A stretch of DNA of 64,000 nt, taken from Pseudomonas saponiphila. GTDB taxonomy: Bacteria; Pseudomonadota; Gammaproteobacteria; Pseudomonadales; Pseudomonadaceae. Location: contig NZ_FNTJ01000001.1 of the NCBI RefSeq assembly GCF_900105185.1, positions 620,001 to 684,000 on the forward strand. The letters run 5' to 3'. Every line of letters begins with the position of its first letter. Positions within the stretch are counted from its first letter, which is position 1. Position numbers and translations under genes: made by a program. Under the pieces are notes generated by a model, which was not told the origin of the DNA, did no database searches, and saw nothing but the letters and a program-made list of their open reading frames with translations. Shown here piece by piece: positions 1 to 64,000 of the stretch.

Positions 1-886
1 CAAAGTTGCCCATCATCGTCAGGTAGCCTTCGGCGGACTCCTTGAGCACCGGAACCGCGGTTTCCGGCCAGACCAGCAGGTCCACCCGCTTGCTGCTGAA
101 GCTCATGTCGCGGTACAGGGCCAGTTGGGCGTTGAGCTGGGCAGGGTCCCATTTCATGCTTTGTTCGATGTTGCCCTGGACGGCCGCGACCGACATGGGC
201 TCTCCCGACGGGCTGGTCCAGGCATGGCCTTTGAGCGCCAGGCCGATGGCCCAGGGAGCGGCCAGCAGTAGCAGTCCGGCAACAATGAACCCTTTGCGCC
301 CGGCCTTGATCAGGCGCGGCAGGTTGTAGAGCAGCGCGGCGGTCAGGGCCAGGGAGAAGGAGATCAGCCAGATACCGCCCACTGGCGCGAGTCCGGCCAG
401 GGGGCCGTCGAGCTGACTGTAGCCGGAGTAAAGCCAGGGGAAACCGGTGAGGAACCAGCCGCGAAACGCCTCTTGGCCCAGCCACAGGGCAGCGAAAGCC
501 AGAGCATCCGCCAGCGGTGCTTCATTGCGCCGCAGCCAGCGGGCCCAGAGCCAGGCGGGCAGGGCAAAGAACCAGGCAATGGCGGCAATGAAAGCCAGCA
601 TCAGCAGGCCGGCGAGCAAGGCCGATGCACCGCCGTAGGTATGGATGCTGACGTAGATCCAGCTGGTACCGGCGCCGAACAGGCCGAAGCCGAAGCACCA
701 GCCCCGGCCCAGGGCCTGGCGTGGTGTCAGTTCTCGCAAGCCGGCATAGAACAACCCTACCGCCAGCAGAGCCAGGGGCCAGATGTTGTAGGGTGCCAGC
801 GCCAGGGTGGTGATGGCACCGGCTGCCACGGCCAGCAGGTTGCCGGGCCAGCCGGGTCGGGTTGAGCGCTGCAAGAGGCGTTTCAT
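1..886 (-). CDS. lnt: Apolipoprotein N-acyltransferase Lnt (C-terminal part cut off by window edge)
   Basis: Inner-membrane enzyme that adds the third acyl chain to the N-terminal cysteine of lipoproteins. The reverse strand is open from the ATG at 886 to base 1, about 295 codons. The first ~200 residues form closely spaced hydrophobic helices with the Lnt-type stretch GFPWLYSGY. After residue ~230 the nitrilase-like domain begins (VAAVQGNIEQ, then LLVWPETAVP, which carries the catalytic Glu of the E-K-C triad). The rest of the catalytic domain lies outside the window. It is the last visible gene of a minus-strand cluster ybeZ-ybeY-corC-lnt, an order conserved in gammaproteobacteria. The start is chosen for the basic-then-hydrophobic N-terminus MKRLLQRSTRPGWPG. 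Confidence 0.95.
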   Translation of the reverse strand, partial: MKRLLQRSTRPGWPGNLLAVAAGAITTLALAPYNIWPLALLAVGLFYAGLRELTPRQALGRGWCFGFGLFGAGTSWIYVSIHTYGGASALLAGLLMLAFIAAIAWFFALPAWLWARWLRRNEAPLADALAFAALWLGQEAFRGWFLTGFPWLYSGYSQLDGPLAGLAPVGGIWLISFSLALTAALLYNLPRLIKAGRKGFIVAGLLLLAAPWAIGLALKGHAWTSPSGEPMSVAAVQGNIEQSMKWDPAQLNAQLALYRDMSFSSKRVDLLVWPETAVPVLKESAEGYLTMMGNF

Positions 887-987
887 CAGCTCTTTCCTGT
901 TTCGCACCGGGCAGGGCACGAGGAGATGGGTGGGTTGGATTTAGCTGGGCATCGCGCCGTGCGGCTCAGTAGCCTGTCCCCGAGAGC

Positions 988-1025
988 CGTCGCCCCGAGC
1001 CCGGGGTTCCGGTTTCGGGGCGACG
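988..1025. repeat. Perfect inverted repeat between corC and lnt
   Basis: CGTCGCCCCGA (988-998) and its exact reverse complement TCGGGGCGACG (1015-1025) flank a 16-base GC-rich loop in the 173-base gap between corC and lnt. There is no T-tract on the minus-strand side, so it is not a classic intrinsic terminator. It could be an mRNA processing, stability or attenuation hairpin, or a relict repeat. Confidence 0.5.
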
Positions 1026-1059
1026 ATTCTGTGTGCAGGAGAGCTGATGCCCCTGGCCC

Positions 1060-1899
1060 CTAGCGGGAAACGGGTGTCAGGCGCAGCAGATGAATCCGCC
1101 GGCTGTCGGCATTGAGCACGCGGAAGCGATAGGCGCCGATTTCAGTGATTTCGTTGCGTTTTGGCAAGTGGCCGAAGGCACTCATTACCAGTCCGCCGAC
1201 GGTATCGAATTCGTCATCGGAGAAGGTGCTGTCGAAGAACTCGTTGAAGTTCTCGATCGGCGTCAGCGCCTTGATCAGGAAGTCGCCGCTGGGCAGGGGC
1301 TTGATGTAGCTGTCTTCCTCGACATCATGCTCGTCTTCGATGTCGCCGACGATCTGCTCCAGCACGTCTTCGATGGTCACCAGGCCGGCCACGCCGCCGT
1401 ACTCGTCGATGACGATGGCCATGTGGTTGTGATTGGCGCGAAACTCGCGCAGCAGCACGTTCAGGCGCTTGGACTCGGGGACGAAGGTCGCCGGGCGCAG
1501 CAGGTCCTTGATGTTGAAGCTGTCGCCGTTCTCCTTGAGGATCAGCGGCAGCAGGTCCTTGGCCAGCAGGACGCCCATCACGTCGTCATGGCTTTCGCCG
1601 ATCACCGGGTAGCGCGAATGCGCGGAGTCGATGACCGCGGGCAGGAACTCCCGGGGTGTCTGGGTCGCCCTGATGCTGATCATCTGCGAGCGCGGCACCA
1701 TGATGTCCCGGACTTGCAGGTCAGCCACCTGGATGGCGCCTTCGACGATGGCCAGCGCTTCGCTGTCCAGCAATTTGTTCTGATGGGCTTCGCGCAGCAG
1801 CTCCAGCAGCTCCTGGCGGTTTTTCGGCTCATGGGCAAAAGCCTGGGTCAGTTTGCCCAGCCATGACTTTTGCCCGTTGCTCGATCGATCTTCGCTCAT
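1060..1899 (-). CDS. corC: CorC/YbeX-type CBS-domain protein
   Basis: A 279-residue protein with a tandem CBS pair at about residues 60-190 ([11 protein letters not shown] opens the first, [19 protein letters not shown] closes the second) and the CorC/HlyC transporter-associated domain at the C-terminus. Family members are linked to Mg2+/Co2+ efflux and, as YbeX, to ribosome metabolism with YbeY and YbeZ. There are no convincing membrane helices, as in E. coli CorC. It lies 42 bases downstream of ybeY and upstream of lnt, so co-transcription is likely. The exact biochemical role is unsettled in the family. Confidence 0.93.
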
Positions 1900-1941
1900 A
1901 GCGATTGCTCTGAATCCTTGGTTGTTACAGGGGGTTGTTGA

Positions 1942-2400
1942 TCAACTTTCGTCGTCTGCATACGGGTCGGGATGACCCAGTTCTGCAAGCAACGTTCGTT
2001 CCAGTGCTTCCATTTCCTCGGCTTCGTCATCATCTATATGGTCGTAACCCAACAGATGCAAGCAGCCGTGAATCACCAGATGGGCCCAGTGGGCCTGAAG
2101 TTCCTTGCCTTGTTCGGCAGCCTCGCGTTCGACTACCGGAATGCAGATCACCAGATCCCCCAGCAAGGGGATATCCAGCAACTCATCCGGCACGTCGGCA
2201 GGGAATGACAACACATTGGTGGCGTAATCTTTGTGACGCCAGGTGTGATTCAGCTCGCGGCCTTCGGCTTCGTCCACCAGGCGGATGGTCATTTCCGAGT
2301 CGGCTGTGCGCTGGCGCAGGGCCAGCTCGCACCACTGGCGGAACTGTTCGTCGCTAGGGGCCGGCTGTTGGCTGGCGCGCTGCAGATCGAGCTCAAGCAT
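1942..2400 (-). CDS. ybeY: Endoribonuclease YbeY (16S rRNA 3' end maturation)
   Basis: A 152-residue single-domain metalloprotein, the usual family length. The zinc-binding signature [11 protein letters not shown] lies near residue 115 and supplies the three His ligands. YbeY acts in 16S rRNA 3'-end processing and late 70S quality control. The start is placed at the ATG at 2400 (MLELDLQ), because the longer reading frame only extends into the ybeZ tail. This start overlaps the ybeZ stop by 8 bases, typical of translational coupling. Confidence 0.96.
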
Positions 2401-3412
2401 CGTGGCGCTGGCCTCTGTCGGCAGAACCCTTGGCGGCCTCGTCGTCGGCTCGCAACTCGAAGCGCTCATAGGCTTCGACGATGCGTTGCACCAGCGGGTG
2501 GCGCACTACGTCCTTGGGCATGAAGTGGGTGAAGCTGATACCGGGCACATCCTGGAGCACCTTGATCACCTGGGCTAGGCCGGACTTGGTGCCCTTGGGC
2601 AGGTCGACCTGAGTGATATCACCGGTGATCACCGCGGTGGAGCCGAAGCCGATCCGGGTGAGGAACATCTTCATTTGTTCCACGGTGGTGTTCTGGCTTT
2701 CGTCGAGGATGATGAAGCTGTTGTTCAGGGTTCGGCCACGCATGTAGGCCAGGGGCGCGATCTCGATGACCTGGCGTTCGATCAGCTTGGCCACTTGTTC
2801 GAAGCCGAGCATTTCATACAGCGCGTCATACAGTGGGCGCAGGTAAGGGTCGATTTTTTGCGCCAGATCACCTGGCAGGAAACCGAGCTTCTCGCCGGCT
2901 TCCACCGCCGGACGCACCAGCAGGATGCGCCGCACCTGCTCGCGTTCCAGGGCGTCCACCGCGCAAGCGACGGCCAGGTAGGTCTTGCCGGTGCCGGCCG
3001 GACCGATGCCGAAGTTGATGTCGTTGCCCAGGATCTCCTTGACGTAGCGTTGCTGATTCAAGCCGCGTGGGCGAATCATGCCTTTCTTGGTACGCAGGGC
3101 GATGGCGGCGTCAGCCACCGACGGGTTATCCAGCTCTTCCACAGCGGACTCCTGAAGGAACAGGTGCACCAGGTCCGGCGACAGCTCGGTTCCCTTGGTT
3201 TCCCGATAGAGGCGGCGCAGAAGATTTTCCGCGGAGGTGGTGTGCTTGGGTTCGCCGATCAGTTCGAACTGATTGCCGCGATTGCGGATCTCGATCGTCA
3301 GGCGCTGCTCGATCAAGCGCAAATGCTCGTCGAATTGCCCGCACAGATTGGCGAAGCGGCGAGCCTCGAAGGGCTCGAGGATGAAACGATGAGGTTCTAT
3401 GGGTGCGTTCAA
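2393..3412 (-). CDS. ybeZ: PhoH-like ATPase YbeZ
   Basis: A 339-residue P-loop ATPase of the PhoH family. The Walker A sequence GPAGTGKT is near residue 145 and a Walker B-type strand IILDESQN lies about 90 residues later. The N-terminal ~110 residues are the KH-like extension usual for YbeZ. It partners YbeY and is thought to act in RNA and ribosome metabolism. It is the first gene of the overlapping ybeZ-ybeY pair. The 213-base gap to miaB contains REP sequences, so these genes may have their own promoter or read through from miaB. Confidence 0.95.
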
Positions 3413-3519
3413 GGTCGTTTTTTAGCCGCCCAACGGCAATTAAGATGGATTCAAGGATAACGCCAGCGGCCTGGGTGCGAAAGCTCTTATGCGGAGCGTG
3501 GGCCGGTGATGCTTTCTTC

Positions 3520-3615
3520 GTAGGAGCCGGCTTGTCGGCGAAGCGGTCTTAAGGTCTTTTCGCTGGCAAGCCAGCTCCTACACAAGCCAGCCCCTACACA
3601 AGCTGGCTTCTGCAC
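3520..3615. repeat. REP palindrome cluster
   Basis: GTAGGAGCCGGCTTGTCGGCG is followed by the inverse-oriented CGCTGGCAAGCCAGCTCCTAC and then two degenerate half copies (CAAGCCAGCCCCTAC and AAGCTGGCTTCTG). This is the common Pseudomonas REP family. It fills the gap between ybeZ and miaB. Confidence 0.85.
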
Positions 3616-3625
3616 AAGTCAGTTC

Positions 3626-4954
3626 TTACGATAACAGCGAGCCGCGCAGTGAGTGGGGTTGCGCCGAGTCGATATGCACGTCGGCGAATTGGCCAATCAG
3701 GGTGGGATCGTCGCAACGGAAGTTGACGATCCGATTGTTCTCGGTGCGGCCCTGCAATTCGCCCGGATCTTTCTTGGAGTAGTCGGTCACCAGGATGCGC
3801 TGGGTCGACCCGACCATTTGTCGGCTGATTTCAAACCCTTGCTGGTTCAGGCGGTGTTGCAGCGCGTTCAGGCGCTCCTTCTTCAGTGCTTCCGGCGTGT
3901 CGTCGGCCAGGTCGGCGGCCGGAGTGCCCGGGCGCTGGCTGTAGACGAAGGAGTAGGAGAAGTCGAAACCGACGTCTTCGATCAACTTCATGGTCTGCTG
4001 GAAGTCTTTTTCCGTCTCGCCAGGAAAACCGACGATAAAGTCCGAGCTGATGCAGATTCCCGGTACCGCCGCTCGCAGTTTGCGCAGCTTGGACTTGTAC
4101 TCCAGAGCCGTGTGATTGCGTTTCATCGCCGCCAGAATCCGATCCGAGCCCGATTGCACGGGCAGGTGCAGGTGCTTGACCAGTTCCGGCACTTCGGCGT
4201 GGGCCTGGATCAAACTGTCGGAGAATTCCAATGGGTGCGAAGTGGTGTAGCGAATCCGCTCGATGCCATCCACCGCGGCAACTACGCGGATCAGCTCGGC
4301 CAGGTCGGCCAGGCGACCGTCATGGGTCTGGCCCCGGTAGCCATTGACGTTCTGGCCAAGGAGGGTGACTTCGCGCACGCCGTTTTCCGCCAGGTGGATG
4401 ATTTCGGCAATCACGTCGTCAAATGGCCGGCTGACCTCTTCGCCCCGGGTGTAGGGCACGACGCAGAAGGTGCAGTACTTGCTGCAGCCTTCCATGACCG
4501 AGACATAGGCACTGGGGCCGTCGATGCGCGGCTCGGGCAGATGGTCGAACTTTTCGATTTCCGGGAACGAGACATCCACTTGCGGCAGCTTGCTGATGCG
4601 CGCGGCATCGATCATTTCCGGCAGGCGGTGCAGGGTCTGCGGGCCGAATACCACGTCCACATAGGGCGCGCGATCGCGGATGGCCGCGCCTTCCTGACTG
4701 GCCACGCAGCCGCCGACGGCAATCACCATCTCCGGATTGGCCAGTTTCAGCTCGCGCCAGCGACCCAGCTGGGAGTACACCCGATCCTGGGCGCGCTCAC
4801 GAATCGAGCAGGTATTGAGCAGGATGACATCCGCGTCTTCGGCACGTGCGGTGACTTCCAGGGCCTGATGTTCACCCAGGAGGTCCACCATGCGCGAGCT
4901 GTCGTACTCGTTCATCTGGCAACCGTGGGTTTCGATGTAAAGCTTCTTGGCCAT
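3626..4954 (-). CDS. miaB: tRNA-2-methylthio-N6-dimethylallyladenosine synthase MiaB
   Basis: A 442-residue radical-SAM methylthiotransferase that converts i6A37 to ms2i6A37 in tRNAs reading UNN codons. The N-terminal UPF0004 domain begins [14 protein letters not shown] and supplies cysteines for the auxiliary [4Fe-4S] cluster. The radical-SAM CxxxCxxC motif is CSKYCTFC, and a TRAM domain ends the protein. The ATG at 4954 ([11 protein letters not shown]) is preferred over the upstream in-frame start, whose extra 18 residues are not family-like. Transcribed away from the DUF1820 gene. Confidence 0.97.
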
Positions 4955-5088
4955 GGACCTCAGTCTCACGTGATTCAAACAACCGCGCATTATAGGGGCC
5001 ATGCCCACAGGTTCCTAGCGTTGTGCATCGGGTAGCTATGCTATAGTTCGCGCCCTATTTTTATCCCCCGATGTGTTGCCCGCCCACC

Positions 5089-5415
5089 ATGACCAAACGT
5101 GAAGCCCCAATCTACAAGGTGATTTTCCTCAACCAGGGCCAGGTGTTCGAAATGTACGCCAAGCAGATCTATCAGAGCGATCTGTGGGGTTTCCTGGAGG
5201 TGGAAGAGTTCGTCTTTGGCGAGCGCACGCAAGTGGTCGTCGATCCGAGCGAAGAGAAGCTCAAGGCTCAATTCGAAGGCGTGGTGCGCAGCTTTGTGCC
5301 GATGCATTCGATTGTGCGCATCGACGAAGTGGAGCGCCTGGGTACGCCGAAGATCAGCGAAGCCCGTGGTGTGAGCAACGTCATGCCGTTCCCGATGCCG
5401 ATGCCCGAAAAATAA
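5089..5415 (+). CDS. DUF1820 family protein
   Basis: A 108-residue protein of unknown function with the DUF1820 pattern: an N-terminal YKVIFLNQGQVFEMYAKQ, then an acidic middle, ending in a proline/methionine tail (PFPMPMPEK). No signal peptide or membrane segment is visible, so it is probably cytoplasmic. The start at the second in-frame ATG (MTKREAPIY) removes six non-conserved residues. It is divergent from miaB, and their shared 134-base gap should carry both promoters. The orthologous gene sits here in P. aeruginosa. Confidence 0.88.
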   Translation: MTKREAPIYKVIFLNQGQVFEMYAKQIYQSDLWGFLEVEEFVFGERTQVVVDPSEEKLKAQFEGVVRSFVPMHSIVRIDEVERLGTPKISEARGVSNVMPFPMPMPEK

Positions 5416-5455
5416 GCCTGGCTGGCCACTTCTTCGCAAGGGGCGGGTTCGTGTC

Positions 5456-5480
5456 GGTAGGCGCTGGCTTGCCAGCGAAG
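5456..5480. repeat. Single REP element
   Basis: GTAGGCGCTGGCTTGCCAGCG is a single palindromic REP unit in the 78-base gap between the convergent DUF1820 and Sel1-repeat genes. Confidence 0.75.
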
Positions 5481-5493
5481 GGCATGCAGGCTT

Positions 5494-6048
5494 TTACGGC
5501 AATGGCGAGAAAGGCGAGCGCCCATCGGCGCTTTGCAGTTCCATCAGGTATTTGCGGAAAATCTGTCCCAGCACCTGGGTCGCGACTTCCAGCTCGTCGC
5601 GCTGCATGTGCTCGGCGACTTCATCGGCGGTGTCCAGCGCGTCTTCGGCACCGTTGACCGCAGCCATCTTCAGCACGATATAGGCCTGGACATTGTTGGC
5701 CGGCACGCCCTCACCGTGGAAGAACATGGTGCCGAGTTTGAATTGCGCCTGAGCGTGGCCTTGCAAGGAGGCTTTTTCGAAATAGCTCAGGGCTTGATTG
5801 AGGTCACGCGGCGCGCCTTTGCCTTCGTAGTAGAACTCACCCAACTCGTATTGCGCCTCGGCGTCGCCTTCATCGGCGGCTTTCTGGCACGCGGCCAGCG
5901 CCTCGGCCTGTTCCTGTGCCTGGGGATCGAGGGTGCAGCGACCCATCGCCGGGATCAACAACGAGTTGCCGCCTGCTTGTGCGTGCGCGAGCAGGGGCTG
6001 AAGGAGCAACAGGCAGCCCAGTGTCAGGGCGCGGCCGGTGCGGTTCAT
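5494..6048 (-). CDS. Secreted/periplasmic Sel1-repeat protein
   Basis: A 184-residue protein starting at MNRTGRALTLG, with a hydrophobic signal peptide ending near LLAHAQA. Two Sel1/TPR-like repeats follow (AEAQYELGEFYYEGKG and AQAQFKLGTMFFHGEG), then a helical tail. Sel1 proteins act as scaffolds or inhibitors in the envelope, but no partner can be read from this sequence. The longer reading frame (start 6108) is rejected because it hides the signal peptide behind 20 residues. It lies downstream of, and in the same orientation as, hemL, across a 219-base gap. Confidence 0.85.
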   Translation of the reverse strand: MNRTGRALTLGCLLLLQPLLAHAQAGGNSLLIPAMGRCTLDPQAQEQAEALAACQKAADEGDAEAQYELGEFYYEGKGAPRDLNQALSYFEKASLQGHAQAQFKLGTMFFHGEGVPANNVQAYIVLKMAAVNGAEDALDTADEVAEHMQRDELEVATQVLGQIFRKYLMELQSADGRSPFSPLP

Positions 6049-6267
6049 GGGAATCGACTTACCTCTGAGGGGCGCGCGGACCCAGCAAGGGGTCCAATAA
6101 GCGCGCATTATGAAATAAGCAGGGCCAACCTTACAAAGTCTTTACTCGTTTTTCTGCTGCGTGGCCGCGATATCCGTCGCCTTGCTGGGCATTTGTACCC
6201 TTGGCAGGGAAAGTTCGAGTAAAGCCTCCCGCTGGCGCGGTTGATCACCACGCCAGCCCGCTTGCAC

Positions 6268-7551
6268 TTATTTCAAGGCGGCAAATGCGCGTTCGGCGGC
6301 ATCCAGGGTCAGTTGCAACTCGGCTTCGCCGTGGGCGATCGAGGTGAAACCTGCCTCGAAGGCACTCGGCGCCAGGTACACGCCGCCTTCCAGCATCAGG
6401 TGGAAGAAACGCTTGAACAGGTTGGCGTCGCTGGCCATCACGTCGTCGAAGGTGACGATGTCATCGGCGCCGCTGAAGTACAGGCCAAACATGCCGCCGG
6501 CTTGGGTGGTGACGAACGGAATGCCCGCGGCATCCGCGCGTTGTTGCAAGCCTTCGAGCAGGCGGCTGGTGTAGTCGCTCAGTTCGGCATGGAAGCCCGG
6601 GCGACTGATCAGGCGCAGGGTGGTCAGGCCAGCGGCCATGGCCAGCGGGTTGCCGGACAGCGTGCCGGCCTGGTAGACCGGGCCCAGGGGCGCGATGTGC
6701 TCCATGATCTTGCGCTTGCCGCCGAAGCAGCCCACCGGCATGCCGCCGCCGATGATCTTGCCGAAGGTCGACAGGTCCGGTGTCACGCCGTAGTGAGCCT
6801 GGGCACCGCCGAGGGCGACGCGGAAGCCGGTCATCACTTCGTCGAAAATCAGCACCACGCCGTGCTGGTCGCAGAGGCGGCGCAGGCCTTCGAGGAAGCC
6901 GGGTGCCGGCGGTACGCAGTTCATGTTGCCGGCCACTGGCTCGACGATGATGCAGGCCACTTCCTGGCCGACTTCAGCAAGCATTTGCTCCACGGCGGCG
7001 ATGTCGTTGAAGGGCAGCGTCAGGGTGTGTTTGGCGAAGGCCGCCGGTACTCCGGCGGAGCTGGGAACGCCTTGGGTCAGGGCGCCGGAACCGGCCTTGA
7101 CCAGCAGGCTGTCGGAGTGGCCGTGGTAGCAGCCCTCGAACTTGATGATGCTGTCGCGGCCGGTAAAGCCCCGGGCCAGGCGAATGGCGCTCATGGTGGC
7201 TTCGGTGCCGGAGCTGACCATGCGCACCATTTCCATGGACGGCACGATGGAGCACACCAGATCGGCCATTTCGGTTTCCATGGCGGTCGGTGCGCCGTAG
7301 GACAGGCCGTGTTCCAGCTGCTTGCGCACCGCATCCAGTACGTCCGGATGACTGTGGCCAAGGATCATCGGGCCCCAGGAACCGACATAATCGACATAGC
7401 GCTTGTCGTCTTCGTCGGTGACGTAGGCGCCTTCCGCGTGCTTGAAGAACAGCGGGGTGCCGCCCACGCTCTTGAAGGCGCGAACGGGCGAGTTGACGCC
7501 GCCGGGGATGTGTTTCTGGGCATTGGCGAACAGGGTTTCGGAACGGGACAT
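6268..7551 (-). CDS. hemL: Glutamate-1-semialdehyde 2,1-aminomutase HemL
   Basis: A 427-residue PLP enzyme that converts glutamate-1-semialdehyde to 5-aminolevulinate in the C5 route of haem synthesis. The PLP lysine is K265 in [12 protein letters not shown], and the cofactor-phosphate region SSGTEATM is near residue 114. Full family length. It lies 18 bases downstream of thiE in the same direction. The thiD-thiE-hemL order is conserved in Pseudomonas and suggests one transcript. Confidence 0.98.
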
Positions 7552-7569
7552 GAGCGGGCTCTCAAAAAG

Positions 7570-8193
7570 TCAGCTGTTGAATAGGGCGTTGAAGGCGCGG
7601 GCGCGACGGGTCACTTCTTCGGCGCTATCGGCGCCGAACAGACCGTGGACCACTGCCAGCAGGTCGGCGCCGTGGTTCACCAGCGGCGCAGCGTTATCCA
7701 GGGTGATGCCGCCGATCACGCAGATCGGCAGGTGCAGGCAGGCCCGGGCCTGATCCAGCAACTCCAGGCTGGCCGTGGGCGCGCCGGGTTTGGTGGTGGA
7801 ATTGAAAAAGCGGCCGAAGGCGACATAGCTGGCGCCTTCCTTGGCGGCCTGCTCGGCCAGTGACAATTGGTCGTGGCAGGTAGAGCCGATGATCGCCTGG
7901 CGACCCAGCAGGGCCCGGGCCGGCGTCAGTGGGCCGTCGGTCTGGCCCAGGTGCACGCCGGCACCAATGCGCGCGGCCAGCTCGGCGTCATCGTTGATGA
8001 TCAAACGGGTCTTGTAGCGCTCGCACAGGGTCAGCAGGGTTTCGGCTTCCCGCAGGCGGCGGGCCTGATCGTCGCTTTTATCGCGGTACTGCAACAGGGT
8101 GACGCCGCCTTCCAGCGCCGCCTCCACGTACTTCAGAAACTTGCCGGCCAACAGCTGGCTGTCGGTGATGGCGTACAGACCACGTAGTTTCAT
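7570..8193 (-). CDS. thiE: Thiamine-phosphate synthase ThiE
   Basis: A 207-residue TIM-barrel enzyme that joins HMP-pyrophosphate to thiazole phosphate. Family motifs are LLQYRDKS near residue 35, a GVHLGQTD loop that binds the pyrophosphate, and a C-terminal GGIT glycine motif. The gap to thiD is 18 bases. Together thiD and thiE supply the last steps of thiamine phosphate synthesis. No TPP riboswitch is visible in the upstream sequence of thiD. Confidence 0.97.
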
Positions 8194-8211
8194 CGAGCGG
8201 GCCTCATGACA

Positions 8212-9009
8212 TTACGAGCAGAAATCCAACGGCAAGCGACGTGGGACGAATTGGCCGCGACCCAGTTGTTCGGCGTCGCGCAGGGTGCGCCAGGTGTAAT
8301 CAAGGGCCGATTTCACGGCGCTTGCCAGGTGTTCGCCTTGTGCCAGGCGTCCGGCCAGGGCGCTGGCCAGGGTGCAGCCGGAGCCGTGATAGCTGCCTGG
8401 CAGACGCTGGCAGGTGTAGGTTTCGCGCAGGCCGTCGCGGCTGTACAGGCGATTATGCACTTCGTGTTCATCGCCATGGCCGCCGGTGATCAGCAGGTGC
8501 TTGACGAACGGCAGGAGTTTTTCGGCGCATTGGTCGGCGCTGCCTTCGGGCAGTTCCGCAAGAATTCGAGCTTCAGGGAGGTTGGGGGTGGCAATGGTGG
8601 CCAGGGGCAGGAGGCGTTCGCGCATGGCGTAGCCGACTTCATCCTTGCCCAGCCGGCCACCGCCGCCGGCGCGCAGCACCGGATCGCAGACCAGCGGCAG
8701 GTGCGGGTGCGCCTGGAGCAGTTCGACCACGGTGGCGACCATCTCCAGGGAGCCGAGCATGCCCAGCTTGACCGCGGCGACCGTGGAGTCGTTGAGCACG
8801 GCATTGGCCTGGGCCAGTACCCACTCGCGATCCAGAACGCGGAAATCGCTGACATTGACCGTGTCTTGCACGGTCAGGGCGGTGACAGCCGGAGCTGCGT
8901 GACAACCCTGAGCCAGCAGGGCTTCGATATCTGCCTGCAAGCCGGCGCCACCACTGGGGTCGTGGCCGGAGAGACAGAGGACAACGGGGCGAGAGCTGTA
9001 GATATTCAT
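8212..9009 (-). CDS. thiD: Hydroxymethylpyrimidine/phosphomethylpyrimidine kinase ThiD
   Basis: A 265-residue ribokinase-fold enzyme that phosphorylates HMP and HMP-P. Motifs include CLSGHDPSGGAGLQADIEA near the N-terminus and the anion-hole/catalytic stretch GSYHGSGCTLASALA near residue 215. The start is the ATG at 9009 (MNIYSSRPVV); the upstream extension of 32 residues is basic and non-conserved. First gene of the thiD-thiE-hemL set, divergent from ladS, with about 290 bases between the two starts. Confidence 0.96.
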   Translation of the reverse strand: MNIYSSRPVVLCLSGHDPSGGAGLQADIEALLAQGCHAAPAVTALTVQDTVNVSDFRVLDREWVLAQANAVLNDSTVAAVKLGMLGSLEMVATVVELLQAHPHLPLVCDPVLRAGGGGRLGKDEVGYAMRERLLPLATIATPNLPEARILAELPEGSADQCAEKLLPFVKHLLITGGHGDEHEVHNRLYSRDGLRETYTCQRLPGSYHGSGCTLASALAGRLAQGEHLASAVKSALDYTWRTLRDAEQLGRGQFVPRRLPLDFCS

Positions 9010-9300
9010 GGGCGGCGAGCTTACCACCAAACGCTTTTTTTCGCGGCGCCTGGCGTCTGCTGGAAATTGTCGCCACGCTGGGCGCGAACGTCTTGACCGA
9101 TGCAACAGCTCTAGCTCGCGGTATTGCGCTGAAAGGCTTGATCTAGAGCCTTTAGACTAAAATTTACAATGGTGTTCATTGGCCATCAGCGGCTATGCTA
9201 GAGTGCATTCAAACCAATAACAGGTCATGCCGGTTATACGTCTGCTCAAGGGAAATGGGGGACTTCCTGACATCACCGGACAAGCCACGCCGGGTCTTTA

Positions 9301-11667
9301 ATGCGCTATTTGCTGCTGTTGCTGTTGAGCTTGCCGATGCTGGTGGGTGCCGCCGAGTTCGACGAGTTCACTCAGCGCCTTCCCCTGGGCCGAGTGATGC
9401 AGGTCCTTGAAGACGCCGGTGGTGAAGCGACCATTGCCGATGTCAGCTCGGGACCATTGGCCGAGCACTTCAAGCCTCACGATAAAGACACCCTCAATGC
9501 CGGTTATTCACGTTCGGCGTTCTGGCTGAAGATCGACCTCGATTACCGCCCGGGCAATCCTGCGGCGCAGCGCAACTGGTTGCTGGAGCTGGCCTATCCG
9601 CCCCTGGATCACCTGGATCTGTACCTCCCCGACGAAAGCGGCGGCTATCGCCTGGCGGAGCGAACCGGCGATGCCTTGCCCTTCGACAGCCGGCAGATTC
9701 GCCAGAACAACTACCTGTTCAACCTGAATTTCGCTCCCCATGAGCACAAGACGATCTATCTGCGGCTGGCCAGCGAAGGCTCGATCCAGGCGCCGGTGAG
9801 CCTGTGGTCGAACACCGCCTACCTTGAAGCCCAGCCCTTGCGTCTCTACGTGCTGGGGCTGATCTACGGGGTGTTGCTGGGCATGCTGGTGTACAACCTG
9901 TTCATCTACCTCAGTGTGCGCGACACCAGCTACCTCTATTACATCGTCTATATCGCCTCGTTCGGTTTTTACCAGTTGTCGGTCAACGGTGCGGCAGTGG
10001 AGTACTTCTGGCCCAACAGCCCCTGGTGGGCCAATGCCGCGACGCCGTTCTTCATCGGTTCGGCGGGGCTGTTTGGCAGTCAGTTCGCCCGCAGTTTCTT
10101 GCAGACTTCAGGTCACAGTCCCTGGGTTGACCGCATATTGATGGCGCTGATGGGCTTTGGTGCGCTGGTCATGGCCCTGTCGCTGATGACCAGTTATGCC
10201 CTGGCCTTGCGCCTGGCCACTACCCTGGCGCTGCTGTTCACCGTGGTGATCTATGTCGCGGGAATCGTCGCCTGGTGGCGCGGGTTGCGGGTGGCGCGCT
10301 ATTTCATCATCGCCTGGTCGGCTTTCCTGTTCGGTGGGGTGGTCAACACCTTGATGGTGCTGGGTTACCTGCCCAACGTGTTCCTGACCATGTACGCCAG
10401 CCAGATCGGCTCGGCGATCGAGGTGGCGTTGCTGTCCCTGGCGCTGGCCGACCGGATCAATGCAATGCGTGAACAGCAGGCGCAGACTCTGCTGGAGGCA
10501 GGGCAGAAGCTTGAGGTGCTGAACCAGCAACTGGCCCATAGCAACCGGCTCAAGGATGAGTTCCTGGCCACCCTGACCCATGAACTGCGCACGCCGATGA
10601 ACGGTGTCATCGGTTCGCTGGAGTTGATGCAGACCCTGGAACTGGACCCGGAGCTTGCGCAGTACCAGCAGACCGCCGCCGGTTCGGCGCGGGACATGAT
10701 GCGCATGGTCAACGGCATCCTCACGCTGACCGAACTGCAGGCCGGCAAGCTCAGCGCCCAGCGCCAGCCCTTCAGCTTGCGTTCGCTGCTGAGCGCGCTG
10801 CAAACCCAGTACGCCGCCAGCGCGGCGGCCAAATCCCTGTTGTTTCAAGTCGATCTGAGTGCGGGATTGCCTGATCGCTTGCAGGGGGATCGCTGCAAGC
10901 TCAGCCATTGCCTGGAGTGCCTGCTGGATAACGCCGTCAAGTTCACCCACTCCGGCGGCGTGGTCTTGCGGGTGGTGACCCGGGCCGTCTCGGTCGAAAG
11001 GGTCAGCTTGAGTTTCGAGGTGATCGACAGCGGCATAGGTTTCGTCAATCTGGACGAGGCGATGCTGTATCAGCGCTTCTTCCAGCTCGATGGTTCCATG
11101 ACCCGCGAATATGGCGGATTGGGCATCGGCCTGGCGATCTGCCGTCAGTTGGTGGAACTGCTGGGTGGGCAGCTGACTCACGAATCCACGCCCGGGCAGG
11201 GCAGCTGCTTCCGTTTGCAGGTGGAGTTTGAGGTCCAGGAACCGATTGCCCGGCTGCCGGCAGCCAATCATCGACGCACGCCCCAGGACTGCACCGTGCT
11301 GCTGATCGACGACAATGACGTCGACCAACTGGTGCTGCGGGGCATGTTGCTCAAGCTCGGTTACCGGGTCCGCACGGTCGGCAGCCCAACCGATGCCCTG
11401 CAACTGCTGGGGCGCGAGCCGGTCAGCGCGGTGCTGATCGACGGCCAGATCAGCACTGCGCAGTCAGGGGCGTTTCGCCTGCAGGCTCAGGCGATGCCCG
11501 GTTATGCCCAGTTGCCTATCCTGTTGGCCTGTGTTCCCGGCACCGAGGGCTGTGCGGCCGTAGTGGGCGCCGATTGTCTTGGCAAACCGGTGAAGTTCGA
11601 AGCCTTGCAACTGCTGCTGTCCAAGCGCGTGCTCTCTGTGGAACAAGGCGAAAGCGCCGACATTTAG
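9301..11667 (+). CDS. ladS: Hybrid sensor histidine kinase LadS (7TMR-DISM type)
   Basis: A 788-residue membrane kinase. Signal peptide at 1-18, periplasmic 7TMR-DISMED2 domain at roughly 25-165, then seven membrane helices at about 180-390. A HisKA domain carries the phospho-His in HELRTPMNGVIG (H427), followed by an HATPase domain (N-box LDNAVKFTH) and a C-terminal receiver (LIDDND, acceptor D714, and K in LGKPVK). Architecture, length and position next to thiD match P. aeruginosa LadS (PA3974), which feeds the GacS/GacA-Rsm switch towards biofilm and away from acute virulence. The receiver has Cys where the conserved Thr/Ser usually ends the fourth strand (LLACVPG). Confidence 0.93.
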   Translation: MRYLLLLLLSLPMLVGAAEFDEFTQRLPLGRVMQVLEDAGGEATIADVSSGPLAEHFKPHDKDTLNAGYSRSAFWLKIDLDYRPGNPAAQRNWLLELAYPPLDHLDLYLPDESGGYRLAERTGDALPFDSRQIRQNNYLFNLNFAPHEHKTIYLRLASEGSIQAPVSLWSNTAYLEAQPLRLYVLGLIYGVLLGMLVYNLFIYLSVRDTSYLYYIVYIASFGFYQLSVNGAAVEYFWPNSPWWANAATPFFIGSAGLFGSQFARSFLQTSGHSPWVDRILMALMGFGALVMALSLMTSYALALRLATTLALLFTVVIYVAGIVAWWRGLRVARYFIIAWSAFLFGGVVNTLMVLGYLPNVFLTMYASQIGSAIEVALLSLALADRINAMREQQAQTLLEAGQKLEVLNQQLAHSNRLKDEFLATLTHELRTPMNGVIGSLELMQTLELDPELAQYQQTAAGSARDMMRMVNGILTLTELQAGKLSAQRQPFSLRSLLSALQTQYAASAAAKSLLFQVDLSAGLPDRLQGDRCKLSHCLECLLDNAVKFTHSGGVVLRVVTRAVSVERVSLSFEVIDSGIGFVNLDEAMLYQRFFQLDGSMTREYGGLGIGLAICRQLVELLGGQLTHESTPGQGSCFRLQVEFEVQEPIARLPAANHRRTPQDCTVLLIDDNDVDQLVLRGMLLKLGYRVRTVGSPTDALQLLGREPVSAVLIDGQISTAQSGAFRLQAQAMPGYAQLPILLACVPGTEGCAAVVGADCLGKPVKFEALQLLLSKRVLSVEQGESADI

Positions 11668-11742
11668 GCGGCTATGCCACTTTGTTCAGGGTAGTGCCGG
11701 TGCTTAACTTGAGGCCTTGGCACACCCTGAAGGAGCCCGGCA

Positions 11743-13395
11743 ATGAACCTCCACCAGTTCGCTGAAACCCACGAAGTCACCAACCAGCCGCCCCCTCTGG
11801 ACGGCGCCAATCTCTATCGGATCGATCTGCCGTTGCAGCAATGGATGCAGCGTTTCGATGCCGGTTGGGCCGAGTCCCGGGTCGATGCCTATGGCGCACT
11901 GGCGGGCGGTCCGTTGATGGAGGCGGGATTCCTGGCCAATCAGAACAAGCCGGTGTTTGCCAGTCACGATCGCTTCGGTCATCGCATCGATCTGGTGGAG
12001 TTCCACCCGGCTTACCATCAACTGATGCAGGCGGCCATCGAGGGCGGGCTGACCTCGCTGCCCTGGACCCACCCGCAAGCAGGAGCCCATGTGGCGCGTG
12101 CCGCCATGACCTACCTGCACAGTCAGGCCGAAGCCGGCAGCGGTTGCCCGCTGACCATGACGTTCGCCTGTGTGCCGGCCCTGAAGCTGCAGCCGGATAT
12201 TGCCCGGCAATGGCTGCCGAAGATCCTCGCCACCGAGTACGACCCGCGCAACGTCGGCATGCAGCACAAGGCCGGGCTCACCATCGGCATGGCCATGACC
12301 GAGAAGCAGGGCGGGACCGATGTCCGGGCCAACACCACCCGGGCCTACCCGGTGGGGGCTCCCGGGCCGGGGCAGGCCTATGAGCTGGTGGGGCACAAGT
12401 GGTTCTGCTCGGCGCCGATGTGCGATGCCTTCCTGACCCTGGCCCAGACCGACAAGGGCCTGACCTGTTTCCTCCTGCCCCGTCATCGCCCGGATGACAG
12501 CCGCAATCAGTTCTATATCCAGCGCCTGAAGAACAAGCTCGGCAACCTGTCCAACGCCTCCAGCGAAGTGGAGTTTCGCGGCGCTCTGGCCTGGATGATC
12601 GGCGAGGAGGGGCGCGGGGTGCCCACCATCATCGAGATGGTGGCCATGACCCGCTTCGATTGCATGGTCGGTTCCAGCTCGCTGATGCGCCAGGCCCTGA
12701 CCCAGGCCAGCCATCATTGCGCCCATCGCCGCGTGGGCGGACGCCTGCTCAGCGAACAGCCGCTGATGCAGAACGTACTGGCCGACCTGGCCCTGGAAAG
12801 CGAAGCGGCCCTGGCCCTGAGCCTGCGCATGGGGCGGGCCCTAGACCATCAGGATGACGCCCAGGAGGCCAAGTTCTCCCGCTTGGTGACGGCCGTGGGC
12901 AAGTACTGGATCTGCAAACGGGCCCCAGCCATGATCAACGAGGCCGCCGAGTGCATGGGCGGTGCCGGTTATGTCGAGGACAGCATCCTGCCGCGGCTGT
13001 ACCGTGAAGCGCCGGTGAACTCGACCTGGGAAGGTTCCGGCAACGTGCAGTGCCTGGATGTGCTGCGGGCGCTCTCGAAAGAGCCCGGCGTGCTGGATGC
13101 GCTGTTTGCCGAGCTGGGAGAGGGACATGGCGACCGGCGTCTGGCGGCGCATATCGTCGCACTCAAGGACAGCTTCAGGGACACCGCCGACATTCAATAC
13201 CGCGCCCGGCAACTGACCGAGGACATTGCTCTGGGCCTGCAGGCCAAGCTGTTGCTGGAGGCGGGGAATGACCTGGTCAGCGAGGCCTTCATCGCCAGCC
13301 GCCTGGGCGGTCAGGGCGGGCGGGTCTATGGCACGCTGCCCCGCGGGCTGGATGTGGCCGCCATCCTCGCCCGCTCCACCCCCCAAGGCTTCTGA
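11743..13395 (+). CDS. AidB-like acyl-CoA dehydrogenase family flavoprotein
   Basis: A 550-residue acyl-CoA dehydrogenase superfamily protein of the AidB branch. It starts MNLHQFAETHEVTNQPPPL, the typical AidB opening, and holds the FAD-binding AMTEKQGGTDVRANTT near residue 185. The C-terminal GGAGYVEDSILPRLYR and NSTWEGSGNV are typical of AidB and isovaleryl-CoA-type enzymes. E. coli AidB is an alkylation-stress flavoprotein that binds DNA; whether this protein oxidises an acyl-CoA is unknown. It follows ladS by 75 bases, and PA3972 holds the same place in P. aeruginosa. Confidence 0.9.
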   Translation: MNLHQFAETHEVTNQPPPLDGANLYRIDLPLQQWMQRFDAGWAESRVDAYGALAGGPLMEAGFLANQNKPVFASHDRFGHRIDLVEFHPAYHQLMQAAIEGGLTSLPWTHPQAGAHVARAAMTYLHSQAEAGSGCPLTMTFACVPALKLQPDIARQWLPKILATEYDPRNVGMQHKAGLTIGMAMTEKQGGTDVRANTTRAYPVGAPGPGQAYELVGHKWFCSAPMCDAFLTLAQTDKGLTCFLLPRHRPDDSRNQFYIQRLKNKLGNLSNASSEVEFRGALAWMIGEEGRGVPTIIEMVAMTRFDCMVGSSSLMRQALTQASHHCAHRRVGGRLLSEQPLMQNVLADLALESEAALALSLRMGRALDHQDDAQEAKFSRLVTAVGKYWICKRAPAMINEAAECMGGAGYVEDSILPRLYREAPVNSTWEGSGNVQCLDVLRALSKEPGVLDALFAELGEGHGDRRLAAHIVALKDSFRDTADIQYRARQLTEDIALGLQAKLLLEAGNDLVSEAFIASRLGGQGGRVYGTLPRGLDVAAILARSTPQGF

Positions 13396-13399
13396 ACCG

Positions 13400-13430
13400 C
13401 TGCAGGACCGGCTTGCCGGCTCCTGCAACT
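13400..13430. repeat. Degenerate REP palindrome
   Basis: TGCAGGACCGGCTTGCCGGC, continuing TCCTGCA, forms a near-perfect palindrome directly after the aidB-like stop codon. It may act as an mRNA 3'-end stabiliser. Confidence 0.65.
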
Positions 13431-13491
13431 CCGCTGTTCCCGTGGGACGGTGTTGCAGGCAAGATAAACGCCTGCAAGATCAGAACACAGG

Positions 13492-14964
13492 ATGCTTACC
13501 GTGACCGAAGCTTTTATTGTCGTTCAAACCGCCGAGCAAGCCGTGGATCGGCTTGCTGCTTTGCATGAGCGGGCCACCACGGCCCTGAGCCAGGCGCTCA
13601 AGCGTTACCTCAAGGATCGGGTCGAACCGGATGCCGAGCAGCGTGCGCTGTTTCGCTACCCCGAACTGCGCTTGACCTACCACTGCCACGGTGAAGTCCC
13701 ACAGACCACCCGGGCCTATGCCAAGGTGCAACTGCCGGGCACCTACAGCGTCACCGTCACTCATCCCGCGGCCTTCCGTAACTACCTGCTCGAACAACTG
13801 GTGCCTTTGATGCACGACTTTACCGTCACGGTTGAAGTGGGTGTCAGCGAGCAGAACATTCCCTATCCCTACGTGGTGGAGCAGGGCGACGAACTGGCCG
13901 GTTCCGGCGTGACCGCGGCGGCCCTGGCCCGGGTATTCCCCAGCACCGACCTGTCGGCTGCCACCGACGGTATCGCCGACGGCCTCTACGACTGGGAAAA
14001 CACCCACCCACTGCCCCTGGCACTGTTCGATGCCGCGCGGGTGGATTTCTCCCTGCGGCGCCTAGTGCACTACACCGGTAGCGACTGGCGGCATGTGCAG
14101 CCGTGGATCCTGCTGACCAACTACCATCGCTATGTCGACCAGTTCATCGTCCATGGCCTGGAGCAACTGCGCAGCGACCCGCGTTTCGTGCGCATGGTCC
14201 TGCCGGGCAACGTAATCATCGACAAGGGCATGGACCACGGCGAGGCCTCGGCGATCGCTGCCGGTGTGGTCTGGCACCGTTACCAGATGCCGGCTTATCA
14301 CCTGCAAGCCAGCGATGGCCACGGCGTGACCCTGGTGAATATCGGCGTCGGCCCGTCCAATGCCAAGAACATCACCGACCACCTGGCGGTACTGCGTCCT
14401 CACTGCTGGCTGATGATCGGCCACTGCGGCGGTCTGCGGCAGTCGCAGACGATCGGCGACTACGTACTGGCTCACGCCTATATGCGGCGTGACGGGATTC
14501 TGGACCGCGTGGTGCCGCCGAACATCCCGATCCCGGCCTTGGCCGAAGTCCAGCTGGCGCTGCAGCAGGCTGCGGCCAATGTCACCGGGGAAAAGGGCGA
14601 GCAGTTGAAGAAGCGCCTGCGGACCGGCACCGTGCTGACCTACGACGATCGGAACTGGGAGCTGCGCTGGGCCGAGGAACGTCCATTCATCAATCTGTCC
14701 CGGGCAGTGGCGGTGGATATGGAAAGTGGCACCATCGCTGCCCAGGGTTATCGCCTGCGGGTGCCTTACGGCACCTTGCTGTGTGTTTCGGACAAGCCCC
14801 TGCATAGCGAGATCAAGTTGCCCGGTGCGGCCAACGCCTTCTATGAGCGGGCGGTCAGCCAGCACTTGAAGATTGGTATCGAAGCCGTGGACCTGATGCG
14901 CAGCGAGCTCAACTCCCTGCACTCGCGCAAACTGCGCAGCTTCGACGAGCCGCCTTTCCGCTAG
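13492..14964 (+). CDS. amn: AMP nucleosidase Amn
   Basis: A 490-residue cytoplasmic enzyme that hydrolyses AMP to adenine and ribose-5-phosphate. The Amn-specific N-terminal domain spans residues ~1-190. The nucleoside phosphorylase-like domain contains GVGPSNAKNITDHLAVLRP and the base-recognition/catalytic stretch AVDMESGTIAAQGY near residue 405. The start is at ATG 13492 (MLTVTEAF); a GTG three codons later is the alternative. Context and length match PA3970. Confidence 0.96.
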   Translation: MLTVTEAFIVVQTAEQAVDRLAALHERATTALSQALKRYLKDRVEPDAEQRALFRYPELRLTYHCHGEVPQTTRAYAKVQLPGTYSVTVTHPAAFRNYLLEQLVPLMHDFTVTVEVGVSEQNIPYPYVVEQGDELAGSGVTAAALARVFPSTDLSAATDGIADGLYDWENTHPLPLALFDAARVDFSLRRLVHYTGSDWRHVQPWILLTNYHRYVDQFIVHGLEQLRSDPRFVRMVLPGNVIIDKGMDHGEASAIAAGVVWHRYQMPAYHLQASDGHGVTLVNIGVGPSNAKNITDHLAVLRPHCWLMIGHCGGLRQSQTIGDYVLAHAYMRRDGILDRVVPPNIPIPALAEVQLALQQAAANVTGEKGEQLKKRLRTGTVLTYDDRNWELRWAEERPFINLSRAVAVDMESGTIAAQGYRLRVPYGTLLCVSDKPLHSEIKLPGAANAFYERAVSQHLKIGIEAVDLMRSELNSLHSRKLRSFDEPPFR

Positions 14965-15038
14965 GTGTTTAATCCGTGGTCATTTGGCGATCAGGCCACT
15001 AGCATTGTCGGTCCTGATCGCTGAATGTCCCCGCTGCC

Positions 15039-15677
15039 ATGTCCCGTGCACCTCGTCCCGCTTCCCGTCGCCCAGGCGCCAAGCCGTTTTCTCCTTCTTC
15101 CAGCAAGCGCGTGCCCAAGGCGCCGCCGGCCGAGCCGAAACTGATCCTGTTCAACAAGCCTTTCGATGTCCTGACCCAGTTCAGTGATGGCGAAGGCCGG
15201 GCGACGCTCAAGGACTTCATTGCGGTTCCCGGCGTCTATCCGGCCGGGCGCCTGGATCGCGACAGCGAAGGGCTGCTGCTGTTGACCAATGACGGGCAAT
15301 TGCAGGCGCGGATTGCTGATCCCAAGCACAAGCTGGCCAAGACTTACTGGGTGCAGGTCGAAGGCGAGCCCAGTGCCGAGCAGTTGCAACGGCTGCGTGA
15401 CGGTGTCGAACTCAACGATGGCATGACCCTGCCAGCCCAAGCCCGGCAATTGGAGGAGCCTCAACTGTGGCCGCGCAACCCGCCGGTGCGCTTTCGCAAG
15501 AGCGTGCCCACCAGTTGGCTGGAACTGGTGATTCGTGAAGGGCGTAACCGTCAGGTACGCCGCATGACGGCGGCGGTGGGCCTGCCGACCTTGCGGCTGG
15601 TAAGGGTCAGGATTGGCGACTGGACCCTGGATGGCCTGGATCAGGGACAGTGGAAGGAAGTCGCGGCGCGCTTATAA
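15039..15677 (+). CDS. rluE: 23S rRNA pseudouridine synthase RluE-type
   Basis: A 212-residue RsuA/RluB/E/F-family pseudouridine synthase. A basic disordered N-terminus precedes [15 protein letters not shown]. The catalytic Asp is in [17 protein letters not shown] and the RluE-like C-terminal motif is [16 protein letters not shown]. There is no S4 domain, which fits RluE (U2457 in E. coli) rather than RluB/RluF. Its end overlaps the end of the convergent DUF2788 gene by 6 bases (TTATAA, both strands reading TAA). Confidence 0.9.
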
Positions 15678-15881
15678 GGCTCCGGATTCGATCAGGCCGA
15701 TCACCACGCTCTTGATGATGAAGGCGGCCACGCCCAGGCCCAGTACGAAGAACAGGATAAAGGAGCCGAAGCGCCCGGCCTTGGACTTCTTGGCCAGGTC
15801 CCAGACGATGAAACCCATGAATATGATCAGGATGCTGACCAGACCGGTCATCATCCACTCTTCGAATACGGCTGGGTCCAT
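15672..15881 (-). CDS. DUF2788 small membrane protein
   Basis: A 69-residue protein with two predicted membrane helices (roughly 10-30 and 40-64) joined by a basic loop [10 protein letters not shown]. It matches the DUF2788 family, which has no assigned function. Convergent with rluE. A Shine-Dalgarno-like GGAGAT precedes the start. Confidence 0.85.
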
Positions 15882-15989
15882 CGATCATCTCCAGTGCAGG
15901 CAGGGTAAAAATGCCGGGCGAGTATACGCCAAGGCTCGCCGGCCTCGCATTGATCTGCATGCGTTATGTCGCCACAGCGTCCGGCCGGA

Positions 15990-16062
15990 CTGGCTGCAGG
16001 AGCTGGCTTGCCAGCGATGCGCCCGCATACCTGCACTCGCCAGCCGGCTCCGACAGCTGGCC
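15990..16062. repeat. REP pair in inverted arrangement
   Basis: CAGGAGCTGGCTTGCCAGCG and the opposing CTCGCCAGCCGGCTCCGACAG lie in the 183-base gap between the DUF2788 start and the end of the Lrp-family gene. Nothing else is seen in this gap. Confidence 0.75.
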
Positions 16063-16064
16063 AG

Positions 16065-16544
16065 TCAATTGCGCAGGTGGGTCAGGGGCAGCTCGGTGCT
16101 GTTGAGTACCTGGTTGAGCACGAAGCTGGAACGTACGCTGGTGACGCCGTCGATACGAGTCAGGTGACCGAGCAGGAGTTTCTGGTAGTGGTCCATGTCC
16201 GGCACCACGACCTTGAGCTGGTAGTCGGCATCGACCCCGGTCACCAGGCTGCATTCCAGTACCTGGGGCAGGCTGCGGATCGCCGCTTCGAAATTCTCGA
16301 AGCGTTCGGGGGTGTGCCGGTCCATGCCGATCAGTACGTAGGCGGTGAGGCTCAGGCCGAGCATCTTGCGATCCAGCAAGGCGACCTGGCGGGAAATGTA
16401 GCCGTCGTCCTCCAACTGCTTGACCCGGCGCGAACACGGCGAGGGCGACAGGCCGATGCGCTCGGCCAGTTCCTGGTTGGAGATGCGGGCGTCGCGCTGC
16501 AATTCCGCCAAAATACTCAGGTCATAGCGGTCGAGTTTGCTCAT
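16065..16544 (-). CDS. Lrp/AsnC-family transcriptional regulator
   Basis: A 159-residue regulator with an N-terminal winged HTH (LDRYDLSILAELQRDARIS, then GLSPSPCSRRVKQLEDDGYI) and a C-terminal RAM/AsnC effector domain (TGVDADYQLKVVVPDMDHY). The ATG at 16544 is preferred over the TTG one codon upstream. It is divergent from a 413-base leader region that ends in an intrinsic terminator. The effector is probably an amino acid, but the target is not visible. Likely ortholog of PA3965. Confidence 0.9.
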   Translation of the reverse strand: MSKLDRYDLSILAELQRDARISNQELAERIGLSPSPCSRRVKQLEDDGYISRQVALLDRKMLGLSLTAYVLIGMDRHTPERFENFEAAIRSLPQVLECSLVTGVDADYQLKVVVPDMDHYQKLLLGHLTRIDGVTSVRSSFVLNQVLNSTELPLTHLRN

Positions 16545-16589
16545 CAATCAGGCCTTTCTCATAAGTATTGCGTTGAATTATCTATCTAG

Positions 16590-16828
16590 GGTTAAAAATT
16601 GCGCAAGAGGTGTTTTTGCAAGCAATCTTCGCAATCCGCTGTCGTCGGCCCAGGCCTATTCTTATCACCAGAATCACTGCCCGGACCTAGAGTCCACTGC
16701 GGCCCGCCGAATCAGGCCTGCCGCGGCCGCCAATCCCACAGGGTTGAGCCGGCCCCCGGGCTACACCCTGTCCAGAAGACGGAGTGAGGTGAGCCGGCGT
16801 CAAAAGCGTCGAGCACGGACAAAATCTC
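16590..16828 (+). ncRNA. Candidate small RNA or leader in the Lrp/DUF6515 gap
   Basis: A 413-base non-coding stretch (16545-16957) ends in a strong intrinsic terminator at 16829-16857 that lies before the next gene, so something is transcribed rightwards and stopped there. Inside is a clear stem: ACAGGGT (16738-16744) pairs exactly with ACCCTGT (16765-16771), with a nested AGCC/GGCT. I do not recognise a known RNA family (not 6S, tmRNA, RNase P or the Rsm RNAs as I know them). The 5' end is a guess. The region could instead be a leader with attenuation for the DUF6515 gene. Confidence 0.4.
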
Positions 16829-16857
16829 AAAGGGCGGCCGACGGGCCGCCCTTTTTT
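16829..16857 (+). terminator. Intrinsic terminator upstream of the DUF6515 gene
   Basis: GGGCGGCC, a GACG loop and GGCCGCCC are followed by TTTTTT. The preceding AAA can pair with the first Ts. This is the clearest intrinsic terminator in the window, and it has no gene immediately upstream on its strand. Confidence 0.85.
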
Positions 16858-16957
16858 ATTGCCTGCGAAATAAGTCTCGTGACTGATAATCTCTAGCAGA
16901 ACCGCCCTGGGCTTTATCAGTCTTATCTACAGGCCCCAATCCGCAGTGAGGAATAGC

Positions 16958-18055
16958 ATGAAGTCGCGCATCTGGCGTTTGGCAGGTGTTGGTGTGTTGT
17001 GCGTGAGCGTCAGCGCGCAAGTGCTCGCCGATGAGCGAGACGAAAGACGACCGCCACAGCAGGGAGGCCCTTCCGGTGAGCAGCATGAGCGTGCCGCGCA
17101 AGGTCGTGGGGAAGGCCATCAGGGCCGTCCGGAGAACCCGCCGGAACGCGCGCAACCTGCGCAACCTGCCCCGCAGCAGCGTCCGCAGAATGAAATCATT
17201 CGTGGCGAGAACAGCCGTCAGTTCGAACACAATGGACAGAGCCCCGGCGGGCAATGGCAGAACCGTCCCCAGCATGATCCCAATCAGCAAAGTCGGCCTG
17301 CGCCGCCACCACCACCGCAGCCAGCGCCCAGCCTGCCTATCCAGGGGCGGCCCGATACCGTGCGCCAGACCCAGGAGCCCCAGCGTGGCTACTACCAGGA
17401 CATTCCCCGGCGCAACGACTACAACCCGCACTGGCAGGCCGGTGGACCGGGTTCGCGCCCGGACTATGTTCGTCCCAATGATCATCGCTGGCCGGGACGT
17501 CCCGATGGGCATGGCAACGGTTGGGGGCCAGGGCCGCAGTATCGCCCGGGCTACGTGATCGACCGTTTCCCCGAGCGCAATTACCGGGTGCCGTACCGCG
17601 GCCAGGACTACTTCTTCTCGGGTGGCTACTGGTATCGCCCGCAGGGTTCCCGCTATGTGGTGGTGCATCCACCCTATGGCATTCGAGTGGGGTACCTGCC
17701 TGATTACGCGCGGGAAATCTGGATCGGCGGCGCGCTGTTGTTTCTCGCCGCCGGGGCCTACTACAGCTACGAAGCGGACACCCAGCAGTATGTCGTGGTC
17801 GAACCGCCCGTGGGCATGCCACCGCCGGATCAGCCGCAGGCTGGCAATGGCTATGACGTTCTGGCTTACCCGGTCAACGGCCAGTCGCCGCAGCAGATCG
17901 ATCAGGATCGCTACGACTGCTATCGCTGGGCAGTGCAGCAGAGCGGTTTCGATCCGGCCGGCGCGACCTATCAGCCCGCTCCGGAAGTGATGCAGGCCTA
18001 TCGTCAGGCCCAGGGCAACTGCCTGAGCTCGCGGGGGTATCAGGTCACTTACTGA
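16958..18055 (+). CDS. DUF6515-like exported protein with P/Q/R-rich disordered region
   Basis: A 365-residue exported protein. A signal peptide ends near VLADERDE. Residues ~25-170 are disordered and rich in Pro, Gln, Arg and Gly. Then comes a conserved Tyr/Arg-rich core (RNYRVPYRGQDYFFSGGYWY near 205), one membrane-like helix (WIGGALLFLAAGAYY near 255), and a C-terminal part with DRYDCYRWAVQQSGFDP. This layout fits the DUF6515 family of unknown function. The ATG at 16958 is used; the GTG four codons upstream is less likely. It ends 7 bases inside the convergent exporter gene. Confidence 0.75.
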   Translation: MKSRIWRLAGVGVLCVSVSAQVLADERDERRPPQQGGPSGEQHERAAQGRGEGHQGRPENPPERAQPAQPAPQQRPQNEIIRGENSRQFEHNGQSPGGQWQNRPQHDPNQQSRPAPPPPPQPAPSLPIQGRPDTVRQTQEPQRGYYQDIPRRNDYNPHWQAGGPGSRPDYVRPNDHRWPGRPDGHGNGWGPGPQYRPGYVIDRFPERNYRVPYRGQDYFFSGGYWYRPQGSRYVVVHPPYGIRVGYLPDYAREIWIGGALLFLAAGAYYSYEADTQQYVVVEPPVGMPPPDQPQAGNGYDVLAYPVNGQSPQQIDQDRYDCYRWAVQQSGFDPAGATYQPAPEVMQAYRQAQGNCLSSRGYQVTY

Positions 18056-18945
18056 GCCCTGGCGGCCTCGACCACTTCCTGCGGATCGGCGTGTACCAGC
18101 ACTTCAGCCCGTGGATAGGCCTGGTGGATCGCCTCGGCGGCCTGATCGCTGATGGCGTGGGCCACCGACAGGCTCAGGTCGCCAGGCAGCTCCAGGTGCA
18201 GTTGGACGAACCAGTGGCTGCCGGAAATCCGCGTGCGCAAGTCATGGGCACCGAGCACGCCGGGCACACCGCAGGCCAGTTCCAGCATGTGCTGGCTGAC
18301 ATCGGCGGGCAGCTCCTCATCCATCAGCACCGAGAAGCTTTCCCGGGCGATATGGATCGCGCTCCAGAGAATGTAGGCGGCGATCCCCAGGCCGAACCAG
18401 GCGTCCACCTGATGCCAGCCGAAGGCCGCCAGTACCAGGGCCAGGAGGATGCTGCCATTGAGCAGCAGGTCAGAGCGGTAGTGCAGGGAATCGGCCCGAA
18501 CCGCGTTGGAGCCGGTTTCACGGATCACCCGATGCTGCAGGATCAGCAGCGCCACGGTCAGCACCAATGACAGCCCGATCACCCCGATGCTCAGCCAGGG
18601 CGCGCCCACCGGTTCCGGGTGCTGCAGGCGTTCGAACGCCTGAAAGGCAATCAGCACCGCACTGCCGGCGATGAACAGCGCCTGGGCCATGCCTGCCAGC
18701 GACTCGGCCTTGCCGTGGCCGTAGCGATGATCGTCATCGGCCGGGCGCAGGGCGTAATGCACCGCCAGCAGGTTGAGCAGCGAGGTGAAGCCGTCGAGCA
18801 CCGAGTCGGTCAGACCCGCCAGCATGCTCACCGAGCCGCTAAGCCACCAGGCGATCGCCTTGGTCACAATCAGGATGCCTGCGACGGTGACCGAGGCGCG
18901 GGTGGCCAGGCGCAGTAGGCGAGCGTGTTGCGGGTTGCCAATCAT
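18049..18945 (-). CDS. fieF: Cation diffusion facilitator (FieF/YiiP type)
   Basis: A 298-residue inner-membrane divalent-cation/proton antiporter with six helices followed by the cytoplasmic ferredoxin-like domain. The transport-site ligands are visible: TDSVLD in helix 2 (D47, D51) and HYRSD in helix 5, the DD-HD pattern of Zn/Fe/Cd exporters. The C-terminal domain carries the metal-sensing His/Asp residues near GSHWFVQLHLEL. Likely ortholog of PA3963 (YiiP). It runs into the lipoprotein gene region with a 27-base gap. Confidence 0.93.
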   Translation of the reverse strand: MIGNPQHARLLRLATRASVTVAGILIVTKAIAWWLSGSVSMLAGLTDSVLDGFTSLLNLLAVHYALRPADDDHRYGHGKAESLAGMAQALFIAGSAVLIAFQAFERLQHPEPVGAPWLSIGVIGLSLVLTVALLILQHRVIRETGSNAVRADSLHYRSDLLLNGSILLALVLAAFGWHQVDAWFGLGIAAYILWSAIHIARESFSVLMDEELPADVSQHMLELACGVPGVLGAHDLRTRISGSHWFVQLHLELPGDLSLSVAHAISDQAAEAIHQAYPRAEVLVHADPQEVVEAARAQ

Positions 18946-18972
18946 CGACGGCGGGTTCCTTGGGTCGGGTGG

Positions 18973-19392
18973 TCAGGCGGCGGGCTGGAGGCCATACAGG
19001 GCCAGTTGCTGCACGCTGCCCTTGTGCTGGATCAGGCGCGGGTCATCCAGGGGGAAGTGGCCCCCCAGTTCGCTTTCCAGAATGGCCTGCAGTTTACGGT
19101 TGTCGACTTTACCGTCGGCGCCAATGGCCTGCTGGAGTTTTTCCGGGGCGATCTGCGCGGTCTTGCCGGGCTCGAGGTAGATCGCCCCGGTGGCGAAGTC
19201 GACGCCAAAGGCGATCAGCCCCGGGATCACATAGAACAGCAGGCCCACGGCATCCAGTACCACGACCACCGGATCGATCTTGCCGTCGATCTGGCCGCGC
19301 CGATCAGGAAAGAAGATCGAACCGCAGGCAGTAAGTTGGGTCAGCAGGGTGGTCACCAGAACGCCGCCAATGACACGGTGGGGAATACGCAT
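18973..19392 (-). CDS. Small lipoprotein of unknown function
   Basis: A 139-residue protein with a lipoprotein signal peptide and lipobox LTAC (Cys23). A short hydrophobic segment (VVVVLDAVGLLFYVIPGLIAF) follows at about residues 42-62. The C-terminal half has an alpha-helical stretch ending near KLQAILESELGG. I recognise no functional domain. It lies just upstream of the fieF-like gene in the same direction, so they may share a transcript. Divergent from hrpB. Confidence 0.8.
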   Translation of the reverse strand: MRIPHRVIGGVLVTTLLTQLTACGSIFFPDRRGQIDGKIDPVVVVLDAVGLLFYVIPGLIAFGVDFATGAIYLEPGKTAQIAPEKLQQAIGADGKVDNRKLQAILESELGGHFPLDDPRLIQHKGSVQQLALYGLQPAA

Positions 19393-19522
19393 GGAAATCT
19401 CCTAGCAAGCACGAAAGCAAAGAAGGATGGAGCGGGGTGTTGAGTCTCGTCGATCAGCACTCAGACCATGATTAACCCCAGGCAGTTCGCCGTTATACTC
19501 GCGCCTCTGTTTGGGAGCCAGC

Positions 19523-22042
19523 ATGAATTCTTTGCCAATTGATGAAGTTTTGCCTGCACTGCGCGAGGCCCTGGCGGCGCGCCATGAAGCGGTGCTGGAA
19601 GCCCCGCCCGGGGCTGGCAAGACCACCCGTGTGCCCCTGGCGCTCCTGGATCAGGACTGGCTGGCAGGACAGACCATCCTCATGCTCGAACCCCGGCGCC
19701 TGGCGGCCCGGGCCGCCGCCGAGCGCCTGGCCAGCGAGCTAGGGGAAAAGGTCGGGGAAACCGTGGGCTACCGCATCCGCCTGGACAGCAAGGTCGGCCC
19801 GCGCACCCGTATCGAAGTGGTCACCGAAGGCATTCTCACCCGTCGCCTGCAGGACGACCCGGCCCTGGAAGGGGTGGGGCTGCTGATCTTCGACGAATTT
19901 CACGAGCGCAGCCTGGACGCCGATCTGGCCCTGGCCCTGAGCCTCAATGGTCGCGAGCTGTTCCGTGACCAGCAGCCGCTGAAGATCCTGTTGATGTCGG
20001 CGACCCTGGAGGGCGAGCGGCTGTCCACGCTGCTGGGCGATGCGCCGATCCTGCGCAGTGAAGGGCGCATGTTCCCGGTGACCCAGCGCTGGGGCCGGCC
20101 ATTCCAGCCCGGCGAGTTCATCGAGCCGCGAGTGGTGCAGACGATCCTGGAAGCCCTCAATGATGAAAGCGGCAGCCTGCTGGTGTTTCTCCCCGGGCAG
20201 GCGGAGATCCGCCGGGTCCATCAGCAACTGGCCGAAGCCCTGGGACCACGCGCCGATATCCTGCTGTGCCCCTTGCACGGCGAGTTGGACCTGGCGGCCC
20301 AGCGCGCCGCCATCGACCCGGCCCCGGCGGGCCAGCGCAAAGTGGTGCTGGCCACCAACATTGCCGAAACCAGCCTGACCATCAACGGTGTACGGGTGGT
20401 GGTGGACGCGGGGCTGGCCCGGGTCCCGCGCTTCGATCCCGGCAGCGGCATGACCCGCCTCGACACCCAGCGCATCTCGCGCGCCAGCGCCACCCAGCGC
20501 GCCGGCCGCGCGGGGCGCCTGGAACCCGGCGTGTGTTATCGCTTGTGGTCCGCCGATCAACAGGAACAACTGGCCGCCTATGCCAGTGCGGAGATTCTCC
20601 AGGCCGACCTGGCCGGCCTGGCCCTGCAACTGGCGCGCTGGGGCGTGGCGCCGAACCAGCTGGCTTGGCTGGATGCGCCGCCCAGCGCCGCTTATGCCCA
20701 GGCCCAGGACCTGTTGCTGCGCCTGGGAGCGCTCAACGACGATGGCACGCTGACTCGCCACGGCCAGGCCATGGCCGAGCTGCCGGCCCACCCGCGCATT
20801 GCCCACTTGCTGTTGCGTGGCCAGTCCCTGGGGCTGGCGCAGATGGCTTGTGATGTCGCGGCGCTGTTGGGTGAACGGGATATTCTGCGGGGGGGCGGGG
20901 CCGATCTGCACAGTCGCCTGGTGCTGCTTTCCGGAGAAGAACGGGCGGCCCGCGGTGCTCAGGGCGGCGTACAACGAGCCCGGCAACTGTCGCGCCAATA
21001 CCGCGGCTACCTGCGTGGGCAGGCAGAGTCCGCCGTCAGCGATCCTGAGCATCCGCGCTGGCTCGGCGCCCTGCTGGCCCTGGCCTATCCCGACCGCGTG
21101 GCCCAGCAGCGGCGCCCCGGTGGCGCCGAGTATCGTCTGGCCAATGGTCGCGCGGCGCTGTTCAGCGAAACCGACAACTTGATGAAACAGCCCTGGCTGG
21201 TGATTGCCGACCTGGGCAGCCGTCAGGGCCAGCGTGAAGAACGCATCTACCTGGCGGCGGATTTCGATCCGGCGCTGTTCGATAGCGTGCTGGCCGAGCA
21301 GGTACGGACGGTCGACCAGTTGGACTGGGATGAGCGCGAAGGCGTGCTGCGCGCCGAGCGCCAGCGCAAGGTCGGTGAACTGGTCCTGAGCCGCGAACCG
21401 TTGACCGGTCTGGACGAGTCAGCCCGGAGCCAGGCTCTGGTCAATCTGGTGCGGCGCAAGGGCCTGGAACTGCTGCCCTGGACCCCGGAGTTGCGCCAGT
21501 GGCAGGCTCGGGTGAGCTTGTTGCGGCAACTGGATCTGGCGGACAAGGGCGAGAGCCAATGGCCGGATGTCAGCGATGGCGCCTTGCTCGAAGGTCTTGA
21601 GCAATGGCTTCAGCCCTACTTGGGCAAGGTGTCGCGCCTCAGTCATTTTGCCAATCTGGAGCTGGCCAGCATCGTTCATAACCTGCTGCCCTGGCCGCTG
21701 CCCCAGCGCCTGGACGAGCTCGCGCCGCACCATCTGACGGTGCCTTCGGGGTCTTCGATCCGCCTGGACTACAGCGAGCAGCCGCCGATTCTGGCCGTGC
21801 GCCTGCAGGAGCTGTTCGGTCTGTCGGACACCCCACGGATTGCTGGTGGGCGCCAGGTGGTCAAGTTGCACCTGTTGTCGCCGGCGCGGCGTCCGGTGCA
21901 GGTCACCCAGGACCTGGCCAACTTCTGGCGCAGCACCTATGCCGAGGTCAAGAAGGATCTCAAGGGGCGTTATCCCAAGCACTACTGGCCGGATGACCCG
22001 TTGATCGCCGAGGCGACAGCCCGGGTCAAACCGCGCAAATAG
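19523..22042 (+). CDS. hrpB: ATP-dependent helicase HrpB
   Basis: An 839-residue DEAH-box helicase. Walker A PPGAGKTT is near residue 33, the DEAH-type motif is DEFHERSLDADL, motif III is MSATLEG, and motif VI is QRAGRAGRLEPG. The HrpB-specific C-terminal domain ends KGRYPKHYWPDDP. HrpB proteins are RNA helicases tied in some species to mRNA processing and adherence. The ATG at 19523 (MNSLPIDE) is used rather than the upstream TTG. Confidence 0.97.
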   Translation: MNSLPIDEVLPALREALAARHEAVLEAPPGAGKTTRVPLALLDQDWLAGQTILMLEPRRLAARAAAERLASELGEKVGETVGYRIRLDSKVGPRTRIEVVTEGILTRRLQDDPALEGVGLLIFDEFHERSLDADLALALSLNGRELFRDQQPLKILLMSATLEGERLSTLLGDAPILRSEGRMFPVTQRWGRPFQPGEFIEPRVVQTILEALNDESGSLLVFLPGQAEIRRVHQQLAEALGPRADILLCPLHGELDLAAQRAAIDPAPAGQRKVVLATNIAETSLTINGVRVVVDAGLARVPRFDPGSGMTRLDTQRISRASATQRAGRAGRLEPGVCYRLWSADQQEQLAAYASAEILQADLAGLALQLARWGVAPNQLAWLDAPPSAAYAQAQDLLLRLGALNDDGTLTRHGQAMAELPAHPRIAHLLLRGQSLGLAQMACDVAALLGERDILRGGGADLHSRLVLLSGEERAARGAQGGVQRARQLSRQYRGYLRGQAESAVSDPEHPRWLGALLALAYPDRVAQQRRPGGAEYRLANGRAALFSETDNLMKQPWLVIADLGSRQGQREERIYLAADFDPALFDSVLAEQVRTVDQLDWDEREGVLRAERQRKVGELVLSREPLTGLDESARSQALVNLVRRKGLELLPWTPELRQWQARVSLLRQLDLADKGESQWPDVSDGALLEGLEQWLQPYLGKVSRLSHFANLELASIVHNLLPWPLPQRLDELAPHHLTVPSGSSIRLDYSEQPPILAVRLQELFGLSDTPRIAGGRQVVKLHLLSPARRPVQVTQDLANFWRSTYAEVKKDLKGRYPKHYWPDDPLIAEATARVKPRK

Positions 22043-22056
22043 AGAGCGGGCGCGGC

Positions 22057-23133
22057 TTACTGGGCCGGTAACAGAAAGCGGGCCAGCACCGGCAAGTGAT
22101 CGGAGATGCGCAGGGTATCGTCCTGACGCACCCTAGATTCGACCCGCTTCAGGCGCGGGCTGTAGAACAGGTAGTCGACCGTACGATCCGGGCCATCGAG
22201 GTTCGGGTCGTTGGGGTAGTGGGTCAGCCACCGCGCACGGTCGACGCCGCTGGCCTGGGTGTTGCTGGGGATCATCGGGTACTTGTCCCACAGCAGGTGC
22301 AGCGGGCTGTCGATCTGGTACGGCGCGCGCTGTGCCTCGCTCAGGCGTTGGTACTGGCCCAGGGGCAGCAGGTTGAAGTCGCCGCCAATCAGCCAGGGCG
22401 TGCCGCGGCTTTCCAGCTTGTCCAGCACCTTGGCAATGGCCGTCACTTGCCTCTGGTGTGTGTCGTCGGCCCGCTGTGCACGTTCCAGGTGGGTATTGAG
22501 CACCACCAGTTGGCCGCCGTCGCTCAGGGGCAGGTAGCTCAGGAGCAGGGCGTCCTTGGGCTGGAATTGCCGGCTGATGAGCGGCTGTGAGGCAACCGGC
22601 AGTTGCAGGCGTTCGGCGTGTTCGATGCGGTAGCGGCTGAGGGTCGCCAGTTGCCGGCCGACGCTGCCAAAAATGTGCAGGGAGGGCACGAAATCGGCCT
22701 TCCAGTCGTAAGCCTGGGTGCTGCAGGGATAGAGATCGGTGACTCGCTCCTGCAGCAGCTTGAGCTGATCCTGGTAGGCGCTGGCCTTGGCGCCGTTGTC
22801 CACTTCTTGCAGCAGTACCAGGTCCGGCTGTTCGTCGCGGATCACCCGGGCCACCTCGTCGAGGCTGAAGGCCATGTCTTCCAGGGTTGGGCGTTCATCC
22901 TCGCCCCGGGCCTGGTCGTTCCAGAACACGTAGCGCTTGCCGGCCAGGTATTGCAGGTTCCAGGTCATCACCTTGAGCGCCTGACCCGGCACCAGCGGAG
23001 CGGCCTGGGCGCTGCAACTGACCGCGAGGGTTTCCTTAGGCAGAGGGCGCCAGGTCAGGCTGTAGATCAGGCTGGCCAGCACCAGGCCGATCAGTAGCAG
23101 GCTCAACAGGGTGATGCGCAGTAGACGGGTCAT
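22057..23133 (-). CDS. Membrane-anchored endonuclease/exonuclease/phosphatase family protein
   Basis: A 358-residue protein with an N-terminal signal anchor (residues ~5-25) and an EEP-fold domain facing the periplasm. The fold's motifs are in order: VMTWNLQYLAG, LLQEVDNG, VVLNTHLERA, IGGDFNLLP and ISDHLPVLAR, giving a full metal and catalytic set. The substrate may be DNA, RNA, a sphingolipid or an inositol phosphate and cannot be told from motifs alone. It ends 14 bases from the end of convergent hrpB. Confidence 0.88.
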   Translation of the reverse strand: MTRLLRITLLSLLLIGLVLASLIYSLTWRPLPKETLAVSCSAQAAPLVPGQALKVMTWNLQYLAGKRYVFWNDQARGEDERPTLEDMAFSLDEVARVIRDEQPDLVLLQEVDNGAKASAYQDQLKLLQERVTDLYPCSTQAYDWKADFVPSLHIFGSVGRQLATLSRYRIEHAERLQLPVASQPLISRQFQPKDALLLSYLPLSDGGQLVVLNTHLERAQRADDTHQRQVTAIAKVLDKLESRGTPWLIGGDFNLLPLGQYQRLSEAQRAPYQIDSPLHLLWDKYPMIPSNTQASGVDRARWLTHYPNDPNLDGPDRTVDYLFYSPRLKRVESRVRQDDTLRISDHLPVLARFLLPAQ

Positions 23134-23220
23134 CGGCTCGGCTTATGGCGTTGCAGGATGGGCCGGAGCATAACCGAGTGCACGGCCGTCACCCAAGAGC
23201 TAGAGCTGCCGCAAGCTGGA

Positions 23221-23883
23221 TCAGCGGTTGTCCGCTTGCTCGTTGATGAGCATGAACAGGCGGAACAGCACCACACTGGTGAACAGCTGCAGGAAGCTGT
23301 AGGCACTGTCGAGTACCAGGGTCAGGATCGGGTTGTGCGGTTCGGGATAGGCGGCCTCGCTCGCCCCCTTGAGCAGCCACAACGGCACCATGACCGCCAG
23401 GATGCACAACAGGATGCGCAGGAAGTGCCCGCGGCTCAGGCGCAGGCTTTCCTTGATCGCCGCTAGGGGCGCCAGGCCCTTGAGCACCAGCAGGTACTCG
23501 GCGAAGGCCAGCACCACCATCAGCCACAGCCCCGGCAGGAAATACAGCGACAGCCCGAGCAGAATCAACAGCGTGCTGACCGCGGTCAGCAAGGCGAAGC
23601 GCGGCCACAGGCTCAGGGCCATGGCCCACAGGTCGCGATTGCGCGGCGACTGCCCCCGGGTACGGGCATCGAGAAACAGGATCAGCGCGCCGGTGTACAA
23701 GGGATACAGCAACAGGCCCACCACCACGCTGGAGCCAGGGAAGGCATTCTCGCCCAGGGCGCTGCTCACGCCCTGTTGCAACAGCGCCTCGAGAATCACC
23801 AGAGGCAGGCACAGCTGGGCGATGCGGCCGAGATTACGCTGGAAGAAATAGAAAGAATCGCGCAGAACATCTAACGGAGTCAT
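23221..23883 (-). CDS. YciC-family membrane protein
   Basis: A 220-residue polytopic membrane protein with about six hydrophobic segments and the YciC-like opening MTPLDVLRDSFYFFQRNLGR. YciC of E. coli is an inner-membrane protein of poorly defined function. It is upstream of the EEP gene in the same direction with an 87-base gap. The 181-base gap before the next gene (+) presumably holds divergent promoters. Confidence 0.83.
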   Translation of the reverse strand: MTPLDVLRDSFYFFQRNLGRIAQLCLPLVILEALLQQGVSSALGENAFPGSSVVVGLLLYPLYTGALILFLDARTRGQSPRNRDLWAMALSLWPRFALLTAVSTLLILLGLSLYFLPGLWLMVVLAFAEYLLVLKGLAPLAAIKESLRLSRGHFLRILLCILAVMVPLWLLKGASEAAYPEPHNPILTLVLDSAYSFLQLFTSVVLFRLFMLINEQADNR

Positions 23884-24064
23884 TGAAGGGGATCGCAGTT
23901 GACCAAGCGGTTTGACACTTTAACCGATGCAGGCCCCCCGGGAGCAAACGTAAACCTTGGGTAAAGACCATTGAAAGTCGTCGTCCCAGCCCCATAACTG
24001 GTGCGTACCGCAGCTCTGTCCGAGTTGCGGACCAGATTTCTACCGGCAATCTAAAGAGGTCGCC

Positions 24065-24847
24065 ATGAACAACCAAGAGCAAACCCTGATCGATGGACTG
24101 TTTTCACGGTTGCAGCAAGCCGAAACGGATTCAGCCCCGCGCGATGCCCAGGCCGAGGCGCGGATCAAGGAGCATCTGACCCGCCAACCTGGGGCCGGGT
24201 ATTTCATGACCCAGGCGATTCTGGTGCAGGAGGCCGCCCTCAAGAGCCTCAACGAGCAGAACCAGCAACTGACCCAGCAAATCCAGCAATTGCAGGCTGA
24301 GCTGCAACAGGCCCGGGCCCAGGCCAGCGCTCCGGCCCCGGCGGCCAGTGGTGGTTTCCTGTCGAGCATCTTCGGTGGTTCCCGCGAGCCTCAACCGGCG
24401 CCCGTGCAAAACGCTGCACCGCCTTCGTCCGGTGGTGGTTGGCGTGAACCGGCGCGCTCTTCCTCTGGCACACCGCCACAACAGAACTTTGGCGCGCCGC
24501 CGCCCAATTACGCGGCCCCGCAGCAGAACTATGCGCCGCAGCAGGCTCCGGCGGCGGGCAGCAGTTTCCTCGGTGGTGCCCTGAAAACCGCCGCTGGCGT
24601 CGCGGGCGGGGTGATGCTGGCACAAGGCATCAGCAGCCTGTTCCACAGCAATCAGCAACCCCAGGAAATCGTCGAAGTCATCAAGGAAGAACCGGCGCCG
24701 GCCAGCGACAACAGCGGCTGGGGCAATGACGATCAGCGTCTGGCCAACAATGATTCCTGGGGCGGCAACGACCAGGGCGGCTTCAGCAACGCCGACTACG
24801 ACAACGACGACAGTTCGTTCTTCTCCGACGACGATTCCTTCGTCTGA
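24065..24847 (+). CDS. DUF2076 domain protein
   Basis: A 260-residue protein. Residues 1-90 form a helical/coiled-coil region (KSLNEQNQQLTQQIQQLQAE). A low-complexity Pro/Gln/Asn/Ala region follows, then one hydrophobic Gly/Ala segment (GGALKTAAGVAGGVMLAQGI near 175). The tail is very acidic and Asp/Ser-rich. This is the DUF2076 layout; the function is unknown. A Shine-Dalgarno AGAGG lies 7 bases before the ATG, and a hairpin terminator follows the gene. Confidence 0.83.
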   Translation: MNNQEQTLIDGLFSRLQQAETDSAPRDAQAEARIKEHLTRQPGAGYFMTQAILVQEAALKSLNEQNQQLTQQIQQLQAELQQARAQASAPAPAASGGFLSSIFGGSREPQPAPVQNAAPPSSGGGWREPARSSSGTPPQQNFGAPPPNYAAPQQNYAPQQAPAAGSSFLGGALKTAAGVAGGVMLAQGISSLFHSNQQPQEIVEVIKEEPAPASDNSGWGNDDQRLANNDSWGGNDQGGFSNADYDNDDSSFFSDDDSFV

Positions 24848-24855
24848 CCCTCCGT

Positions 24856-24890
24856 CGGTCCGGGACAGGCATCTGCCCCGGACCGATTAT
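24856..24890 (+). terminator. Intrinsic terminator after the DUF2076 gene
   Basis: CGGTCCGGG (24856-24864) pairs exactly with CCCGGACCG (24877-24885) and is followed by ATTATT. It begins 8 bases after the stop codon. Confidence 0.75.
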
Positions 24891-24986
24891 TCGCGGAACA
24901 TTCCTTGTGACTGGCATACTGGGCGACTTTTTTCGGGTCTTGAGCCCCGTTCCAGCCCCTGCGCTGCTGCGCCATGAGGATTAGCG

Positions 24987-25466
24987 GTGAAAAAAATCGC
25001 TGTGTTCGCCGATGTCCAGAACCTCTACTACACCGTTCGCCAGGCTTATGGTTGTCACTTCAACTACGCGGCGCTGTGGGCGGATATCAGCAAGCAGGGG
25101 CAGATCGTCGAAGCCTATGCCTATGCCATCGATCGTGGTGACAGCAAGCAGCAGCAGTTCCAGCAGATCCTGCGCAACCTGGGCTTCACGGTAAAACTCA
25201 AACCCTACATTCAACGCAGCGACGGCTCGGCCAAGGGCGACTGGGACGTGGGCATCACCATCGACATCATGGATGCCGCCGCCCAGGTCGACGAAGTGGT
25301 GCTGGCCTCCGGCGACGGCGACTTCGACCTGCTACTCGAACGCATCATCCACAAGCACGGGGTCAGCGCCGTGGCTTACGGCGTGCCGGGTCTGACCGCC
25401 AATTCGCTGATTCGCGCCGCCACGCGCTATGTGCCGATCGAAGGCGCTTTGCTGCTCAAGAGCTGA
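24987..25466 (+). CDS. NYN/LabA-type PIN-fold protein
   Basis: A 159-residue NYN-domain protein, a PIN-like ribonuclease fold. Acidic residues expected at the active site are visible: FADVQNLYY near the N-terminus, KGDWDVGITIDIMD near residue 80, and ASGDGDFDLLLER near 105. It starts with GTG. The DnaQ-like exonuclease gene begins 27 bases downstream, which suggests a two-gene operon of nucleases. Substrate unknown. Confidence 0.88.
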   Translation: MKKIAVFADVQNLYYTVRQAYGCHFNYAALWADISKQGQIVEAYAYAIDRGDSKQQQFQQILRNLGFTVKLKPYIQRSDGSAKGDWDVGITIDIMDAAAQVDEVVLASGDGDFDLLLERIIHKHGVSAVAYGVPGLTANSLIRAATRYVPIEGALLLKS

Positions 25467-25493
25467 TCATTTTTCATACGGAGCCGCACAGGT

Positions 25494-26105
25494 TTGGAAC
25501 GTATTGCCGTCATCGACTTTGAAACCACCGGGATCTCCCCGAGCAGCAGTTGCCGGGCCACGGAAATCGCCGTGGTGATCCTTGAGCAGGGGCGCATCGT
25601 CGAGCGTTACCAGAGCCTGATGAACGCCGGGGTGCGGGTGCCGGGCTTCATCGAACAGCTGACCGGCATCAGCAACGCCATGTTGCGCAGCGCGCCGTCG
25701 GCGGAGCAGGTGATGAACGAGGTCAATGAGTTCGTCGGCACCACGCCGTTGCTGGCCCACAACGCGGCGTTCGACCAGAAGTTCTGGGATTTCGAACTGG
25801 GGCGGATCAAGCGCACCCGTTTGCAGAATTTTGCCTGTTCGCTGTTGCTGGCCCGGCGCCTGATGCCGGCAGCCCCCAACCACAAGCTGGGCACCCTGAC
25901 CCAGTACGCCGGCCTGCCCCACACCGGTCAGGCACACCGGGCCATGGCCGACGCGGAAATGGCCGCCAACCTGGTCGCGCATCTGACGGGCGAGCTGCGT
26001 CACACCCATGGCGTGCGTGAGCTGTCCCACGACTTTCTCTGCAAGTTGCAGAAAATCCCGGCGGCCAAGGTCCCCGAGCACCTCAAGCGTCAGCGCGGGG
26101 GCTGA
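25494..26105 (+). CDS. DnaQ-like 3'-5' exonuclease (DEDDh)
   Basis: A 203-residue exonuclease domain with all DEDDh residues: Asp and Glu in VIDFETTG, Asp in AHNAAFDQKFW, and His and Asp in HRAMADAEMA. It resembles the polymerase III epsilon family but is a standalone protein without the clamp-binding tail. The start appears to be TTG at 25494 (then GAACGTATTGCC); no ATG precedes the first conserved strand. Likely co-transcribed with the NYN gene. Confidence 0.9.
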   Translation: MERIAVIDFETTGISPSSSCRATEIAVVILEQGRIVERYQSLMNAGVRVPGFIEQLTGISNAMLRSAPSAEQVMNEVNEFVGTTPLLAHNAAFDQKFWDFELGRIKRTRLQNFACSLLLARRLMPAAPNHKLGTLTQYAGLPHTGQAHRAMADAEMAANLVAHLTGELRHTHGVRELSHDFLCKLQKIPAAKVPEHLKRQRGG

Positions 26106-26120
26106 GCCCAGGCGCCGGCT

Positions 26121-26573
26121 TCATTTGCCGTTGCTTTCCAGTTGCCCCAGGGGCACCCGCCGTTCGATGGCGCTGGACAGCACGATGGAAGTCTTGCTGA
26201 AACCGAACTGGGCCACACGGTTGATCAGTTCTTCCAGCTCCGGCATCGAACCTACTGCCGCCTGCATGATCACGCAGGGATCGCCGGTCACCCGATGGCA
26301 TTCGGTGAGCTGAGGGATCTTGATCAACTCGTCGTAGTTCTTCTGGTTGCCATGCTGGGCCAGGCGCAGCTCGATCACGCATTGGATCGGTAGCCCGACC
26401 TTGGCCATGTCGACCTTGGCCTGATAGCCGGTGATCACGCCGCTGGCCTCCAGCTTGGCCACGCGCTCAGCCACCGCCGGCGCCGAGAGGTTGACCTTGC
26501 GCGCCAGCTCGGCGTAACTCGCCCGGCCGTTTTCCAGCAGGCTGGCCAGGAGCAAGCGATCGTATTTGTCCAT
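26121..26573 (-). CDS. Lrp/AsnC-family regulator, divergent from yedA
   Basis: A 150-residue Lrp-type regulator: N-terminal HTH (YDRLLLASLLENGRASYAEL, then NLSAPAVAERVAKLEASGVI) and a RAM domain (RVTGDPCVIMQAAVGSMPEL). The ATG at 26573 is preceded on its strand by AGGAGCC. It is transcribed divergently from the YedA-type exporter across 160 bases. This pairing is typical of Lrp-type control of amino-acid or metabolite exporters, so yedA is its likely target. The longer reading frame (26630) is rejected as non-conserved. Confidence 0.9.
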   Translation of the reverse strand: MDKYDRLLLASLLENGRASYAELARKVNLSAPAVAERVAKLEASGVITGYQAKVDMAKVGLPIQCVIELRLAQHGNQKNYDELIKIPQLTECHRVTGDPCVIMQAAVGSMPELEELINRVAQFGFSKTSIVLSSAIERRVPLGQLESNGK

Positions 26574-26733
26574 GGAAGGCTCCTGAAGGGCCCGACTTTC
26601 GAAAGCACGGTATTTAACGTAGAAGTCCATGCTTTGGAAAGTGTACTGCCCTTATAAACAGGTTTTGTAACTTAAGTTCAGCAGGTCGCCTTTCTAGAAT
26701 AGTCTTCCCCCTGCCTGCTCCGAGCTGCCTCCC

Positions 26734-27642
26734 ATGCCTGGCCAAAGCCGTTTTTCCTTGCCGTTGATCGCCGCCTTTTTTGCCTTGTACGTGATCTGGG
26801 GGTCGACCTATCTGGTGATCCGCATTGGCGTCGAATACTGGCCACCGCTGATGCTCGGCGGCGTGCGCTTCATCATCGCCGGCAGCCTGATGTACGCCTT
26901 CCTGCGCTGGCGCGGGGTCCCGGCACCGACCTGGGCGCAATGGAAGGCCGCCGGGATCATCGGCGTGCTGCTGCTCAGTTGCGGCAACGGTGCGGTGACG
27001 CTGGCCGAACACTCCGGGGTGACCTCCGGCGTGGCGGCGCTGGCGGTGGCCACGGTGCCCTTGTTCACTTTGCTTTGCGGCTACTTCTGGGGCGCGCGCA
27101 ATACACGCCTGGAATGGGCCGGGATCATCCTCGGAATGATTGGCATCGGCATGCTCAACCTCGGCTCCAACCTGCAATCGAGCCCGCTGGGCGCCGCGCT
27201 GCTGTTGTTCGCCGCGGCGGCCTGGGCCTTCGGCTCGGTGTGGAGCAAGCACCTGCCGCTGCCTCAGGGCGCCATGGCCAGCGCTGCGGAAATGCTCGTC
27301 GGTGGCGTGGTGTTGATGATCGGCAGCACCCTGAGCGGCGAGCACCTGGACGCCATGCCGCCCCTGGAAGGCTGGCTGGCCCTGGCCTATCTGGCCGGCT
27401 TCGGTTCGATCATCGCCTTCAACGCCTACATGTACCTGCTCAAGCACGTGCGGCCGGCCGCGGCCACCAGCTATGCCTATGTCAATCCGGCGGTGGCGGT
27501 GCTGCTGGGGATCGTCTTTGTCGGTGAAACCATCGGCATCGAAGAGGCCCTGGCCATGCTGGTAATCATCAGCGCAGTGGTGCTGATCGGCCTGCCCCAG
27601 TGGCGCAAGCCGAAAGCCGCGGCACAGCAAGAGGTGGCCTGA
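26734..27642 (+). CDS. yedA: DMT-superfamily exporter YedA
   Basis: A 302-residue inner-membrane protein with ten hydrophobic segments arranged as two EamA repeats. YedA-type motifs are ALYVIWGSTYLVIRIGVE at the start, FNAYMYLLKHVRPAAATSYA near residue 230 and YVNPAVAVLLG. The family exports small metabolites or drugs; the actual substrate is not shown. Its stop codon abuts that of the convergent hydrolase (TGATCA). Confidence 0.88.
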   Translation: MPGQSRFSLPLIAAFFALYVIWGSTYLVIRIGVEYWPPLMLGGVRFIIAGSLMYAFLRWRGVPAPTWAQWKAAGIIGVLLLSCGNGAVTLAEHSGVTSGVAALAVATVPLFTLLCGYFWGARNTRLEWAGIILGMIGIGMLNLGSNLQSSPLGAALLLFAAAAWAFGSVWSKHLPLPQGAMASAAEMLVGGVVLMIGSTLSGEHLDAMPPLEGWLALAYLAGFGSIIAFNAYMYLLKHVRPAAATSYAYVNPAVAVLLGIVFVGETIGIEEALAMLVIISAVVLIGLPQWRKPKAAAQQEVA

Positions 27643-28698
27643 TCAGCCGGTTGGTGCCTGGCCGGCAAGGTTCTGGCGGAGAAACTCTCCGATCAGTTGT
27701 GACGCCTGCCGGTGCAGGGCCTGGCGATCAGTGCCATCGCCATCCCGGCAGATGATCTCGTCCCCGGGCGCCTGCTCCTTGAGCAGGGCGGCGGCGTCCG
27801 GCTTGCACAGCTGCATGAAGCTGAAGTGGCTGGCATCGGCCAGGACCTGATAGCGCGAAGGCGGGGATGCCAGATGGGCGTTCAGATAGCCCGACTCCTC
27901 TTCCACCGGCATGTCGGCGATGTTCACCCCGGCCCCCAGGACCAGGATCGGTGTCTTCAGCGTCGATAAGCTTTCGGGGGTAAAGCCACGGGCGAACCCC
28001 AGGTCCAGCGCGACGACGGCCTTGATTCGCGGGTCCCGCAGATCGGCACTCAGCGGGCCTTGATTGGGCGCGGTGATCCCCAGTTCCGGGGCTATTTGGC
28101 AAAGGCGCGGATTGGGATGCAGCCGGCATTCCTCGATGTAGCGTTGCGGGCTGTAGCGGGCGCCGGCCAGCGCGGTGACCGTCCAGCCGCCCAGAGAATG
28201 GCCGATGGCGGCGATGCGTTGTGGGTCGACCGTGCCGGCCAGGGTGTTATCGCGGGCGAGTTTGTCGATGACCCGGCTCAGGTCGCGCGGACGCTCCCAG
28301 AGCTTTGCCGCTTCTGCGGCGCTCTGGTCGAACGTGGTGGTGCCCGGGTGGTCGGGGGCCGCAACTATATAGCCTTGGTCGACCAGCTCGGGTATCAGCC
28401 AGCTGAGATTGCGCCAGTTGCCGCGGTAGCCATGGGACAGCACCACCAACGGGTGTGCGCTGCCGGTGGGCGGGGCGTCCTGGATCGTGGTCAGGCCCTG
28501 GAAAATCCGGTTTTCAGCCGAGGTCAGGGCGGGGGTGGAGGCCGTGGTGGGGTACCACAGGGCGACATGCAGGGAGCGCTGCTGACTGGCATCGGCCAGC
28601 GTCACTTCGCGAAAGCCGATGAGTTCGGCGGCATGCACCTGGGGCAGGCACAGTGAAAGGCCCGCTAGCATCCATGCGGACAGGGCAAATTTGCGCAT
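27643..28698 (-). CDS. Secreted alpha/beta hydrolase (PAF-acetylhydrolase/dienelactone hydrolase-like)
   Basis: A 351-residue exported hydrolase. A signal peptide ends near CLPQVHAAE. The nucleophile elbow GHSLGG is near residue 160, an oxyanion-type VVLSHGYRGN near 78, and a late His in DASHFSFMQ fits the catalytic His. Cys residues suggest a periplasmic or secreted protein. The ATG at 28698 has a GGAGA Shine-Dalgarno 5 bases upstream, which favours it over the ATG four codons earlier. Natural ester or amide substrate unknown. Confidence 0.85.
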   Translation of the reverse strand: MRKFALSAWMLAGLSLCLPQVHAAELIGFREVTLADASQQRSLHVALWYPTTASTPALTSAENRIFQGLTTIQDAPPTGSAHPLVVLSHGYRGNWRNLSWLIPELVDQGYIVAAPDHPGTTTFDQSAAEAAKLWERPRDLSRVIDKLARDNTLAGTVDPQRIAAIGHSLGGWTVTALAGARYSPQRYIEECRLHPNPRLCQIAPELGITAPNQGPLSADLRDPRIKAVVALDLGFARGFTPESLSTLKTPILVLGAGVNIADMPVEEESGYLNAHLASPPSRYQVLADASHFSFMQLCKPDAAALLKEQAPGDEIICRDGDGTDRQALHRQASQLIGEFLRQNLAGQAPTG

Positions 28699-28775
28699 TC
28701 GGATCTCCATTGGCAGAGCATCAGTGTTCTGCCGATGGGCGCACCTTGGAGGATTCAGCGGCGTCCAGCGGCAGA

Positions 28776-28815
28776 GGGTGGGCGACGACTGATGGCAGTC
28801 GCCGCCCACCCTTTT
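28776..28815 (+). terminator. Long hairpin with rightward T-tract, opposite to flanking genes
   Basis: A 16-base arm starting GGGTGGGCGACG (28776-28791) pairs with 28796-28811 with one mismatch across an ATGG loop, followed by TTTTA. As an intrinsic terminator it would stop rightward transcripts, yet both flanking genes read leftward. On the minus strand it may still serve as an RNA 3'-end or processing hairpin after the metalloprotease gene. Confidence 0.55.
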
Positions 28816-28874
28816 ACCTGAAGTAGCCGGGAAAGGGTGACCGGATTGCGGAGCAAGCGGTCACGCGCCTGGCC

Positions 28875-31800
28875 TCAGTTACAGGCCCCAGCGTCGCGCC
28901 AGACCTTGCCGCTGCCTTCGCCACCGACAGTGGCGGCAGAAGGCTCATTGCCTTTGGTCCACCAGCGAGCGATGTAGAAGCGGCCGTTGTGGCTGACCTT
29001 GTCATTGGCCCAGTAGGTGCCTTGCGGGCTCCAGGCGCCCTGGCAGCCGGCCGGGGTTTCCACCTTGTCCGCCAGTACCGTCACGCTGTGGTCGCGGCTG
29101 ACCGTGTGGGTGCCGTTGCCCAGGTTCAGGGTGAAGCGATAGCTGGTGTCCTTGTCGCTCTTGGGCGCAACGAAGGTCAGTTTCGACCCCGTGGCCTGGA
29201 AGGCGACGCTGGGCGTCACGCTCCACCGGTAGCTCAGCGCCAGGCCGGCTGGATCGCTGGAGCCCGCGGCGTCCAGGGTCACCGTTTCACCGCCCTTGGC
29301 CTGGCTGGTGCCGGCGATGTTTGCCTGCGGCGGCTTGACCGTTTCCGGTGTCTCGGCCAGCACCTTGACCTGATGGGTGCGGGTGGCGCTGTGCTTGCCG
29401 TTGTTCACCGTCAGGCTGATGTTGTAGGTCACGTCCTGGGCGACCCTCGGGGCGACGAACTTCATCAGGTTGCCAGCCGCCTCGAAGGCGACGCCGGGGC
29501 TGACGCTCCAGCTGTAGCTGAGCTTCAGGCCCGCCGGGTCGCTGGACCCCGAGGCGTTGAGGTAGACGGTTTCGCCGGGCTTGGCCTGGTTGGTGCCGCT
29601 GATCACCGCCACCGGCGGCTTGACCTCTTCCACCGGCGGCTCGACCGGCTTCTCGCCGCCAGTCTGGCAGAGGCCCAGGTCACGCCAGACCTTGCCGGCG
29701 CCGTCCGGGCCAGTGGTGCTGGCCAGCCCCGGCTCGGCGCCGGAGGTCCACCAGCGGGCCTGGTACTGACGCCCCTTCCACTGCACCTCATCGTTGCCGA
29801 GGTAAGTGCCTGTGACCGTCCACTGTGGTTTGCAGCTGGCGTTGGTGGCCTTGCCCTTGATCAGCACTTCGTGGGTCCGGCTACTGCTCTGCTTGCCATT
29901 GCTCAGGGTCAGGGTGAAACGGTAGCGGGTGTCTGCCTGCAACTCGGGCGCGGTGAAGCTGATGCGCGCGCCGTCGAAGTCGAAGTCCAGGCGTGGCGAG
30001 GCTTCCCAGGCGAAGCTCAGGGCATTGCCCTGGGGATCGCTGGAGGCCGAAGCATCGAGGATGATCGTGTCCCCGGCGTTGGCTTCGGTCTTGCCGCTGA
30101 TCACCGCCACCGGAGGTTCACCGGCATTCACCGGCTTGAGGGATGTGGCCTTGACCTCGTTGTCGGAGTTGAATTCGCCATCGGCCAGCAGGGTCCAGGC
30201 GCCGCTTGCACTGTTGCTGCCATAGACCTGATAGCCCTTGATGTTGCCGCTCAGGCCGCCGTCCTGGCGCGGCAGGTAGTGCAGTTGCGAGAAGCGGCTG
30301 TCGGCCCCCAGGTCGATGAGGATTTCGTGGGGGTAGCGCGCACCCGCCGCCGTGCTCCAGTAGGAGTTGGGGTTGCCGTCGATGGCGTGGTTGCCGACCG
30401 CTGCGCCAGGCACCGCGCTGCTGGTGGAGATGACCTTCCAGCTTTCGCGAGGCAGGGCCTTGCCCTTGGCATCCACCAGCAGCAGTTCGGCGACGCTGGC
30501 GTTGTCCTTGCCGTCCACCGCGGAGGTGGCGACGAATTTCAGGTAGCGGCCCTGGGCCGTGTCCTGGGTGAGGCCGTAGGCGTGAGCTTCAAGCACCTGA
30601 TCCTGGGTGGCCCGGTTGTCGGTGTTGATCGCCAGGTACCAGCGTCCCGGCTGCGGGTCGTTCACCCCCAGGGATACGTTGTGGTTGCGTACCGAGCGGT
30701 AGTCGTAGCTTGAGCCGCTGGGCTGGGCACCGCGCTTGAGCAGCAACTGGACCTGGCCGGCCTTCTCGGTGAGCTCGCCGTCCACCACGCTGAACACCAG
30801 GCGTCGGGTGCCTTCGGGGACATCCACCGGGAAGTAACGGGTCTGGCCGCTGCTCAGGCTGACCTTCTGGCTGAGGATCGAGGTGCTCCGTTCCTCTTCC
30901 AGGGGCACGACGGAAGGGCTGTAGGCCGACATCCGCGCCGCCCTTTCCCGCCAGACCCGGGCCATGTTGGCGGTGTCCGCATCGCCCAACGGCACGCCCC
31001 GGCTGTCCTTGACGTCCGGGTTGGAGAAATAGCCCACATGGTTGCCGCAGAGGATGGTGCCGACCCGGCCGTTGTTGTAGCCCCAGGTGTAGCTCTTGCC
31101 ATCGGAGCAGTGGCCGCCGCCGATGTTGTGGCCCAGCTCGTGGCGGAACACGGTGGACGACGTGATGGCGTTGAGGGTGTAGCGCCCGGGCATGTGGCCC
31201 CAGCCCACGGCGGTGTCCACGCCGGGGGTGCCCACGACGAAGCTGGCGACCACGTCGGGGCTGTAGCGACGCATGCCTTCGGCGAAGACGTCGCGGATCT
31301 GGTTCAGGCTGGGAACGGTGATGGGAGCGTCATGGGCCACCACCTGGGTGCCCACCAGGCGCAGGCGCACGCCCTGGACCAGGGACTGTTGCAGCGCACG
31401 GTTGACCGAGGCCACCTGGGCCAGGGCAAAGGCCTCGTGGTCACCGATGTAGTCCGCGGCCTTCTGCGAGAAACCGGCCAACAGGTCGATCACGGTTTCA
31501 CCCTGGATGTTGCGGTTGACCTGGAATGTGCGCTGGCCGCTGCGCGACTCCTTCAGGGCCGGCATCTCGCTGTCATCACCGGCGATGTAGTCGACGCTAT
31601 CCGGCGCGAAGGCAGCGCCCGGATCGAAATGGATCATCGACTGCTGGCCACTGGCGTCGCCGCGGATGATGGCGTTGGCGTCCGGCAGCAGGGCCACGAA
31701 GCTGCCATCGGGCCGTGCGGCCAGGGTCATTTCCCCGGGGGCGCTGAGGGTGCGCGCGCGCCCCTCCAATTGTCCGGTCATGACCCGCAGGTCCTTGAAG

Positions 31801-32084
31801 GTATCGTCCTGTCGCGGGATCAGGTTGCGGATTCGCATCCCGGTGACCTGTTGCAACTGTTCGCTCCCGGCTTCGGCAGCGCTCAATGGCATCGCCCTGG
31901 TACCGGGTAACTGCAGGTTGATGAAGTGACCCTGGGTCACTGTTGCACCGAGAGTCGCATCGGGGCTGTGTTGGCTGGCGTCGGCCTGCACCATGCCGCT
32001 GAGTGGCAAGAGCAGGGCCGTGCTGAGGCTGGCGCCCCAAAGACGGGTAGCGCGGGACAAGGCGTTCAATCTGAAGCTCGACAT
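28875..32084 (-). CDS. Large secreted zinc metalloprotease with discoidin, PKD-like and chitin-binding modules
   Basis: A 1069-residue exported protein. A signal peptide ends near MVQADA. The zinc site HELGHNIGGGH (H315, E316, H319, H325) is of the metzincin/reprolysin type, inside a domain at roughly 190-390. After an ~100-residue beta domain comes an F5/8 type C (discoidin) domain at about 545-675. Three ~95-residue PKD-like repeats follow (each with a SSDPxG motif), interleaved with two type 5/12 chitin-binding modules (YQARWWTSGAEP and YIARWWTKGNEP). The binding modules suggest attachment to chitin or glycans of insects or fungi. No T1SS glycine repeats are seen, so Sec plus type II secretion is likely. 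A decayed fragment of a second copy lies upstream. Confidence 0.88.
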   Translation of the reverse strand: MSSFRLNALSRATRLWGASLSTALLLPLSGMVQADASQHSPDATLGATVTQGHFINLQLPGTRAMPLSAAEAGSEQLQQVTGMRIRNLIPRQDDTFKDLRVMTGQLEGRARTLSAPGEMTLAARPDGSFVALLPDANAIIRGDASGQQSMIHFDPGAAFAPDSVDYIAGDDSEMPALKESRSGQRTFQVNRNIQGETVIDLLAGFSQKAADYIGDHEAFALAQVASVNRALQQSLVQGVRLRLVGTQVVAHDAPITVPSLNQIRDVFAEGMRRYSPDVVASFVVGTPGVDTAVGWGHMPGRYTLNAITSSTVFRHELGHNIGGGHCSDGKSYTWGYNNGRVGTILCGNHVGYFSNPDVKDSRGVPLGDADTANMARVWRERAARMSAYSPSVVPLEEERSTSILSQKVSLSSGQTRYFPVDVPEGTRRLVFSVVDGELTEKAGQVQLLLKRGAQPSGSSYDYRSVRNHNVSLGVNDPQPGRWYLAINTDNRATQDQVLEAHAYGLTQDTAQGRYLKFVATSAVDGKDNASVAELLLVDAKGKALPRESWKVISTSSAVPGAAVGNHAIDGNPNSYWSTAAGARYPHEILIDLGADSRFSQLHYLPRQDGGLSGNIKGYQVYGSNSASGAWTLLADGEFNSDNEVKATSLKPVNAGEPPVAVISGKTEANAGDTIILDASASSDPQGNALSFAWEASPRLDFDFDGARISFTAPELQADTRYRFTLTLSNGKQSSSRTHEVLIKGKATNASCKPQWTVTGTYLGNDEVQWKGRQYQARWWTSGAEPGLASTTGPDGAGKVWRDLGLCQTGGEKPVEPPVEEVKPPVAVISGTNQAKPGETVYLNASGSSDPAGLKLSYSWSVSPGVAFEAAGNLMKFVAPRVAQDVTYNISLTVNNGKHSATRTHQVKVLAETPETVKPPQANIAGTSQAKGGETVTLDAAGSSDPAGLALSYRWSVTPSVAFQATGSKLTFVAPKSDKDTSYRFTLNLGNGTHTVSRDHSVTVLADKVETPAGCQGAWSPQGTYWANDKVSHNGRFYIARWWTKGNEPSAATVGGEGSGKVWRDAGACN

Positions 32085-32284
32085 AACTATTCCTGATGGT
32101 CTCAGCGCGGTGCGAAACCTGGTGAACAGGACCGCTGAAGCGTCCGCGCTGAGGAGGTGGATTAGGAGTTTTGCCGGCGGAGGGCATCATAGGCAGGGGC
32201 GCTTGGGGCGTACATCGAGCAGGGGGCTTTTCGTACCGGTCCTAGGCGCCGGGTCACCGGCGCGGGCCTGGCTGCGACCGCTGA

Positions 32285-32480
32285 TCATGGCGACAGGCGG
32301 CGGGATGGCGCGCCCGGCTTCAGGGCAACGGACCTGACCTCGTTGTCGGCGCTGAACTCGCCTTTGGCCAGCAGCCCCCAGGCGCTGATCGGGCTGTCAC
32401 CGCCATACGCTGCGGTCGCCGGCGGCATCGTTGTTTTGCCGCGGCAGGTAGTTCAATGAACAGAAGCCTCGCTCTGCCGG
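32285..32480 (-). pseudogene. Remnant of a second discoidin-domain gene, paralogous to the metalloprotease
   Basis: The reverse strand encodes YLPRQNNDAAG and, in a shifted frame, YGGDSPISAWGLLAKGEF followed by SADNEVRSVALKP and a stop at 32285. This matches the discoidin part of the adjacent protease (YLPRQDGGLSG; YGSNSASGAWTLLADGEF; NSDNEVKATSLKP). At the base level, long blocks such as GACCTCGTTGTCGG are identical to the copy at 30150-30300. The fragment carries a frameshift/deletion and lacks everything else, so it is the scar of a duplicated or partly lost paralog. The rest of the 599-base gap (32085-32683) has no supported gene. Confidence 0.8.
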
Positions 32481-32683
32481 GCTGGCTTATTGAGGTGTGC
32501 CGACGCGCTGAATCTTATGAATCGACCTGTTGCTTGTAGATGTCCGCCAGGCCTTTTCGGTCATGTATGACGCCGTGGATGTACGGCGATGCCAAGCGGC
32601 GGCAGGCAAAGCAAGCGTTCAAAAGTGCGGTAAACTGCGCGCCATTGCCTCTCTGTGCTGACTTTTTCCTACGGTACCCCCCA

Positions 32684-34018
32684 ATGACATTCGCCACTCT
32701 TGGCCTGATCGACCCCTTGCTGCGCGCCCTTGAAACCCTCGGCTACCAGACCCCGACCCCGGTACAGGCACAAGCCATCCCGGCGGTCCTGGGTGGGCGT
32801 GATCTGATGGCAGCGGCCCAGACCGGCACCGGCAAGACCGCCGGTTTCGCCTTGCCGCTGCTGCAGTTGCTGACCATGGAAGGGCCGAAAGTCGACAGCA
32901 ATTCGGTGCGTGCGCTGATCCTGGTGCCGACCCGGGAACTGGCCGAACAGGTTCACGAAAGCGTGCGCCAGTACGCCGAGCACCTGCCGCTACGCACTTA
33001 TGCGGTGTATGGCGGGGTCAGCATCAACCCGCAGATGATGAAGCTGCGCAAAGGCGTGGACCTGCTGGTGGCGACGCCGGGGCGCCTGCTGGACCTGTAC
33101 CGGCAGAACGCGGTGAAGTTCAGCCAGCTGCAGACCCTGGTGCTGGACGAAGCCGATCGCATGCTTGACTTGGGCTTCTCCGAGGAGCTCAAGGATATCT
33201 ACGCGGCGCTGCCGAAAAAGCGCCAGACCCTGCTGTTTTCCGCGACCTTTTCCGACGCCATCCGCCTGCTGGCCGGGCAGATGCTCAAGGACCCGTTGAG
33301 CATCGAGGTCAGCCCGCGCAACGTCGCCGCCAACACCGTCAAGCAATGGGTGGTGCCGGTGGACAAGAAGCGCAAGCCGGAGCTGTTCAGCCATCTGCTG
33401 CGCAAGAACCGCTGGAAGCAGGTGCTGGTGTTCGCCAAGACCCGCAACGGCGTGGACGCGCTGGTGGAGAAGCTTCAGGGCCAGGGCGTGAACGCCGACG
33501 GCATCCATGGCGACAAGCCCCAGGCCACGCGCCAGCGCGCCCTGGACCGGTTCAAGGCCAGTGAGATCCAGATCCTGGTGGCCACCGACGTGGCAGCCCG
33601 TGGCCTGGACATCGAAGACCTGCCGCTGGTGGTCAACTTCGACCTGCCGATCGTCGCCGAGGACTACATCCACCGCATCGGTCGTACCGGCCGTGCCGGC
33701 TCCACCGGCGAGGCGATCTCCCTGGTGTGCGCCGACGAGGTCAACCTGCTGTCGGCGATCGAGGTGCTCACTCGCCAGACCTTGAAGCGCCATGAAGAAC
33801 AGGATTTCGAGCCCGAGCACCGGGTGCCGGAAACCGACGCCAGCGGCCAGGTGGTGAAGAAGCCGAAGAAGCCCAAGAAACCGAAAACCTCCGGCGGTGG
33901 CGGCAAGCGCAACCTGGGCAAGTGGGTGGACAGTGGCGACGTGGTCGAAGCCCCGGCGGTGAAACCGGTACGCAAGGTCCCGGCGTTCAACACCGGACCG
34001 CGCAAGCGCAAACCCTAA
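32684..34018 (+). CDS. rhlE: DEAD-box RNA helicase RhlE
   Basis: A 444-residue DEAD-box helicase with the Q-motif region YQTPTPVQAQAIP, motif I AQTGTGKT, DEAD (LVLDEADRMLDLGF), SAT, and HRIGRTGRAG. A Lys/Pro-rich basic tail (KKPKKPKKPKTSGGGGKR) is typical of Pseudomonas RhlE proteins. The ATG at 32684 (MTFATLGL) is chosen; the longer frame adds 48 non-family residues. RhlE proteins act in RNA turnover and ribosome assembly, and assist cold growth. Confidence 0.95.
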   Translation: MTFATLGLIDPLLRALETLGYQTPTPVQAQAIPAVLGGRDLMAAAQTGTGKTAGFALPLLQLLTMEGPKVDSNSVRALILVPTRELAEQVHESVRQYAEHLPLRTYAVYGGVSINPQMMKLRKGVDLLVATPGRLLDLYRQNAVKFSQLQTLVLDEADRMLDLGFSEELKDIYAALPKKRQTLLFSATFSDAIRLLAGQMLKDPLSIEVSPRNVAANTVKQWVVPVDKKRKPELFSHLLRKNRWKQVLVFAKTRNGVDALVEKLQGQGVNADGIHGDKPQATRQRALDRFKASEIQILVATDVAARGLDIEDLPLVVNFDLPIVAEDYIHRIGRTGRAGSTGEAISLVCADEVNLLSAIEVLTRQTLKRHEEQDFEPEHRVPETDASGQVVKKPKKPKKPKTSGGGGKRNLGKWVDSGDVVEAPAVKPVRKVPAFNTGPRKRKP

Positions 34019-34019
34019 A

Positions 34020-34077
34020 GGCAGCTGCAAGCCTCAAGCGGCAAGCGGCAAGTTCAGGTCGGCTTGAAGCTTGTGGC
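34020..34077. repeat. CAAGC/GCTTG-rich inverted repeat between convergent genes
   Basis: Runs of CAAGCGGCAAGCGGCAAG face GCTTGAAGCTTG and GGCTTGCCGCTGC. This can fold into a long imperfect hairpin in the gap between rhlE and the flavoprotein gene and may serve as a bidirectional 3' end. Confidence 0.5.
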
Positions 34078-35325
34078 TTAAGGCTTGCCGCTGCTTTTCA
34101 GCCATTCGAGCATTCCCCGGCCGGCTCGATGGCCGCTGGCAAAGCAGGCGGTCAGCAGATAACCGCCGGTGGGCGCTTCCCAGTCGAGCATTTCCCCGGC
34201 GCAGAACACTCCGGGCAGGTGCTTGAGCATCAGTCGTTCATCCAGCGCTTCGAAGACCACGCCGCCGGCGCTGCTGATGGCTTCGTCCAGTGGGCGGGGC
34301 TTCACCAGCGTCAGGGGCAGCGCCTTGATCGCCGCCGCCAGGCGCGCCGGGTCGTTGAAGGTGTCGGCGCCCGTCAGCTCTCGCAGCAACCCCGCTTTCA
34401 CCCCCTCGATCCCCAACTGACTCTGCAGGTGCTTGGCCATGGAGCGCGAGCCGCGGGGTTTGGCCAGGGCGGCCTGGACCTTGTCCCGGGGTTTGCCCGG
34501 CAGCAGGTCGATATGAACGGTCGCTTGCCCGTGCTGCTGGATGCTGTCGCGGATCGGCGCCGACAGGGCATAGATCAGGCTGCCTTCGATGCCGCTGGCG
34601 GTGATCACGCATTCGCCCAGCCGGGGGATGTCGTCATTCAGGCCAATGGCCACGTTCTTCAGTGGCGCTCCGGCGAATTTGCTGCGCAGCAACTCGCTCC
34701 AGGCACTGACTTCAAATCCGCAATTGCTTGGTTGCAGGGGGGCTACCTGCACGCCGCGCTGTTGCAGCAGGGGCAGCCAGGCACCATCGGACCCCAGGCG
34801 CGACCAACTGCCACCGCCCAATGCCAGCAGGGTGGCATCGGCCTCTACCGCGCGTTCGCACTCGGGATGCTGGATGCGCAGGCTGCCGTCGGCATTCCAG
34901 CCCAGCCAGCGGTGCCGGGTGTGGATAACCACCCCGGCGTCGCGCAGGCGCTTGAGCCAGGCGCGCAGCAGTGGCGCGGCCTTCATGTCGGTGGGGAACA
35001 CCCGCCCGGAGCTGCCGACGAAGGTGTCGATACCCAGGCCGTGAATCCATTGGCACAAGGCCTCGGCACCGAATTCCCGCAGCAGCGGGGCGATGTACGG
35101 GGCCCGCTCGGCATAGCGCGAGAGAAAGGCCGGGTAGGCTTCGGAGTGGGTGATGTTCATGCCTCCGACCCCGGCCAGGAGGAACTTTCTGCCCACTGAC
35201 GGCATGCCGTCGTACAGGTCGACCCGAACGCCGGCCTGGCTCAGTACTTCTGCGGCCATCAGGCCGGCGGGGCCGCCGCCGATGATCGCGACGTGGTGGG
35301 GCGTGGAAGAGTGCGATGCAGTCAT
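34078..35325 (-). CDS. HI0933/BaiN-like NAD(P)/FAD-dependent oxidoreductase
   Basis: A 415-residue flavoprotein. The FAD-binding Rossmann motif HVAIIGGGPAGLMAAEVL is at residues ~12-30. The HI0933-family stretch GRKFLLAGVGGMNITHSE follows, and the C-terminal FAD motif is GEMLDWEAPTGGYLLTACFA. Family members are annotated as TIGR03862 or BaiN-like; physiological substrates are mostly unknown. The start is the ATG at 35325 (MTASHSS), which drops a 27-residue non-conserved extension. Confidence 0.9.
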   Translation of the reverse strand: MTASHSSTPHHVAIIGGGPAGLMAAEVLSQAGVRVDLYDGMPSVGRKFLLAGVGGMNITHSEAYPAFLSRYAERAPYIAPLLREFGAEALCQWIHGLGIDTFVGSSGRVFPTDMKAAPLLRAWLKRLRDAGVVIHTRHRWLGWNADGSLRIQHPECERAVEADATLLALGGGSWSRLGSDGAWLPLLQQRGVQVAPLQPSNCGFEVSAWSELLRSKFAGAPLKNVAIGLNDDIPRLGECVITASGIEGSLIYALSAPIRDSIQQHGQATVHIDLLPGKPRDKVQAALAKPRGSRSMAKHLQSQLGIEGVKAGLLRELTGADTFNDPARLAAAIKALPLTLVKPRPLDEAISSAGGVVFEALDERLMLKHLPGVFCAGEMLDWEAPTGGYLLTACFASGHRAGRGMLEWLKSSGKP

Positions 35326-35399
35326 GGCAGGGGCGGGGCTGAGGGAATAGGCCGGGCATTCTACCCGAGGCGCAGGGGCCTTGCTGAATCGGTGATGCC

Positions 35400-35904
35400 T
35401 GATCAAAAACTAGGCACTGGGCTGGAAGCCTTGTGCTACCTGGCCTGGCGCGACTTTCGCGCAGGTTGTCCACAGGCGGCTCCACAGGGATTGGGGGTAA
35501 GCGGCCCACACCAGGATGACAACCTGATGAAACTGATCAAAAACTAGTCGATTGTCTGCGGGCCTTGTATTGCGTGGGCTGTGGCGACTTTCACGCAGGT
35601 TGTCCACAGGCGGTTCCACAGCGATTGGGGGTAAGCGCTGGGGTGATGCCGAGCGCCCGATGCGGCTGATCAAAAAAGCAGCACCGTGCTGCAAGCCTCG
35701 CCGATAGCGGACTGCAGCGTGTTTCACGCAGCTTATCCACAGGCGGCTCCACAGGGATTGGGGGTAAGCGACCCACAACACTGTGACCGTCTGATGGCAT
35801 TGATCAAAAAACAGGCGATTGCTTGCAGCCCGCGGACGGCAAGGGCTGGAGGGGCTTTCTCCCAGGTTATCCACAAGCGGCTCCACAGCGGATGTGGGTA
35901 AGGC
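35400..35904 (+). repeat. Four-copy 134-bp tandem array with DnaA-box-like sequences
   Basis: Two elements recur at fixed distance. TGATCAAAAA starts at 35400, 35534, 35667 and 35801. TTGTCCACA or TTATCCACA starts at 35466, 35600, 35733 and 35867, always 66 bases later. The period is 134, 133 and 134 bases. The last two boxes equal the consensus DnaA box TTATCCACA; the first two differ by one base. Each box is followed by GGCGG, a second TCCACAG and GATTGGGGGTAAGC (weakened in copy 4). The DNA between the elements has diverged strongly, yet the spacing is kept. The period is not a multiple of three, so the array is not coding. It fills the gap between the flavoprotein and deacetylase-like genes. 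Confidence 0.9.
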
Positions 35905-35913
35905 CGCCGGGGT

Positions 35914-36834
35914 TCAGTAGCAGCCTGAGGACTCCCAGACCCGCTGTGCACTGTGATGGAGGATGCCGTGGCGCCGGGCCAGGGCCTGGCGGTCCTTGCT
36001 GTAGCCGCCGCCGATCACGCCGAGCACCGGAATGTCGCGGCCCAGGCAATGGCGCATGACCCGTTCGTCGCGCTCGGCCACACCGGCATCGGTGAGCTTG
36101 AGGTAGCCCAGGGCGTCGTCCCGGTGCACGTCGACCCCGGCGTCGTACAGCACCAGATCGGGCTTATACAGCGGCAGCAGGTAGTTGAGGCTGTCGTCCA
36201 CCACCTTGAGGTAGTCGGCGTCGCCCATGCCCATGGGCAGCGGGATATCCCAGTCGCTCTGGGCCTTGCGTGCGGGGAAGTTCTTTTCACAGTGCAGCGA
36301 GACGGTCACCGCGTCGGGGGTATGTTGCAGGATCCGCGCGGTGCCATCGCCCTGGTGCACGTCGCAGTCGAAGATCAGCACTCGCCCCACGCGCCCGCTT
36401 TGCAGCAGGTAATGGCTGATCACCGCCAGGTCGTTGAAGATGCAGAACCCCGCCGGGTAGTCGTAGTGGGCGTGATGGGTGCCGCCGGCCAGGTGACAGG
36501 CCAGGCCATGCTGCAGCGCCTTTTCGGCCGTCAGCAGGGAGCCGCCGACAGCCCGCACCGTGCGCCGGGCCAGGGCTTCGCTCCAGGGCAGGCCGAGGCG
36601 CCGCTGGTCTTCCCGGGACAGCTCGCCGCTCATGTAGCGTTCGATGTAGGCCGGATCGTGGGCCAGGGCGAGGATTTCCGCCGGGCACAGTTCGGGGCGC
36701 AGCAGGTCGGCGTCGCGGGTCAGGCCGCTGTCCACCAGGTGGTCGCGCAACAGGCGGAACTTGTCCATGGGGAAGCGGTGTTCCGGTGGAAACTCGGGGC
36801 TGTAGTCGTCGTGATAGATCAGTGGCAATGACAT
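35914..36834 (-). CDS. Histone deacetylase/acetoin utilisation family protein
   Basis: A 306-residue class IV-like deacetylase-fold enzyme. It has the active-site His pair GGTHHAHYD, the metal-binding FDCDVHQGDGTA with Asp and His ligands, YDAGVDVHRDD, and the late GGGY motif with the catalytic Tyr. It probably removes acyl groups from proteins or small amines such as polyamines; the substrate is not indicated. The stop lies 9 bases from the DnaA-box-like array. Divergent from the GNAT gene by 75 bases. Confidence 0.92.
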   Translation of the reverse strand: MSLPLIYHDDYSPEFPPEHRFPMDKFRLLRDHLVDSGLTRDADLLRPELCPAEILALAHDPAYIERYMSGELSREDQRRLGLPWSEALARRTVRAVGGSLLTAEKALQHGLACHLAGGTHHAHYDYPAGFCIFNDLAVISHYLLQSGRVGRVLIFDCDVHQGDGTARILQHTPDAVTVSLHCEKNFPARKAQSDWDIPLPMGMGDADYLKVVDDSLNYLLPLYKPDLVLYDAGVDVHRDDALGYLKLTDAGVAERDERVMRHCLGRDIPVLGVIGGGYSKDRQALARRHGILHHSAQRVWESSGCY

Positions 36835-36909
36835 GGCATTTTCTTAGATGAACCCGTGAAGGATCCTACCAGCGATGTAGACTTGCACCCACGGAAACGG
36901 AGGGCCCTG

Positions 36910-37479
36910 ATGGAGCCAATACTGCAACTCGAAAGCGCACGCCTGTTGCTGCGTCAGTGGCGTGACGATGATTTGCCGGCATTTGCCGCGATGTGTGCCG
37001 ATCCGCAGGTCATGCGTTACTTTCCCGCGCCCTTGAGTCGTCTGGAAAGCGCTGCGCTGATCGGGCGGATACGCGGGCATTTTGCCGAGCATGGCTTCGG
37101 GGTTTGGGCCCTGGAGCGTAAGGACACGGGTGCGTTCATCGGTTTTACCGGCCTGGGTGTCGTCGGTTTCGAGGCGTCGTTCACCCCGGCAGTGGAAATC
37201 GCCTGGCGCCTGGCTCGCGAGCACTGGGGCCTGGGTTACGCCAGCGAGGCGGCCTGGACTGCCTTGCGTTGCGGCTTCGACCGCCTGGCCCTGGAAGAGG
37301 TGGTGGCCTTTACCACTCGGGCCAACCTGCCGTCGCAGAAGGTCATGCAGGCCATTGGCATGCAGCACGCGGCCCAGGAGGATTTCGACCACCCGAAACT
37401 CGCCGCCGACCACCCGCTGCGCGAGCATGTGCTGTACCGCATCACCCGCGAACAATGGCTGGAAACCTTGCATGGATAG
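36910..37479 (+). CDS. GNAT family N-acetyltransferase (RimJ/RimL-like)
   Basis: A 189-residue acetyltransferase beginning MEPILQLESARLLLRQWRDD, the usual RimJ/RimL-type opening. The acetyl-CoA region is WRLAREHWGLGYASEAAW near residue 95, and the C-terminal part has ARANLPSQ-like TRANLPSQKVMQAIGM. The ATG at 36910 is preceded by GGAGGG. The substrate, an amino acid or a protein N-terminus, is unknown. It faces the deacetylase-family gene across a short divergent gap, but opposing roles on the same substrate would be speculation. Confidence 0.88.
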   Translation: MEPILQLESARLLLRQWRDDDLPAFAAMCADPQVMRYFPAPLSRLESAALIGRIRGHFAEHGFGVWALERKDTGAFIGFTGLGVVGFEASFTPAVEIAWRLAREHWGLGYASEAAWTALRCGFDRLALEEVVAFTTRANLPSQKVMQAIGMQHAAQEDFDHPKLAADHPLREHVLYRITREQWLETLHG

Positions 37480-37582
37480 CAGGCGCGCACGTTTAGAATG
37501 TGCCGACGAGATACCTGGCCCCAATTGATATCACCGCCGCAGCCGAGATTGCGCGGTGTTGCCCTGTGTGAGGAGAGTCTGA

Positions 37583-38452
37583 ATGAGTCATGTGCTGGAT
37601 GATCTGGTCGATCTGTTGACCCTGGAAGCCATCGAGGAAAACCTGTTTCGCGGTCGCAGCCAGGACCTGGGTTTTCGCCAGCTGTTTGGTGGTCAGGTGC
37701 TCGGCCAGTCGCTGTCCGCGGCCAGTCAGACGGTAGAGGAAGCGCGCCACGTACACTCCATGCACGGCTACTTCCTGCGCCCCGGTGACGCCGCCTTGCC
37801 GGTGGTCTATCAGGTGGATCGGGTGCGCGACGGCGGCAGCTTCAGCACCCGGCGGGTGACGGCGATCCAGAAGGGCAACCCGATCTTCACTTGCAGTGCT
37901 TCCTTCCAGTACGACGAAGAAGGCTTCGAGCATCAGAGCCGCATGCCCGAGGTGGTCGGGCCGGAAAACCTGCCCTCGGAGCTGGAGATCACCACCCAGC
38001 GCGCGCACCTGATTCCCGAACACATGCGCGAGAAACTGCTGTGCCCCAAGCCCATCGAAGTGCGCCCGGTGACCGAGAAGGACCCTTACAACCCGCAGCC
38101 GATGGAACCGGTGAAGTACGTCTGGTTCCGTGCCGACGGCGCCCTGGCGGACATCCCGGCGCTGCACAAGTACCTGCTGGCCTACGCCTCGGACTTCGGC
38201 CTGCTGACGACCTCGATGCTGCCCCACGGCAAGTCGGTGTGGCAGAAGGACATGCAGGTCGCCAGCCTCGATCACGCCCTGTGGTTCCACGCCGACCTGC
38301 GGGCCGATGATTGGCTGCTGTACGCCATGGACAGCCCTTGGGCCGGAAATTCCCGGGGCTTTTCCCGGGGCAGCGTGTTCAACCGTGCCGGGCAGCTGGT
38401 AGCCTCGGTGACTCAGGAAGGGTTGATCCGTCATCGCAAGGATTGGGCATGA
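37583..38452 (+). CDS. tesB: Acyl-CoA thioesterase II TesB
   Basis: A 289-residue double-hotdog thioesterase. It has the N-terminal FRGRSQDLGFRQLFGGQVLGQ, the central HSMHGYFLRPGD, and the C-terminal SLDHALWFH with the family Asp. Expected to hydrolyse medium- and long-chain acyl-CoA. Its stop overlaps the start of the following HAD gene (ATGA), so the two are translationally coupled. Confidence 0.96.
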   Translation: MSHVLDDLVDLLTLEAIEENLFRGRSQDLGFRQLFGGQVLGQSLSAASQTVEEARHVHSMHGYFLRPGDAALPVVYQVDRVRDGGSFSTRRVTAIQKGNPIFTCSASFQYDEEGFEHQSRMPEVVGPENLPSELEITTQRAHLIPEHMREKLLCPKPIEVRPVTEKDPYNPQPMEPVKYVWFRADGALADIPALHKYLLAYASDFGLLTTSMLPHGKSVWQKDMQVASLDHALWFHADLRADDWLLYAMDSPWAGNSRGFSRGSVFNRAGQLVASVTQEGLIRHRKDWA

Positions 38453-39042
38453 GTCTTTCAGAGATCAAACATTGGGTGTTCGACATGGACGGCACCCTGA
38501 CCATCGCCGTGCATGATTTCGCGGCGATCCGCGAGGCACTGTCGATTCCGGCGCAGGACGACATCCTCACGCACCTGGCGGCCTTGCCGGCGGACGAGTC
38601 CGCGGCCAAGCACGCCTGGCTGCTGGAGCACGAGCGTGACCTGGCCCTGGGTTCGCGCCCGGCGCCGGGGGCGGTGGAACTGGTGCGGGAACTGGCTGGA
38701 CGCGGTTATCGCCTGGGCATCCTCACGCGCAATGCCCGGGAGCTGGCCCACGTGACCCTGGAAGCCATCGGCCTGGCGGACTGCTTTGCCGAGGCGGATG
38801 TACTGGGGCGCGACGAGGCTCCGCCCAAGCCACACCCCGGTGGTTTGCTCAAGTTGGCCGAGGCCTGGGACGTGGCGCCGCAGCGCATGGTCATGGTCGG
38901 TGACTACCGCTTCGACCTGGACTGCGGGCGCGCCGCGGGGACGCGCACGGTGCTGGTGAACCTGCCGGACAACCCCTGGCCGGAGCTGACCGACTGGCAT
39001 GCCCGGGATTGCGCACAACTGCGCGAGCTGCTTGCGGTCTGA
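38449..39042 (+). CDS. HAD-family phosphatase
   Basis: A 197-residue HAD hydrolase with motif I HWVFDMDGTLT (D12, D14), motif II ILTRNA, motif III Lys in PPKPHPGGL, and motif IV VGDYRFDLDCG. The cap is small and helical, as in phosphoglycolate phosphatase relatives. The start overlaps the tesB stop. Its substrate cannot be assigned. Confidence 0.92.
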   Translation: MSLSEIKHWVFDMDGTLTIAVHDFAAIREALSIPAQDDILTHLAALPADESAAKHAWLLEHERDLALGSRPAPGAVELVRELAGRGYRLGILTRNARELAHVTLEAIGLADCFAEADVLGRDEAPPKPHPGGLLKLAEAWDVAPQRMVMVGDYRFDLDCGRAAGTRTVLVNLPDNPWPELTDWHARDCAQLRELLAV

Positions 39043-39069
39043 GTGAAGGCCTGTTCGTCGGCAAGTCCC

Positions 39070-39093
39070 GTAGGAGCCGGCTTGCCGGCGAAA
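39070..39093. repeat. Single REP element
   Basis: GTAGGAGCCGGCTTGCCGGC and GAA form a canonical REP unit between the convergent HAD and hydrolase genes. Confidence 0.8.
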
Positions 39094-39118
39094 GCGTCAT
39101 TTCAGACAGCGCCTCTTT

Positions 39119-40090
39119 CTATTTGAACAGCGCCGCCTGCCCCTCAGGCGAGGTGAGCATCTTGGCGCCGTCATGCCCGACTCCGGGCACTTCCACCAGC
39201 CGTTGTGACAAGCCTTGCGGGTGACGCCGCATCAGGTAGTCGAAGTAGTTGTGCCCGCGAATCAGCCGGTAGGCGCCCTGGGTTTCGGCCGCGCAGCTCT
39301 TGTCCAGGGCCGGGTGCTGGGGGTCGATATCCTGCTGGCCCAGCAGGTAGATGATGTTGCGCGCCACGTAGCCCTGTTCGAGTTGTGCCGGGGGCTGGCC
39401 GGCGGCGTAGGCCGGCAGCCGCTTCAGGCCGTATTTCCAGTCGTTGAAGCCTGGGCAGTCGAGCGGGTTGAAGGTCACCGGCCGCGTGGCATCGAAGTAG
39501 GCGTAGGACGATGGGTTGGCGATCACGTAGCGCAGGCCGATCCCGGCTTTTTCCAGTTCGGGATGGTTGCCGGTGGTCAGGGCATAACGCTGCACCACCT
39601 GGGCGCCGCCGGAATGGCCGGCAATCACCACGTGCTTCAGGGCAGGAAACAGTGTGCGGTCCTGCAGGCGCTGGAGGATGGCATCAAGCACCGCGTAGGA
39701 GCTGATGGCAACGGGGCCGGCGGCGGGCTCGCCGGCCATCCAGGCGTTGCCTTTCCAGCGCAGTAGGGCATCCGGTAGCCGATGGCGGGCGACGTCGCTC
39801 TGGGTGAGAAACTGCGGCGCGATCACCAGGGTCGCGGCGCTTTGTCCGGCCTGTCCGGCAGCGTTTTCGCCGCTCTGTAGGTAAGTCTGGGCGTTGCGCA
39901 GCCGCCCGTGAACGATGATCAGCGCGCGCTGCACGTCGGGCAGTGGCTGCTGCCAGTCCTGGCTCAGGCCCAGGGCCAGTTGTCCGCCCTCCAGGGGCAG
40001 GCGCCCGGGGCTGATGACCCTGACCCCCTGTTCCACGGCCTGGGCGCTCAGGCTGCCCAGGCACAGCAGGAGTGCCAGCAGGCGGCGCAT
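39119..40090 (-). CDS. Exported alpha/beta hydrolase
   Basis: A 323-residue protein with a clear signal peptide (cleavage near LSAQAVEQ). The nucleophile motif GHSGGA is near residue 166, and a late GVGHDGAKM supplies a candidate catalytic His. The oxyanion strand is ALIIVHGRLRN. I cannot name the substrate. Its ATG directly follows the TAG of the YpfJ-like gene (no spacer), so the two form an operon. Confidence 0.83.
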   Translation of the reverse strand: MRRLLALLLCLGSLSAQAVEQGVRVISPGRLPLEGGQLALGLSQDWQQPLPDVQRALIIVHGRLRNAQTYLQSGENAAGQAGQSAATLVIAPQFLTQSDVARHRLPDALLRWKGNAWMAGEPAAGPVAISSYAVLDAILQRLQDRTLFPALKHVVIAGHSGGAQVVQRYALTTGNHPELEKAGIGLRYVIANPSSYAYFDATRPVTFNPLDCPGFNDWKYGLKRLPAYAAGQPPAQLEQGYVARNIIYLLGQQDIDPQHPALDKSCAAETQGAYRLIRGHNYFDYLMRRHPQGLSQRLVEVPGVGHDGAKMLTSPEGQAALFK

Positions 40091-40984
40091 CTACAGGCTC
40101 TTGGCGGCGAAGGTATCGCACTGGCCGACCTGGCCCTGGCTGAAGCCGGTCTTGAACCAGCGCACTCGTTGCGCCGAGGTGCCATGGGTGAAGGAGTCCG
40201 GCACGACCCGACCCTGGCCTTGTTGCTGCAGGCGGTCGTCGCCAATGGCGTTGGCGGCGTTCAGGGCTTCTTCCACATCCCCCGGTTCCAGCCAGTTCAG
40301 GCGTTGCTGGGCGTGGTAGGCCCAGACCCCGGCCAGGCAATCGGCCTGGAGTTCCTGGCGCACCAGCAAGCCGCCATCGCCCTCCATCTGCCGCCCTTGC
40401 TGACGCGCGGCCTGGATCTTCGCCGAGACCCCGAGCAGGGTCTGTACGTGGTGCCCGACCTCGTGGGCGATCACATAGGCCTGGGCGAAGTCGCCGGCGG
40501 CGGAAAAGCGCTGGGCCATTTCCCGGAAGAAGTCCATGTCCAGGTACACCTGGCGATCGGCCGGGCAGTAGAACGGCCCGCTGGCGGAGGTCGCCGCGCC
40601 GCAGGCGGAGTTGACCCGGCCCCGGAACAGAATCAGTTTGGGCGCCTGATACTGGCGGCCGGCCTGCTGGAAGATCTGGCCCCAGGTGTCTTCGGTATCA
40701 CCGAGGATGGCGCGCACGAACTCTGCCTGCTCATCGTTGGCCGGGGGGGCCTTGCGCGCCTGGGGGGGGGCGGGCGCCGAGGTCTGGCTGCTCTGGCCGA
40801 GCAATTGCCCGAGAATCTGCAGCGGGTCCTGGCCGGTGGCCCAGCCGATGCCGACGATCAGCACGATCGCCGTCAGGCTCAAGCCCTTGCCGCCGCCGAA
40901 ACGCATGCCCCCGCCACCGCCACTGCTGCTGTCATCTCGCACATCGACGACGTTGTCGCTGCGCCGGCCTTTTTTCCAAAGCAT
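40091..40984 (-). CDS. ypfJ: YpfJ-type neutral zinc metallopeptidase
   Basis: A 297-residue protein of the YpfJ/zinicin family. A Gly/Ser-rich N-terminus carries one membrane helix (residues ~36-55). The zinc motif AHEVGHH gives H174, E175 and H178. The family block FYCPADRQVYLDMDFF is near residue 138, and cysteines suggest a periplasmic fold. Family function is unknown. First gene of a two-gene unit with the exported hydrolase. Confidence 0.88.
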   Translation of the reverse strand: MLWKKGRRSDNVVDVRDDSSSGGGGGMRFGGGKGLSLTAIVLIVGIGWATGQDPLQILGQLLGQSSQTSAPAPPQARKAPPANDEQAEFVRAILGDTEDTWGQIFQQAGRQYQAPKLILFRGRVNSACGAATSASGPFYCPADRQVYLDMDFFREMAQRFSAAGDFAQAYVIAHEVGHHVQTLLGVSAKIQAARQQGRQMEGDGGLLVRQELQADCLAGVWAYHAQQRLNWLEPGDVEEALNAANAIGDDRLQQQGQGRVVPDSFTHGTSAQRVRWFKTGFSQGQVGQCDTFAAKSL

Positions 40985-41123
40985 GGGGGAGTCCTCGTTT
41001 TTTCTGCTGGTCAGTGTTGCTGGTGGCTCAGACCGGCGCCAGTCCGGTCGTCAGGGATTTTTGCGCACGCTACCATGGCCCGGCGCCGGATCGATCCGGT
41101 TCGGACTCATTCGGGGCTTGCTA

Positions 41124-42053
41124 TTGAACATCGACACCCGCATCAAATTCCGTCACCTGGTGTGTTTTCTTGAAATGGCCCGCCAGGGCAGCCTGGCCCG
41201 AGCCGCCGATGTGCTGGCGGTGAGCCAGCCGGCCATGTCGAAAACCCTCAAGGAACTGGAGGACCTGCTGGACACCCGGCTGTTTGCCAGGAGCAAGGCC
41301 GGGCTCAGCCTGACTGAGGCCGGGCGGGCCTTCCTGCGTTACGCCGGGCCGTCGGTGCAGGCCCTGCGCGAGGGCGTCAGCAGCCTGCGCGGCGGCGAAT
41401 ATGCCGCCGGGCTGGTGCGCATCGGCGTGCTGTCCACGGTGGAAAGCCTGCTGCTGCCGGAGGTGATGCGGCGCCTGCACCAGCGGCACTCGGCATTGAC
41501 CGTGAGCGTGGTGACCGGCCCGAGCGCCTATCTGCTTTCGCAGTTGCGGGTCGGCGATCTGGACCTGGTGGTGGGGCGCATGACCGAAAGTCCGGAGATC
41601 CAGGGCCTGAGTTTCGAGCACCTGTACAGCGAATCCCTGACCTTGGTGGCTCGTCCCGAGCATCCGCTGGTGGTCGGTCCCTTCACCCGTGACGCGGTGA
41701 GCGAATATCCCCTGGTATTGCCCCTGGCTGGCACCAGCATCCGCAAGCATGCCGATAGCCTGTTCGTGCAGTGCGGCATTGCCCAGTCGGCACAGCGTTT
41801 GGAAACCCTGTCGGTGGCCCTGAGCCGGCGTTACACCCTGTCCAGCGATGCGCTGTGGATTGCGCCGCTGGATGCGGTGCGCCTGGACCTGGCCAATGGC
41901 GAGCTGCAGGAGCTGGACCTGGGCCTGCGCGAGCCCGGCGGTTCGCTGGGCATCTCCAGCAACGCCAGCCTGCCGCTGTCGCTGGCGGCGCAATGGGCGG
42001 TCGAGGTGCTCAGGGAGGTGGGACAGGCCTATCGCGAAGGCTGCTATCCATAA
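41124..42053 (+). CDS. pcaQ: LysR-type activator PcaQ
   Basis: A 309-residue LysR regulator with the HTH GSLARAADVLAVSQPAMSKT at about 20-40 and the periplasmic-binding-like effector domain after residue ~90. The opening NIDTRIKFRHLVCFLEMARQ matches PcaQ proteins, and pcaHG follow directly. PcaQ activates protocatechuate dioxygenase genes in response to a pathway intermediate. The start is most likely the TTG at 41124, since no ATG precedes NIDTRIKF in frame nearby. A PcaQ-type operator overlaps its stop codon. Confidence 0.92.
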   Translation: MNIDTRIKFRHLVCFLEMARQGSLARAADVLAVSQPAMSKTLKELEDLLDTRLFARSKAGLSLTEAGRAFLRYAGPSVQALREGVSSLRGGEYAAGLVRIGVLSTVESLLLPEVMRRLHQRHSALTVSVVTGPSAYLLSQLRVGDLDLVVGRMTESPEIQGLSFEHLYSESLTLVARPEHPLVVGPFTRDAVSEYPLVLPLAGTSIRKHADSLFVQCGIAQSAQRLETLSVALSRRYTLSSDALWIAPLDAVRLDLANGELQELDLGLREPGGSLGISSNASLPLSLAAQWAVEVLREVGQAYREGCYP

Positions 42054-42067
42054 CCATTTGGTTATGG
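42048..42067 (+). promoter_or_regulatory. PcaQ-type operator overlapping the pcaQ stop codon
   Basis: CCATAACC, ATTT, GGTTATGG: the core ATAACC-N4-GGTTAT (42050-42065) fits the PcaQ motif published for rhizobia (ATAACC-N4-GGTTAA). The pcaQ stop TAA (42051-42053) lies inside it. It sits about 90 bases before the pcaH start, a plausible activator position. Confidence 0.75.
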
Positions 42068-42156
42068 GTTGAGGGCGGTTTTTCAATGTTCCACCCTCCT
42101 GATTTGTTTGAAACTGCGCCAGCTGCGCTCCATAAATCAAACAACAGGAGATCGAC

Positions 42157-42876
42157 ATGTCTGATGCAGACAGCCGTCGCTTCGTGATTCGTGACCGTAA
42201 CTGGCACCCCAAGGCCCTGACCCCCGACTACAAGACCTCCGTTGCCCGCTCGCCGCGCCAGGCGCTGGTGAGCATTCCTCAATCGCTGAGCGAAACCAGC
42301 GGCCCGGACTTTTCCCACCTGCGCACCGGGCGTTTCGACAACGACCTGCTGCTCAACTTCAATAACGGCGGATTGCCGGTGGGCGAGCGGATCATCGTTT
42401 CCGGGCGGGTCTGCGATCAGTACGGCAAACCCATTCCCCACACCCTGGTGGAGATGTGGCAAGCCAACGCTGGCGGCCGCTACCGGCACAAGAACGACCG
42501 CTACCTGGCGCCCCTGGACCCGAACTTCGGTGGTGTCGGCCGAGCCCTCACCGACCGCGACGGCTATTACAGTTTCCGCACCATCAAGCCCGGGCCTTAC
42601 CCCTGGCGCAACGGCCCCAACGACTGGCGCCCGGCGCATATCCACTTCTCCATCAGCGGCCCGTCGATCGCCACGCGCTTGATCACCCAGCTGTATTTCG
42701 AAGGCGACCCGTTGATTCCGCTGTGCCCGATCGTCAAGTCCATCGCCAACCCGGAGGCGGTGCAGAGCCTGATCGCGCGCCTGGACATGGGCAATGCCAA
42801 TCCCATGGACTGCCTGGCCTATCGCTTCGACATCGTGTTGCGCGGCCAGCGCAAGACCCACTTCGAAAACTGCTGA
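42157..42876 (+). CDS. pcaH: Protocatechuate 3,4-dioxygenase beta subunit PcaH
   Basis: A 239-residue intradiol dioxygenase subunit that holds the Fe(III) site of the (alpha-beta)12 enzyme cleaving protocatechuate to 3-carboxy-cis,cis-muconate. All four iron ligands are present when counted with Met1: Y109 in AGGRYRHK, Y148 in PGPYPWRN, and H161 and H163 in WRPAHIHFS. Shine-Dalgarno AGGAGA precedes the ATG. It is 10 bases upstream of pcaG. Confidence 0.98.
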
Positions 42877-42886
42877 GGAGCCTGCC

Positions 42887-43492
42887 ATGCCTGTTCAACT
42901 GCTGCCTGAAACCCCCTCGCAAACGGCCGGCCCCTATGTACACATCGGCCTGGCCCTGGCGGCGGCGGGAAACCCGACCCGCCCCGAGGAAATCTGGAAC
43001 CAGATGGCCAAGCCCGATGCGCCGGGCGAGCGGATCCTGCTGATCGGCCATGTGTACGATGGCAACGGCCACCTGGTGCGCGACTCCTTCCTGGAGTTCT
43101 GGCAGGCCGATTCCGCTGGGGTCTACGACCCGGTGTTCGACACGGAAAAGCCGTTCAACTGCTTCGGCCGCACCGCCACCACCTTCGATGCCGGGGAATG
43201 GACCCTCCACACGGTCAAGCCCGGGGTGGTGAACAACGCTGCCGGGGTGCCCATGGCGCCGCACATCAACCTGTCGCTGTTTGCCCGGGGGATCAACATT
43301 CACCTGCACACCCGGCTGTATTTCGCCGATGAACCGGAAGCCAACGCCCGGTGCCCGGTGCTGAATCTGATCGAACAACCGCAGCGCCGGGAAACCCTGC
43401 TGGCCCATCCGTGCGAGGTCGAAGGCCTGCGCGCCTACCGCTTCGACATTCGCATTCAGGGTGAAGGCGAGACGGTGTTCTTCGACTTCTGA
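42887..43492 (+). CDS. pcaG: Protocatechuate 3,4-dioxygenase alpha subunit PcaG
   Basis: A 201-residue alpha subunit, homologous to PcaH but lacking the iron ligands. It starts MPVQLLPETPSQTAGPYVHI, the typical PcaG opening, and has FARGINIHLHTRLYF in the conserved core. The ATG at 42887 has a TGAGGAG Shine-Dalgarno. The rest of the protocatechuate branch (pcaB, pcaC, pcaD, pcaI and pcaJ) is not in this window. The 215 bases after the gene hold no feature I can support. Confidence 0.97.
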   Translation: MPVQLLPETPSQTAGPYVHIGLALAAAGNPTRPEEIWNQMAKPDAPGERILLIGHVYDGNGHLVRDSFLEFWQADSAGVYDPVFDTEKPFNCFGRTATTFDAGEWTLHTVKPGVVNNAAGVPMAPHINLSLFARGINIHLHTRLYFADEPEANARCPVLNLIEQPQRRETLLAHPCEVEGLRAYRFDIRIQGEGETVFFDF

Positions 43493-43707
43493 CACCGCGC
43501 CGCGCCACGGAGGGCGATCGTCTGTCCCGACCTACTTCATGGAAAGCAGTTCCAGAAAACCGCCGAGCCCGGCTAACCTGCGCACAAGGCGTGGTGTCGG
43601 GCTCATGGCTCGCATCCGTCGACCCGGGCGGCAATCGAACCTCGCCCTGCAGTTCCCCAACTGGCCCGTTGTCACTAGAATCGGCCAAATTTTGTCGGGA
43701 CCCGACC

Positions 43708-44484
43708 ATGGCAGGCAGTCAAATCGAACGCGTTTTCAGTGTTCTCGAACGTCTTACCGGTGATCCCCGCGGCCTGCCCTTGCAGACCCTGGCGGAACAG
43801 CTGGAGATCCCCAAAAGTGCCACCCACCGCCTGCTGGCGGAACTGATCCGCCTGGGCTACGTGCGGCAGAACCCGGACAACCTGCGCTACCAACTGTCCA
43901 CCCGGCTGGTGGCTATGGGCTTTCGCTACCTGTCCGCCAGCGGGGCCGACATTGTTCAGCCGGTGCTCGACCGGCTGGCCGTCGAATCCGGCGAGCTGGT
44001 GCGCCTTGGGGTGATCGAAGGCGAGCGCCAGACCTGGATCGCCAAGTCCCAGGGTGCCCGTTCCGGCCTGCGCTACGACCCGGACATGGGCCGTGAGGCG
44101 CCGTTGTTCTATACCGCTTCCGGGCATGCCTGGCTGGCCACCCTGAGCGATGCCGAGGCCTTGTCCCTGGTGGAGCGCCAGGGCGTGGAACCCCCGACGG
44201 ATCTGGGACCAAATGCACCGCGCTCGAACATCGAGTTGCTCGAACGCCTGCGCCTGGCCCGCGAGCAGGGTTACGCCTGGGTCGAGGAAAGCTCGGCGCT
44301 CGGCACCTCGGCGATTGCCGCCGTGGTGCGCCATCCCATCGATGGCCGGGTGGTGGGCGTGCTCAGCATCGCCGGCCCCAGCGCGCGCCTGCCGTTGGCG
44401 CGGCTGCATGAACTGGCGCCACTGCTGCTGCAATTCGCCGAGGAACTGTCGGCCGCCAGTCAGGCCTCCGAACTGTTCAATTGA
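43708..44484 (+). CDS. IclR-family transcriptional regulator
   Basis: A 258-residue IclR regulator with an N-terminal winged HTH (residues ~5-60, LAEQLEIPKSATHRLLAEL) and the C-terminal GAF-like effector domain (~75-255, with GHAWLATLSDAEA). The ATG at 43708 (MAGSQIERVF) is preferred to earlier in-frame starts. It sits directly before the Gfo/Idh operon and between pca and qui genes. IclR-type 15-mers upstream of that operon, of quiC and of aroQ are candidate targets. It is not PcaR itself as far as I can tell; the ligand is unknown. Confidence 0.9.
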   Translation: MAGSQIERVFSVLERLTGDPRGLPLQTLAEQLEIPKSATHRLLAELIRLGYVRQNPDNLRYQLSTRLVAMGFRYLSASGADIVQPVLDRLAVESGELVRLGVIEGERQTWIAKSQGARSGLRYDPDMGREAPLFYTASGHAWLATLSDAEALSLVERQGVEPPTDLGPNAPRSNIELLERLRLAREQGYAWVEESSALGTSAIAAVVRHPIDGRVVGVLSIAGPSARLPLARLHELAPLLLQFAEELSAASQASELFN

Positions 44485-44507
44485 GCCAGGACGCTTTGCC
44501 GGCGGAT

Positions 44508-44526
44508 ACCCGGCGCAGCGCCGGGT
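44508..44526. terminator. Hairpin after the IclR gene
   Basis: ACCCGGCGC, AG, CGCCGGGT forms a compact stem 24 bases after the IclR stop codon. No T-tract follows, so terminator function is uncertain. Confidence 0.4.
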
Positions 44527-44546
44527 CGACGGTTCTCAACGAAGTT

Positions 44547-44561
44547 GTTCGGTAATCGAAC
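44547..44561 (+). promoter_or_regulatory. IclR/PcaR-type operator before the Gfo/Idh operon
   Basis: GTTCGGTAATCGAAC has GTTCG/CGAAC arms around a 5-base centre. It differs by one base from the site in front of quiC (50967-50981). It lies about 90 bases before the start of the dehydrogenase gene. Confidence 0.65.
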
Positions 44562-44652
44562 GGTATTGCTTGTCGCTCTTGTGTGAAATTGGAACTGAGT
44601 TCTAAATAATTGGATTTCAGCGTCCCGATAATAATCACAAGAGGATTCGTCA

Positions 44653-45705
44653 TTGAAGCCGCCACTGCGCATTGCCCTGATCGGCGTCGGCAACATGGGG
44701 CAGCAGCATTACCAACACCTCAAGACCCTGGCCGAGGCCCGGCTCTGCGCCGTCGCTGATCCTGGCTCCCAGGCCGTCGCGGTCGCCGCGCAATGGCAGG
44801 TGCCGCATTTCAGTGATCACCAGACCCTGCTGCGGGAAATTCGCCCGGACGCGGTGATCGTCGCCAATCCCAATAATCTTCACGTCAGCACTGCCCTGGA
44901 TTGCCTGGCGGCGGGTGTTCCGGTGCTGCTGGAAAAGCCCGTGGGCGTGCATCTTGATGAAGTACGCGAGCTGGTAGCGGCATCGCGTGACACGGGCGTG
45001 CCGGTGCTGGTGGGCCATCACCGGCGGCACAATCCATTGATCGCCCGTGCCCGTGAACTGGTGCACAGCGGCGCCCTGGGACAGCTGACCACGGTCACCA
45101 CGCTCTGGCAGTTGCGCAAGCCCGAGAGCTACTTCGATATTCCCTGGCGCCGCGAGGCCGGCGCCGGCCTGTTGCTGACCAACCTGATTCACGATCTCGA
45201 TCTGCTGCGCCATCTGTGCGGCGAGGTGCGACAAGTGCAGGCCATCACCAGCAACCGCGTGCGTGGCTACGCCAATGAAGATTGCGCGGTGGTGCTGTTG
45301 CAGTTCGACAACGGCGCCCTGGGCAGCCTGACCGGTTCCGATGCCGCGGCCGCCCCCTGGAGTTGGGAGCTGGATTCCGGGGAGAACCCGGTGTACCCGC
45401 GCCAGAGCGATCAGCCTTGCTACCTGCTGGCCGGCACCGAGGGCGCGCTGAGCATTCCCCAGCTCAAGCGCTGGCATTACGCCGAAGCCGGGGAGGGTTG
45501 GCATCAACCCTTGCTGATGCAGCAGGAAACCTTCGACCCGGGCGAGGCCCTGCGCCTGCAATTGCAGCACTTCGTCCAGGTCGCCCGCGGCGAGGTCGCG
45601 CCGCTGGTCAGTGCCGCCGATGCCGCGCGCACCCTGGCGCTGATTGAGGCGATTCGCCAGGCCGCGGCCACGGGGCAGGCCTGCACCCCAACCCCTGTTG
45701 AGTGA
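44653..45705 (+). CDS. Gfo/Idh/MocA-family NAD(P)-dependent dehydrogenase
   Basis: A 350-residue oxidoreductase. The Rossmann motif LIGVGNMGQQHYQHL is at the N-terminus and the family motif VLLEKPVGVHLDE is near residue 97. The C-terminal domain includes GAGLLLTNLIHDLDLLRHL with the catalytic-region His/Asp. These enzymes oxidise hydroxyl groups of sugars, inositols or cyclic polyols. It starts with TTG, supported by an AAGAGGA Shine-Dalgarno 7 bases upstream. First gene of an operon with a QuiC-like TIM barrel and a DMT permease. Its place in a quinate/shikimate island suggests a hydroxylated ring acid as substrate, which is inference. Confidence 0.88.
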   Translation: MKPPLRIALIGVGNMGQQHYQHLKTLAEARLCAVADPGSQAVAVAAQWQVPHFSDHQTLLREIRPDAVIVANPNNLHVSTALDCLAAGVPVLLEKPVGVHLDEVRELVAASRDTGVPVLVGHHRRHNPLIARARELVHSGALGQLTTVTTLWQLRKPESYFDIPWRREAGAGLLLTNLIHDLDLLRHLCGEVRQVQAITSNRVRGYANEDCAVVLLQFDNGALGSLTGSDAAAAPWSWELDSGENPVYPRQSDQPCYLLAGTEGALSIPQLKRWHYAEAGEGWHQPLLMQQETFDPGEALRLQLQHFVQVARGEVAPLVSAADAARTLALIEAIRQAAATGQACTPTPVE

Positions 45706-45712
45706 ACGATTG

Positions 45713-46528
45713 ATGAGTGAGCGGATTTTTTCCCTGGCCAGCCTGACCGTGCTGGAGCTGTCGCCGCCAGAGATGGTGGAAGTGGCGGCCCGCGCCGGCT
45801 ACAGCCATGTCGGCCTGCGCCTGGAACCGGCGACCCCGGAGGAACATCACTTCCCGCTGGTGGCGGACGCCGGCCTGCGGCGCCAGACCCTGGCGCGCCT
45901 GCGCGATAGCGGCGTGCGGGTGCTGGATGTGGAGATCCTGCGGCTCAAGCCGCAGACCCGGGTGGGCGACTTCGAAGCGCTGCTGGCGGTGGGCGCGGAG
46001 TTCGCCGCCAGCGAGTTGCTGGTGGCGGGCAATGACCCGGACGAGGCGCGCATGACCGACAACTTCGCCGCGCTGTGCGATCTGGCGCGGCAGTACGGGC
46101 TGCATCCCCATCTGGAGTTCATGCCCTGGACCGACGCGCGCAATCTGGAACAGGCCGTGCGGGTGGTGGAAAACGCCGGTCGTGACAACGGCTGCGTGCT
46201 GGTGGACGCCTTCCATTTCGACCGTTCCGGTTCGCGTCTGGCAGACTTGGCGCAGGTCGCTCCGGCGCGCCTGCGTTACGCGCAGCTGTGCGACGTGGCT
46301 GGGCCGCGTCCGGATGACATGCAGGAGATCCTGCGCCAGGCCCGTAACGAACGGCGTTTTCCGGGGCAGGGCGATTGCGATCTGCCGGGGTTGCTCCAGT
46401 GTCTGCCGCAGCACCTGCCCCTGAGCCTGGAAATTCCCACGGTGCAGTTGCTGGAGCAGGGCGTGAGTGCCTTGCAGCGGGCGCAGATGGCGCTGGATGC
46501 AACCCGAGCGCTGCTGGCCAGGACCTGA
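45713..46528 (+). CDS. TIM-barrel protein related to 3-dehydroshikimate dehydratase
   Basis: A 271-residue AP-endonuclease-2/sugar-isomerase fold protein. Its metal ligands fall at the same numbers as in the nearby QuiC: E135 (HLEFMPW), D165 and H168 (LVDAFHF), Q191 (YAQLCD) and E240 (SLEIPT). It also shares RRFPGQGDCDLPG with QuiC CFPGQGEFDLPG. It lacks the C-terminal VOC half of QuiC. It may be a single-domain DHS dehydratase like AsbF, or an isomerase/epimerase for a related polyol. Starts 7 bases after the dehydrogenase stop. Confidence 0.85.
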   Translation: MSERIFSLASLTVLELSPPEMVEVAARAGYSHVGLRLEPATPEEHHFPLVADAGLRRQTLARLRDSGVRVLDVEILRLKPQTRVGDFEALLAVGAEFAASELLVAGNDPDEARMTDNFAALCDLARQYGLHPHLEFMPWTDARNLEQAVRVVENAGRDNGCVLVDAFHFDRSGSRLADLAQVAPARLRYAQLCDVAGPRPDDMQEILRQARNERRFPGQGDCDLPGLLQCLPQHLPLSLEIPTVQLLEQGVSALQRAQMALDATRALLART

Positions 46529-46534
46529 GTCGGC

Positions 46535-46603
46535 GGGAGGGCTTTCGCCGGCCAGCCGGCTCCTACGCCTATCCGCTAGGCACCGGCTGGCCGCGAAGCT
46601 GTG
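46535..46603. repeat. REP-like palindromes
   Basis: CTTTCGCCGGCCAGCCGGCT, then CCTAC, and CACCGGCTGGCCGCGAAG in the gap before the DMT permease gene. The pair could fold, and may modulate readthrough from the upstream operon. Confidence 0.65.
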
Positions 46604-46628
46604 TCTTCAATCACCCCAAGGAGTGCCC

Positions 46629-47507
46629 ATGACCCGTAGCACGCCCCTTTCCGGGAGCAATCACCCTTTCAAGGGCATCCTGCTGATTGTCCTGGCGACC
46701 TTCCTGTTCGCCAGCCACGATGCCCTGTCCAAATACCTCTCGGGGTTCTTCCCGGTGATCATGGTGGTCTGGGCCCGTTACCTGATCCATACCTTGCTGA
46801 TGGCCGGGATCTTCCTGCCGCAATCCGGCCTGCGGGTGCTGCGCAGCAAGCGCCCGCTGCTGCAACTGCTACGGGCCTTGTGCCTGCTGAGTACCAGCTT
46901 GCTGTTCACCTCGGCGCTGCTGTTCATTCCCCTGGCCGAGGCCACGGCGGTCAACTTTCTCGCGCCGGTGCTGGTCACCGCGTTGTCGGTGCCGCTGCTC
47001 GGCGAACAGGTGACCCGCGGCCAGTGGCTGGCGGTGATCTGCGGTTTTGTCGGGGTGCTGATCATCGTCCATCCGGGCGGCGAGCTGTTCACCCCGGCGG
47101 TGCTGCTGCCGTTCTGTTCGGCGCTGTTCTTCTGCTTCTATCAACTGCTGACCCGCAAGCTGGCCGAGCACGACAGCCCCACCACCAGCAATTTTTTCGC
47201 CGGGTTGTGCAACACCCTGGTGATGAGCGCGCTGGTGCCGTTCTTCTGGCAGACCCCGGGGATTGTCCATGGCGTGCTGATGCTGGCGTTGGGAGCCTGT
47301 GGCATGTGCGCCCACCTGTTCCTGACCCAGGCCTTTCGCCATGCGGCGCCGGCGCTACTGGCGCCCTTTGGTTATTGCCAGATTGTCTTTGCCGGGCTGC
47401 TGGGCTGGTTGCTGTTCGGTCATGCGCCGTCGTTGATCACCCAGCTGGGCATCGCCGTGATCTGCCTCAGCGGGCTGGCGGCGGCCTGGCAGCAACGCCG
47501 TGGCTGA
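46629..47507 (+). CDS. DMT-superfamily (EamA) permease
   Basis: A 292-residue inner-membrane protein with about ten hydrophobic helices in two EamA repeats (first begins FKGILLIVLATFLFASHDAL). The ATG at 46629 follows an AAGGAG Shine-Dalgarno. It lies 100 bases downstream of the QuiC-like TIM barrel in the same direction, and a REP sits between them. It could import or export the operon's substrate; no direct evidence. Confidence 0.87.
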   Translation: MTRSTPLSGSNHPFKGILLIVLATFLFASHDALSKYLSGFFPVIMVVWARYLIHTLLMAGIFLPQSGLRVLRSKRPLLQLLRALCLLSTSLLFTSALLFIPLAEATAVNFLAPVLVTALSVPLLGEQVTRGQWLAVICGFVGVLIIVHPGGELFTPAVLLPFCSALFFCFYQLLTRKLAEHDSPTTSNFFAGLCNTLVMSALVPFFWQTPGIVHGVLMLALGACGMCAHLFLTQAFRHAAPALLAPFGYCQIVFAGLLGWLLFGHAPSLITQLGIAVICLSGLAAAWQQRRG

Positions 47508-47513
47508 GACGCC

Positions 47514-49136
47514 TCAGAAACGAAAGCGCACCACCAGGTTCTGCAGGCCGGCCGCCAGCTGCGACAGCTCCTGGCTGGTGGCGTTGGTGCGCGTGGCGGC
47601 GTCGGCGCTTTCCAGGGATAGGTTGCGGATGTTCAGCAGGTTGCGGTCCACTTCACGGGCCACCTGGGCCTGTTCTTCCGAGGCACTGGCGATCACCAGG
47701 TTGCGCTCGTGGATCTGCTCCATGGCCCGGGTGATTTCCCCCAGGGCCAGCCCGGCCTGTTCGGCGATGGACAGGGTCTGGGCCACCCGCTGACTGTTGC
47801 CGTGCATGGACTGCACTACGCAGTCGGTGTCGCCCTGGACCCGGCCGATCATCTGTTCGATTTCCTGGGTCGACTGCTGGGTGCGATGGGCCAGGGCCCG
47901 TACTTCATCTGCCACTACGGCAAAGCCGCGGCCGGCTTCCCCGGCCCGCGCGGCCTCGATGGCGGCGTTCAGGGCCAGCAGGTTGGTCTGTTCGGCGATG
48001 GCGCGGATCACGTCCAGCACCTTGCCGATCTCCCGTGATTGCTCGGCCAGGGTCTGCACTTGCTGCAGGGCGGTGCCGACATCGCCGCTCATGGCCTGGA
48101 TCGAGTCCAGGGTCTGGATCACCCGGGCCTGCCCCTGGGTGGCCTGGGCGGTGGACTGGCGGGTGGTGTCGGAGGTGGACACCGCGTTGCGCGCCACTTC
48201 CTCGACAGCCACGGTCATCTCGTTGACGGCGGTGGCGGCTTGCTCGATTTCGTTGTGTTGCTGCTGCAGGCGGCTGGAGTCCTGATGGGTGCTCTGGCTC
48301 ATCTGTTGCGCGGCGCCGGCCAGTTGGGTCGAGGTGCTGCTGATCAGTTGCAGGGTTTCACGCAGGCTGGCCTGCATGCTGGCCAGGGCCTTGAGCAGGC
48401 GCGCGGTTTCATCGCTGCCCGCGCTGTGGATCGGTCGGCCAAGATCGCCGGCGGCCACTTGCTCGGCCACGGCCACGGCCTGGCGAATGGGTCCCACGAT
48501 GCTGCGAATCAGCAGCCAGGCCAGGCACAGGGTCAGCAGGGCGACGGCCAGCAGGGCGCCGATCACCGTGACCTTGACCTGGGTGTACAGCGCGTCGGCA
48601 TGCTGGGCCGACTGGCTGACTTCCTCGGTCGTCAGGTTCATCAGTTCGGTGAACTGGTCGCCGGTCTGGGTCGAGTACTCCTGGATCTTGCCGTTGAGCA
48701 GGGCCGTCATCTCGCTGCTGCGATTGTCCCGGGACAGGGCTTCGTACTGGGCCAGGGCCTGCTGGTAGCTTTTGACCGTGGTGAGGAATGCCTCGTATTG
48801 CACCCGGTTGTGATCGCCCACCAGCGGCGCGAACCTGGCCAGGGCCTGGTCGAGCCAGGCTTGTACCTGGTGCAGGCGGGCAATGGTGCTTTCCAGCACT
48901 TGGGGTTCACGGTTGAGGGCCATGCGCAGGCTCAGCACGCGGATGCTCAGCACGTAGTCGCGCACTTCTCCCAGGTAGCGGGTGCTGGGCAGGGAAATGT
49001 TTTCGGTGTGCTGGCCGGTGGCGCGGACTTCGGCCACTTGCTTGAGGGCGAACAGCCCCTGCAGCAGGACCAGCAGGGCAATCACGCCGAAGCTGATCAC
49101 GGCGCGTTTGGCGATGCTCAGGTTACCCAGCGTCAT
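47514..49136 (-). CDS. Methyl-accepting chemotaxis protein with helical-bundle sensor
   Basis: A 540-residue chemoreceptor. Membrane helices are at ~12-32 and ~190-212, with a four-helix-bundle-type periplasmic domain between them. A HAMP domain follows (~212-265), then the signalling domain with the conserved hairpin tip [19 protein letters not shown] and [18 protein letters not shown]. Location next to an MFS importer and quinate/shikimate genes recalls PcaY of P. putida, a helical-bundle receptor for quinate, shikimate and protocatechuate. The ligand here is therefore plausibly one of these, by context only. Confidence 0.9.
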
Positions 49137-49180
49137 GGGACGTTCTCCGAGTGTGGAAAAAAGGGGGAGGGGGAACAGAT

Positions 49181-49213
49181 AAAAAAAGCGCAGGCCCGGA
49201 ACCGGACCTGCGC
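49181..49213 (-). terminator. Intrinsic terminator after the MFS transporter gene
   Basis: On the minus strand GCGCAGGTCCGG pairs with CCGGGCCTGCGC (one mismatch) and is followed by seven Ts. It lies just past the transporter stop codon and before the chemoreceptor start, so the two genes are separate transcripts at this end. Confidence 0.85.
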
Positions 49214-49223
49214 GAGGGGAGCA

Positions 49224-50567
49224 TCAGTCTTCTACGTGGGGAATCTTGCGCGGGGCCATGAAGTACATCCAGGTCAGGGCGATGAAGTACATGGCCGGGA
49301 TCAGGGTGAACAGCACGGTGTAGTTGTTGTTGGTGGCGGTGAGGATGTGGCCGACGATCTGGGTCATGAACATGCCGCCGATGGCCGCGCACATGCCGCC
49401 GAAGCCGAACACGGTGCTCATCATGTGCTTGGGCGTGTAGTCCATCACCAGGCTCCAGATGTTGGCGGTCCAGGCCTGGTGGGCGCCGATCCCCAGGGAG
49501 ATGGCGAACACCGCGAGCCACAGGTTGGCGGCACCGGCGGCCATGATCACGCCGATGATGCAGCAGGCGAACAGGAACATCGACAGCAGCCGCGCCTTGA
49601 TCGGGTTCATGCCGCGACCGATGAGGAACGAGGAGAGGATGCCGCCACCGACGCTGCCGAAGTCGGCAGTCAGGTAGATGATGATCAGCGGGATGCCCAT
49701 CTGGGTCACGTTGATCCCCAGGTTGTACTGCTGGTTGAGGAATGGCGGCAGCCAGTACAGGTAGAACCAGAACACTGGCGCGGTCATTGAGTAGGCCAGG
49801 GCGAAGGCCCAGGTGCCGCGCATGCGCAGGATGCGGCTGAAGGGCACGCGGGTTTGTTCGGGTTCCGCTTGCTGCTGGATGTAGGCCAGTTCCGAGGCCT
49901 TGACGCTAGGGTGGTCTTCCGGGTTGAAGTACTTCAGGCCCCAGAACAGCAGCCACACGCCGCCCAGTGCGGCCATGCACAGGAACGCCGCTTGCCAGCC
50001 CCAGGCGTGGAGGATCAACGGCAGCAGCATGGGCGTGAACATCGCGCCGACGTTGGTCCCGGCGTTGAAGATGCCGGTGGCCACTGCACGTTCGCCAGCC
50101 GGGAACCACAGGCGGGTGGTCTTCACGCAGGCCGGGTAGTTGGCGGCTTCGGTGAGCCCGAGAATGAACCGGCAGACCATGAAGCCCACCGCCGAAGTGG
50201 CCAGGCCGTGGGCACCGGTGGCCAGGCTCCAGAGCAGAACGGCGCAGAAGAACACCCGTTTCACCCCGACCCGGTCGATCAGCCGGCCCTGGAGCACGAA
50301 GCCCACGGCGTAGCCGACCTGGAACCAGAAGTTGATGTTGGCGTAGTCCATCGCCGTCCAGTTCATTTCCTTGGCCAGGATCGGCTGCATCACGCCCAGG
50401 GCGGCGCGATCGATGTAGTTCAGGGTGGTGGCGAAGAACACCAGGGCGAGCATGCCCCAGCGGGTCTTGCCGACCGCCATGGCGCCGCGGATCTTGTCGC
50501 CGATGCCACCGGCGACGCTGAGGCTCGGGGCGATACGAGAGCTTTGAGAAGGAGTCATGTAAGCCAT
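49224..50567 (-). CDS. MFS transporter, anion:cation symporter (ACS) type
   Basis: A 447-residue, 12-helix MFS protein of the hexuronate/phthalate (ACS) branch, with VFFATTLNYIDRAALGVMQP in helix 1 and the loop motif GRLIDRVGVKRVF. The branch carries organic and sugar acids. Divergent from quiC, and the same MFS-quiC-TetR order occurs at PP_2553-2555 in P. putida, so quinate, shikimate or dehydroshikimate is the likely substrate. The start is at ATG 50567 or the ATG three codons later; neither has a strong Shine-Dalgarno. Confidence 0.9.
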   Translation of the reverse strand: MAYMTPSQSSRIAPSLSVAGGIGDKIRGAMAVGKTRWGMLALVFFATTLNYIDRAALGVMQPILAKEMNWTAMDYANINFWFQVGYAVGFVLQGRLIDRVGVKRVFFCAVLLWSLATGAHGLATSAVGFMVCRFILGLTEAANYPACVKTTRLWFPAGERAVATGIFNAGTNVGAMFTPMLLPLILHAWGWQAAFLCMAALGGVWLLFWGLKYFNPEDHPSVKASELAYIQQQAEPEQTRVPFSRILRMRGTWAFALAYSMTAPVFWFYLYWLPPFLNQQYNLGINVTQMGIPLIIIYLTADFGSVGGGILSSFLIGRGMNPIKARLLSMFLFACCIIGVIMAAGAANLWLAVFAISLGIGAHQAWTANIWSLVMDYTPKHMMSTVFGFGGMCAAIGGMFMTQIVGHILTATNNNYTVLFTLIPAMYFIALTWMYFMAPRKIPHVED

Positions 50568-50962
50568 CCGTTCAGTGACTGACGAGCCTGGGCTCGTCGG
50601 AACTCTAAGGCGCGTGATCAATCGTCAGTAAGGGCATGAGCGCCGGTGACTGGGTGATTGATCGGCTGGGTAGGTTCGTCGTTGCGGCTTTGCAGCAGGC
50701 GGACGAACGTCATCGGGACGAGCGCAGCTCAGGGCTGTAGCGCGTCGTGATCCAGGGGGCCGGTTGAGGTCGTTCCAGGCGCAAGCCAGAGGGATGAGCA
50801 GCAGGGCGGGGCGTTGAGTGCAAGCATGAGGATGTACCCGATTTTTGAAATTTTTATGGTCTGTTCTGGGTCTGGGTGATTGAAGCCGCTGGTTCTTGGG
50901 GCGGCTCAATGTGCTGTCGATGGTGCGCAGTGGCTGAAAAATCGTCAATTCGTCAATCGGCA

Positions 50963-50985
50963 TTGTGTTCGATAATCGAACACAA
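50963..50985. promoter_or_regulatory. IclR/PcaR-type operator before quiC
   Basis: A perfect palindrome with 9-base arms TTGTGTTCG / CGAACACAA around ATAAT. Its core GTTCGATAATCGAAC (50967-50981) differs by one base from the aroQ-side site and by one from the site at 44547. It lies in the 519-base MFS-quiC divergent gap, about 100 bases from the quiC start. The rest of this gap shows no supported gene. Confidence 0.75.
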
Positions 50986-50986
50986 A

Positions 50987-51002
50987 ACTAACTGGTTCGT
51001 AC
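50987..51002. promoter_or_regulatory. TetR-type operator before quiC
   Basis: ACTAACTGGTTCGTAC is an imperfect palindrome of the GTAC-N-AACT/GGTT-N-GTAC kind. The same ACTAACTGGTT core appears at 55520-55530 before aroQ. It is one base away from the IclR-type palindrome. The TetR gene downstream of quiC is the natural candidate to bind it. Confidence 0.65.
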
Positions 51003-51086
51003 ACTTTAAATCATGCTGTGGAATAATCCGCTCCATCGAATAAAAGGCTCGGGCGCCACCGGCCGTCATTTCCCGGGAGTTGAATC

Positions 51087-52997
51087 ATGCAGCGTTCCAT
51101 CGCCACCGTTTCCTTGAGCGGCACCCTGCCGGAAAAACTCGAAGCCATTGCCGCCGCCGGGTTCGATGGGGTGGAGATTTTCGAGAACGACCTTCTCTAC
51201 TACGACGGCAGCCCCCGGGAAATCAGGCAGATGTGCGCCGACCTGGGGATTGCCATCACCCTGTTCCAGCCGTTCCGCGATTTCGAGGGCTGCCGCCGCG
51301 ATCGCCTGGCACGCAACCTGGAACGTGCCGAACGCAAATTCGACCTGATGCAGGAACTGGGCACCGACCTGGTGCTGGTATGCAGCAACACCTCGGTGGA
51401 CAGCCTGGGGGATCGCAAGATCCTTATCGACGATCTGCACCAGTTGGCCGAACGGGCCGCGGTGCGTGGTTTGCGCATCGGTTACGAAGCCCTGGCCTGG
51501 GGCCGTCACGTGAATACTTATCAACAGGTCTGGGACATCGTGCGCAGCGCCGATCACCCAAGCCTGGGGGTGTTGCTGGACAGCTTCCACACCCTGTCGC
51601 TCAAGGGCGACCCGGCGGCGATTGCCGAGATTCCCGGGGACAAGATCTTCTTCGTGCAGATGGCCGACGCGCCGATCCTGGCCATGGATGTGCTGGAGTG
51701 GAGCCGGCATTTTCGCTGCTTCCCCGGCCAGGGCGAGTTCGACCTGCCGGGGTTCCTGGCACCGATCATCAAGAGTGGCTACACCGGACCGCTGTCCCTG
51801 GAGATCTTCAACGACGGTTTTCGCGCCGCGCCGCCGCGGGCCAATGCCGCCGATGGCCTGCGTTCCTTGCTGTACCTGGAGGAGAAGACCCGCGAGCGCC
51901 TGCTGCAGGAAGCGCAGCCGGTGGCCAACCTGGACATCCTGTTCGCCCCACCGGCGGTTGAAGCCTATGGCGGCACCGAGTTCCTTGAATTCGCGGTGGA
52001 CGAGGCCCTGGGGGCCAAGCTGGGTGGCTGGCTGGAACGCCTGGGCTTTGCCAAGGCAGGGCAGCATCGCTCCAAGAGTGTCAGCCTGATGCGCCAGGGC
52101 GATATCAACCTGATCCTCAACTCCGAGCCTTACTCCTTTGCCCACAGCTTCTTCGAGGCTCACGGCCCGTCAGTGTGTGCCACGGCCATTCGGGTCAAGG
52201 ACAGTGCCAAGGCCCTGGAGCGTGCGGTGGCCTACAAGGGCCAGCCTTATCGCGGGCTGGTGGGCCCCAACGAACTGGAGCTGGCGGCGGTGCGCGAACC
52301 CGATGGCAGCCTGATCTACCTGGTGGATCCGCAGCAGGGCGGCCAGCACCTGTATGACACCGACTTCCATATGCACAGCGGCGTGGTGGCCAAGGGCGGC
52401 CTCAAGCGCATCGACCACATGGCCATGGCCCTGCCGGCGGACAGCCTCGACAGTTGGGCGCTGTTCTACAAGAGCCTGCTGGATTTCGCAGCCGATGATG
52501 AAGTGGTGCTGCCCGATCCCTATGGCCTGGTGAAAAGCCGGGCCCTGCGCAGCCGCTGCAGCTCGATCCGCCTGCCGCTGAACATCTCGGAGAACCGCAA
52601 CACGGCGATCTCTCATGCGCTGTCCAGTTATCGCGGCTCGGGGGTGCATCACATCGCCTTTGATTGCGACGACATCTTCGCCGAGGTCAGCCGGGCCAAG
52701 GAGACTGGAGTGCCGCTGCTGGATATCCCCCTCAACTACTACGATGACCTGGCCGCGCGTTTTGATTTCGACGACGAGTTCCTCAGCGAACTGGCCTACT
52801 ACAACGTCCTGTATGACCGCGATGCCCAGGGCGGTGAGCTGTTCCACGTCTATACCGAACCTTTCGAGGGGCGTTTCTTCTTCGAGATCATCCAGCGCAA
52901 GAACGGCTACGTCGGCTATGGCGCGGCCAACGTGGCGGTGCGTCTGGCGGCCATGGCCAAGTCCCGCAGTGGCGCGGTGCGCCAGGCCAAGTTGTAG
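51087..52997 (+). CDS. quiC: 3-Dehydroshikimate dehydratase, two-domain QuiC/QsuB type
   Basis: A 636-residue fusion. The N-terminal TIM barrel (1-~280) converts 3-dehydroshikimate to protocatechuate. Metal ligands E134, D165, Q191 and E239 and active-site residues H168, S206 and R210 are all present at the positions known for QuiC1. The C-terminal half (~290-620) is an HPPD-like pair of VOC domains (KRIDHMAMALP, GVHHIAFDCDD, FFEIIQRKNGY) whose role in this family is unclear. The start has a GGGAG Shine-Dalgarno. It links the aroQ/dehydrogenase pair to PcaHG. Confidence 0.94.
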   Translation: MQRSIATVSLSGTLPEKLEAIAAAGFDGVEIFENDLLYYDGSPREIRQMCADLGIAITLFQPFRDFEGCRRDRLARNLERAERKFDLMQELGTDLVLVCSNTSVDSLGDRKILIDDLHQLAERAAVRGLRIGYEALAWGRHVNTYQQVWDIVRSADHPSLGVLLDSFHTLSLKGDPAAIAEIPGDKIFFVQMADAPILAMDVLEWSRHFRCFPGQGEFDLPGFLAPIIKSGYTGPLSLEIFNDGFRAAPPRANAADGLRSLLYLEEKTRERLLQEAQPVANLDILFAPPAVEAYGGTEFLEFAVDEALGAKLGGWLERLGFAKAGQHRSKSVSLMRQGDINLILNSEPYSFAHSFFEAHGPSVCATAIRVKDSAKALERAVAYKGQPYRGLVGPNELELAAVREPDGSLIYLVDPQQGGQHLYDTDFHMHSGVVAKGGLKRIDHMAMALPADSLDSWALFYKSLLDFAADDEVVLPDPYGLVKSRALRSRCSSIRLPLNISENRNTAISHALSSYRGSGVHHIAFDCDDIFAEVSRAKETGVPLLDIPLNYYDDLAARFDFDDEFLSELAYYNVLYDRDAQGGELFHVYTEPFEGRFFFEIIQRKNGYVGYGAANVAVRLAAMAKSRSGAVRQAKL

Positions 52998-53011
52998 CGC
53001 ATTGGTAACCG

Positions 53012-53045
53012 GAGGCGGTAATCCACCGCCTCTGTGCTTTCTTTC
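53012..53045 (+). terminator. Intrinsic terminator after quiC
   Basis: GAGGCGGT (53012-53019) pairs exactly with ACCGCCTC (53025-53032) around AATCC, followed by the T-rich TGTGCTTTCTTTC. It lies 15 bases after the quiC stop. Confidence 0.75.
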
Positions 53046-53101
53046 ACGACAGGACGCGGCCCATAATCGCCCGCGTGTCCAGTGATGGCCGTGAGCCCAG
53101 A

Positions 53102-53779
53102 ATGACAATGACCAGTGAACGCTCGATTGCGCCCGATGAGCCTGCCCTCGAACCGCGCAAGAGTCGCAAGAACAACCCGGAAAAGACCCGCGAGAACATC
53201 CTTCAAGAAGCCATTGTCGAGTTCGTCCAGCAAGGGCTTTCCGGTGCGCGGGTGGATGCGATCGCCGAGCGCATCCACACCTCCAAGCGCATGATCTATT
53301 ACTACTTCGGCAGCAAGGAGCAGCTGTACGTCGAGGTGCTGGAAAAACTCTACGGCGATATCCGCAGCACCGAGAGCCGCCTGCACCTGGCGGAACTGGC
53401 GCCGCAGGAGGCGATTCGCCGGCTGGTGGAGTTCACCTTCGACCACCACGATCGCAATGTCGATTTCGTGCGTATCGTCAGCATCGAAAATATCCACAAG
53501 GCCGAGTACGTGAAGCAGTCCGGCGTGATCAAGGCGATGAACAACACCATTCTCCATGCCTTGGGCGAGATCCTTGAGCGTGGTGTGCAGGACGGTGTGT
53601 TCCGCAGTGGCCTGGACCCGCTGGACGTGCATTTGCTGATCAGCTCGTTCTGTTTCTATCGGGTGTCGAACCGTCATACCTTTGGTGAGATCTTCCAGAT
53701 CGACCTGCCGGACGAAGCCATCAAGCAACGGCACCGGGACATGATCTGCGAGTCGGTGCTGCGCTACCTGCAAGCCTGA
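53102..53779 (+). CDS. TetR-family transcriptional regulator
   Basis: A 225-residue TetR protein with the N-terminal HTH at ~35-80 (TRENILQEAIVEFVQQGLSG, then RIHTSKRMIYYYFGSKEQLY) and a C-terminal ligand-binding domain. It follows quiC in the same direction, as in the P. putida PP_2554-2555 pair. It is the likely local regulator of quiC, the MFS gene and possibly aroQ, through the ACTAACTGGTT sites. The ATG at 53102 is used; a GTG 27 bases earlier is possible. The quiC terminator separates it from quiC. Confidence 0.9.
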   Translation: MTMTSERSIAPDEPALEPRKSRKNNPEKTRENILQEAIVEFVQQGLSGARVDAIAERIHTSKRMIYYYFGSKEQLYVEVLEKLYGDIRSTESRLHLAELAPQEAIRRLVEFTFDHHDRNVDFVRIVSIENIHKAEYVKQSGVIKAMNNTILHALGEILERGVQDGVFRSGLDPLDVHLLISSFCFYRVSNRHTFGEIFQIDLPDEAIKQRHRDMICESVLRYLQA

Positions 53780-53785
53780 CGTCAT

Positions 53786-53850
53786 TGTTCGTAGGAGCTG
53801 GCTTGCCAGCAAAAGCACCCGTAAGATCGGCGTCGCCACCAAGGCTCCTA
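53786..53850. repeat. REP element with degenerate partner
   Basis: CGTAGGAGCTGGCTTGCCAG with a weaker inverse half, AAGGCTCCTACA, after the TetR gene. Confidence 0.7.
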
Positions 53851-53878
53851 CAACATCCCCCTCGACAAGGAAGGCACC

Positions 53879-54103
53879 ATGGGCAACCCCGTTTCCACGC
53901 TGAAAATCATCCTGATCCTGATGATCGTCGTTGACTCGTTCTGGTTCGGCGAGCGCCTGCTGTCCCTGACCGGGTTCAGCGTATTCGACTGGCTGCCGAG
54001 CTCGCTGATCAATGTGGTGGGGCTGTTCGGCAGCCTGTTGATGATTCTGTTCAACGTGCTGCTGATCGGCCTGCTCTCGCGCCTGCAGCTCAAGCCCGAG
54101 TAA
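53879..54103 (+). CDS. Small two-helix membrane protein
   Basis: A 74-residue protein with two hydrophobic helices (LKIILILMIVVDSFWFG and SLINVVGLFGSLLMILFNVL) and a short polar tail. The Shine-Dalgarno AAGGAAGG is strong. I do not recognise a family. It sits alone between the TetR and dehydrogenase genes, so a link to quinate use is only positional. Confidence 0.7.
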   Translation: MGNPVSTLKIILILMIVVDSFWFGERLLSLTGFSVFDWLPSSLINVVGLFGSLLMILFNVLLIGLLSRLQLKPE

Positions 54104-54151
54104 TTGCAGCGCCTGTAGCCACTGCCTGCGGCAGCGGCTACAGGTGCGTCT

Positions 54152-55006
54152 TCAGCCGTTCATGCTCTGAAAGTGCGCCAGCATCCGTTGCGGGTCGGCG
54201 CTCTGACCGCTGAACAGCTCGAACGCCTTGACCGCCTGGAACACTGCCATGGTGCCGCCGTCCAGGGTCCGGCAACCCAGGGCACGGGCGTTGCGCAGCA
54301 ATTCGGTTTCCAGCGGGAAGTAGACGATTTCGGCCACCCACAGGTCCGCCCGCAGCAACTCCAGCGGCACTGGCATGCCCGGCAGCTTGGCCATGCCCAT
54401 GGGGGTGGTGTTCACCAGGCCGTCGGCGCTGGCCAGGGTACTGGGCAGGTCGGTGCCGGCCTTGGCCCGGCCGGCACCGAAGTGCTGGTTGAGGTTGTCC
54501 GCCAGACTCTGCGCCCGCTGGCTTTCCACATCGAAAATGCTCAGTTGTTCCACGCCCTCGCTGAGCAGGGCGTGGGCCACTGCGGCACCGGCGCCGCCAG
54601 CTCCCATTTGCACCACGTGCCGCCTGGCCACGCCTTGCAGGCCGCGGCGGAAGCCTTCGGCAAAACCCAGGCAGTCGGTGTTGTGGCCAACCCGCTTGCC
54701 GTCCTTGAGCACCACGGTGTTGACCGCGCCGATCCCCCGCGCCTCGGGGGACAGTTCGTCCAGCAGCGGCAAGATGCTCTGCTTGCAGGGAAAGGTGATG
54801 TTCAGCCCGGTGAAGTTCATCCGTTCGGCGGCTTGGAGCAGGTCGGGCAGGGCGCTGCTGTCGAGCCCCAGTTGATCCAGGTCGATCAGCCGGTACAGGT
54901 AGCGCAGGTTTTGCGCATCACCTTCATGTTCATGCAGGGCCGGGGTGCGCGAAGCCTGGATGCCGGCACCGATCAGTCCGGCGAGTACGCCTGTATGGCC
55001 TGTCAT
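54152..55006 (-). CDS. Quinate/shikimate dehydrogenase, QsuD/AroE-like
   Basis: A 284-residue AroE-superfamily enzyme. The substrate-binding region is [18 protein letters not shown] (SRTP in place of the biosynthetic SxSP), with NITFPCKQ holding the catalytic Lys and GAVNTVV and HNTDCLGF giving the Asp. The nucleotide motif [14 protein letters not shown] is followed by an Asp (FDVESQ), which favours NAD over NADP. It resembles Corynebacterium QsuD, a catabolic enzyme, more than biosynthetic AroE. The ATG at 55006 overlaps the aroQ stop (ATGA), so the two are coupled. Confidence 0.9.
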
Positions 55007-55452
55007 AGCGCTTGCTCCTTGAACCGCAGGCTGAAGTGTTCCAGGGCCAGGCGATAGCCGTGGCTGCCAAAACCGCACATCACCGCCAGGGCGATGCCCG
55101 ATACGAACGAGTGATGACGGAAGGGTTCGCGGGCGTGGACGTTGGACAGGTGCACTTCGATCACCGGCAGCTCGCTGGCGACCAGCGCATCGCGGATCGC
55201 CACCGAGGTGTGGGTCCAGGCGGCGGGGTTGATCACGATGCCGGCACAGCGGCCGCGGGCGGCGTGGATCCAGTCGAGCAATTCGCCTTCGTGGTTGGTC
55301 TGGCGAAATTCCACGGTCAGGCCGAACTCCTCGGCGGCGCGGCCGCACAAGGCTGAGACATCGGCCAGGGTTTCTTGGCCGTAAGTGGCCGGTTCTCGGG
55401 TGCCGAGCAGGTTCAGGTTCGGGCCGTTGAGCACCAGAACGATAGGACGCAT
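55003..55452 (-). CDS. aroQ: Type II 3-dehydroquinate dehydratase AroQ
   Basis: A 149-residue type II dehydroquinase, usual length. It has the opening [19 protein letters not shown] with the catalytic Arg and the flexible-loop Tyr, the substrate-binding [16 protein letters not shown], and [17 protein letters not shown] with the catalytic His. In this context it converts 3-dehydroquinate from quinate to 3-dehydroshikimate for QuiC. It could be a second, catabolic copy beside a biosynthetic one elsewhere. Shine-Dalgarno GGAG precedes the ATG. Confidence 0.96.
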
Positions 55453-55517
55453 GGGGGTAGATCTCCGTTGTTATTGTCAGCCCCGGGAGAAGGTACGAGG
55501 CGCTGGGGAGGTAAATT

Positions 55518-55532
55518 GTACTAACTGGTTAA
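55518..55532. promoter_or_regulatory. TetR-type operator before aroQ
   Basis: GTACTAACTGGTTAA shares the 11-base core ACTAACTGGTT with the site before quiC. It lies 66 bases upstream of the aroQ start, in a 341-base divergent gap that otherwise holds no gene I can support. Confidence 0.6.
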
Positions 55533-55580
55533 TTTGGTCAATTGATGGTCGAGAGGTGAGATCGGCTCGGGCGATTAAGT

Positions 55581-55595
55581 GTTCGATAATCGCAC
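55581..55595. promoter_or_regulatory. IclR/PcaR-type operator before aroQ
   Basis: GTTCGATAATCGCAC: as I recall it, this equals the 15-base PcaR-binding sequence reported for P. putida pca promoters. It is 129 bases upstream of the aroQ start. The quiC site differs from it by one base. Confidence 0.7.
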
Positions 55596-55776
55596 GCTGT
55601 TGATGGCGATGAACGTGGCAAGGCGTTCTCCGGCAACAAATGCTGACGAGTTCGTGGCTGCCTGCAGGCCTTGTGGGACCGCTGCGGGGCTAGCCTCAAA
55701 CAGGTCACCTCGCTGCTGTCCTTTCAGGCCGGTGGTCGGATTAACCATGGAAACACGAGTTCTTGGACTCAATAAC

Positions 55777-55792
55777 CTAACGGATGGGTTAG
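55777..55792. promoter_or_regulatory. Inverted repeat over the DUF4160 gene ribosome-binding site
   Basis: CTAAC, GGATGG, GTTAG: short arms flank the likely Shine-Dalgarno GGATGGG just before the ATG at 55794. A protein bound here could repress the pair's own expression, as is common for toxin-antitoxin operons. Weak evidence because the arms are only five bases. Confidence 0.35.
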
Positions 55793-55793
55793 C

Positions 55794-56216
55794 ATGAAAG
55801 TGTTCGTTTACAAGGGCTATGCAGTCGTCGTGATGTTGCGCGACGAACATTGCCCACCCCATGTGCATGTGGATGGCGGTCGCTGGAGCGCGCGTTTTCG
55901 CTTCAGCTTCTGGCACAACGGCGTCGAGCTCTGGGACGTTGTCCCCCAAGGCCGCCGCCCGGCGCTGGCAATCCTTGAGGGCTTGCGCCAGGCCTTGAAG
56001 CAGCGGGTGCATCTGGCCCGGCGTATCTGGTGGAGCAAGCTGCGCACTCTGTGCCTTGAGCAGCAGTTGTGGGATTGGCAAGCGAACTCGGTGGTGGAAC
56101 GGTCAAGCGCCGGCCGCAGGGTGTACCTGATCGAGTCGGCGCACTACGAGGAACAACGAAACCTCACTCGCCTGACCCTGGTGGGCGCGGCGCAAGGGGT
56201 GGAGATCGAACTATGA
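55794..56216 (+). CDS. DUF4160 family protein (possible toxin-antitoxin-like module)
   Basis: A 140-residue protein with the DUF4160 core at ~1-80: KVFVYKGYAVVVMLRDEHCPPHVHV, split by its PPHVHV signature. A basic C-terminal extension rich in Arg and Trp (RIWWSKLRTL) makes it longer than the usual ~80-residue family members. DUF4160 genes commonly sit next to DUF2442 genes, and the pair has been suspected to be toxin-antitoxin-like. The stop overlaps the next start (ATGA). No function is proven. Confidence 0.75.
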   Translation: MKVFVYKGYAVVVMLRDEHCPPHVHVDGGRWSARFRFSFWHNGVELWDVVPQGRRPALAILEGLRQALKQRVHLARRIWWSKLRTLCLEQQLWDWQANSVVERSSAGRRVYLIESAHYEEQRNLTRLTLVGAAQGVEIEL

Positions 56217-56659
56217 AAATCATCAAGGCAGAAGTGCCCGTCGACGTGCCCTTGACCCAGGCGCTGCTGGATCAAGCGATCGAGCGCGGTGAAGCGCGTC
56301 ATGACGCGGGTTTGCAAGTCAGTACCTTGAGCTATGCGGCGGGGTGCCTGTGCCTGGGTTTCGCCGATGGCAGCTCGATTCATTTGCCGGTGAAAAACTA
56401 TCCGGAGTTGGCGGCGCTGAGCGACACCCAATTGCAGCAACTGCAACTGGGCTTTTGCGCCACGGCGGTGTGCCATGAAGCGGTGGATCTGCAGGTGTCG
56501 ATTGTCGGGCTGCTGTCCGCCAGCGAGCCGCTGATGAAGCTGGCAACCCAGTTGGTTGCGTCCCGCAATGGTCGGCAAAGCAGCGCGGCCAAGGCCCGGG
56601 CGGCGCGCCTGAACGGCAAGAAGGGCGGCCGGCCACGCAAGGTCGAAGTGCCGGCCTAG
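56213..56659 (+). CDS. DUF2442 family protein, partner of the DUF4160 gene
   Basis: A 148-residue protein. The DUF2442-like core at ~40-120 contains LSYAAGCLCLGFADGSSIHL, then PELAALSDTQLQQLQL. A basic C-terminal tail ends ARLNGKKGGRPRKVEVPA, with an AT-hook-like GRPRK, which would suit DNA binding by the antitoxin-like partner. It is translationally coupled to the DUF4160 gene. Base composition does not stand out from its neighbours. Confidence 0.75.
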   Translation: MKIIKAEVPVDVPLTQALLDQAIERGEARHDAGLQVSTLSYAAGCLCLGFADGSSIHLPVKNYPELAALSDTQLQQLQLGFCATAVCHEAVDLQVSIVGLLSASEPLMKLATQLVASRNGRQSSAAKARAARLNGKKGGRPRKVEVPA

Positions 56660-56683
56660 GCGGTTGGAGAACGGACGCTAATG

Positions 56684-56702
56684 AATATTGATATCAATTG
56701 AA
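56684..56702 (+). promoter_or_regulatory. Fur-box-like site before hasI
   Basis: AATATTGATATCAATTGAA contains the palindrome ATTGATATCAAT and matches about 11 of 19 bases of the classical Fur consensus. It lies 60-80 bases before the hasI start, which fits iron repression of a haem-uptake sigma factor. Confidence 0.7.
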
Positions 56703-56762
56703 AGTAATTCTCGACTAATCGTAAGATGCCCGGCACTTTCCTTCATGTGCCAGGGAGTTGGT

Positions 56763-57284
56763 TTGTCGGACATGGATCTCAAGGGACTGTTTCTCAAGCA
56801 TGCCGCTGCCTTGCGCGGCTATCTGGCGCGCAAGGTACGGGACCCGCAGTTGGCCGCTGATCTGGTGCAGGAGAGCTTCCTGCGATTGGCCGAGCATCGG
56901 CGCGGCGAGCGTATCGACAATTCCCAGGGCTATCTCTACCGCACGGCGAACAACCTGCTGATCGACCATGTACGTCAGGAGGCGCGGCGCAAGACCCAAA
57001 CCGTATCCCACGAAGTGCTGGCCGACATCGAGGATGAGGCGGCTGGACTGGAGGCTCAGGCGATGGCCCGGCAACAGCGCGAGGCGCTGAAACAGGCGAT
57101 TACCGAGTTGCCCCCGCGGACCCGGGAAATCTTTCGCCTGAACCGCATCGAAGGCATGACCCACGCCGAGGTGGCCCGGCACCTGAACATTTCCGACAGC
57201 TCGGTGCAAAAGCACCTGGCCCGGGCACTGGCCTATGTGATGCAGCGCTTGCGGGCTACCGACGGTCGGCCGGCCGACCCGTGA
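56763..57284 (+). CDS. hasI: ECF sigma factor HasI (FecI type)
   Basis: A 173-residue ECF sigma factor with sigma region 2 at ~10-75 (LAADLVQESFLRLAEHRRG, then NLLIDHVRQEARR) and region 4 at ~110-165 (LPPRTREIFRLNRIEGMTHA, then HLNISDSSVQKHLARAL). The TTG at 56763 is preferred because AGGGAG lies 5 bases upstream; an ATG three codons later is possible. With the downstream FecR-type protein it should form the surface-signalling relay that activates hasR/hasA when haem-loaded HasA binds HasR. Confidence 0.92.
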   Translation: MSDMDLKGLFLKHAAALRGYLARKVRDPQLAADLVQESFLRLAEHRRGERIDNSQGYLYRTANNLLIDHVRQEARRKTQTVSHEVLADIEDEAAGLEAQAMARQQREALKQAITELPPRTREIFRLNRIEGMTHAEVARHLNISDSSVQKHLARALAYVMQRLRATDGRPADP

Positions 57285-57347
57285 GTTACGGTAACGGTTG
57301 GGGTCAGACGTCACTGCTTCCATATAACGAGAAATCGAGATTCACAC

Positions 57348-58361
57348 GTGAATAGCCAGGGTCCGCAAGAGCGCAATATCAACGAGGCCGCCGCCGACTG
57401 GGCGGTGCGTTTGCAAGCGGGAGGGCTGAGCGCCGTCGAGCAGGCGCAGCTTGCCCGGTGGCAGGCTGCCGACCGGCGTCACCCTGAGGCCCTGGCATTT
57501 GCCCGGCAGACCTGGGATGCCCTCGCAGAGCTGCGCCTGGACTCGGAGCTGGCTGGCACGGCGCCGCCACGGCGTCAGCCGGGAAGGCCGGCAACGGTGT
57601 CGCCTCGACCGCGCCGCCGCCGTCTGCTTCCACGAGTTGCCAGTGCTGTGATGCTGGTGCTGGCGCTCGCCCTGGGCTGGCTGCAAGGGCCGCAGGCGCT
57701 GCTGTACCTGCAAGCCGACTACCTGACTGCAAAAGGCCAGGTGCGCAGCTTGCAACTGGCCGATGGCAGCACGGTGGAGCTGGATTCGGAGAGTGCCATT
57801 CGCCTGGATTTCAGCGAGGAAAAACGCCAGATCGAGCTATTGGCCGGCTCTGCGGTGTTTGACGTGGCGCCCATGGCCGGCGAGGAAAAGCGTCCCTTCA
57901 TCGTGCGCAGCGCCGGTGGCCAGGCCCGGGCCCTGGGCACCCGTTTCGTGGTTGGCCGGGAGAGTGAGCAGCAAGCCTGGGTCGGGGTGTTGCAGCACAG
58001 TGTCGCGGTGAGCCTGGAGGCCCCGGCGCAGGTTGGCACTGGCGAGCTGGTCGTGCAGCAAGGGCAGAGCGTGCGTTATGACCCGCAGTCGGGCGTGGTC
58101 GCCCTCGACGGGCTCGACCTGCAACGGGCCACCAGTTGGCGGCGCGGTGTGCTGGTGTTCGACCGCCAGCCCCTGGGCGTGGTGGTGGAGCGCCTCAATC
58201 GCTATCGCCCCGGGCGCGTGGTGCTGGCCAGCAGTACCCTGGCCCAGCGGCAGGTCAGCGGTGTCTTCCGCCTGGACATGCTCGACGCGGCCCTGGTCAC
58301 CCTGACCCAGGAACTGCAGGTGCAACGTTTCGACCTGGCCGGCGTCAGCCTGATTTACTGA
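57348..58361 (+). CDS. hasS: FecR-type anti-sigma factor HasS
   Basis: A 337-residue inner-membrane protein. The cytoplasmic N-terminal FecR/DUF4880 region (AADWAVRLQAGGLSAVEQAQ) spans ~10-55 and binds the sigma factor. One membrane helix is at ~95-112 (SAVMLVLALALGWLQG). The periplasmic FecR domain (LADGSTVELDSESAIRLDF) is followed by an STN-like C-terminus that contacts the receptor. It starts with GTG. Placed between hasI and hasR as in other has loci. Confidence 0.93.
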   Translation: MNSQGPQERNINEAAADWAVRLQAGGLSAVEQAQLARWQAADRRHPEALAFARQTWDALAELRLDSELAGTAPPRRQPGRPATVSPRPRRRRLLPRVASAVMLVLALALGWLQGPQALLYLQADYLTAKGQVRSLQLADGSTVELDSESAIRLDFSEEKRQIELLAGSAVFDVAPMAGEEKRPFIVRSAGGQARALGTRFVVGRESEQQAWVGVLQHSVAVSLEAPAQVGTGELVVQQGQSVRYDPQSGVVALDGLDLQRATSWRRGVLVFDRQPLGVVVERLNRYRPGRVVLASSTLAQRQVSGVFRLDMLDAALVTLTQELQVQRFDLAGVSLIY

Positions 58362-58488
58362 GGCCCGCGGGCCTCTTCCCCATTCCTGAAAAATAATTGG
58401 AAAAATCCTTACTGAGTTTTCCTGCCTGGCACGTCTAGCTAACTGAGATGCATTCGCATAAAAGTGGCCGACGCAGGAATACAGGGAC

Positions 58489-61194
58489 ATGAGGGTAGGC
58501 AGTCGCACTGGAGTTCACGCCGCAGGTCGTTTGGCCCTGGCCATTCATCTGGGCGTAGCAGGGCTGTTGGCGGGAGGTGGTTTATTGCACGCGGCGGAGC
58601 CGGTCGGCACTGCCCCGCAGAATGCCCAGCAGCCACGCGAGCTGGATTTCGATATTCCCGCCCAGGCCCTCGGCGGTGCCGTGCTGCTGTTTGCCGAGCA
58701 GGCCGGGGTGCAAGTGCTGTTCGACAGCCTGCGCCTGCATGGCTTGCACAGTTCGCCGCTCAAGGGGCACTACGGCGTCGAGGACGGGCTGGCCCGCTTG
58801 TTGGGCGGTACGCCGGTGGAGTACCGCTTTACCAGCGAGCGCCAGGTCACCCTGAGCCGGGTGCAAACTGCGCACGATGGCGCCCTGGCCCTGGCCCCCA
58901 CCACGATTTCCGCCGACCTCGAAGGCCGCCAGAACGACTGGGTATACAACGCGCCGCGCTCGGTGAGCGTGGTCGGCCGCGAGCAGCTTGAGCGCAATCC
59001 ACCGCGACATGCCGCCGAGATGCTGGAGGAAACCTCCGGCGTGTACTCGGCGGTCAGCCAGCAGGACCCCGGCTTGTCGGTGAACATCCGCGGCCTGCAG
59101 GACTACGGCCGGGTCAACATGTCGGTGGACGGCATGCGCCAGAACTATCAGCAAAGTGGCCACCAGCAGCGCAACGGCACTCTCTATGTCGACCCCGAAC
59201 TGCTCTCCGAAGTGGTGGTGGAGAAGGGCGCCACCTCGACCATGGGCGGCGCCGGGGTGATCGGTGGGATCGCCAACTTTCGCACCCTTGAGGCCCGTGA
59301 CCTGCTCAAGCCCGACCAGGAGATCGGTGGCCGGATCCGCCTGACCAGCGGCCTCGGCGGCCGCAGCAATGGCACTCACTTCATCGGCAGTTCCGCCTTC
59401 GCCATCGGCACCCAAGCCTGGGACATGCTGCTGGCCGCCAGTGAACGACACCTGGGCGACTACCAGCCGGGAACCCGTGGCAGCATCGGCGAATTGCGCA
59501 CCGGTGCCTGGATGGACCCGGCGATCAATGAGCGGGTGAAGCATTCCAAGGTGGCCTATTCCGCTTCGCTGATGCGCTCGCGCCTGGCCAAGCTGGGGCT
59601 CAACCTGCCCCAGGACCAGCGCCTGCAACTGAGCTACCTGACCACCGAGGTGGTCTACGACGACGCCAACATGATGAACACCGAGAACCAGGATCAGCTC
59701 TGGGAAAAGCTCGGCAGCAGCAAGGTGCATTCGCAGAACGTCGGCCTCGACTACAGCTACACACCGGACAACCCGCTGATCGATTTCAAGGCCAAGCTCT
59801 ACTACGTCGACACCAGCAACGACCAGAGCACCCTGACCCGCCGCAGCAGCCCCGGCTATTCGATCACCTACCAGACCGACACCTATGGCGCGCAGGCGCA
59901 GAACACGTCGACCTTTGCCCTGGGCGAGCTGTCCACGCTCAAGGCCAACTACGGGCTGGAGTTCTTCTATGACAAGGTCCGCCCCGACTCCAGCCAGCCG
60001 GTGCCCAAGGGGTCGGCGGTCAGCGCCTCGCCTGCAGCGAGCATGACCCCCGAGGGCGATCGGGCACTGGGCAGCCTGTTCACGCGGCTGGATTTCGACT
60101 ATGACGGCTGGCTGAACCTCAATGCCGGGCTGCGCTATGACCGCTACCGCCTGCGCGGCGAAACCGGGATCAACACCCGCACTTTCGTGATCGGCAAGAC
60201 GCCGCAGCAGGTCTCGGTGCCGGTGGCCTACGACATCGACAATCAGCAAGGGCGCTTCTCGCCGACCTTCGGCTTGTCGGTGAAGCCCGGTGTCGAGTGG
60301 CTGCAACTGTTCGCCAGTTATGGCAAGGGCTGGCGGCCACCGGCGGTGACCGAGACCATGATCACCGGCCGGCCCCACGGCGGTGGCGCGGAGAGCACCT
60401 TCCCCAACCCATTTCTCAAGCCGGAGCGCTCCACCACCTGGGAAGCGGGGGTCAACCTCTTCAAGGAAAACCTCTGGTTCAACGATGATCGCCTGGGCCT
60501 CAAGGTGGCTTACTTCGATACTCGGGTCGACGACTTCATCTACATGGCCATGGGCGTGCAGCCCCCCGGCTACGGTTCCCCCGGCATTGGCAACAGCGCT
60601 TACGTCAACGACCTTGGCAGTACCCGCTTCAAGGGCGTGGAGTACCAGCTGGACTATGACGCCGGCCGCGCCTACGGCCAGCTGAACTACACCCACATGA
60701 TCGGCGACAACGATTTCTGCACGAAGATTGCCTGGCTGGGCGGCGTGACCCAGCCGGTGAAGAGCGGCACCGGGCGTGGTGCGATCGTCACTGGCATGCG
60801 TCCCGATGAAGCCGCCAATAACGCCAGCCGCTGCAATGCCGCGATCCTCGGCTCGGCCGAGCACATGCCCATGGACCGCGGCACCCTGACCCTGGGTGCG
60901 CGCTTTTTCGAACGCAAGCTGGATATCGGCGCCCGGGCCCGCTACAGCGCCGGCTACTCGATCGCCGGTTCCGCCACCGGCACCGTGAGCCAGACCGGCG
61001 TCTACCCGGCTGACTGGAAGCCCTACACCGTCTACGACCTGTATGGCAGCTACCGGGCCACTGACGAATTGACCCTGCGCCTGGCCATGGAAAACGTCAC
61101 CGACCGCGCCTACCTGGTGCCTCTTGGTGATGTGCTGGCCTTCACCCTCGGCCGCGGCCGGACCCTGCAGGGCACCGTGGAATATCAGTTCTGA
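58489..61194 (+). CDS. hasR: TonB-dependent haem/haemophore receptor HasR
   Basis: A 901-residue outer-membrane receptor. A signal peptide ends near LLHAAEP. The N-terminal STN signalling domain spans ~45-110 (LDFDIPAQALGGAVLLFAEQ), the plug ~140-260 (NPPRHAAEMLEETSGVYSAV), and a 22-strand barrel follows, ending in the outer-membrane signature VEYQF. The STN domain fits HasI/HasS signalling. HasR takes haem from HasA and imports it using TonB. The 127-base gap before it probably holds the HasI-dependent promoter. Confidence 0.94.
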   Translation: MRVGSRTGVHAAGRLALAIHLGVAGLLAGGGLLHAAEPVGTAPQNAQQPRELDFDIPAQALGGAVLLFAEQAGVQVLFDSLRLHGLHSSPLKGHYGVEDGLARLLGGTPVEYRFTSERQVTLSRVQTAHDGALALAPTTISADLEGRQNDWVYNAPRSVSVVGREQLERNPPRHAAEMLEETSGVYSAVSQQDPGLSVNIRGLQDYGRVNMSVDGMRQNYQQSGHQQRNGTLYVDPELLSEVVVEKGATSTMGGAGVIGGIANFRTLEARDLLKPDQEIGGRIRLTSGLGGRSNGTHFIGSSAFAIGTQAWDMLLAASERHLGDYQPGTRGSIGELRTGAWMDPAINERVKHSKVAYSASLMRSRLAKLGLNLPQDQRLQLSYLTTEVVYDDANMMNTENQDQLWEKLGSSKVHSQNVGLDYSYTPDNPLIDFKAKLYYVDTSNDQSTLTRRSSPGYSITYQTDTYGAQAQNTSTFALGELSTLKANYGLEFFYDKVRPDSSQPVPKGSAVSASPAASMTPEGDRALGSLFTRLDFDYDGWLNLNAGLRYDRYRLRGETGINTRTFVIGKTPQQVSVPVAYDIDNQQGRFSPTFGLSVKPGVEWLQLFASYGKGWRPPAVTETMITGRPHGGGAESTFPNPFLKPERSTTWEAGVNLFKENLWFNDDRLGLKVAYFDTRVDDFIYMAMGVQPPGYGSPGIGNSAYVNDLGSTRFKGVEYQLDYDAGRAYGQLNYTHMIGDNDFCTKIAWLGGVTQPVKSGTGRGAIVTGMRPDEAANNASRCNAAILGSAEHMPMDRGTLTLGARFFERKLDIGARARYSAGYSIAGSATGTVSQTGVYPADWKPYTVYDLYGSYRATDELTLRLAMENVTDRAYLVPLGDVLAFTLGRGRTLQGTVEYQF

Positions 61195-61276
61195 GCGCTT
61201 TTGCCCGTTGATGGGCAAAACCGCAGCGGGCACTGGCGTGCTGCGGCCATGACCCACCTATGTACTGGAGTTTTGC

Positions 61277-61894
61277 ATGAGCATTTCGATCTCTTACAGC
61301 GCTACCTACGGCGGTAATACTGTTGCGCAATACCTGACTGACTGGTCGGCCTACTTCGGTGACGTCAACCACCGTCCCGGCGAAGTGGTCGATGGCACCA
61401 ACACTGGCGGCTTCAACCCGGGCCCGTTCGACGGCACCCAGTACGCCATCAAGAGCAGCGCCAGCGACGCCGCCTTCGTCGCCGATGGCAACCTGCACTA
61501 CACCCTGTTCAGCAACCCGAGCCATACCCTGTGGGGTTCGGTGGACAGCATCTCCCTGGGCGACACCCTCGCCGGTGGCTCGGGCAGCAACTATCACCTG
61601 GTCAGCCAGGAGGTCAGCTTCAGCAACCTGGGCCTCGACAGCCTGAAGGAAGAAGGGCGTGCAGGCGAAGTGCACAAGGTGGTCTACGGCCTGATGAGCG
61701 GTGACAGCTCGGCCCTGGCCGGCGAGATCGATGCCTTGCTCAAGGCGATCGATCCCGGCCTGTCGCTGAACTCGACCTTCGACGACCTGGCCGCCGCCGG
61801 CGTGGCCCAAGTCACCCCGGTTGCCGCCGCCGCGGCCGATATCGGCCTGGTGGGCGTACCGGGCATGGCCCTGGACTGGGCCTTGGCCGCCTGA
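61277..61894 (+). CDS. hasA: Haemophore HasA
   Basis: A 205-residue extracellular haem-binding protein of the usual length. The haem ligands of characterised HasA proteins are at the same numbers: H32 in DVNHRPGE, Y75 in LHYTLF, and H83 in NPSHTLW, which supports the Tyr. There is no N-terminal signal peptide; secretion uses a C-terminal signal (end LDWALAA) through a type I exporter. No exporter genes follow. Shine-Dalgarno CTGGAG is 8 bases before the ATG. Confidence 0.96.
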   Translation: MSISISYSATYGGNTVAQYLTDWSAYFGDVNHRPGEVVDGTNTGGFNPGPFDGTQYAIKSSASDAAFVADGNLHYTLFSNPSHTLWGSVDSISLGDTLAGGSGSNYHLVSQEVSFSNLGLDSLKEEGRAGEVHKVVYGLMSGDSSALAGEIDALLKAIDPGLSLNSTFDDLAAAGVAQVTPVAAAAADIGLVGVPGMALDWALAA

Positions 61895-61975
61895 GTGGCG
61901 GCTTGACTCACCTCCGCCGCCCGAGCTTTCGAAGACCAGGGCGGCGGCCAATTCTGGGTCGCGTCAGGCCTGGCC

Positions 61976-62070
61976 TTGTAGGCGCTGGCTTGCCAGCGAA
62001 GGCGCCGGCCGGATTGGCGCAGTTCTCAAGGGCCTCTTCGCCGGCGAGCCGGCTCCTACAGGGCGGGCAT
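61976..62070. repeat. REP pair between hasA and trmA
   Basis: GTAGGCGCTGGCTTGCCAGC, then GAAGG, and the inverse CTTCGCCGGCGAGCCGGCTC, then CTACA, are separated by about 30 bases. They occupy the place where hasD would be expected. Confidence 0.8.
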
Positions 62071-62079
62071 TGGAATGCA

Positions 62080-62104
62080 AACAGCCGTCACGAGGACGGC
62101 TGTT
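62080..62104 (-). terminator. Hairpin downstream of trmA
   Basis: AACAGCCGTC and GACGGCTGTT pair exactly around ACGAG, 18 bases past the trmA stop codon. Only a short T run follows on the minus strand, so termination may be partial. Confidence 0.6.
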
Positions 62105-62121
62105 GGCGGCAGCGGGCTGGA

Positions 62122-63201
62122 TTAGCGGCGGGTCAGCAGCACCCCGGATTCCATGTGGTGGGTCCAGGGGAACTGGTCGAACAGCGCGCAGCGGGTGATG
62201 CGGTGGCTGTCGTGCAACTGGGCGATGTTGGCCGCCAGGGTCTCCGGGTTGCAGGAGATGTACAGGATGTTGTCGAAGCGCCGGGTCAGTTCGCAGGTGT
62301 CCGGGTCCATGCCGGCCCGAGGCGGGTCGACGAACACGCTGCCGAATTCGTAGCTCTTCAGATCCACGCCCTGCAGACGGCGGAACGGTCGAACTTCGTT
62401 CAGGGCCTCGGTCAGTTCTTCGGCGGACAGACGCACCAGGGTGACGTTATCCACAGCGTTTTCGCTGAGGTTGCTCAAGGCGGCATTGACCGAAGTCTTG
62501 CTGATCTCGGTGGCCAGCACCTTGCGCACCCGGGTGGCCAGGGGCAGGGTGAAGTTGCCATTGCCGCAGTACAGTTCCAGCAGGTCGTCCTGGCGTTCGC
62601 CCAGGGCTTCAAAGGCCCAGTTGAGCATCTTCTGATTCACCGTGCCGTTGGGCTGGGTGAAGGCGCCTTCCGGTTGGCGATAGCTGAAGGTGCGACCGCC
62701 GACTTCGAGTTGTTCCACCACGTAGTCCTGGCCGATGACTTCGCGCTTGCCCTTGGAGCGGCCGATCACGCTGACGTTGAGGTCGGCGGCCAATTGGCTC
62801 GCCGCCTTGTGCCAGTGCTCGTCCAGCGGACGGTGGTAGCACAGGGTGATCATCGCGTCGCCGGCCAGGGTGGTGAGGAATTCCACCTGGAACAGCTTGT
62901 GGCTCAGGGGCGCGCTGGCTTGCCAGGCGGCCTTGAGTCGGGGCATCAACTGGTTGATGCGCTGGCTGGCGATGGGGAATTCCTCGATCAGGATCGGCGT
63001 GCGCTTGTCGTCCTGGGAGAACATCGCGTAGTGCCGTTCACCGGCTTCGCGCCACAGGCGGAATTCGGCGCGCAGGCGGAAGTTCTGCAAAGGCGAGTCG
63101 AAGACCTGAGGCTCGGGGGCATCGAAGGGGGCCAGCAGGTCGCGCAAGCGCGCGACCTTGTCGTTCAACTGGCTGTTGTAGCTTGCGGCATCAAAAGTCA
63201 T
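62122..63201 (-). CDS. trmA: tRNA (uracil-5-)-methyltransferase TrmA
   Basis: A 359-residue SAM-dependent enzyme that forms m5U54 in the T loop of tRNA. The SAM-binding [16 protein letters not shown] is near residue 210, motif DPPRAGMD near 295, and the catalytic-Cys loop ISCNPETL near 320. It lacks the N-terminal TRAM domain of RlmD, which fits TrmA. Its start overlaps the stop of the upstream NCS2 permease gene (ATGA), so the two are coupled. Confidence 0.97.
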
Positions 63202-64000
63202 GCGGGGTAACCAAGCTTGATCACGAACAGGATCGACAGAATCACCAGGGGCGCGTTCAGCTCACGGGCGCGGCCCGACAGCAGTTTGATCACGGTCCAG
63301 GCGATAAAGCCGAAGGCAATGCCGTTGGCGATGGAGTAAGTGAAAGGCATGGCCAGGGCGGTGATCACCACGGGAGCGGCGACGGTGATGTCTTCCCAGT
63401 CGATTTCCGCCAGGCCCGAGGTCATCAGCACGGCCACGAACAGCAGGGCTGGCGCGGTGGCGAAGGCGGGCACGCTGGCCGCCAATGGCGAGAAGAACAG
63501 CGCCAGCAGGAACATGATCGCCACCACGATGGCGGTCAGGCCGGTGCGGCCGCCGGCGCTCACACCCGCGGCGGATTCGATGTAGCTGGTGGTGGTGGAG
63601 GTGCCCAGCAGGGAACCGGCCATGGCCGCGGTGCTGTCGGCGATCAGCGCCCGGCCCATTTTCGGCATGTGGCCGTCCTTGCCCATCAGGCCGGCGCGCT
63701 TGGCTACACCGATCAGGGTGCCGGAGTTGTCGAACAGGTCAACGAACAGGAAAGCGAAGATCACGCTGATCAGGCCGATGTCCAGGGCGCCCTTGATGTC
63801 CAGCTGCAGGAAGGTCGGGGCCAGGGACGGTGGCATCGAAGTCACGCCGCCGAACGGGGTTACGCCTAGGAGAATGGAGACGATGGTCACCGCGAGGATG
63901 CCAATCAGCACGGCGCCGCGCACTTTCAGGGCTTCCAGGGCGACGATCAGGGCAAAGCCCAGGGCCGCGAGGATCGGGGCCGGTTTGCTCAGGTCGCCCA
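63198..64000 (-). CDS. NCS2-family purine permease (AdeP/GhxP-like), N-terminal part outside window
   Basis: The reverse strand is open from 64000 to the stop at 63198, giving the last ~267 residues of a polytopic membrane protein. AzgA-type NCS2 signatures are [20 protein letters not shown], then [20 protein letters not shown] and [16 protein letters not shown]. This branch carries adenine, guanine or hypoxanthine by proton symport; which base cannot be told. It overlaps trmA by 4 bases, so permease and tRNA methylase are probably co-transcribed. Confidence 0.93.

Follow-up and report, generated by a model that had tools for sequence, protein, structure and literature searches.

A tandem array of DARS-like DnaA-box units, each with a candidate Fis-binding position, in Pseudomonas saponiphila

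The array and its setting

The window, a 64,000-nucleotide stretch of the Pseudomonas saponiphila genome, contains a gene for a TIGR03862 family flavoprotein, with the rhlE1 helicase gene on its far side, and a neighbor that has no NCBIfam family at E≤0.001 and presumably codes for a histone-deacetylase-like hydrolase. Between the two lie four head-to-tail noncoding units of ~100 bases each, spanning 35399-35902 (Table 1). A preliminary description of this DNA had placed TTGTCCACA at 35466 and 35600, TTATCCACA at 35733 and 35867, and TGATCAAAAA at 35400, 35534, 35667 and 35801; these coordinates are exact, as are the 66-base offset (start to start) from TGATCAAAAA to the box in every pair and the period of 134/133/134 bases. 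Tandem Repeats Finder independently delineates an array of 2.8 copies of 134 bp, at 35399-35777. The view that the array is noncoding is likewise retained: it lies between two genes, and a 158-aa ORF within it is taken as a chance occurrence because the period is not a multiple of three.

From base composition, 505 bp would be expected to contain 0.003 copies of TTRTCCACA and 0.0001 of TGATCAAAAA by chance. The genome as a whole (G000) has 180 copies of TTRTCCACA versus 56 of its reversed control, and 19 of TGATCAAAAA versus two. TTRTCCACA occurs within 150 bp of eight of these 19 (four in the window and four elsewhere) and near none of the other 11. Elsewhere in the window (16599-16852) is a match to the Pseudomonas sRNA P24 (253 bits).

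Table 1. Features of the array and its flanking genes, in window coordinates
Feature	Position	Strand	Remark
Flavoprotein gene, TIGR03862 family	34078..35325	-	539.3 bits; start is the ATG used for the query
Unit 1 (flavoprotein-gene end)	35399..35501	-	R1 71.0 bits, window excluded from model
Unit 1 Fis-type site GCCTAGTTTTTGATC	35401..35415	-	pattern match
Unit 1 box III TTGTCCACA	35466..35474	+	
Unit 1 box II TGTGGAGCC	35478..35486	-	
Unit 1 box I TTACCCCCA, opposed	35492..35500	-	2 mismatches to TTWTNCACA
Unit 2	35532..35635	-	R1 72.7 bits
Unit 2 Fis-type site GACTAGTTTTTGATC	35535..35549	-	pattern match
Unit 2 box III TTGTCCACA	35600..35608	+	
Unit 2 box II TGTGGAACC	35612..35620	-	
Unit 2 box I TTACCCCCA	35626..35634	-	
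Unit 3	35665..35768	-	R1 73.4 bits
Unit 3 Fis-site position, GCTGCTTTTTTGATC	35668..35682	-	fails loose Fis pattern
Unit 3 box III TTATCCACA	35733..35741	+	
Unit 3 box II TGTGGAGCC	35745..35753	-	
Unit 3 box I TTACCCCCA	35759..35767	-	
Unit 4 (deacetylase-like-gene end)	35800..35902	-	R1 70.9 bits
Unit 4 Fis-type site GCCTGTTTTTTGATC	35802..35816	-	pattern match
Unit 4 box III TTATCCACA	35867..35875	+	
Unit 4 box II TGTGGAGCC	35879..35887	-	
Unit 4 box I TTACCCACA	35893..35901	-	1 mismatch
Flanking gene without NCBIfam family at E≤0.001	35914..36834	-	

Anatomy and conservation of the unit

Read along the minus strand, the unit comprises box I (TTACCCMCA), 5 bp, box II (TGTGGARCC), 3 bp, box III (TGTGGAYAA), a weak box IV and a Fis-type palindrome, which begins 59 bp past the start of box III and has TGATCAAAAA as one of its halves. 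The gene-strand consensus across the units of the flavoprotein locus (locus A) is TTACCCACA-ATGCC-TGTGGAACC-GCC-TGTGGATAA. What had been described as a second TCCACAG is box II of each unit, and the GATTGGGGGTAAGC-like block reported next to it includes a third, opposed DnaA-like box (TTACCCCCA; TTACCCACA in unit 4). The recognition of this opposed box I as such, of the weak box IV and of the palindrome is new here. The weak box, TGAGnGAAA, lies two bases past box III and is present with at most two mismatches in 52/57 locus-A units; between it and the Fis-type site is a degenerate inverted repeat, CTGCAGGCC..GGCCTGCAG. Within the window, box I has two mismatches in three of the four units and box II has at least two, at its far end, in all four.

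Eighty flavoprotein loci were fetched from named records, and 78 were examined once two on short contigs (L111 and L120) had been dropped. With presence scored on boxes II and III only, the unit is found at 45 of the 60 Pseudomonas-named loci and at none of the 18 others, and the 66-base offset is constant at the fetched loci wherever both exact motifs are present. Aligned on box III, the 57 locus-A units, those of the window included, are gap-free from -26 to +75, with conservation falling outside these limits. These units were picked by boxes II and III alone, with box I left unused; all 57 have an opposed box I at 5 bp when up to two mismatches are allowed, and 46 when only one is, and no other tested position of box I gave more than 1/57 at up to one mismatch.

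At +59, the loose Fis pattern GnnYRn5YRnnC matches 54/57 locus-A units versus 0.006 per position in the same loci; the units that fail are L047, L083 and unit 3 of the window, where three of four match. G+59 and C+73 are invariant in all 57. The Fis consensus is given as GnnYAnnnnnTRnnC in PMC8682772, and the half-site is common to Fis-A7 (TTGTTTCATTTTTGATCCAG), a footprinted Fis site of P. putida described in PMC5612765. Judged by its sequence, the +59 palindrome is likely to be a Fis-binding site and is treated below as a candidate.

Other readings of the conserved segments were considered and set aside. RNAalifold on 47 units returned four pairs and zero compensatory changes, that is, no conserved RNA fold, and Rfam at the gathering threshold gave no match within the array; an RNA element was dropped on these grounds. 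In the case of an intrinsic terminator (hairpin plus T-run), the T-run turns into an A-run in L090, L091, L094 and L096. As for an IHF site at TTGATC, inspection shows its right half to be variable (AACC, GTAC, GAGC), with G+59 and C+73 fixed.

Distribution across genomes

The preliminary description had proposed a genome search for the two-part unit in Pseudomonas. Our model R1, from which the window and Pseudomonas sp. LD120 units were held out and in which the L067 units were cut from five to three, recovers the four window units at 71-73 bits. With E-values that are rough for both R1 and the broader model R2 owing to shortened calibration, R1 matches 59/59 genomes of the genus at E≤0.01 and 38/116 of the order at E≤0.001, and R2 matches 163 of 187 gammaproteobacterial genomes at E≤0.001 and none of the remaining 24, the own genome being included in each count. 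When R2 was run over the fetched loci (762,612 bases), every match at E≤0.1 fell at a DnaA-box site; its 62 matches there are 57 locus-A units, two in L042, and Escherichia coli DARS1, DARS2 and datA. The L042 locus of the own genome has a further unit-like match at 3547-3649 (near C1:1643.6 kb; R2 31 bits).

From the class we inspected the best 29 loci, one each from 29 of the 163 matching genomes; these were chosen by model score, which biases the counts, and they show the 5/3 trio in 28/29 and the Fis pattern in 22/30 aligned units. In the outgroup units shown, box II is mostly the strong TGTGGATAA, as in DARS1. Outside the window, too, most units are intergenic, but an ORF of at least 80 aa runs into the unit at 3/18 class loci (L232, L235 and L247), and ORFs overlap slightly with the unit at the own-genome loci L025, L027 and L028. 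A literature search on DnaA reactivation, conducted mostly at the level of titles, found no title on DARS in Pseudomonas.

Chromosomal position and copy number

Thirteen complete Pseudomonas genomes contain 117 units in 62 loci, of which 53 fall in the first 40% of the ori-ter arm and 47 at 10-30%, with a median of 22%; these genomes share ancestry, so that a positional KS p-value overstates independence. In six of the 13 (G005, G010, G019, G036, G046 and G049), the loci number exactly five and flank dnaA on either side at distances of 0.5-1.0 Mb, distance signs following contig orientation and three genome lengths having been rounded. G015, with six loci, and G017, with four, are similar; G003 has two additional weak loci at 1.5 and 2.0 Mb, G029 departs in having its loci 0.8 to 2.4 Mb from dnaA on one side, and G012, G014 and G041 show other layouts. 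The own genome has two loci on the dnaA contig, at 0.69 and 0.82 Mb from dnaA. On the E. coli arm, datA lies at 20%, DARS2 at 41% and DARS1 at 66%; the Pseudomonas loci are hence nearer to oriC than either DARS, close to the position of datA, and restricted in most of the 13 genomes.

The flanks of 26/29 loci from nine other genomes each match by blastn exactly one of the own-genome loci B-E, the exceptions being L205 of G041 and L206 and L208 of G012; of the 40 paralogue loci fetched, the 11 from genomes G140 and G164 did not enter this comparison. LD120 and the window have four units in common. Window and LD120 orthologues are closer than paralogues in the core (identity 0.97-1.00) and in +9..+58 (0.78-0.90), though not always in the Fis segment. 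Because orthologous units are more alike than paralogous ones, the four-unit array probably predates the split of the two lineages. Copy number varies elsewhere: P. chlororaphis PCL1601 has five units at about 257 bp, P. sichuanensis has two, and L205 (G041, C1:1112500-1116000) has seven in ~1.2 kb with spacing alternating between ~168 and ~194 bp. The flanks of L205 match none of the own-genome loci B-E.

At least 24 of the 180 genomic TTRTCCACA copies fall in 41 kb of the own genome (C2:266355-307517; L029 and L030) beside dnaA (C2:310600). In this cluster, R1 finds no unit at E≤1, and R3 gives partial weak matches only.

Comparison with DnaA-box loci of E. coli

Both DARS1 and DARS2, taken from strain MG1655, have a 9-5-9-3-9 core with box I opposed, and the trio I(+)-5-II(-)-3-III(-) of the Pseudomonas unit has the same layout. 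The DARS1 core reads TTATCCACT-ATTCC-TGTGGATAA-CCA-TGTGTATTA. According to a review (PMC5742627), what the two DARS have in common is their equal spacing and the opposed orientation of box I. We scanned ten E. coli DnaA loci and the dnaA/oriC locus of the own genome for an opposed trio over 121 spacing pairs (gaps 0-10; at most three mismatches in total and two in each box): it is found in DARS1 and DARS2 only, both at 5/3, and is absent from datA, from E. coli nrdA, polA and purH, and from the own dnaA/oriC locus. The Pseudomonas units have three sequence-level attributes of a DARS: three DnaA boxes with I opposite to II and III, 5- and 3-bp spacing and, for the window array, an intergenic position. 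The Fis site of the DARS2 subtype is present as a sequence pattern (54/57 locus-A units; 3/4 in the window). The adjacency to dnaA that marks oriC is lacking, dnaA being on a different contig from the window.

A position matrix of the locus-A core ranks DARS1 first and DARS2 second among 51,796 windows, in 26 kb picked so as to contain DARS1, DARS2 and datA. R2, which has no E. coli sequence among its training units, gives DARS1 27.4 bits (E 1.6e-7), followed by datA at 15.6, polA at 14.6, and DARS2 at 13.6, level with a dnaA-upstream site. Since the full model places DARS2 below datA and polA, it does not set this site apart. A core-only model gives DARS1 19.5 bits; the DARS2 core itself is not among the matches listed, which include partial II/III matches in datA, nrdA, oriC/mioC, polA, purH and a second DARS2 site. 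The DARS1 flank from +24 to +52, one of five segments compared, is similar in register to the Pseudomonas unit (it ranks 37th among 51,832 windows, with a shuffle p of 0.0008); no such likeness is seen for DARS2 (p 0.22), and the loose Fis pattern is missing near +59 in DARS1. By sequence comparison, then, DARS1 stands out, with DARS2 linked through core geometry only.

DARS1 (bioD-uvrB) thus shares with the window array the core, the opposed box I and an overall length of ~100 bp (101 bp according to PMC5742627), but is single-copy and has box II, rather than box III, as its strong box. DARS2 (rppH-mutH) shares the core geometry but is 455 bp long with IHF sites and several Fis sites; its activation by Fis is reported (PMC4245941, PMC8682772). 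Like the Pseudomonas units, datA is a DnaA-box locus near oriC, with a partial R2 match, but it lacks the opposed trio and, as described in PMC5742627, has an IHF site between its boxes, for which the 3-5 bp between boxes of one Pseudomonas unit leave no room. Boxes II and III also form a tandem pair with the 3-bp spacing of the double DnaA box, a pair that on its own is common among E. coli DnaA targets as surveyed in PMC11317965; the Pseudomonas unit differs in its additional opposed box I at 5 bp and fixed Fis-type site.

A probable DnaA-reactivation element and its alternatives

We consider it fairly probable that the array is a tandem amplification, in four units, of a DARS-like element. 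At the level of sequence, the DARS-like reading of the preliminary description is supported by the geometry, by conservation at the locus and by the model hits to DARS1. DnaA would bind at box I and, on the other side of the 5-bp gap and pointing toward box I, at boxes II and III; the weak box IV would probably be occupied too. By analogy with E. coli DARS, head-to-head contact would loosen ADP from ADP-DnaA, and the freed DnaA could then be recharged with ATP ahead of the following initiation. Centered 62 bp, or about six helical turns, from the center of box III, a Fis dimer may confer responsiveness to growth phase. DnaA and Fis occupancy, nucleotide exchange and an effect of copy number on initiation are what we infer from this arrangement. 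The genome itself encodes DnaA, Fis and Hda (288.6 bits to TIGR03420). Regulatory inactivation of DnaA (RIDA) by Hda yields ADP-DnaA that requires recycling, and the presence of Hda implies such a pool here.

The most serious competitor, though an unlikely one, is a datA-like titration or inactivation site, a sink whose units would soak up DnaA after fork passage and thereby delay re-initiation, the array adding binding capacity. What speaks most against reactivation, and in favor of titration, is the ori-proximal position: 47/62 loci lie at 10-30% of the arm and would double early, as expected of a sink, and datA lies at 20%. Tandem amplification would also raise titration capacity, the own genome has at least 24 lone boxes no more than 45 kb from dnaA, and ori-proximal box density in E. 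coli has been interpreted as titration (PMC12371093). However, a simple sink has no need of a fixed Fis site, of an indel-free 100-bp frame or of a box I that is opposed and spaced by exactly 5 bp, and datA has no opposed trio. A DnaA-reactivation site best fits the geometry and conservation of the trio and the Fis-type site coupled to it, and both roles could hold.

That the units act as DnaA/Fis-controlled promoters or operators of their neighbors (the flavoprotein gene here; priA, polA or nrdA elsewhere) appears distinctly improbable. In its favor, a gene that we take, from a motif, to be PriA-like adjoins the element in 9/29 best class loci (L228, L237, L238, L244, L246, L247, L248, L253 and L254), three of these being confirmed by NCBIfam, and polA, nrdA, lon and rsmA adjoin others. 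Among these, nrdA and polA are named DnaA targets (PMC11317965). Yet the flavoprotein gene occurs without the unit in 33/78 fetched loci, E. coli nrdA, polA and purH have no opposed trio, and the neighbors differ among the own-genome loci: flavoprotein and deacetylase-like; ABC ATPase and YigZ family; RarD; and proteins without a family at E≤1e-20. That the units are an ordinary repeat, dispersed or mobile, or else a relict origin is very improbable indeed. Several units per genome and a variable tandem copy number are what a repeat would show, but the shared flanks of 26/29 loci indicate that units stay in place, the window/LD120 orthologues are more alike in the core than in +9..+58, and Rfam has no match in the array at the gathering threshold. 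With 4-11 matches per complete genome (E≤0.001), recurring loci and a restricted distance to dnaA in most genomes, the units do not behave as the genome-wide repeat family that the preliminary description had named as the outcome that would count against it. Its suggestion of an origin relict is disfavored by the absence of the opposed trio from the own dnaA/oriC locus.

A wider scenario, which we offer tentatively and hold somewhat less probable than its converse, extends the DnaA-reactivation reading to an ancestral gammaproteobacterial site: a rigid ~103-bp module with an opposed trio, a weak fourth box and, at +59, a Fis site. E. coli DARS1 would be a decayed descendant of this module. In Pseudomonas it would have expanded into a network of some five loci, with around nine units in all, located to either side of oriC, and initiation would be tuned via tandem copy number. 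So widespread a module would offer defined sequences for testing DnaA recharging in Pseudomonas and other gammaproteobacteria, and it would bear on the DARS1 flank, the in vivo role of which is called undetermined in the review cited above (PMC5742627). The natural variants with one, two, four, five and seven units per locus allow one to ask whether site dose sets the timing of initiation.

Separately, the DnaA-family search of the own genome (L011-L013) gave ~103 equal-scoring matches, and the three copies compared are identical over >2 kb. This sequence is probably a heavily amplified mobile element, which we take to be IS21-like.
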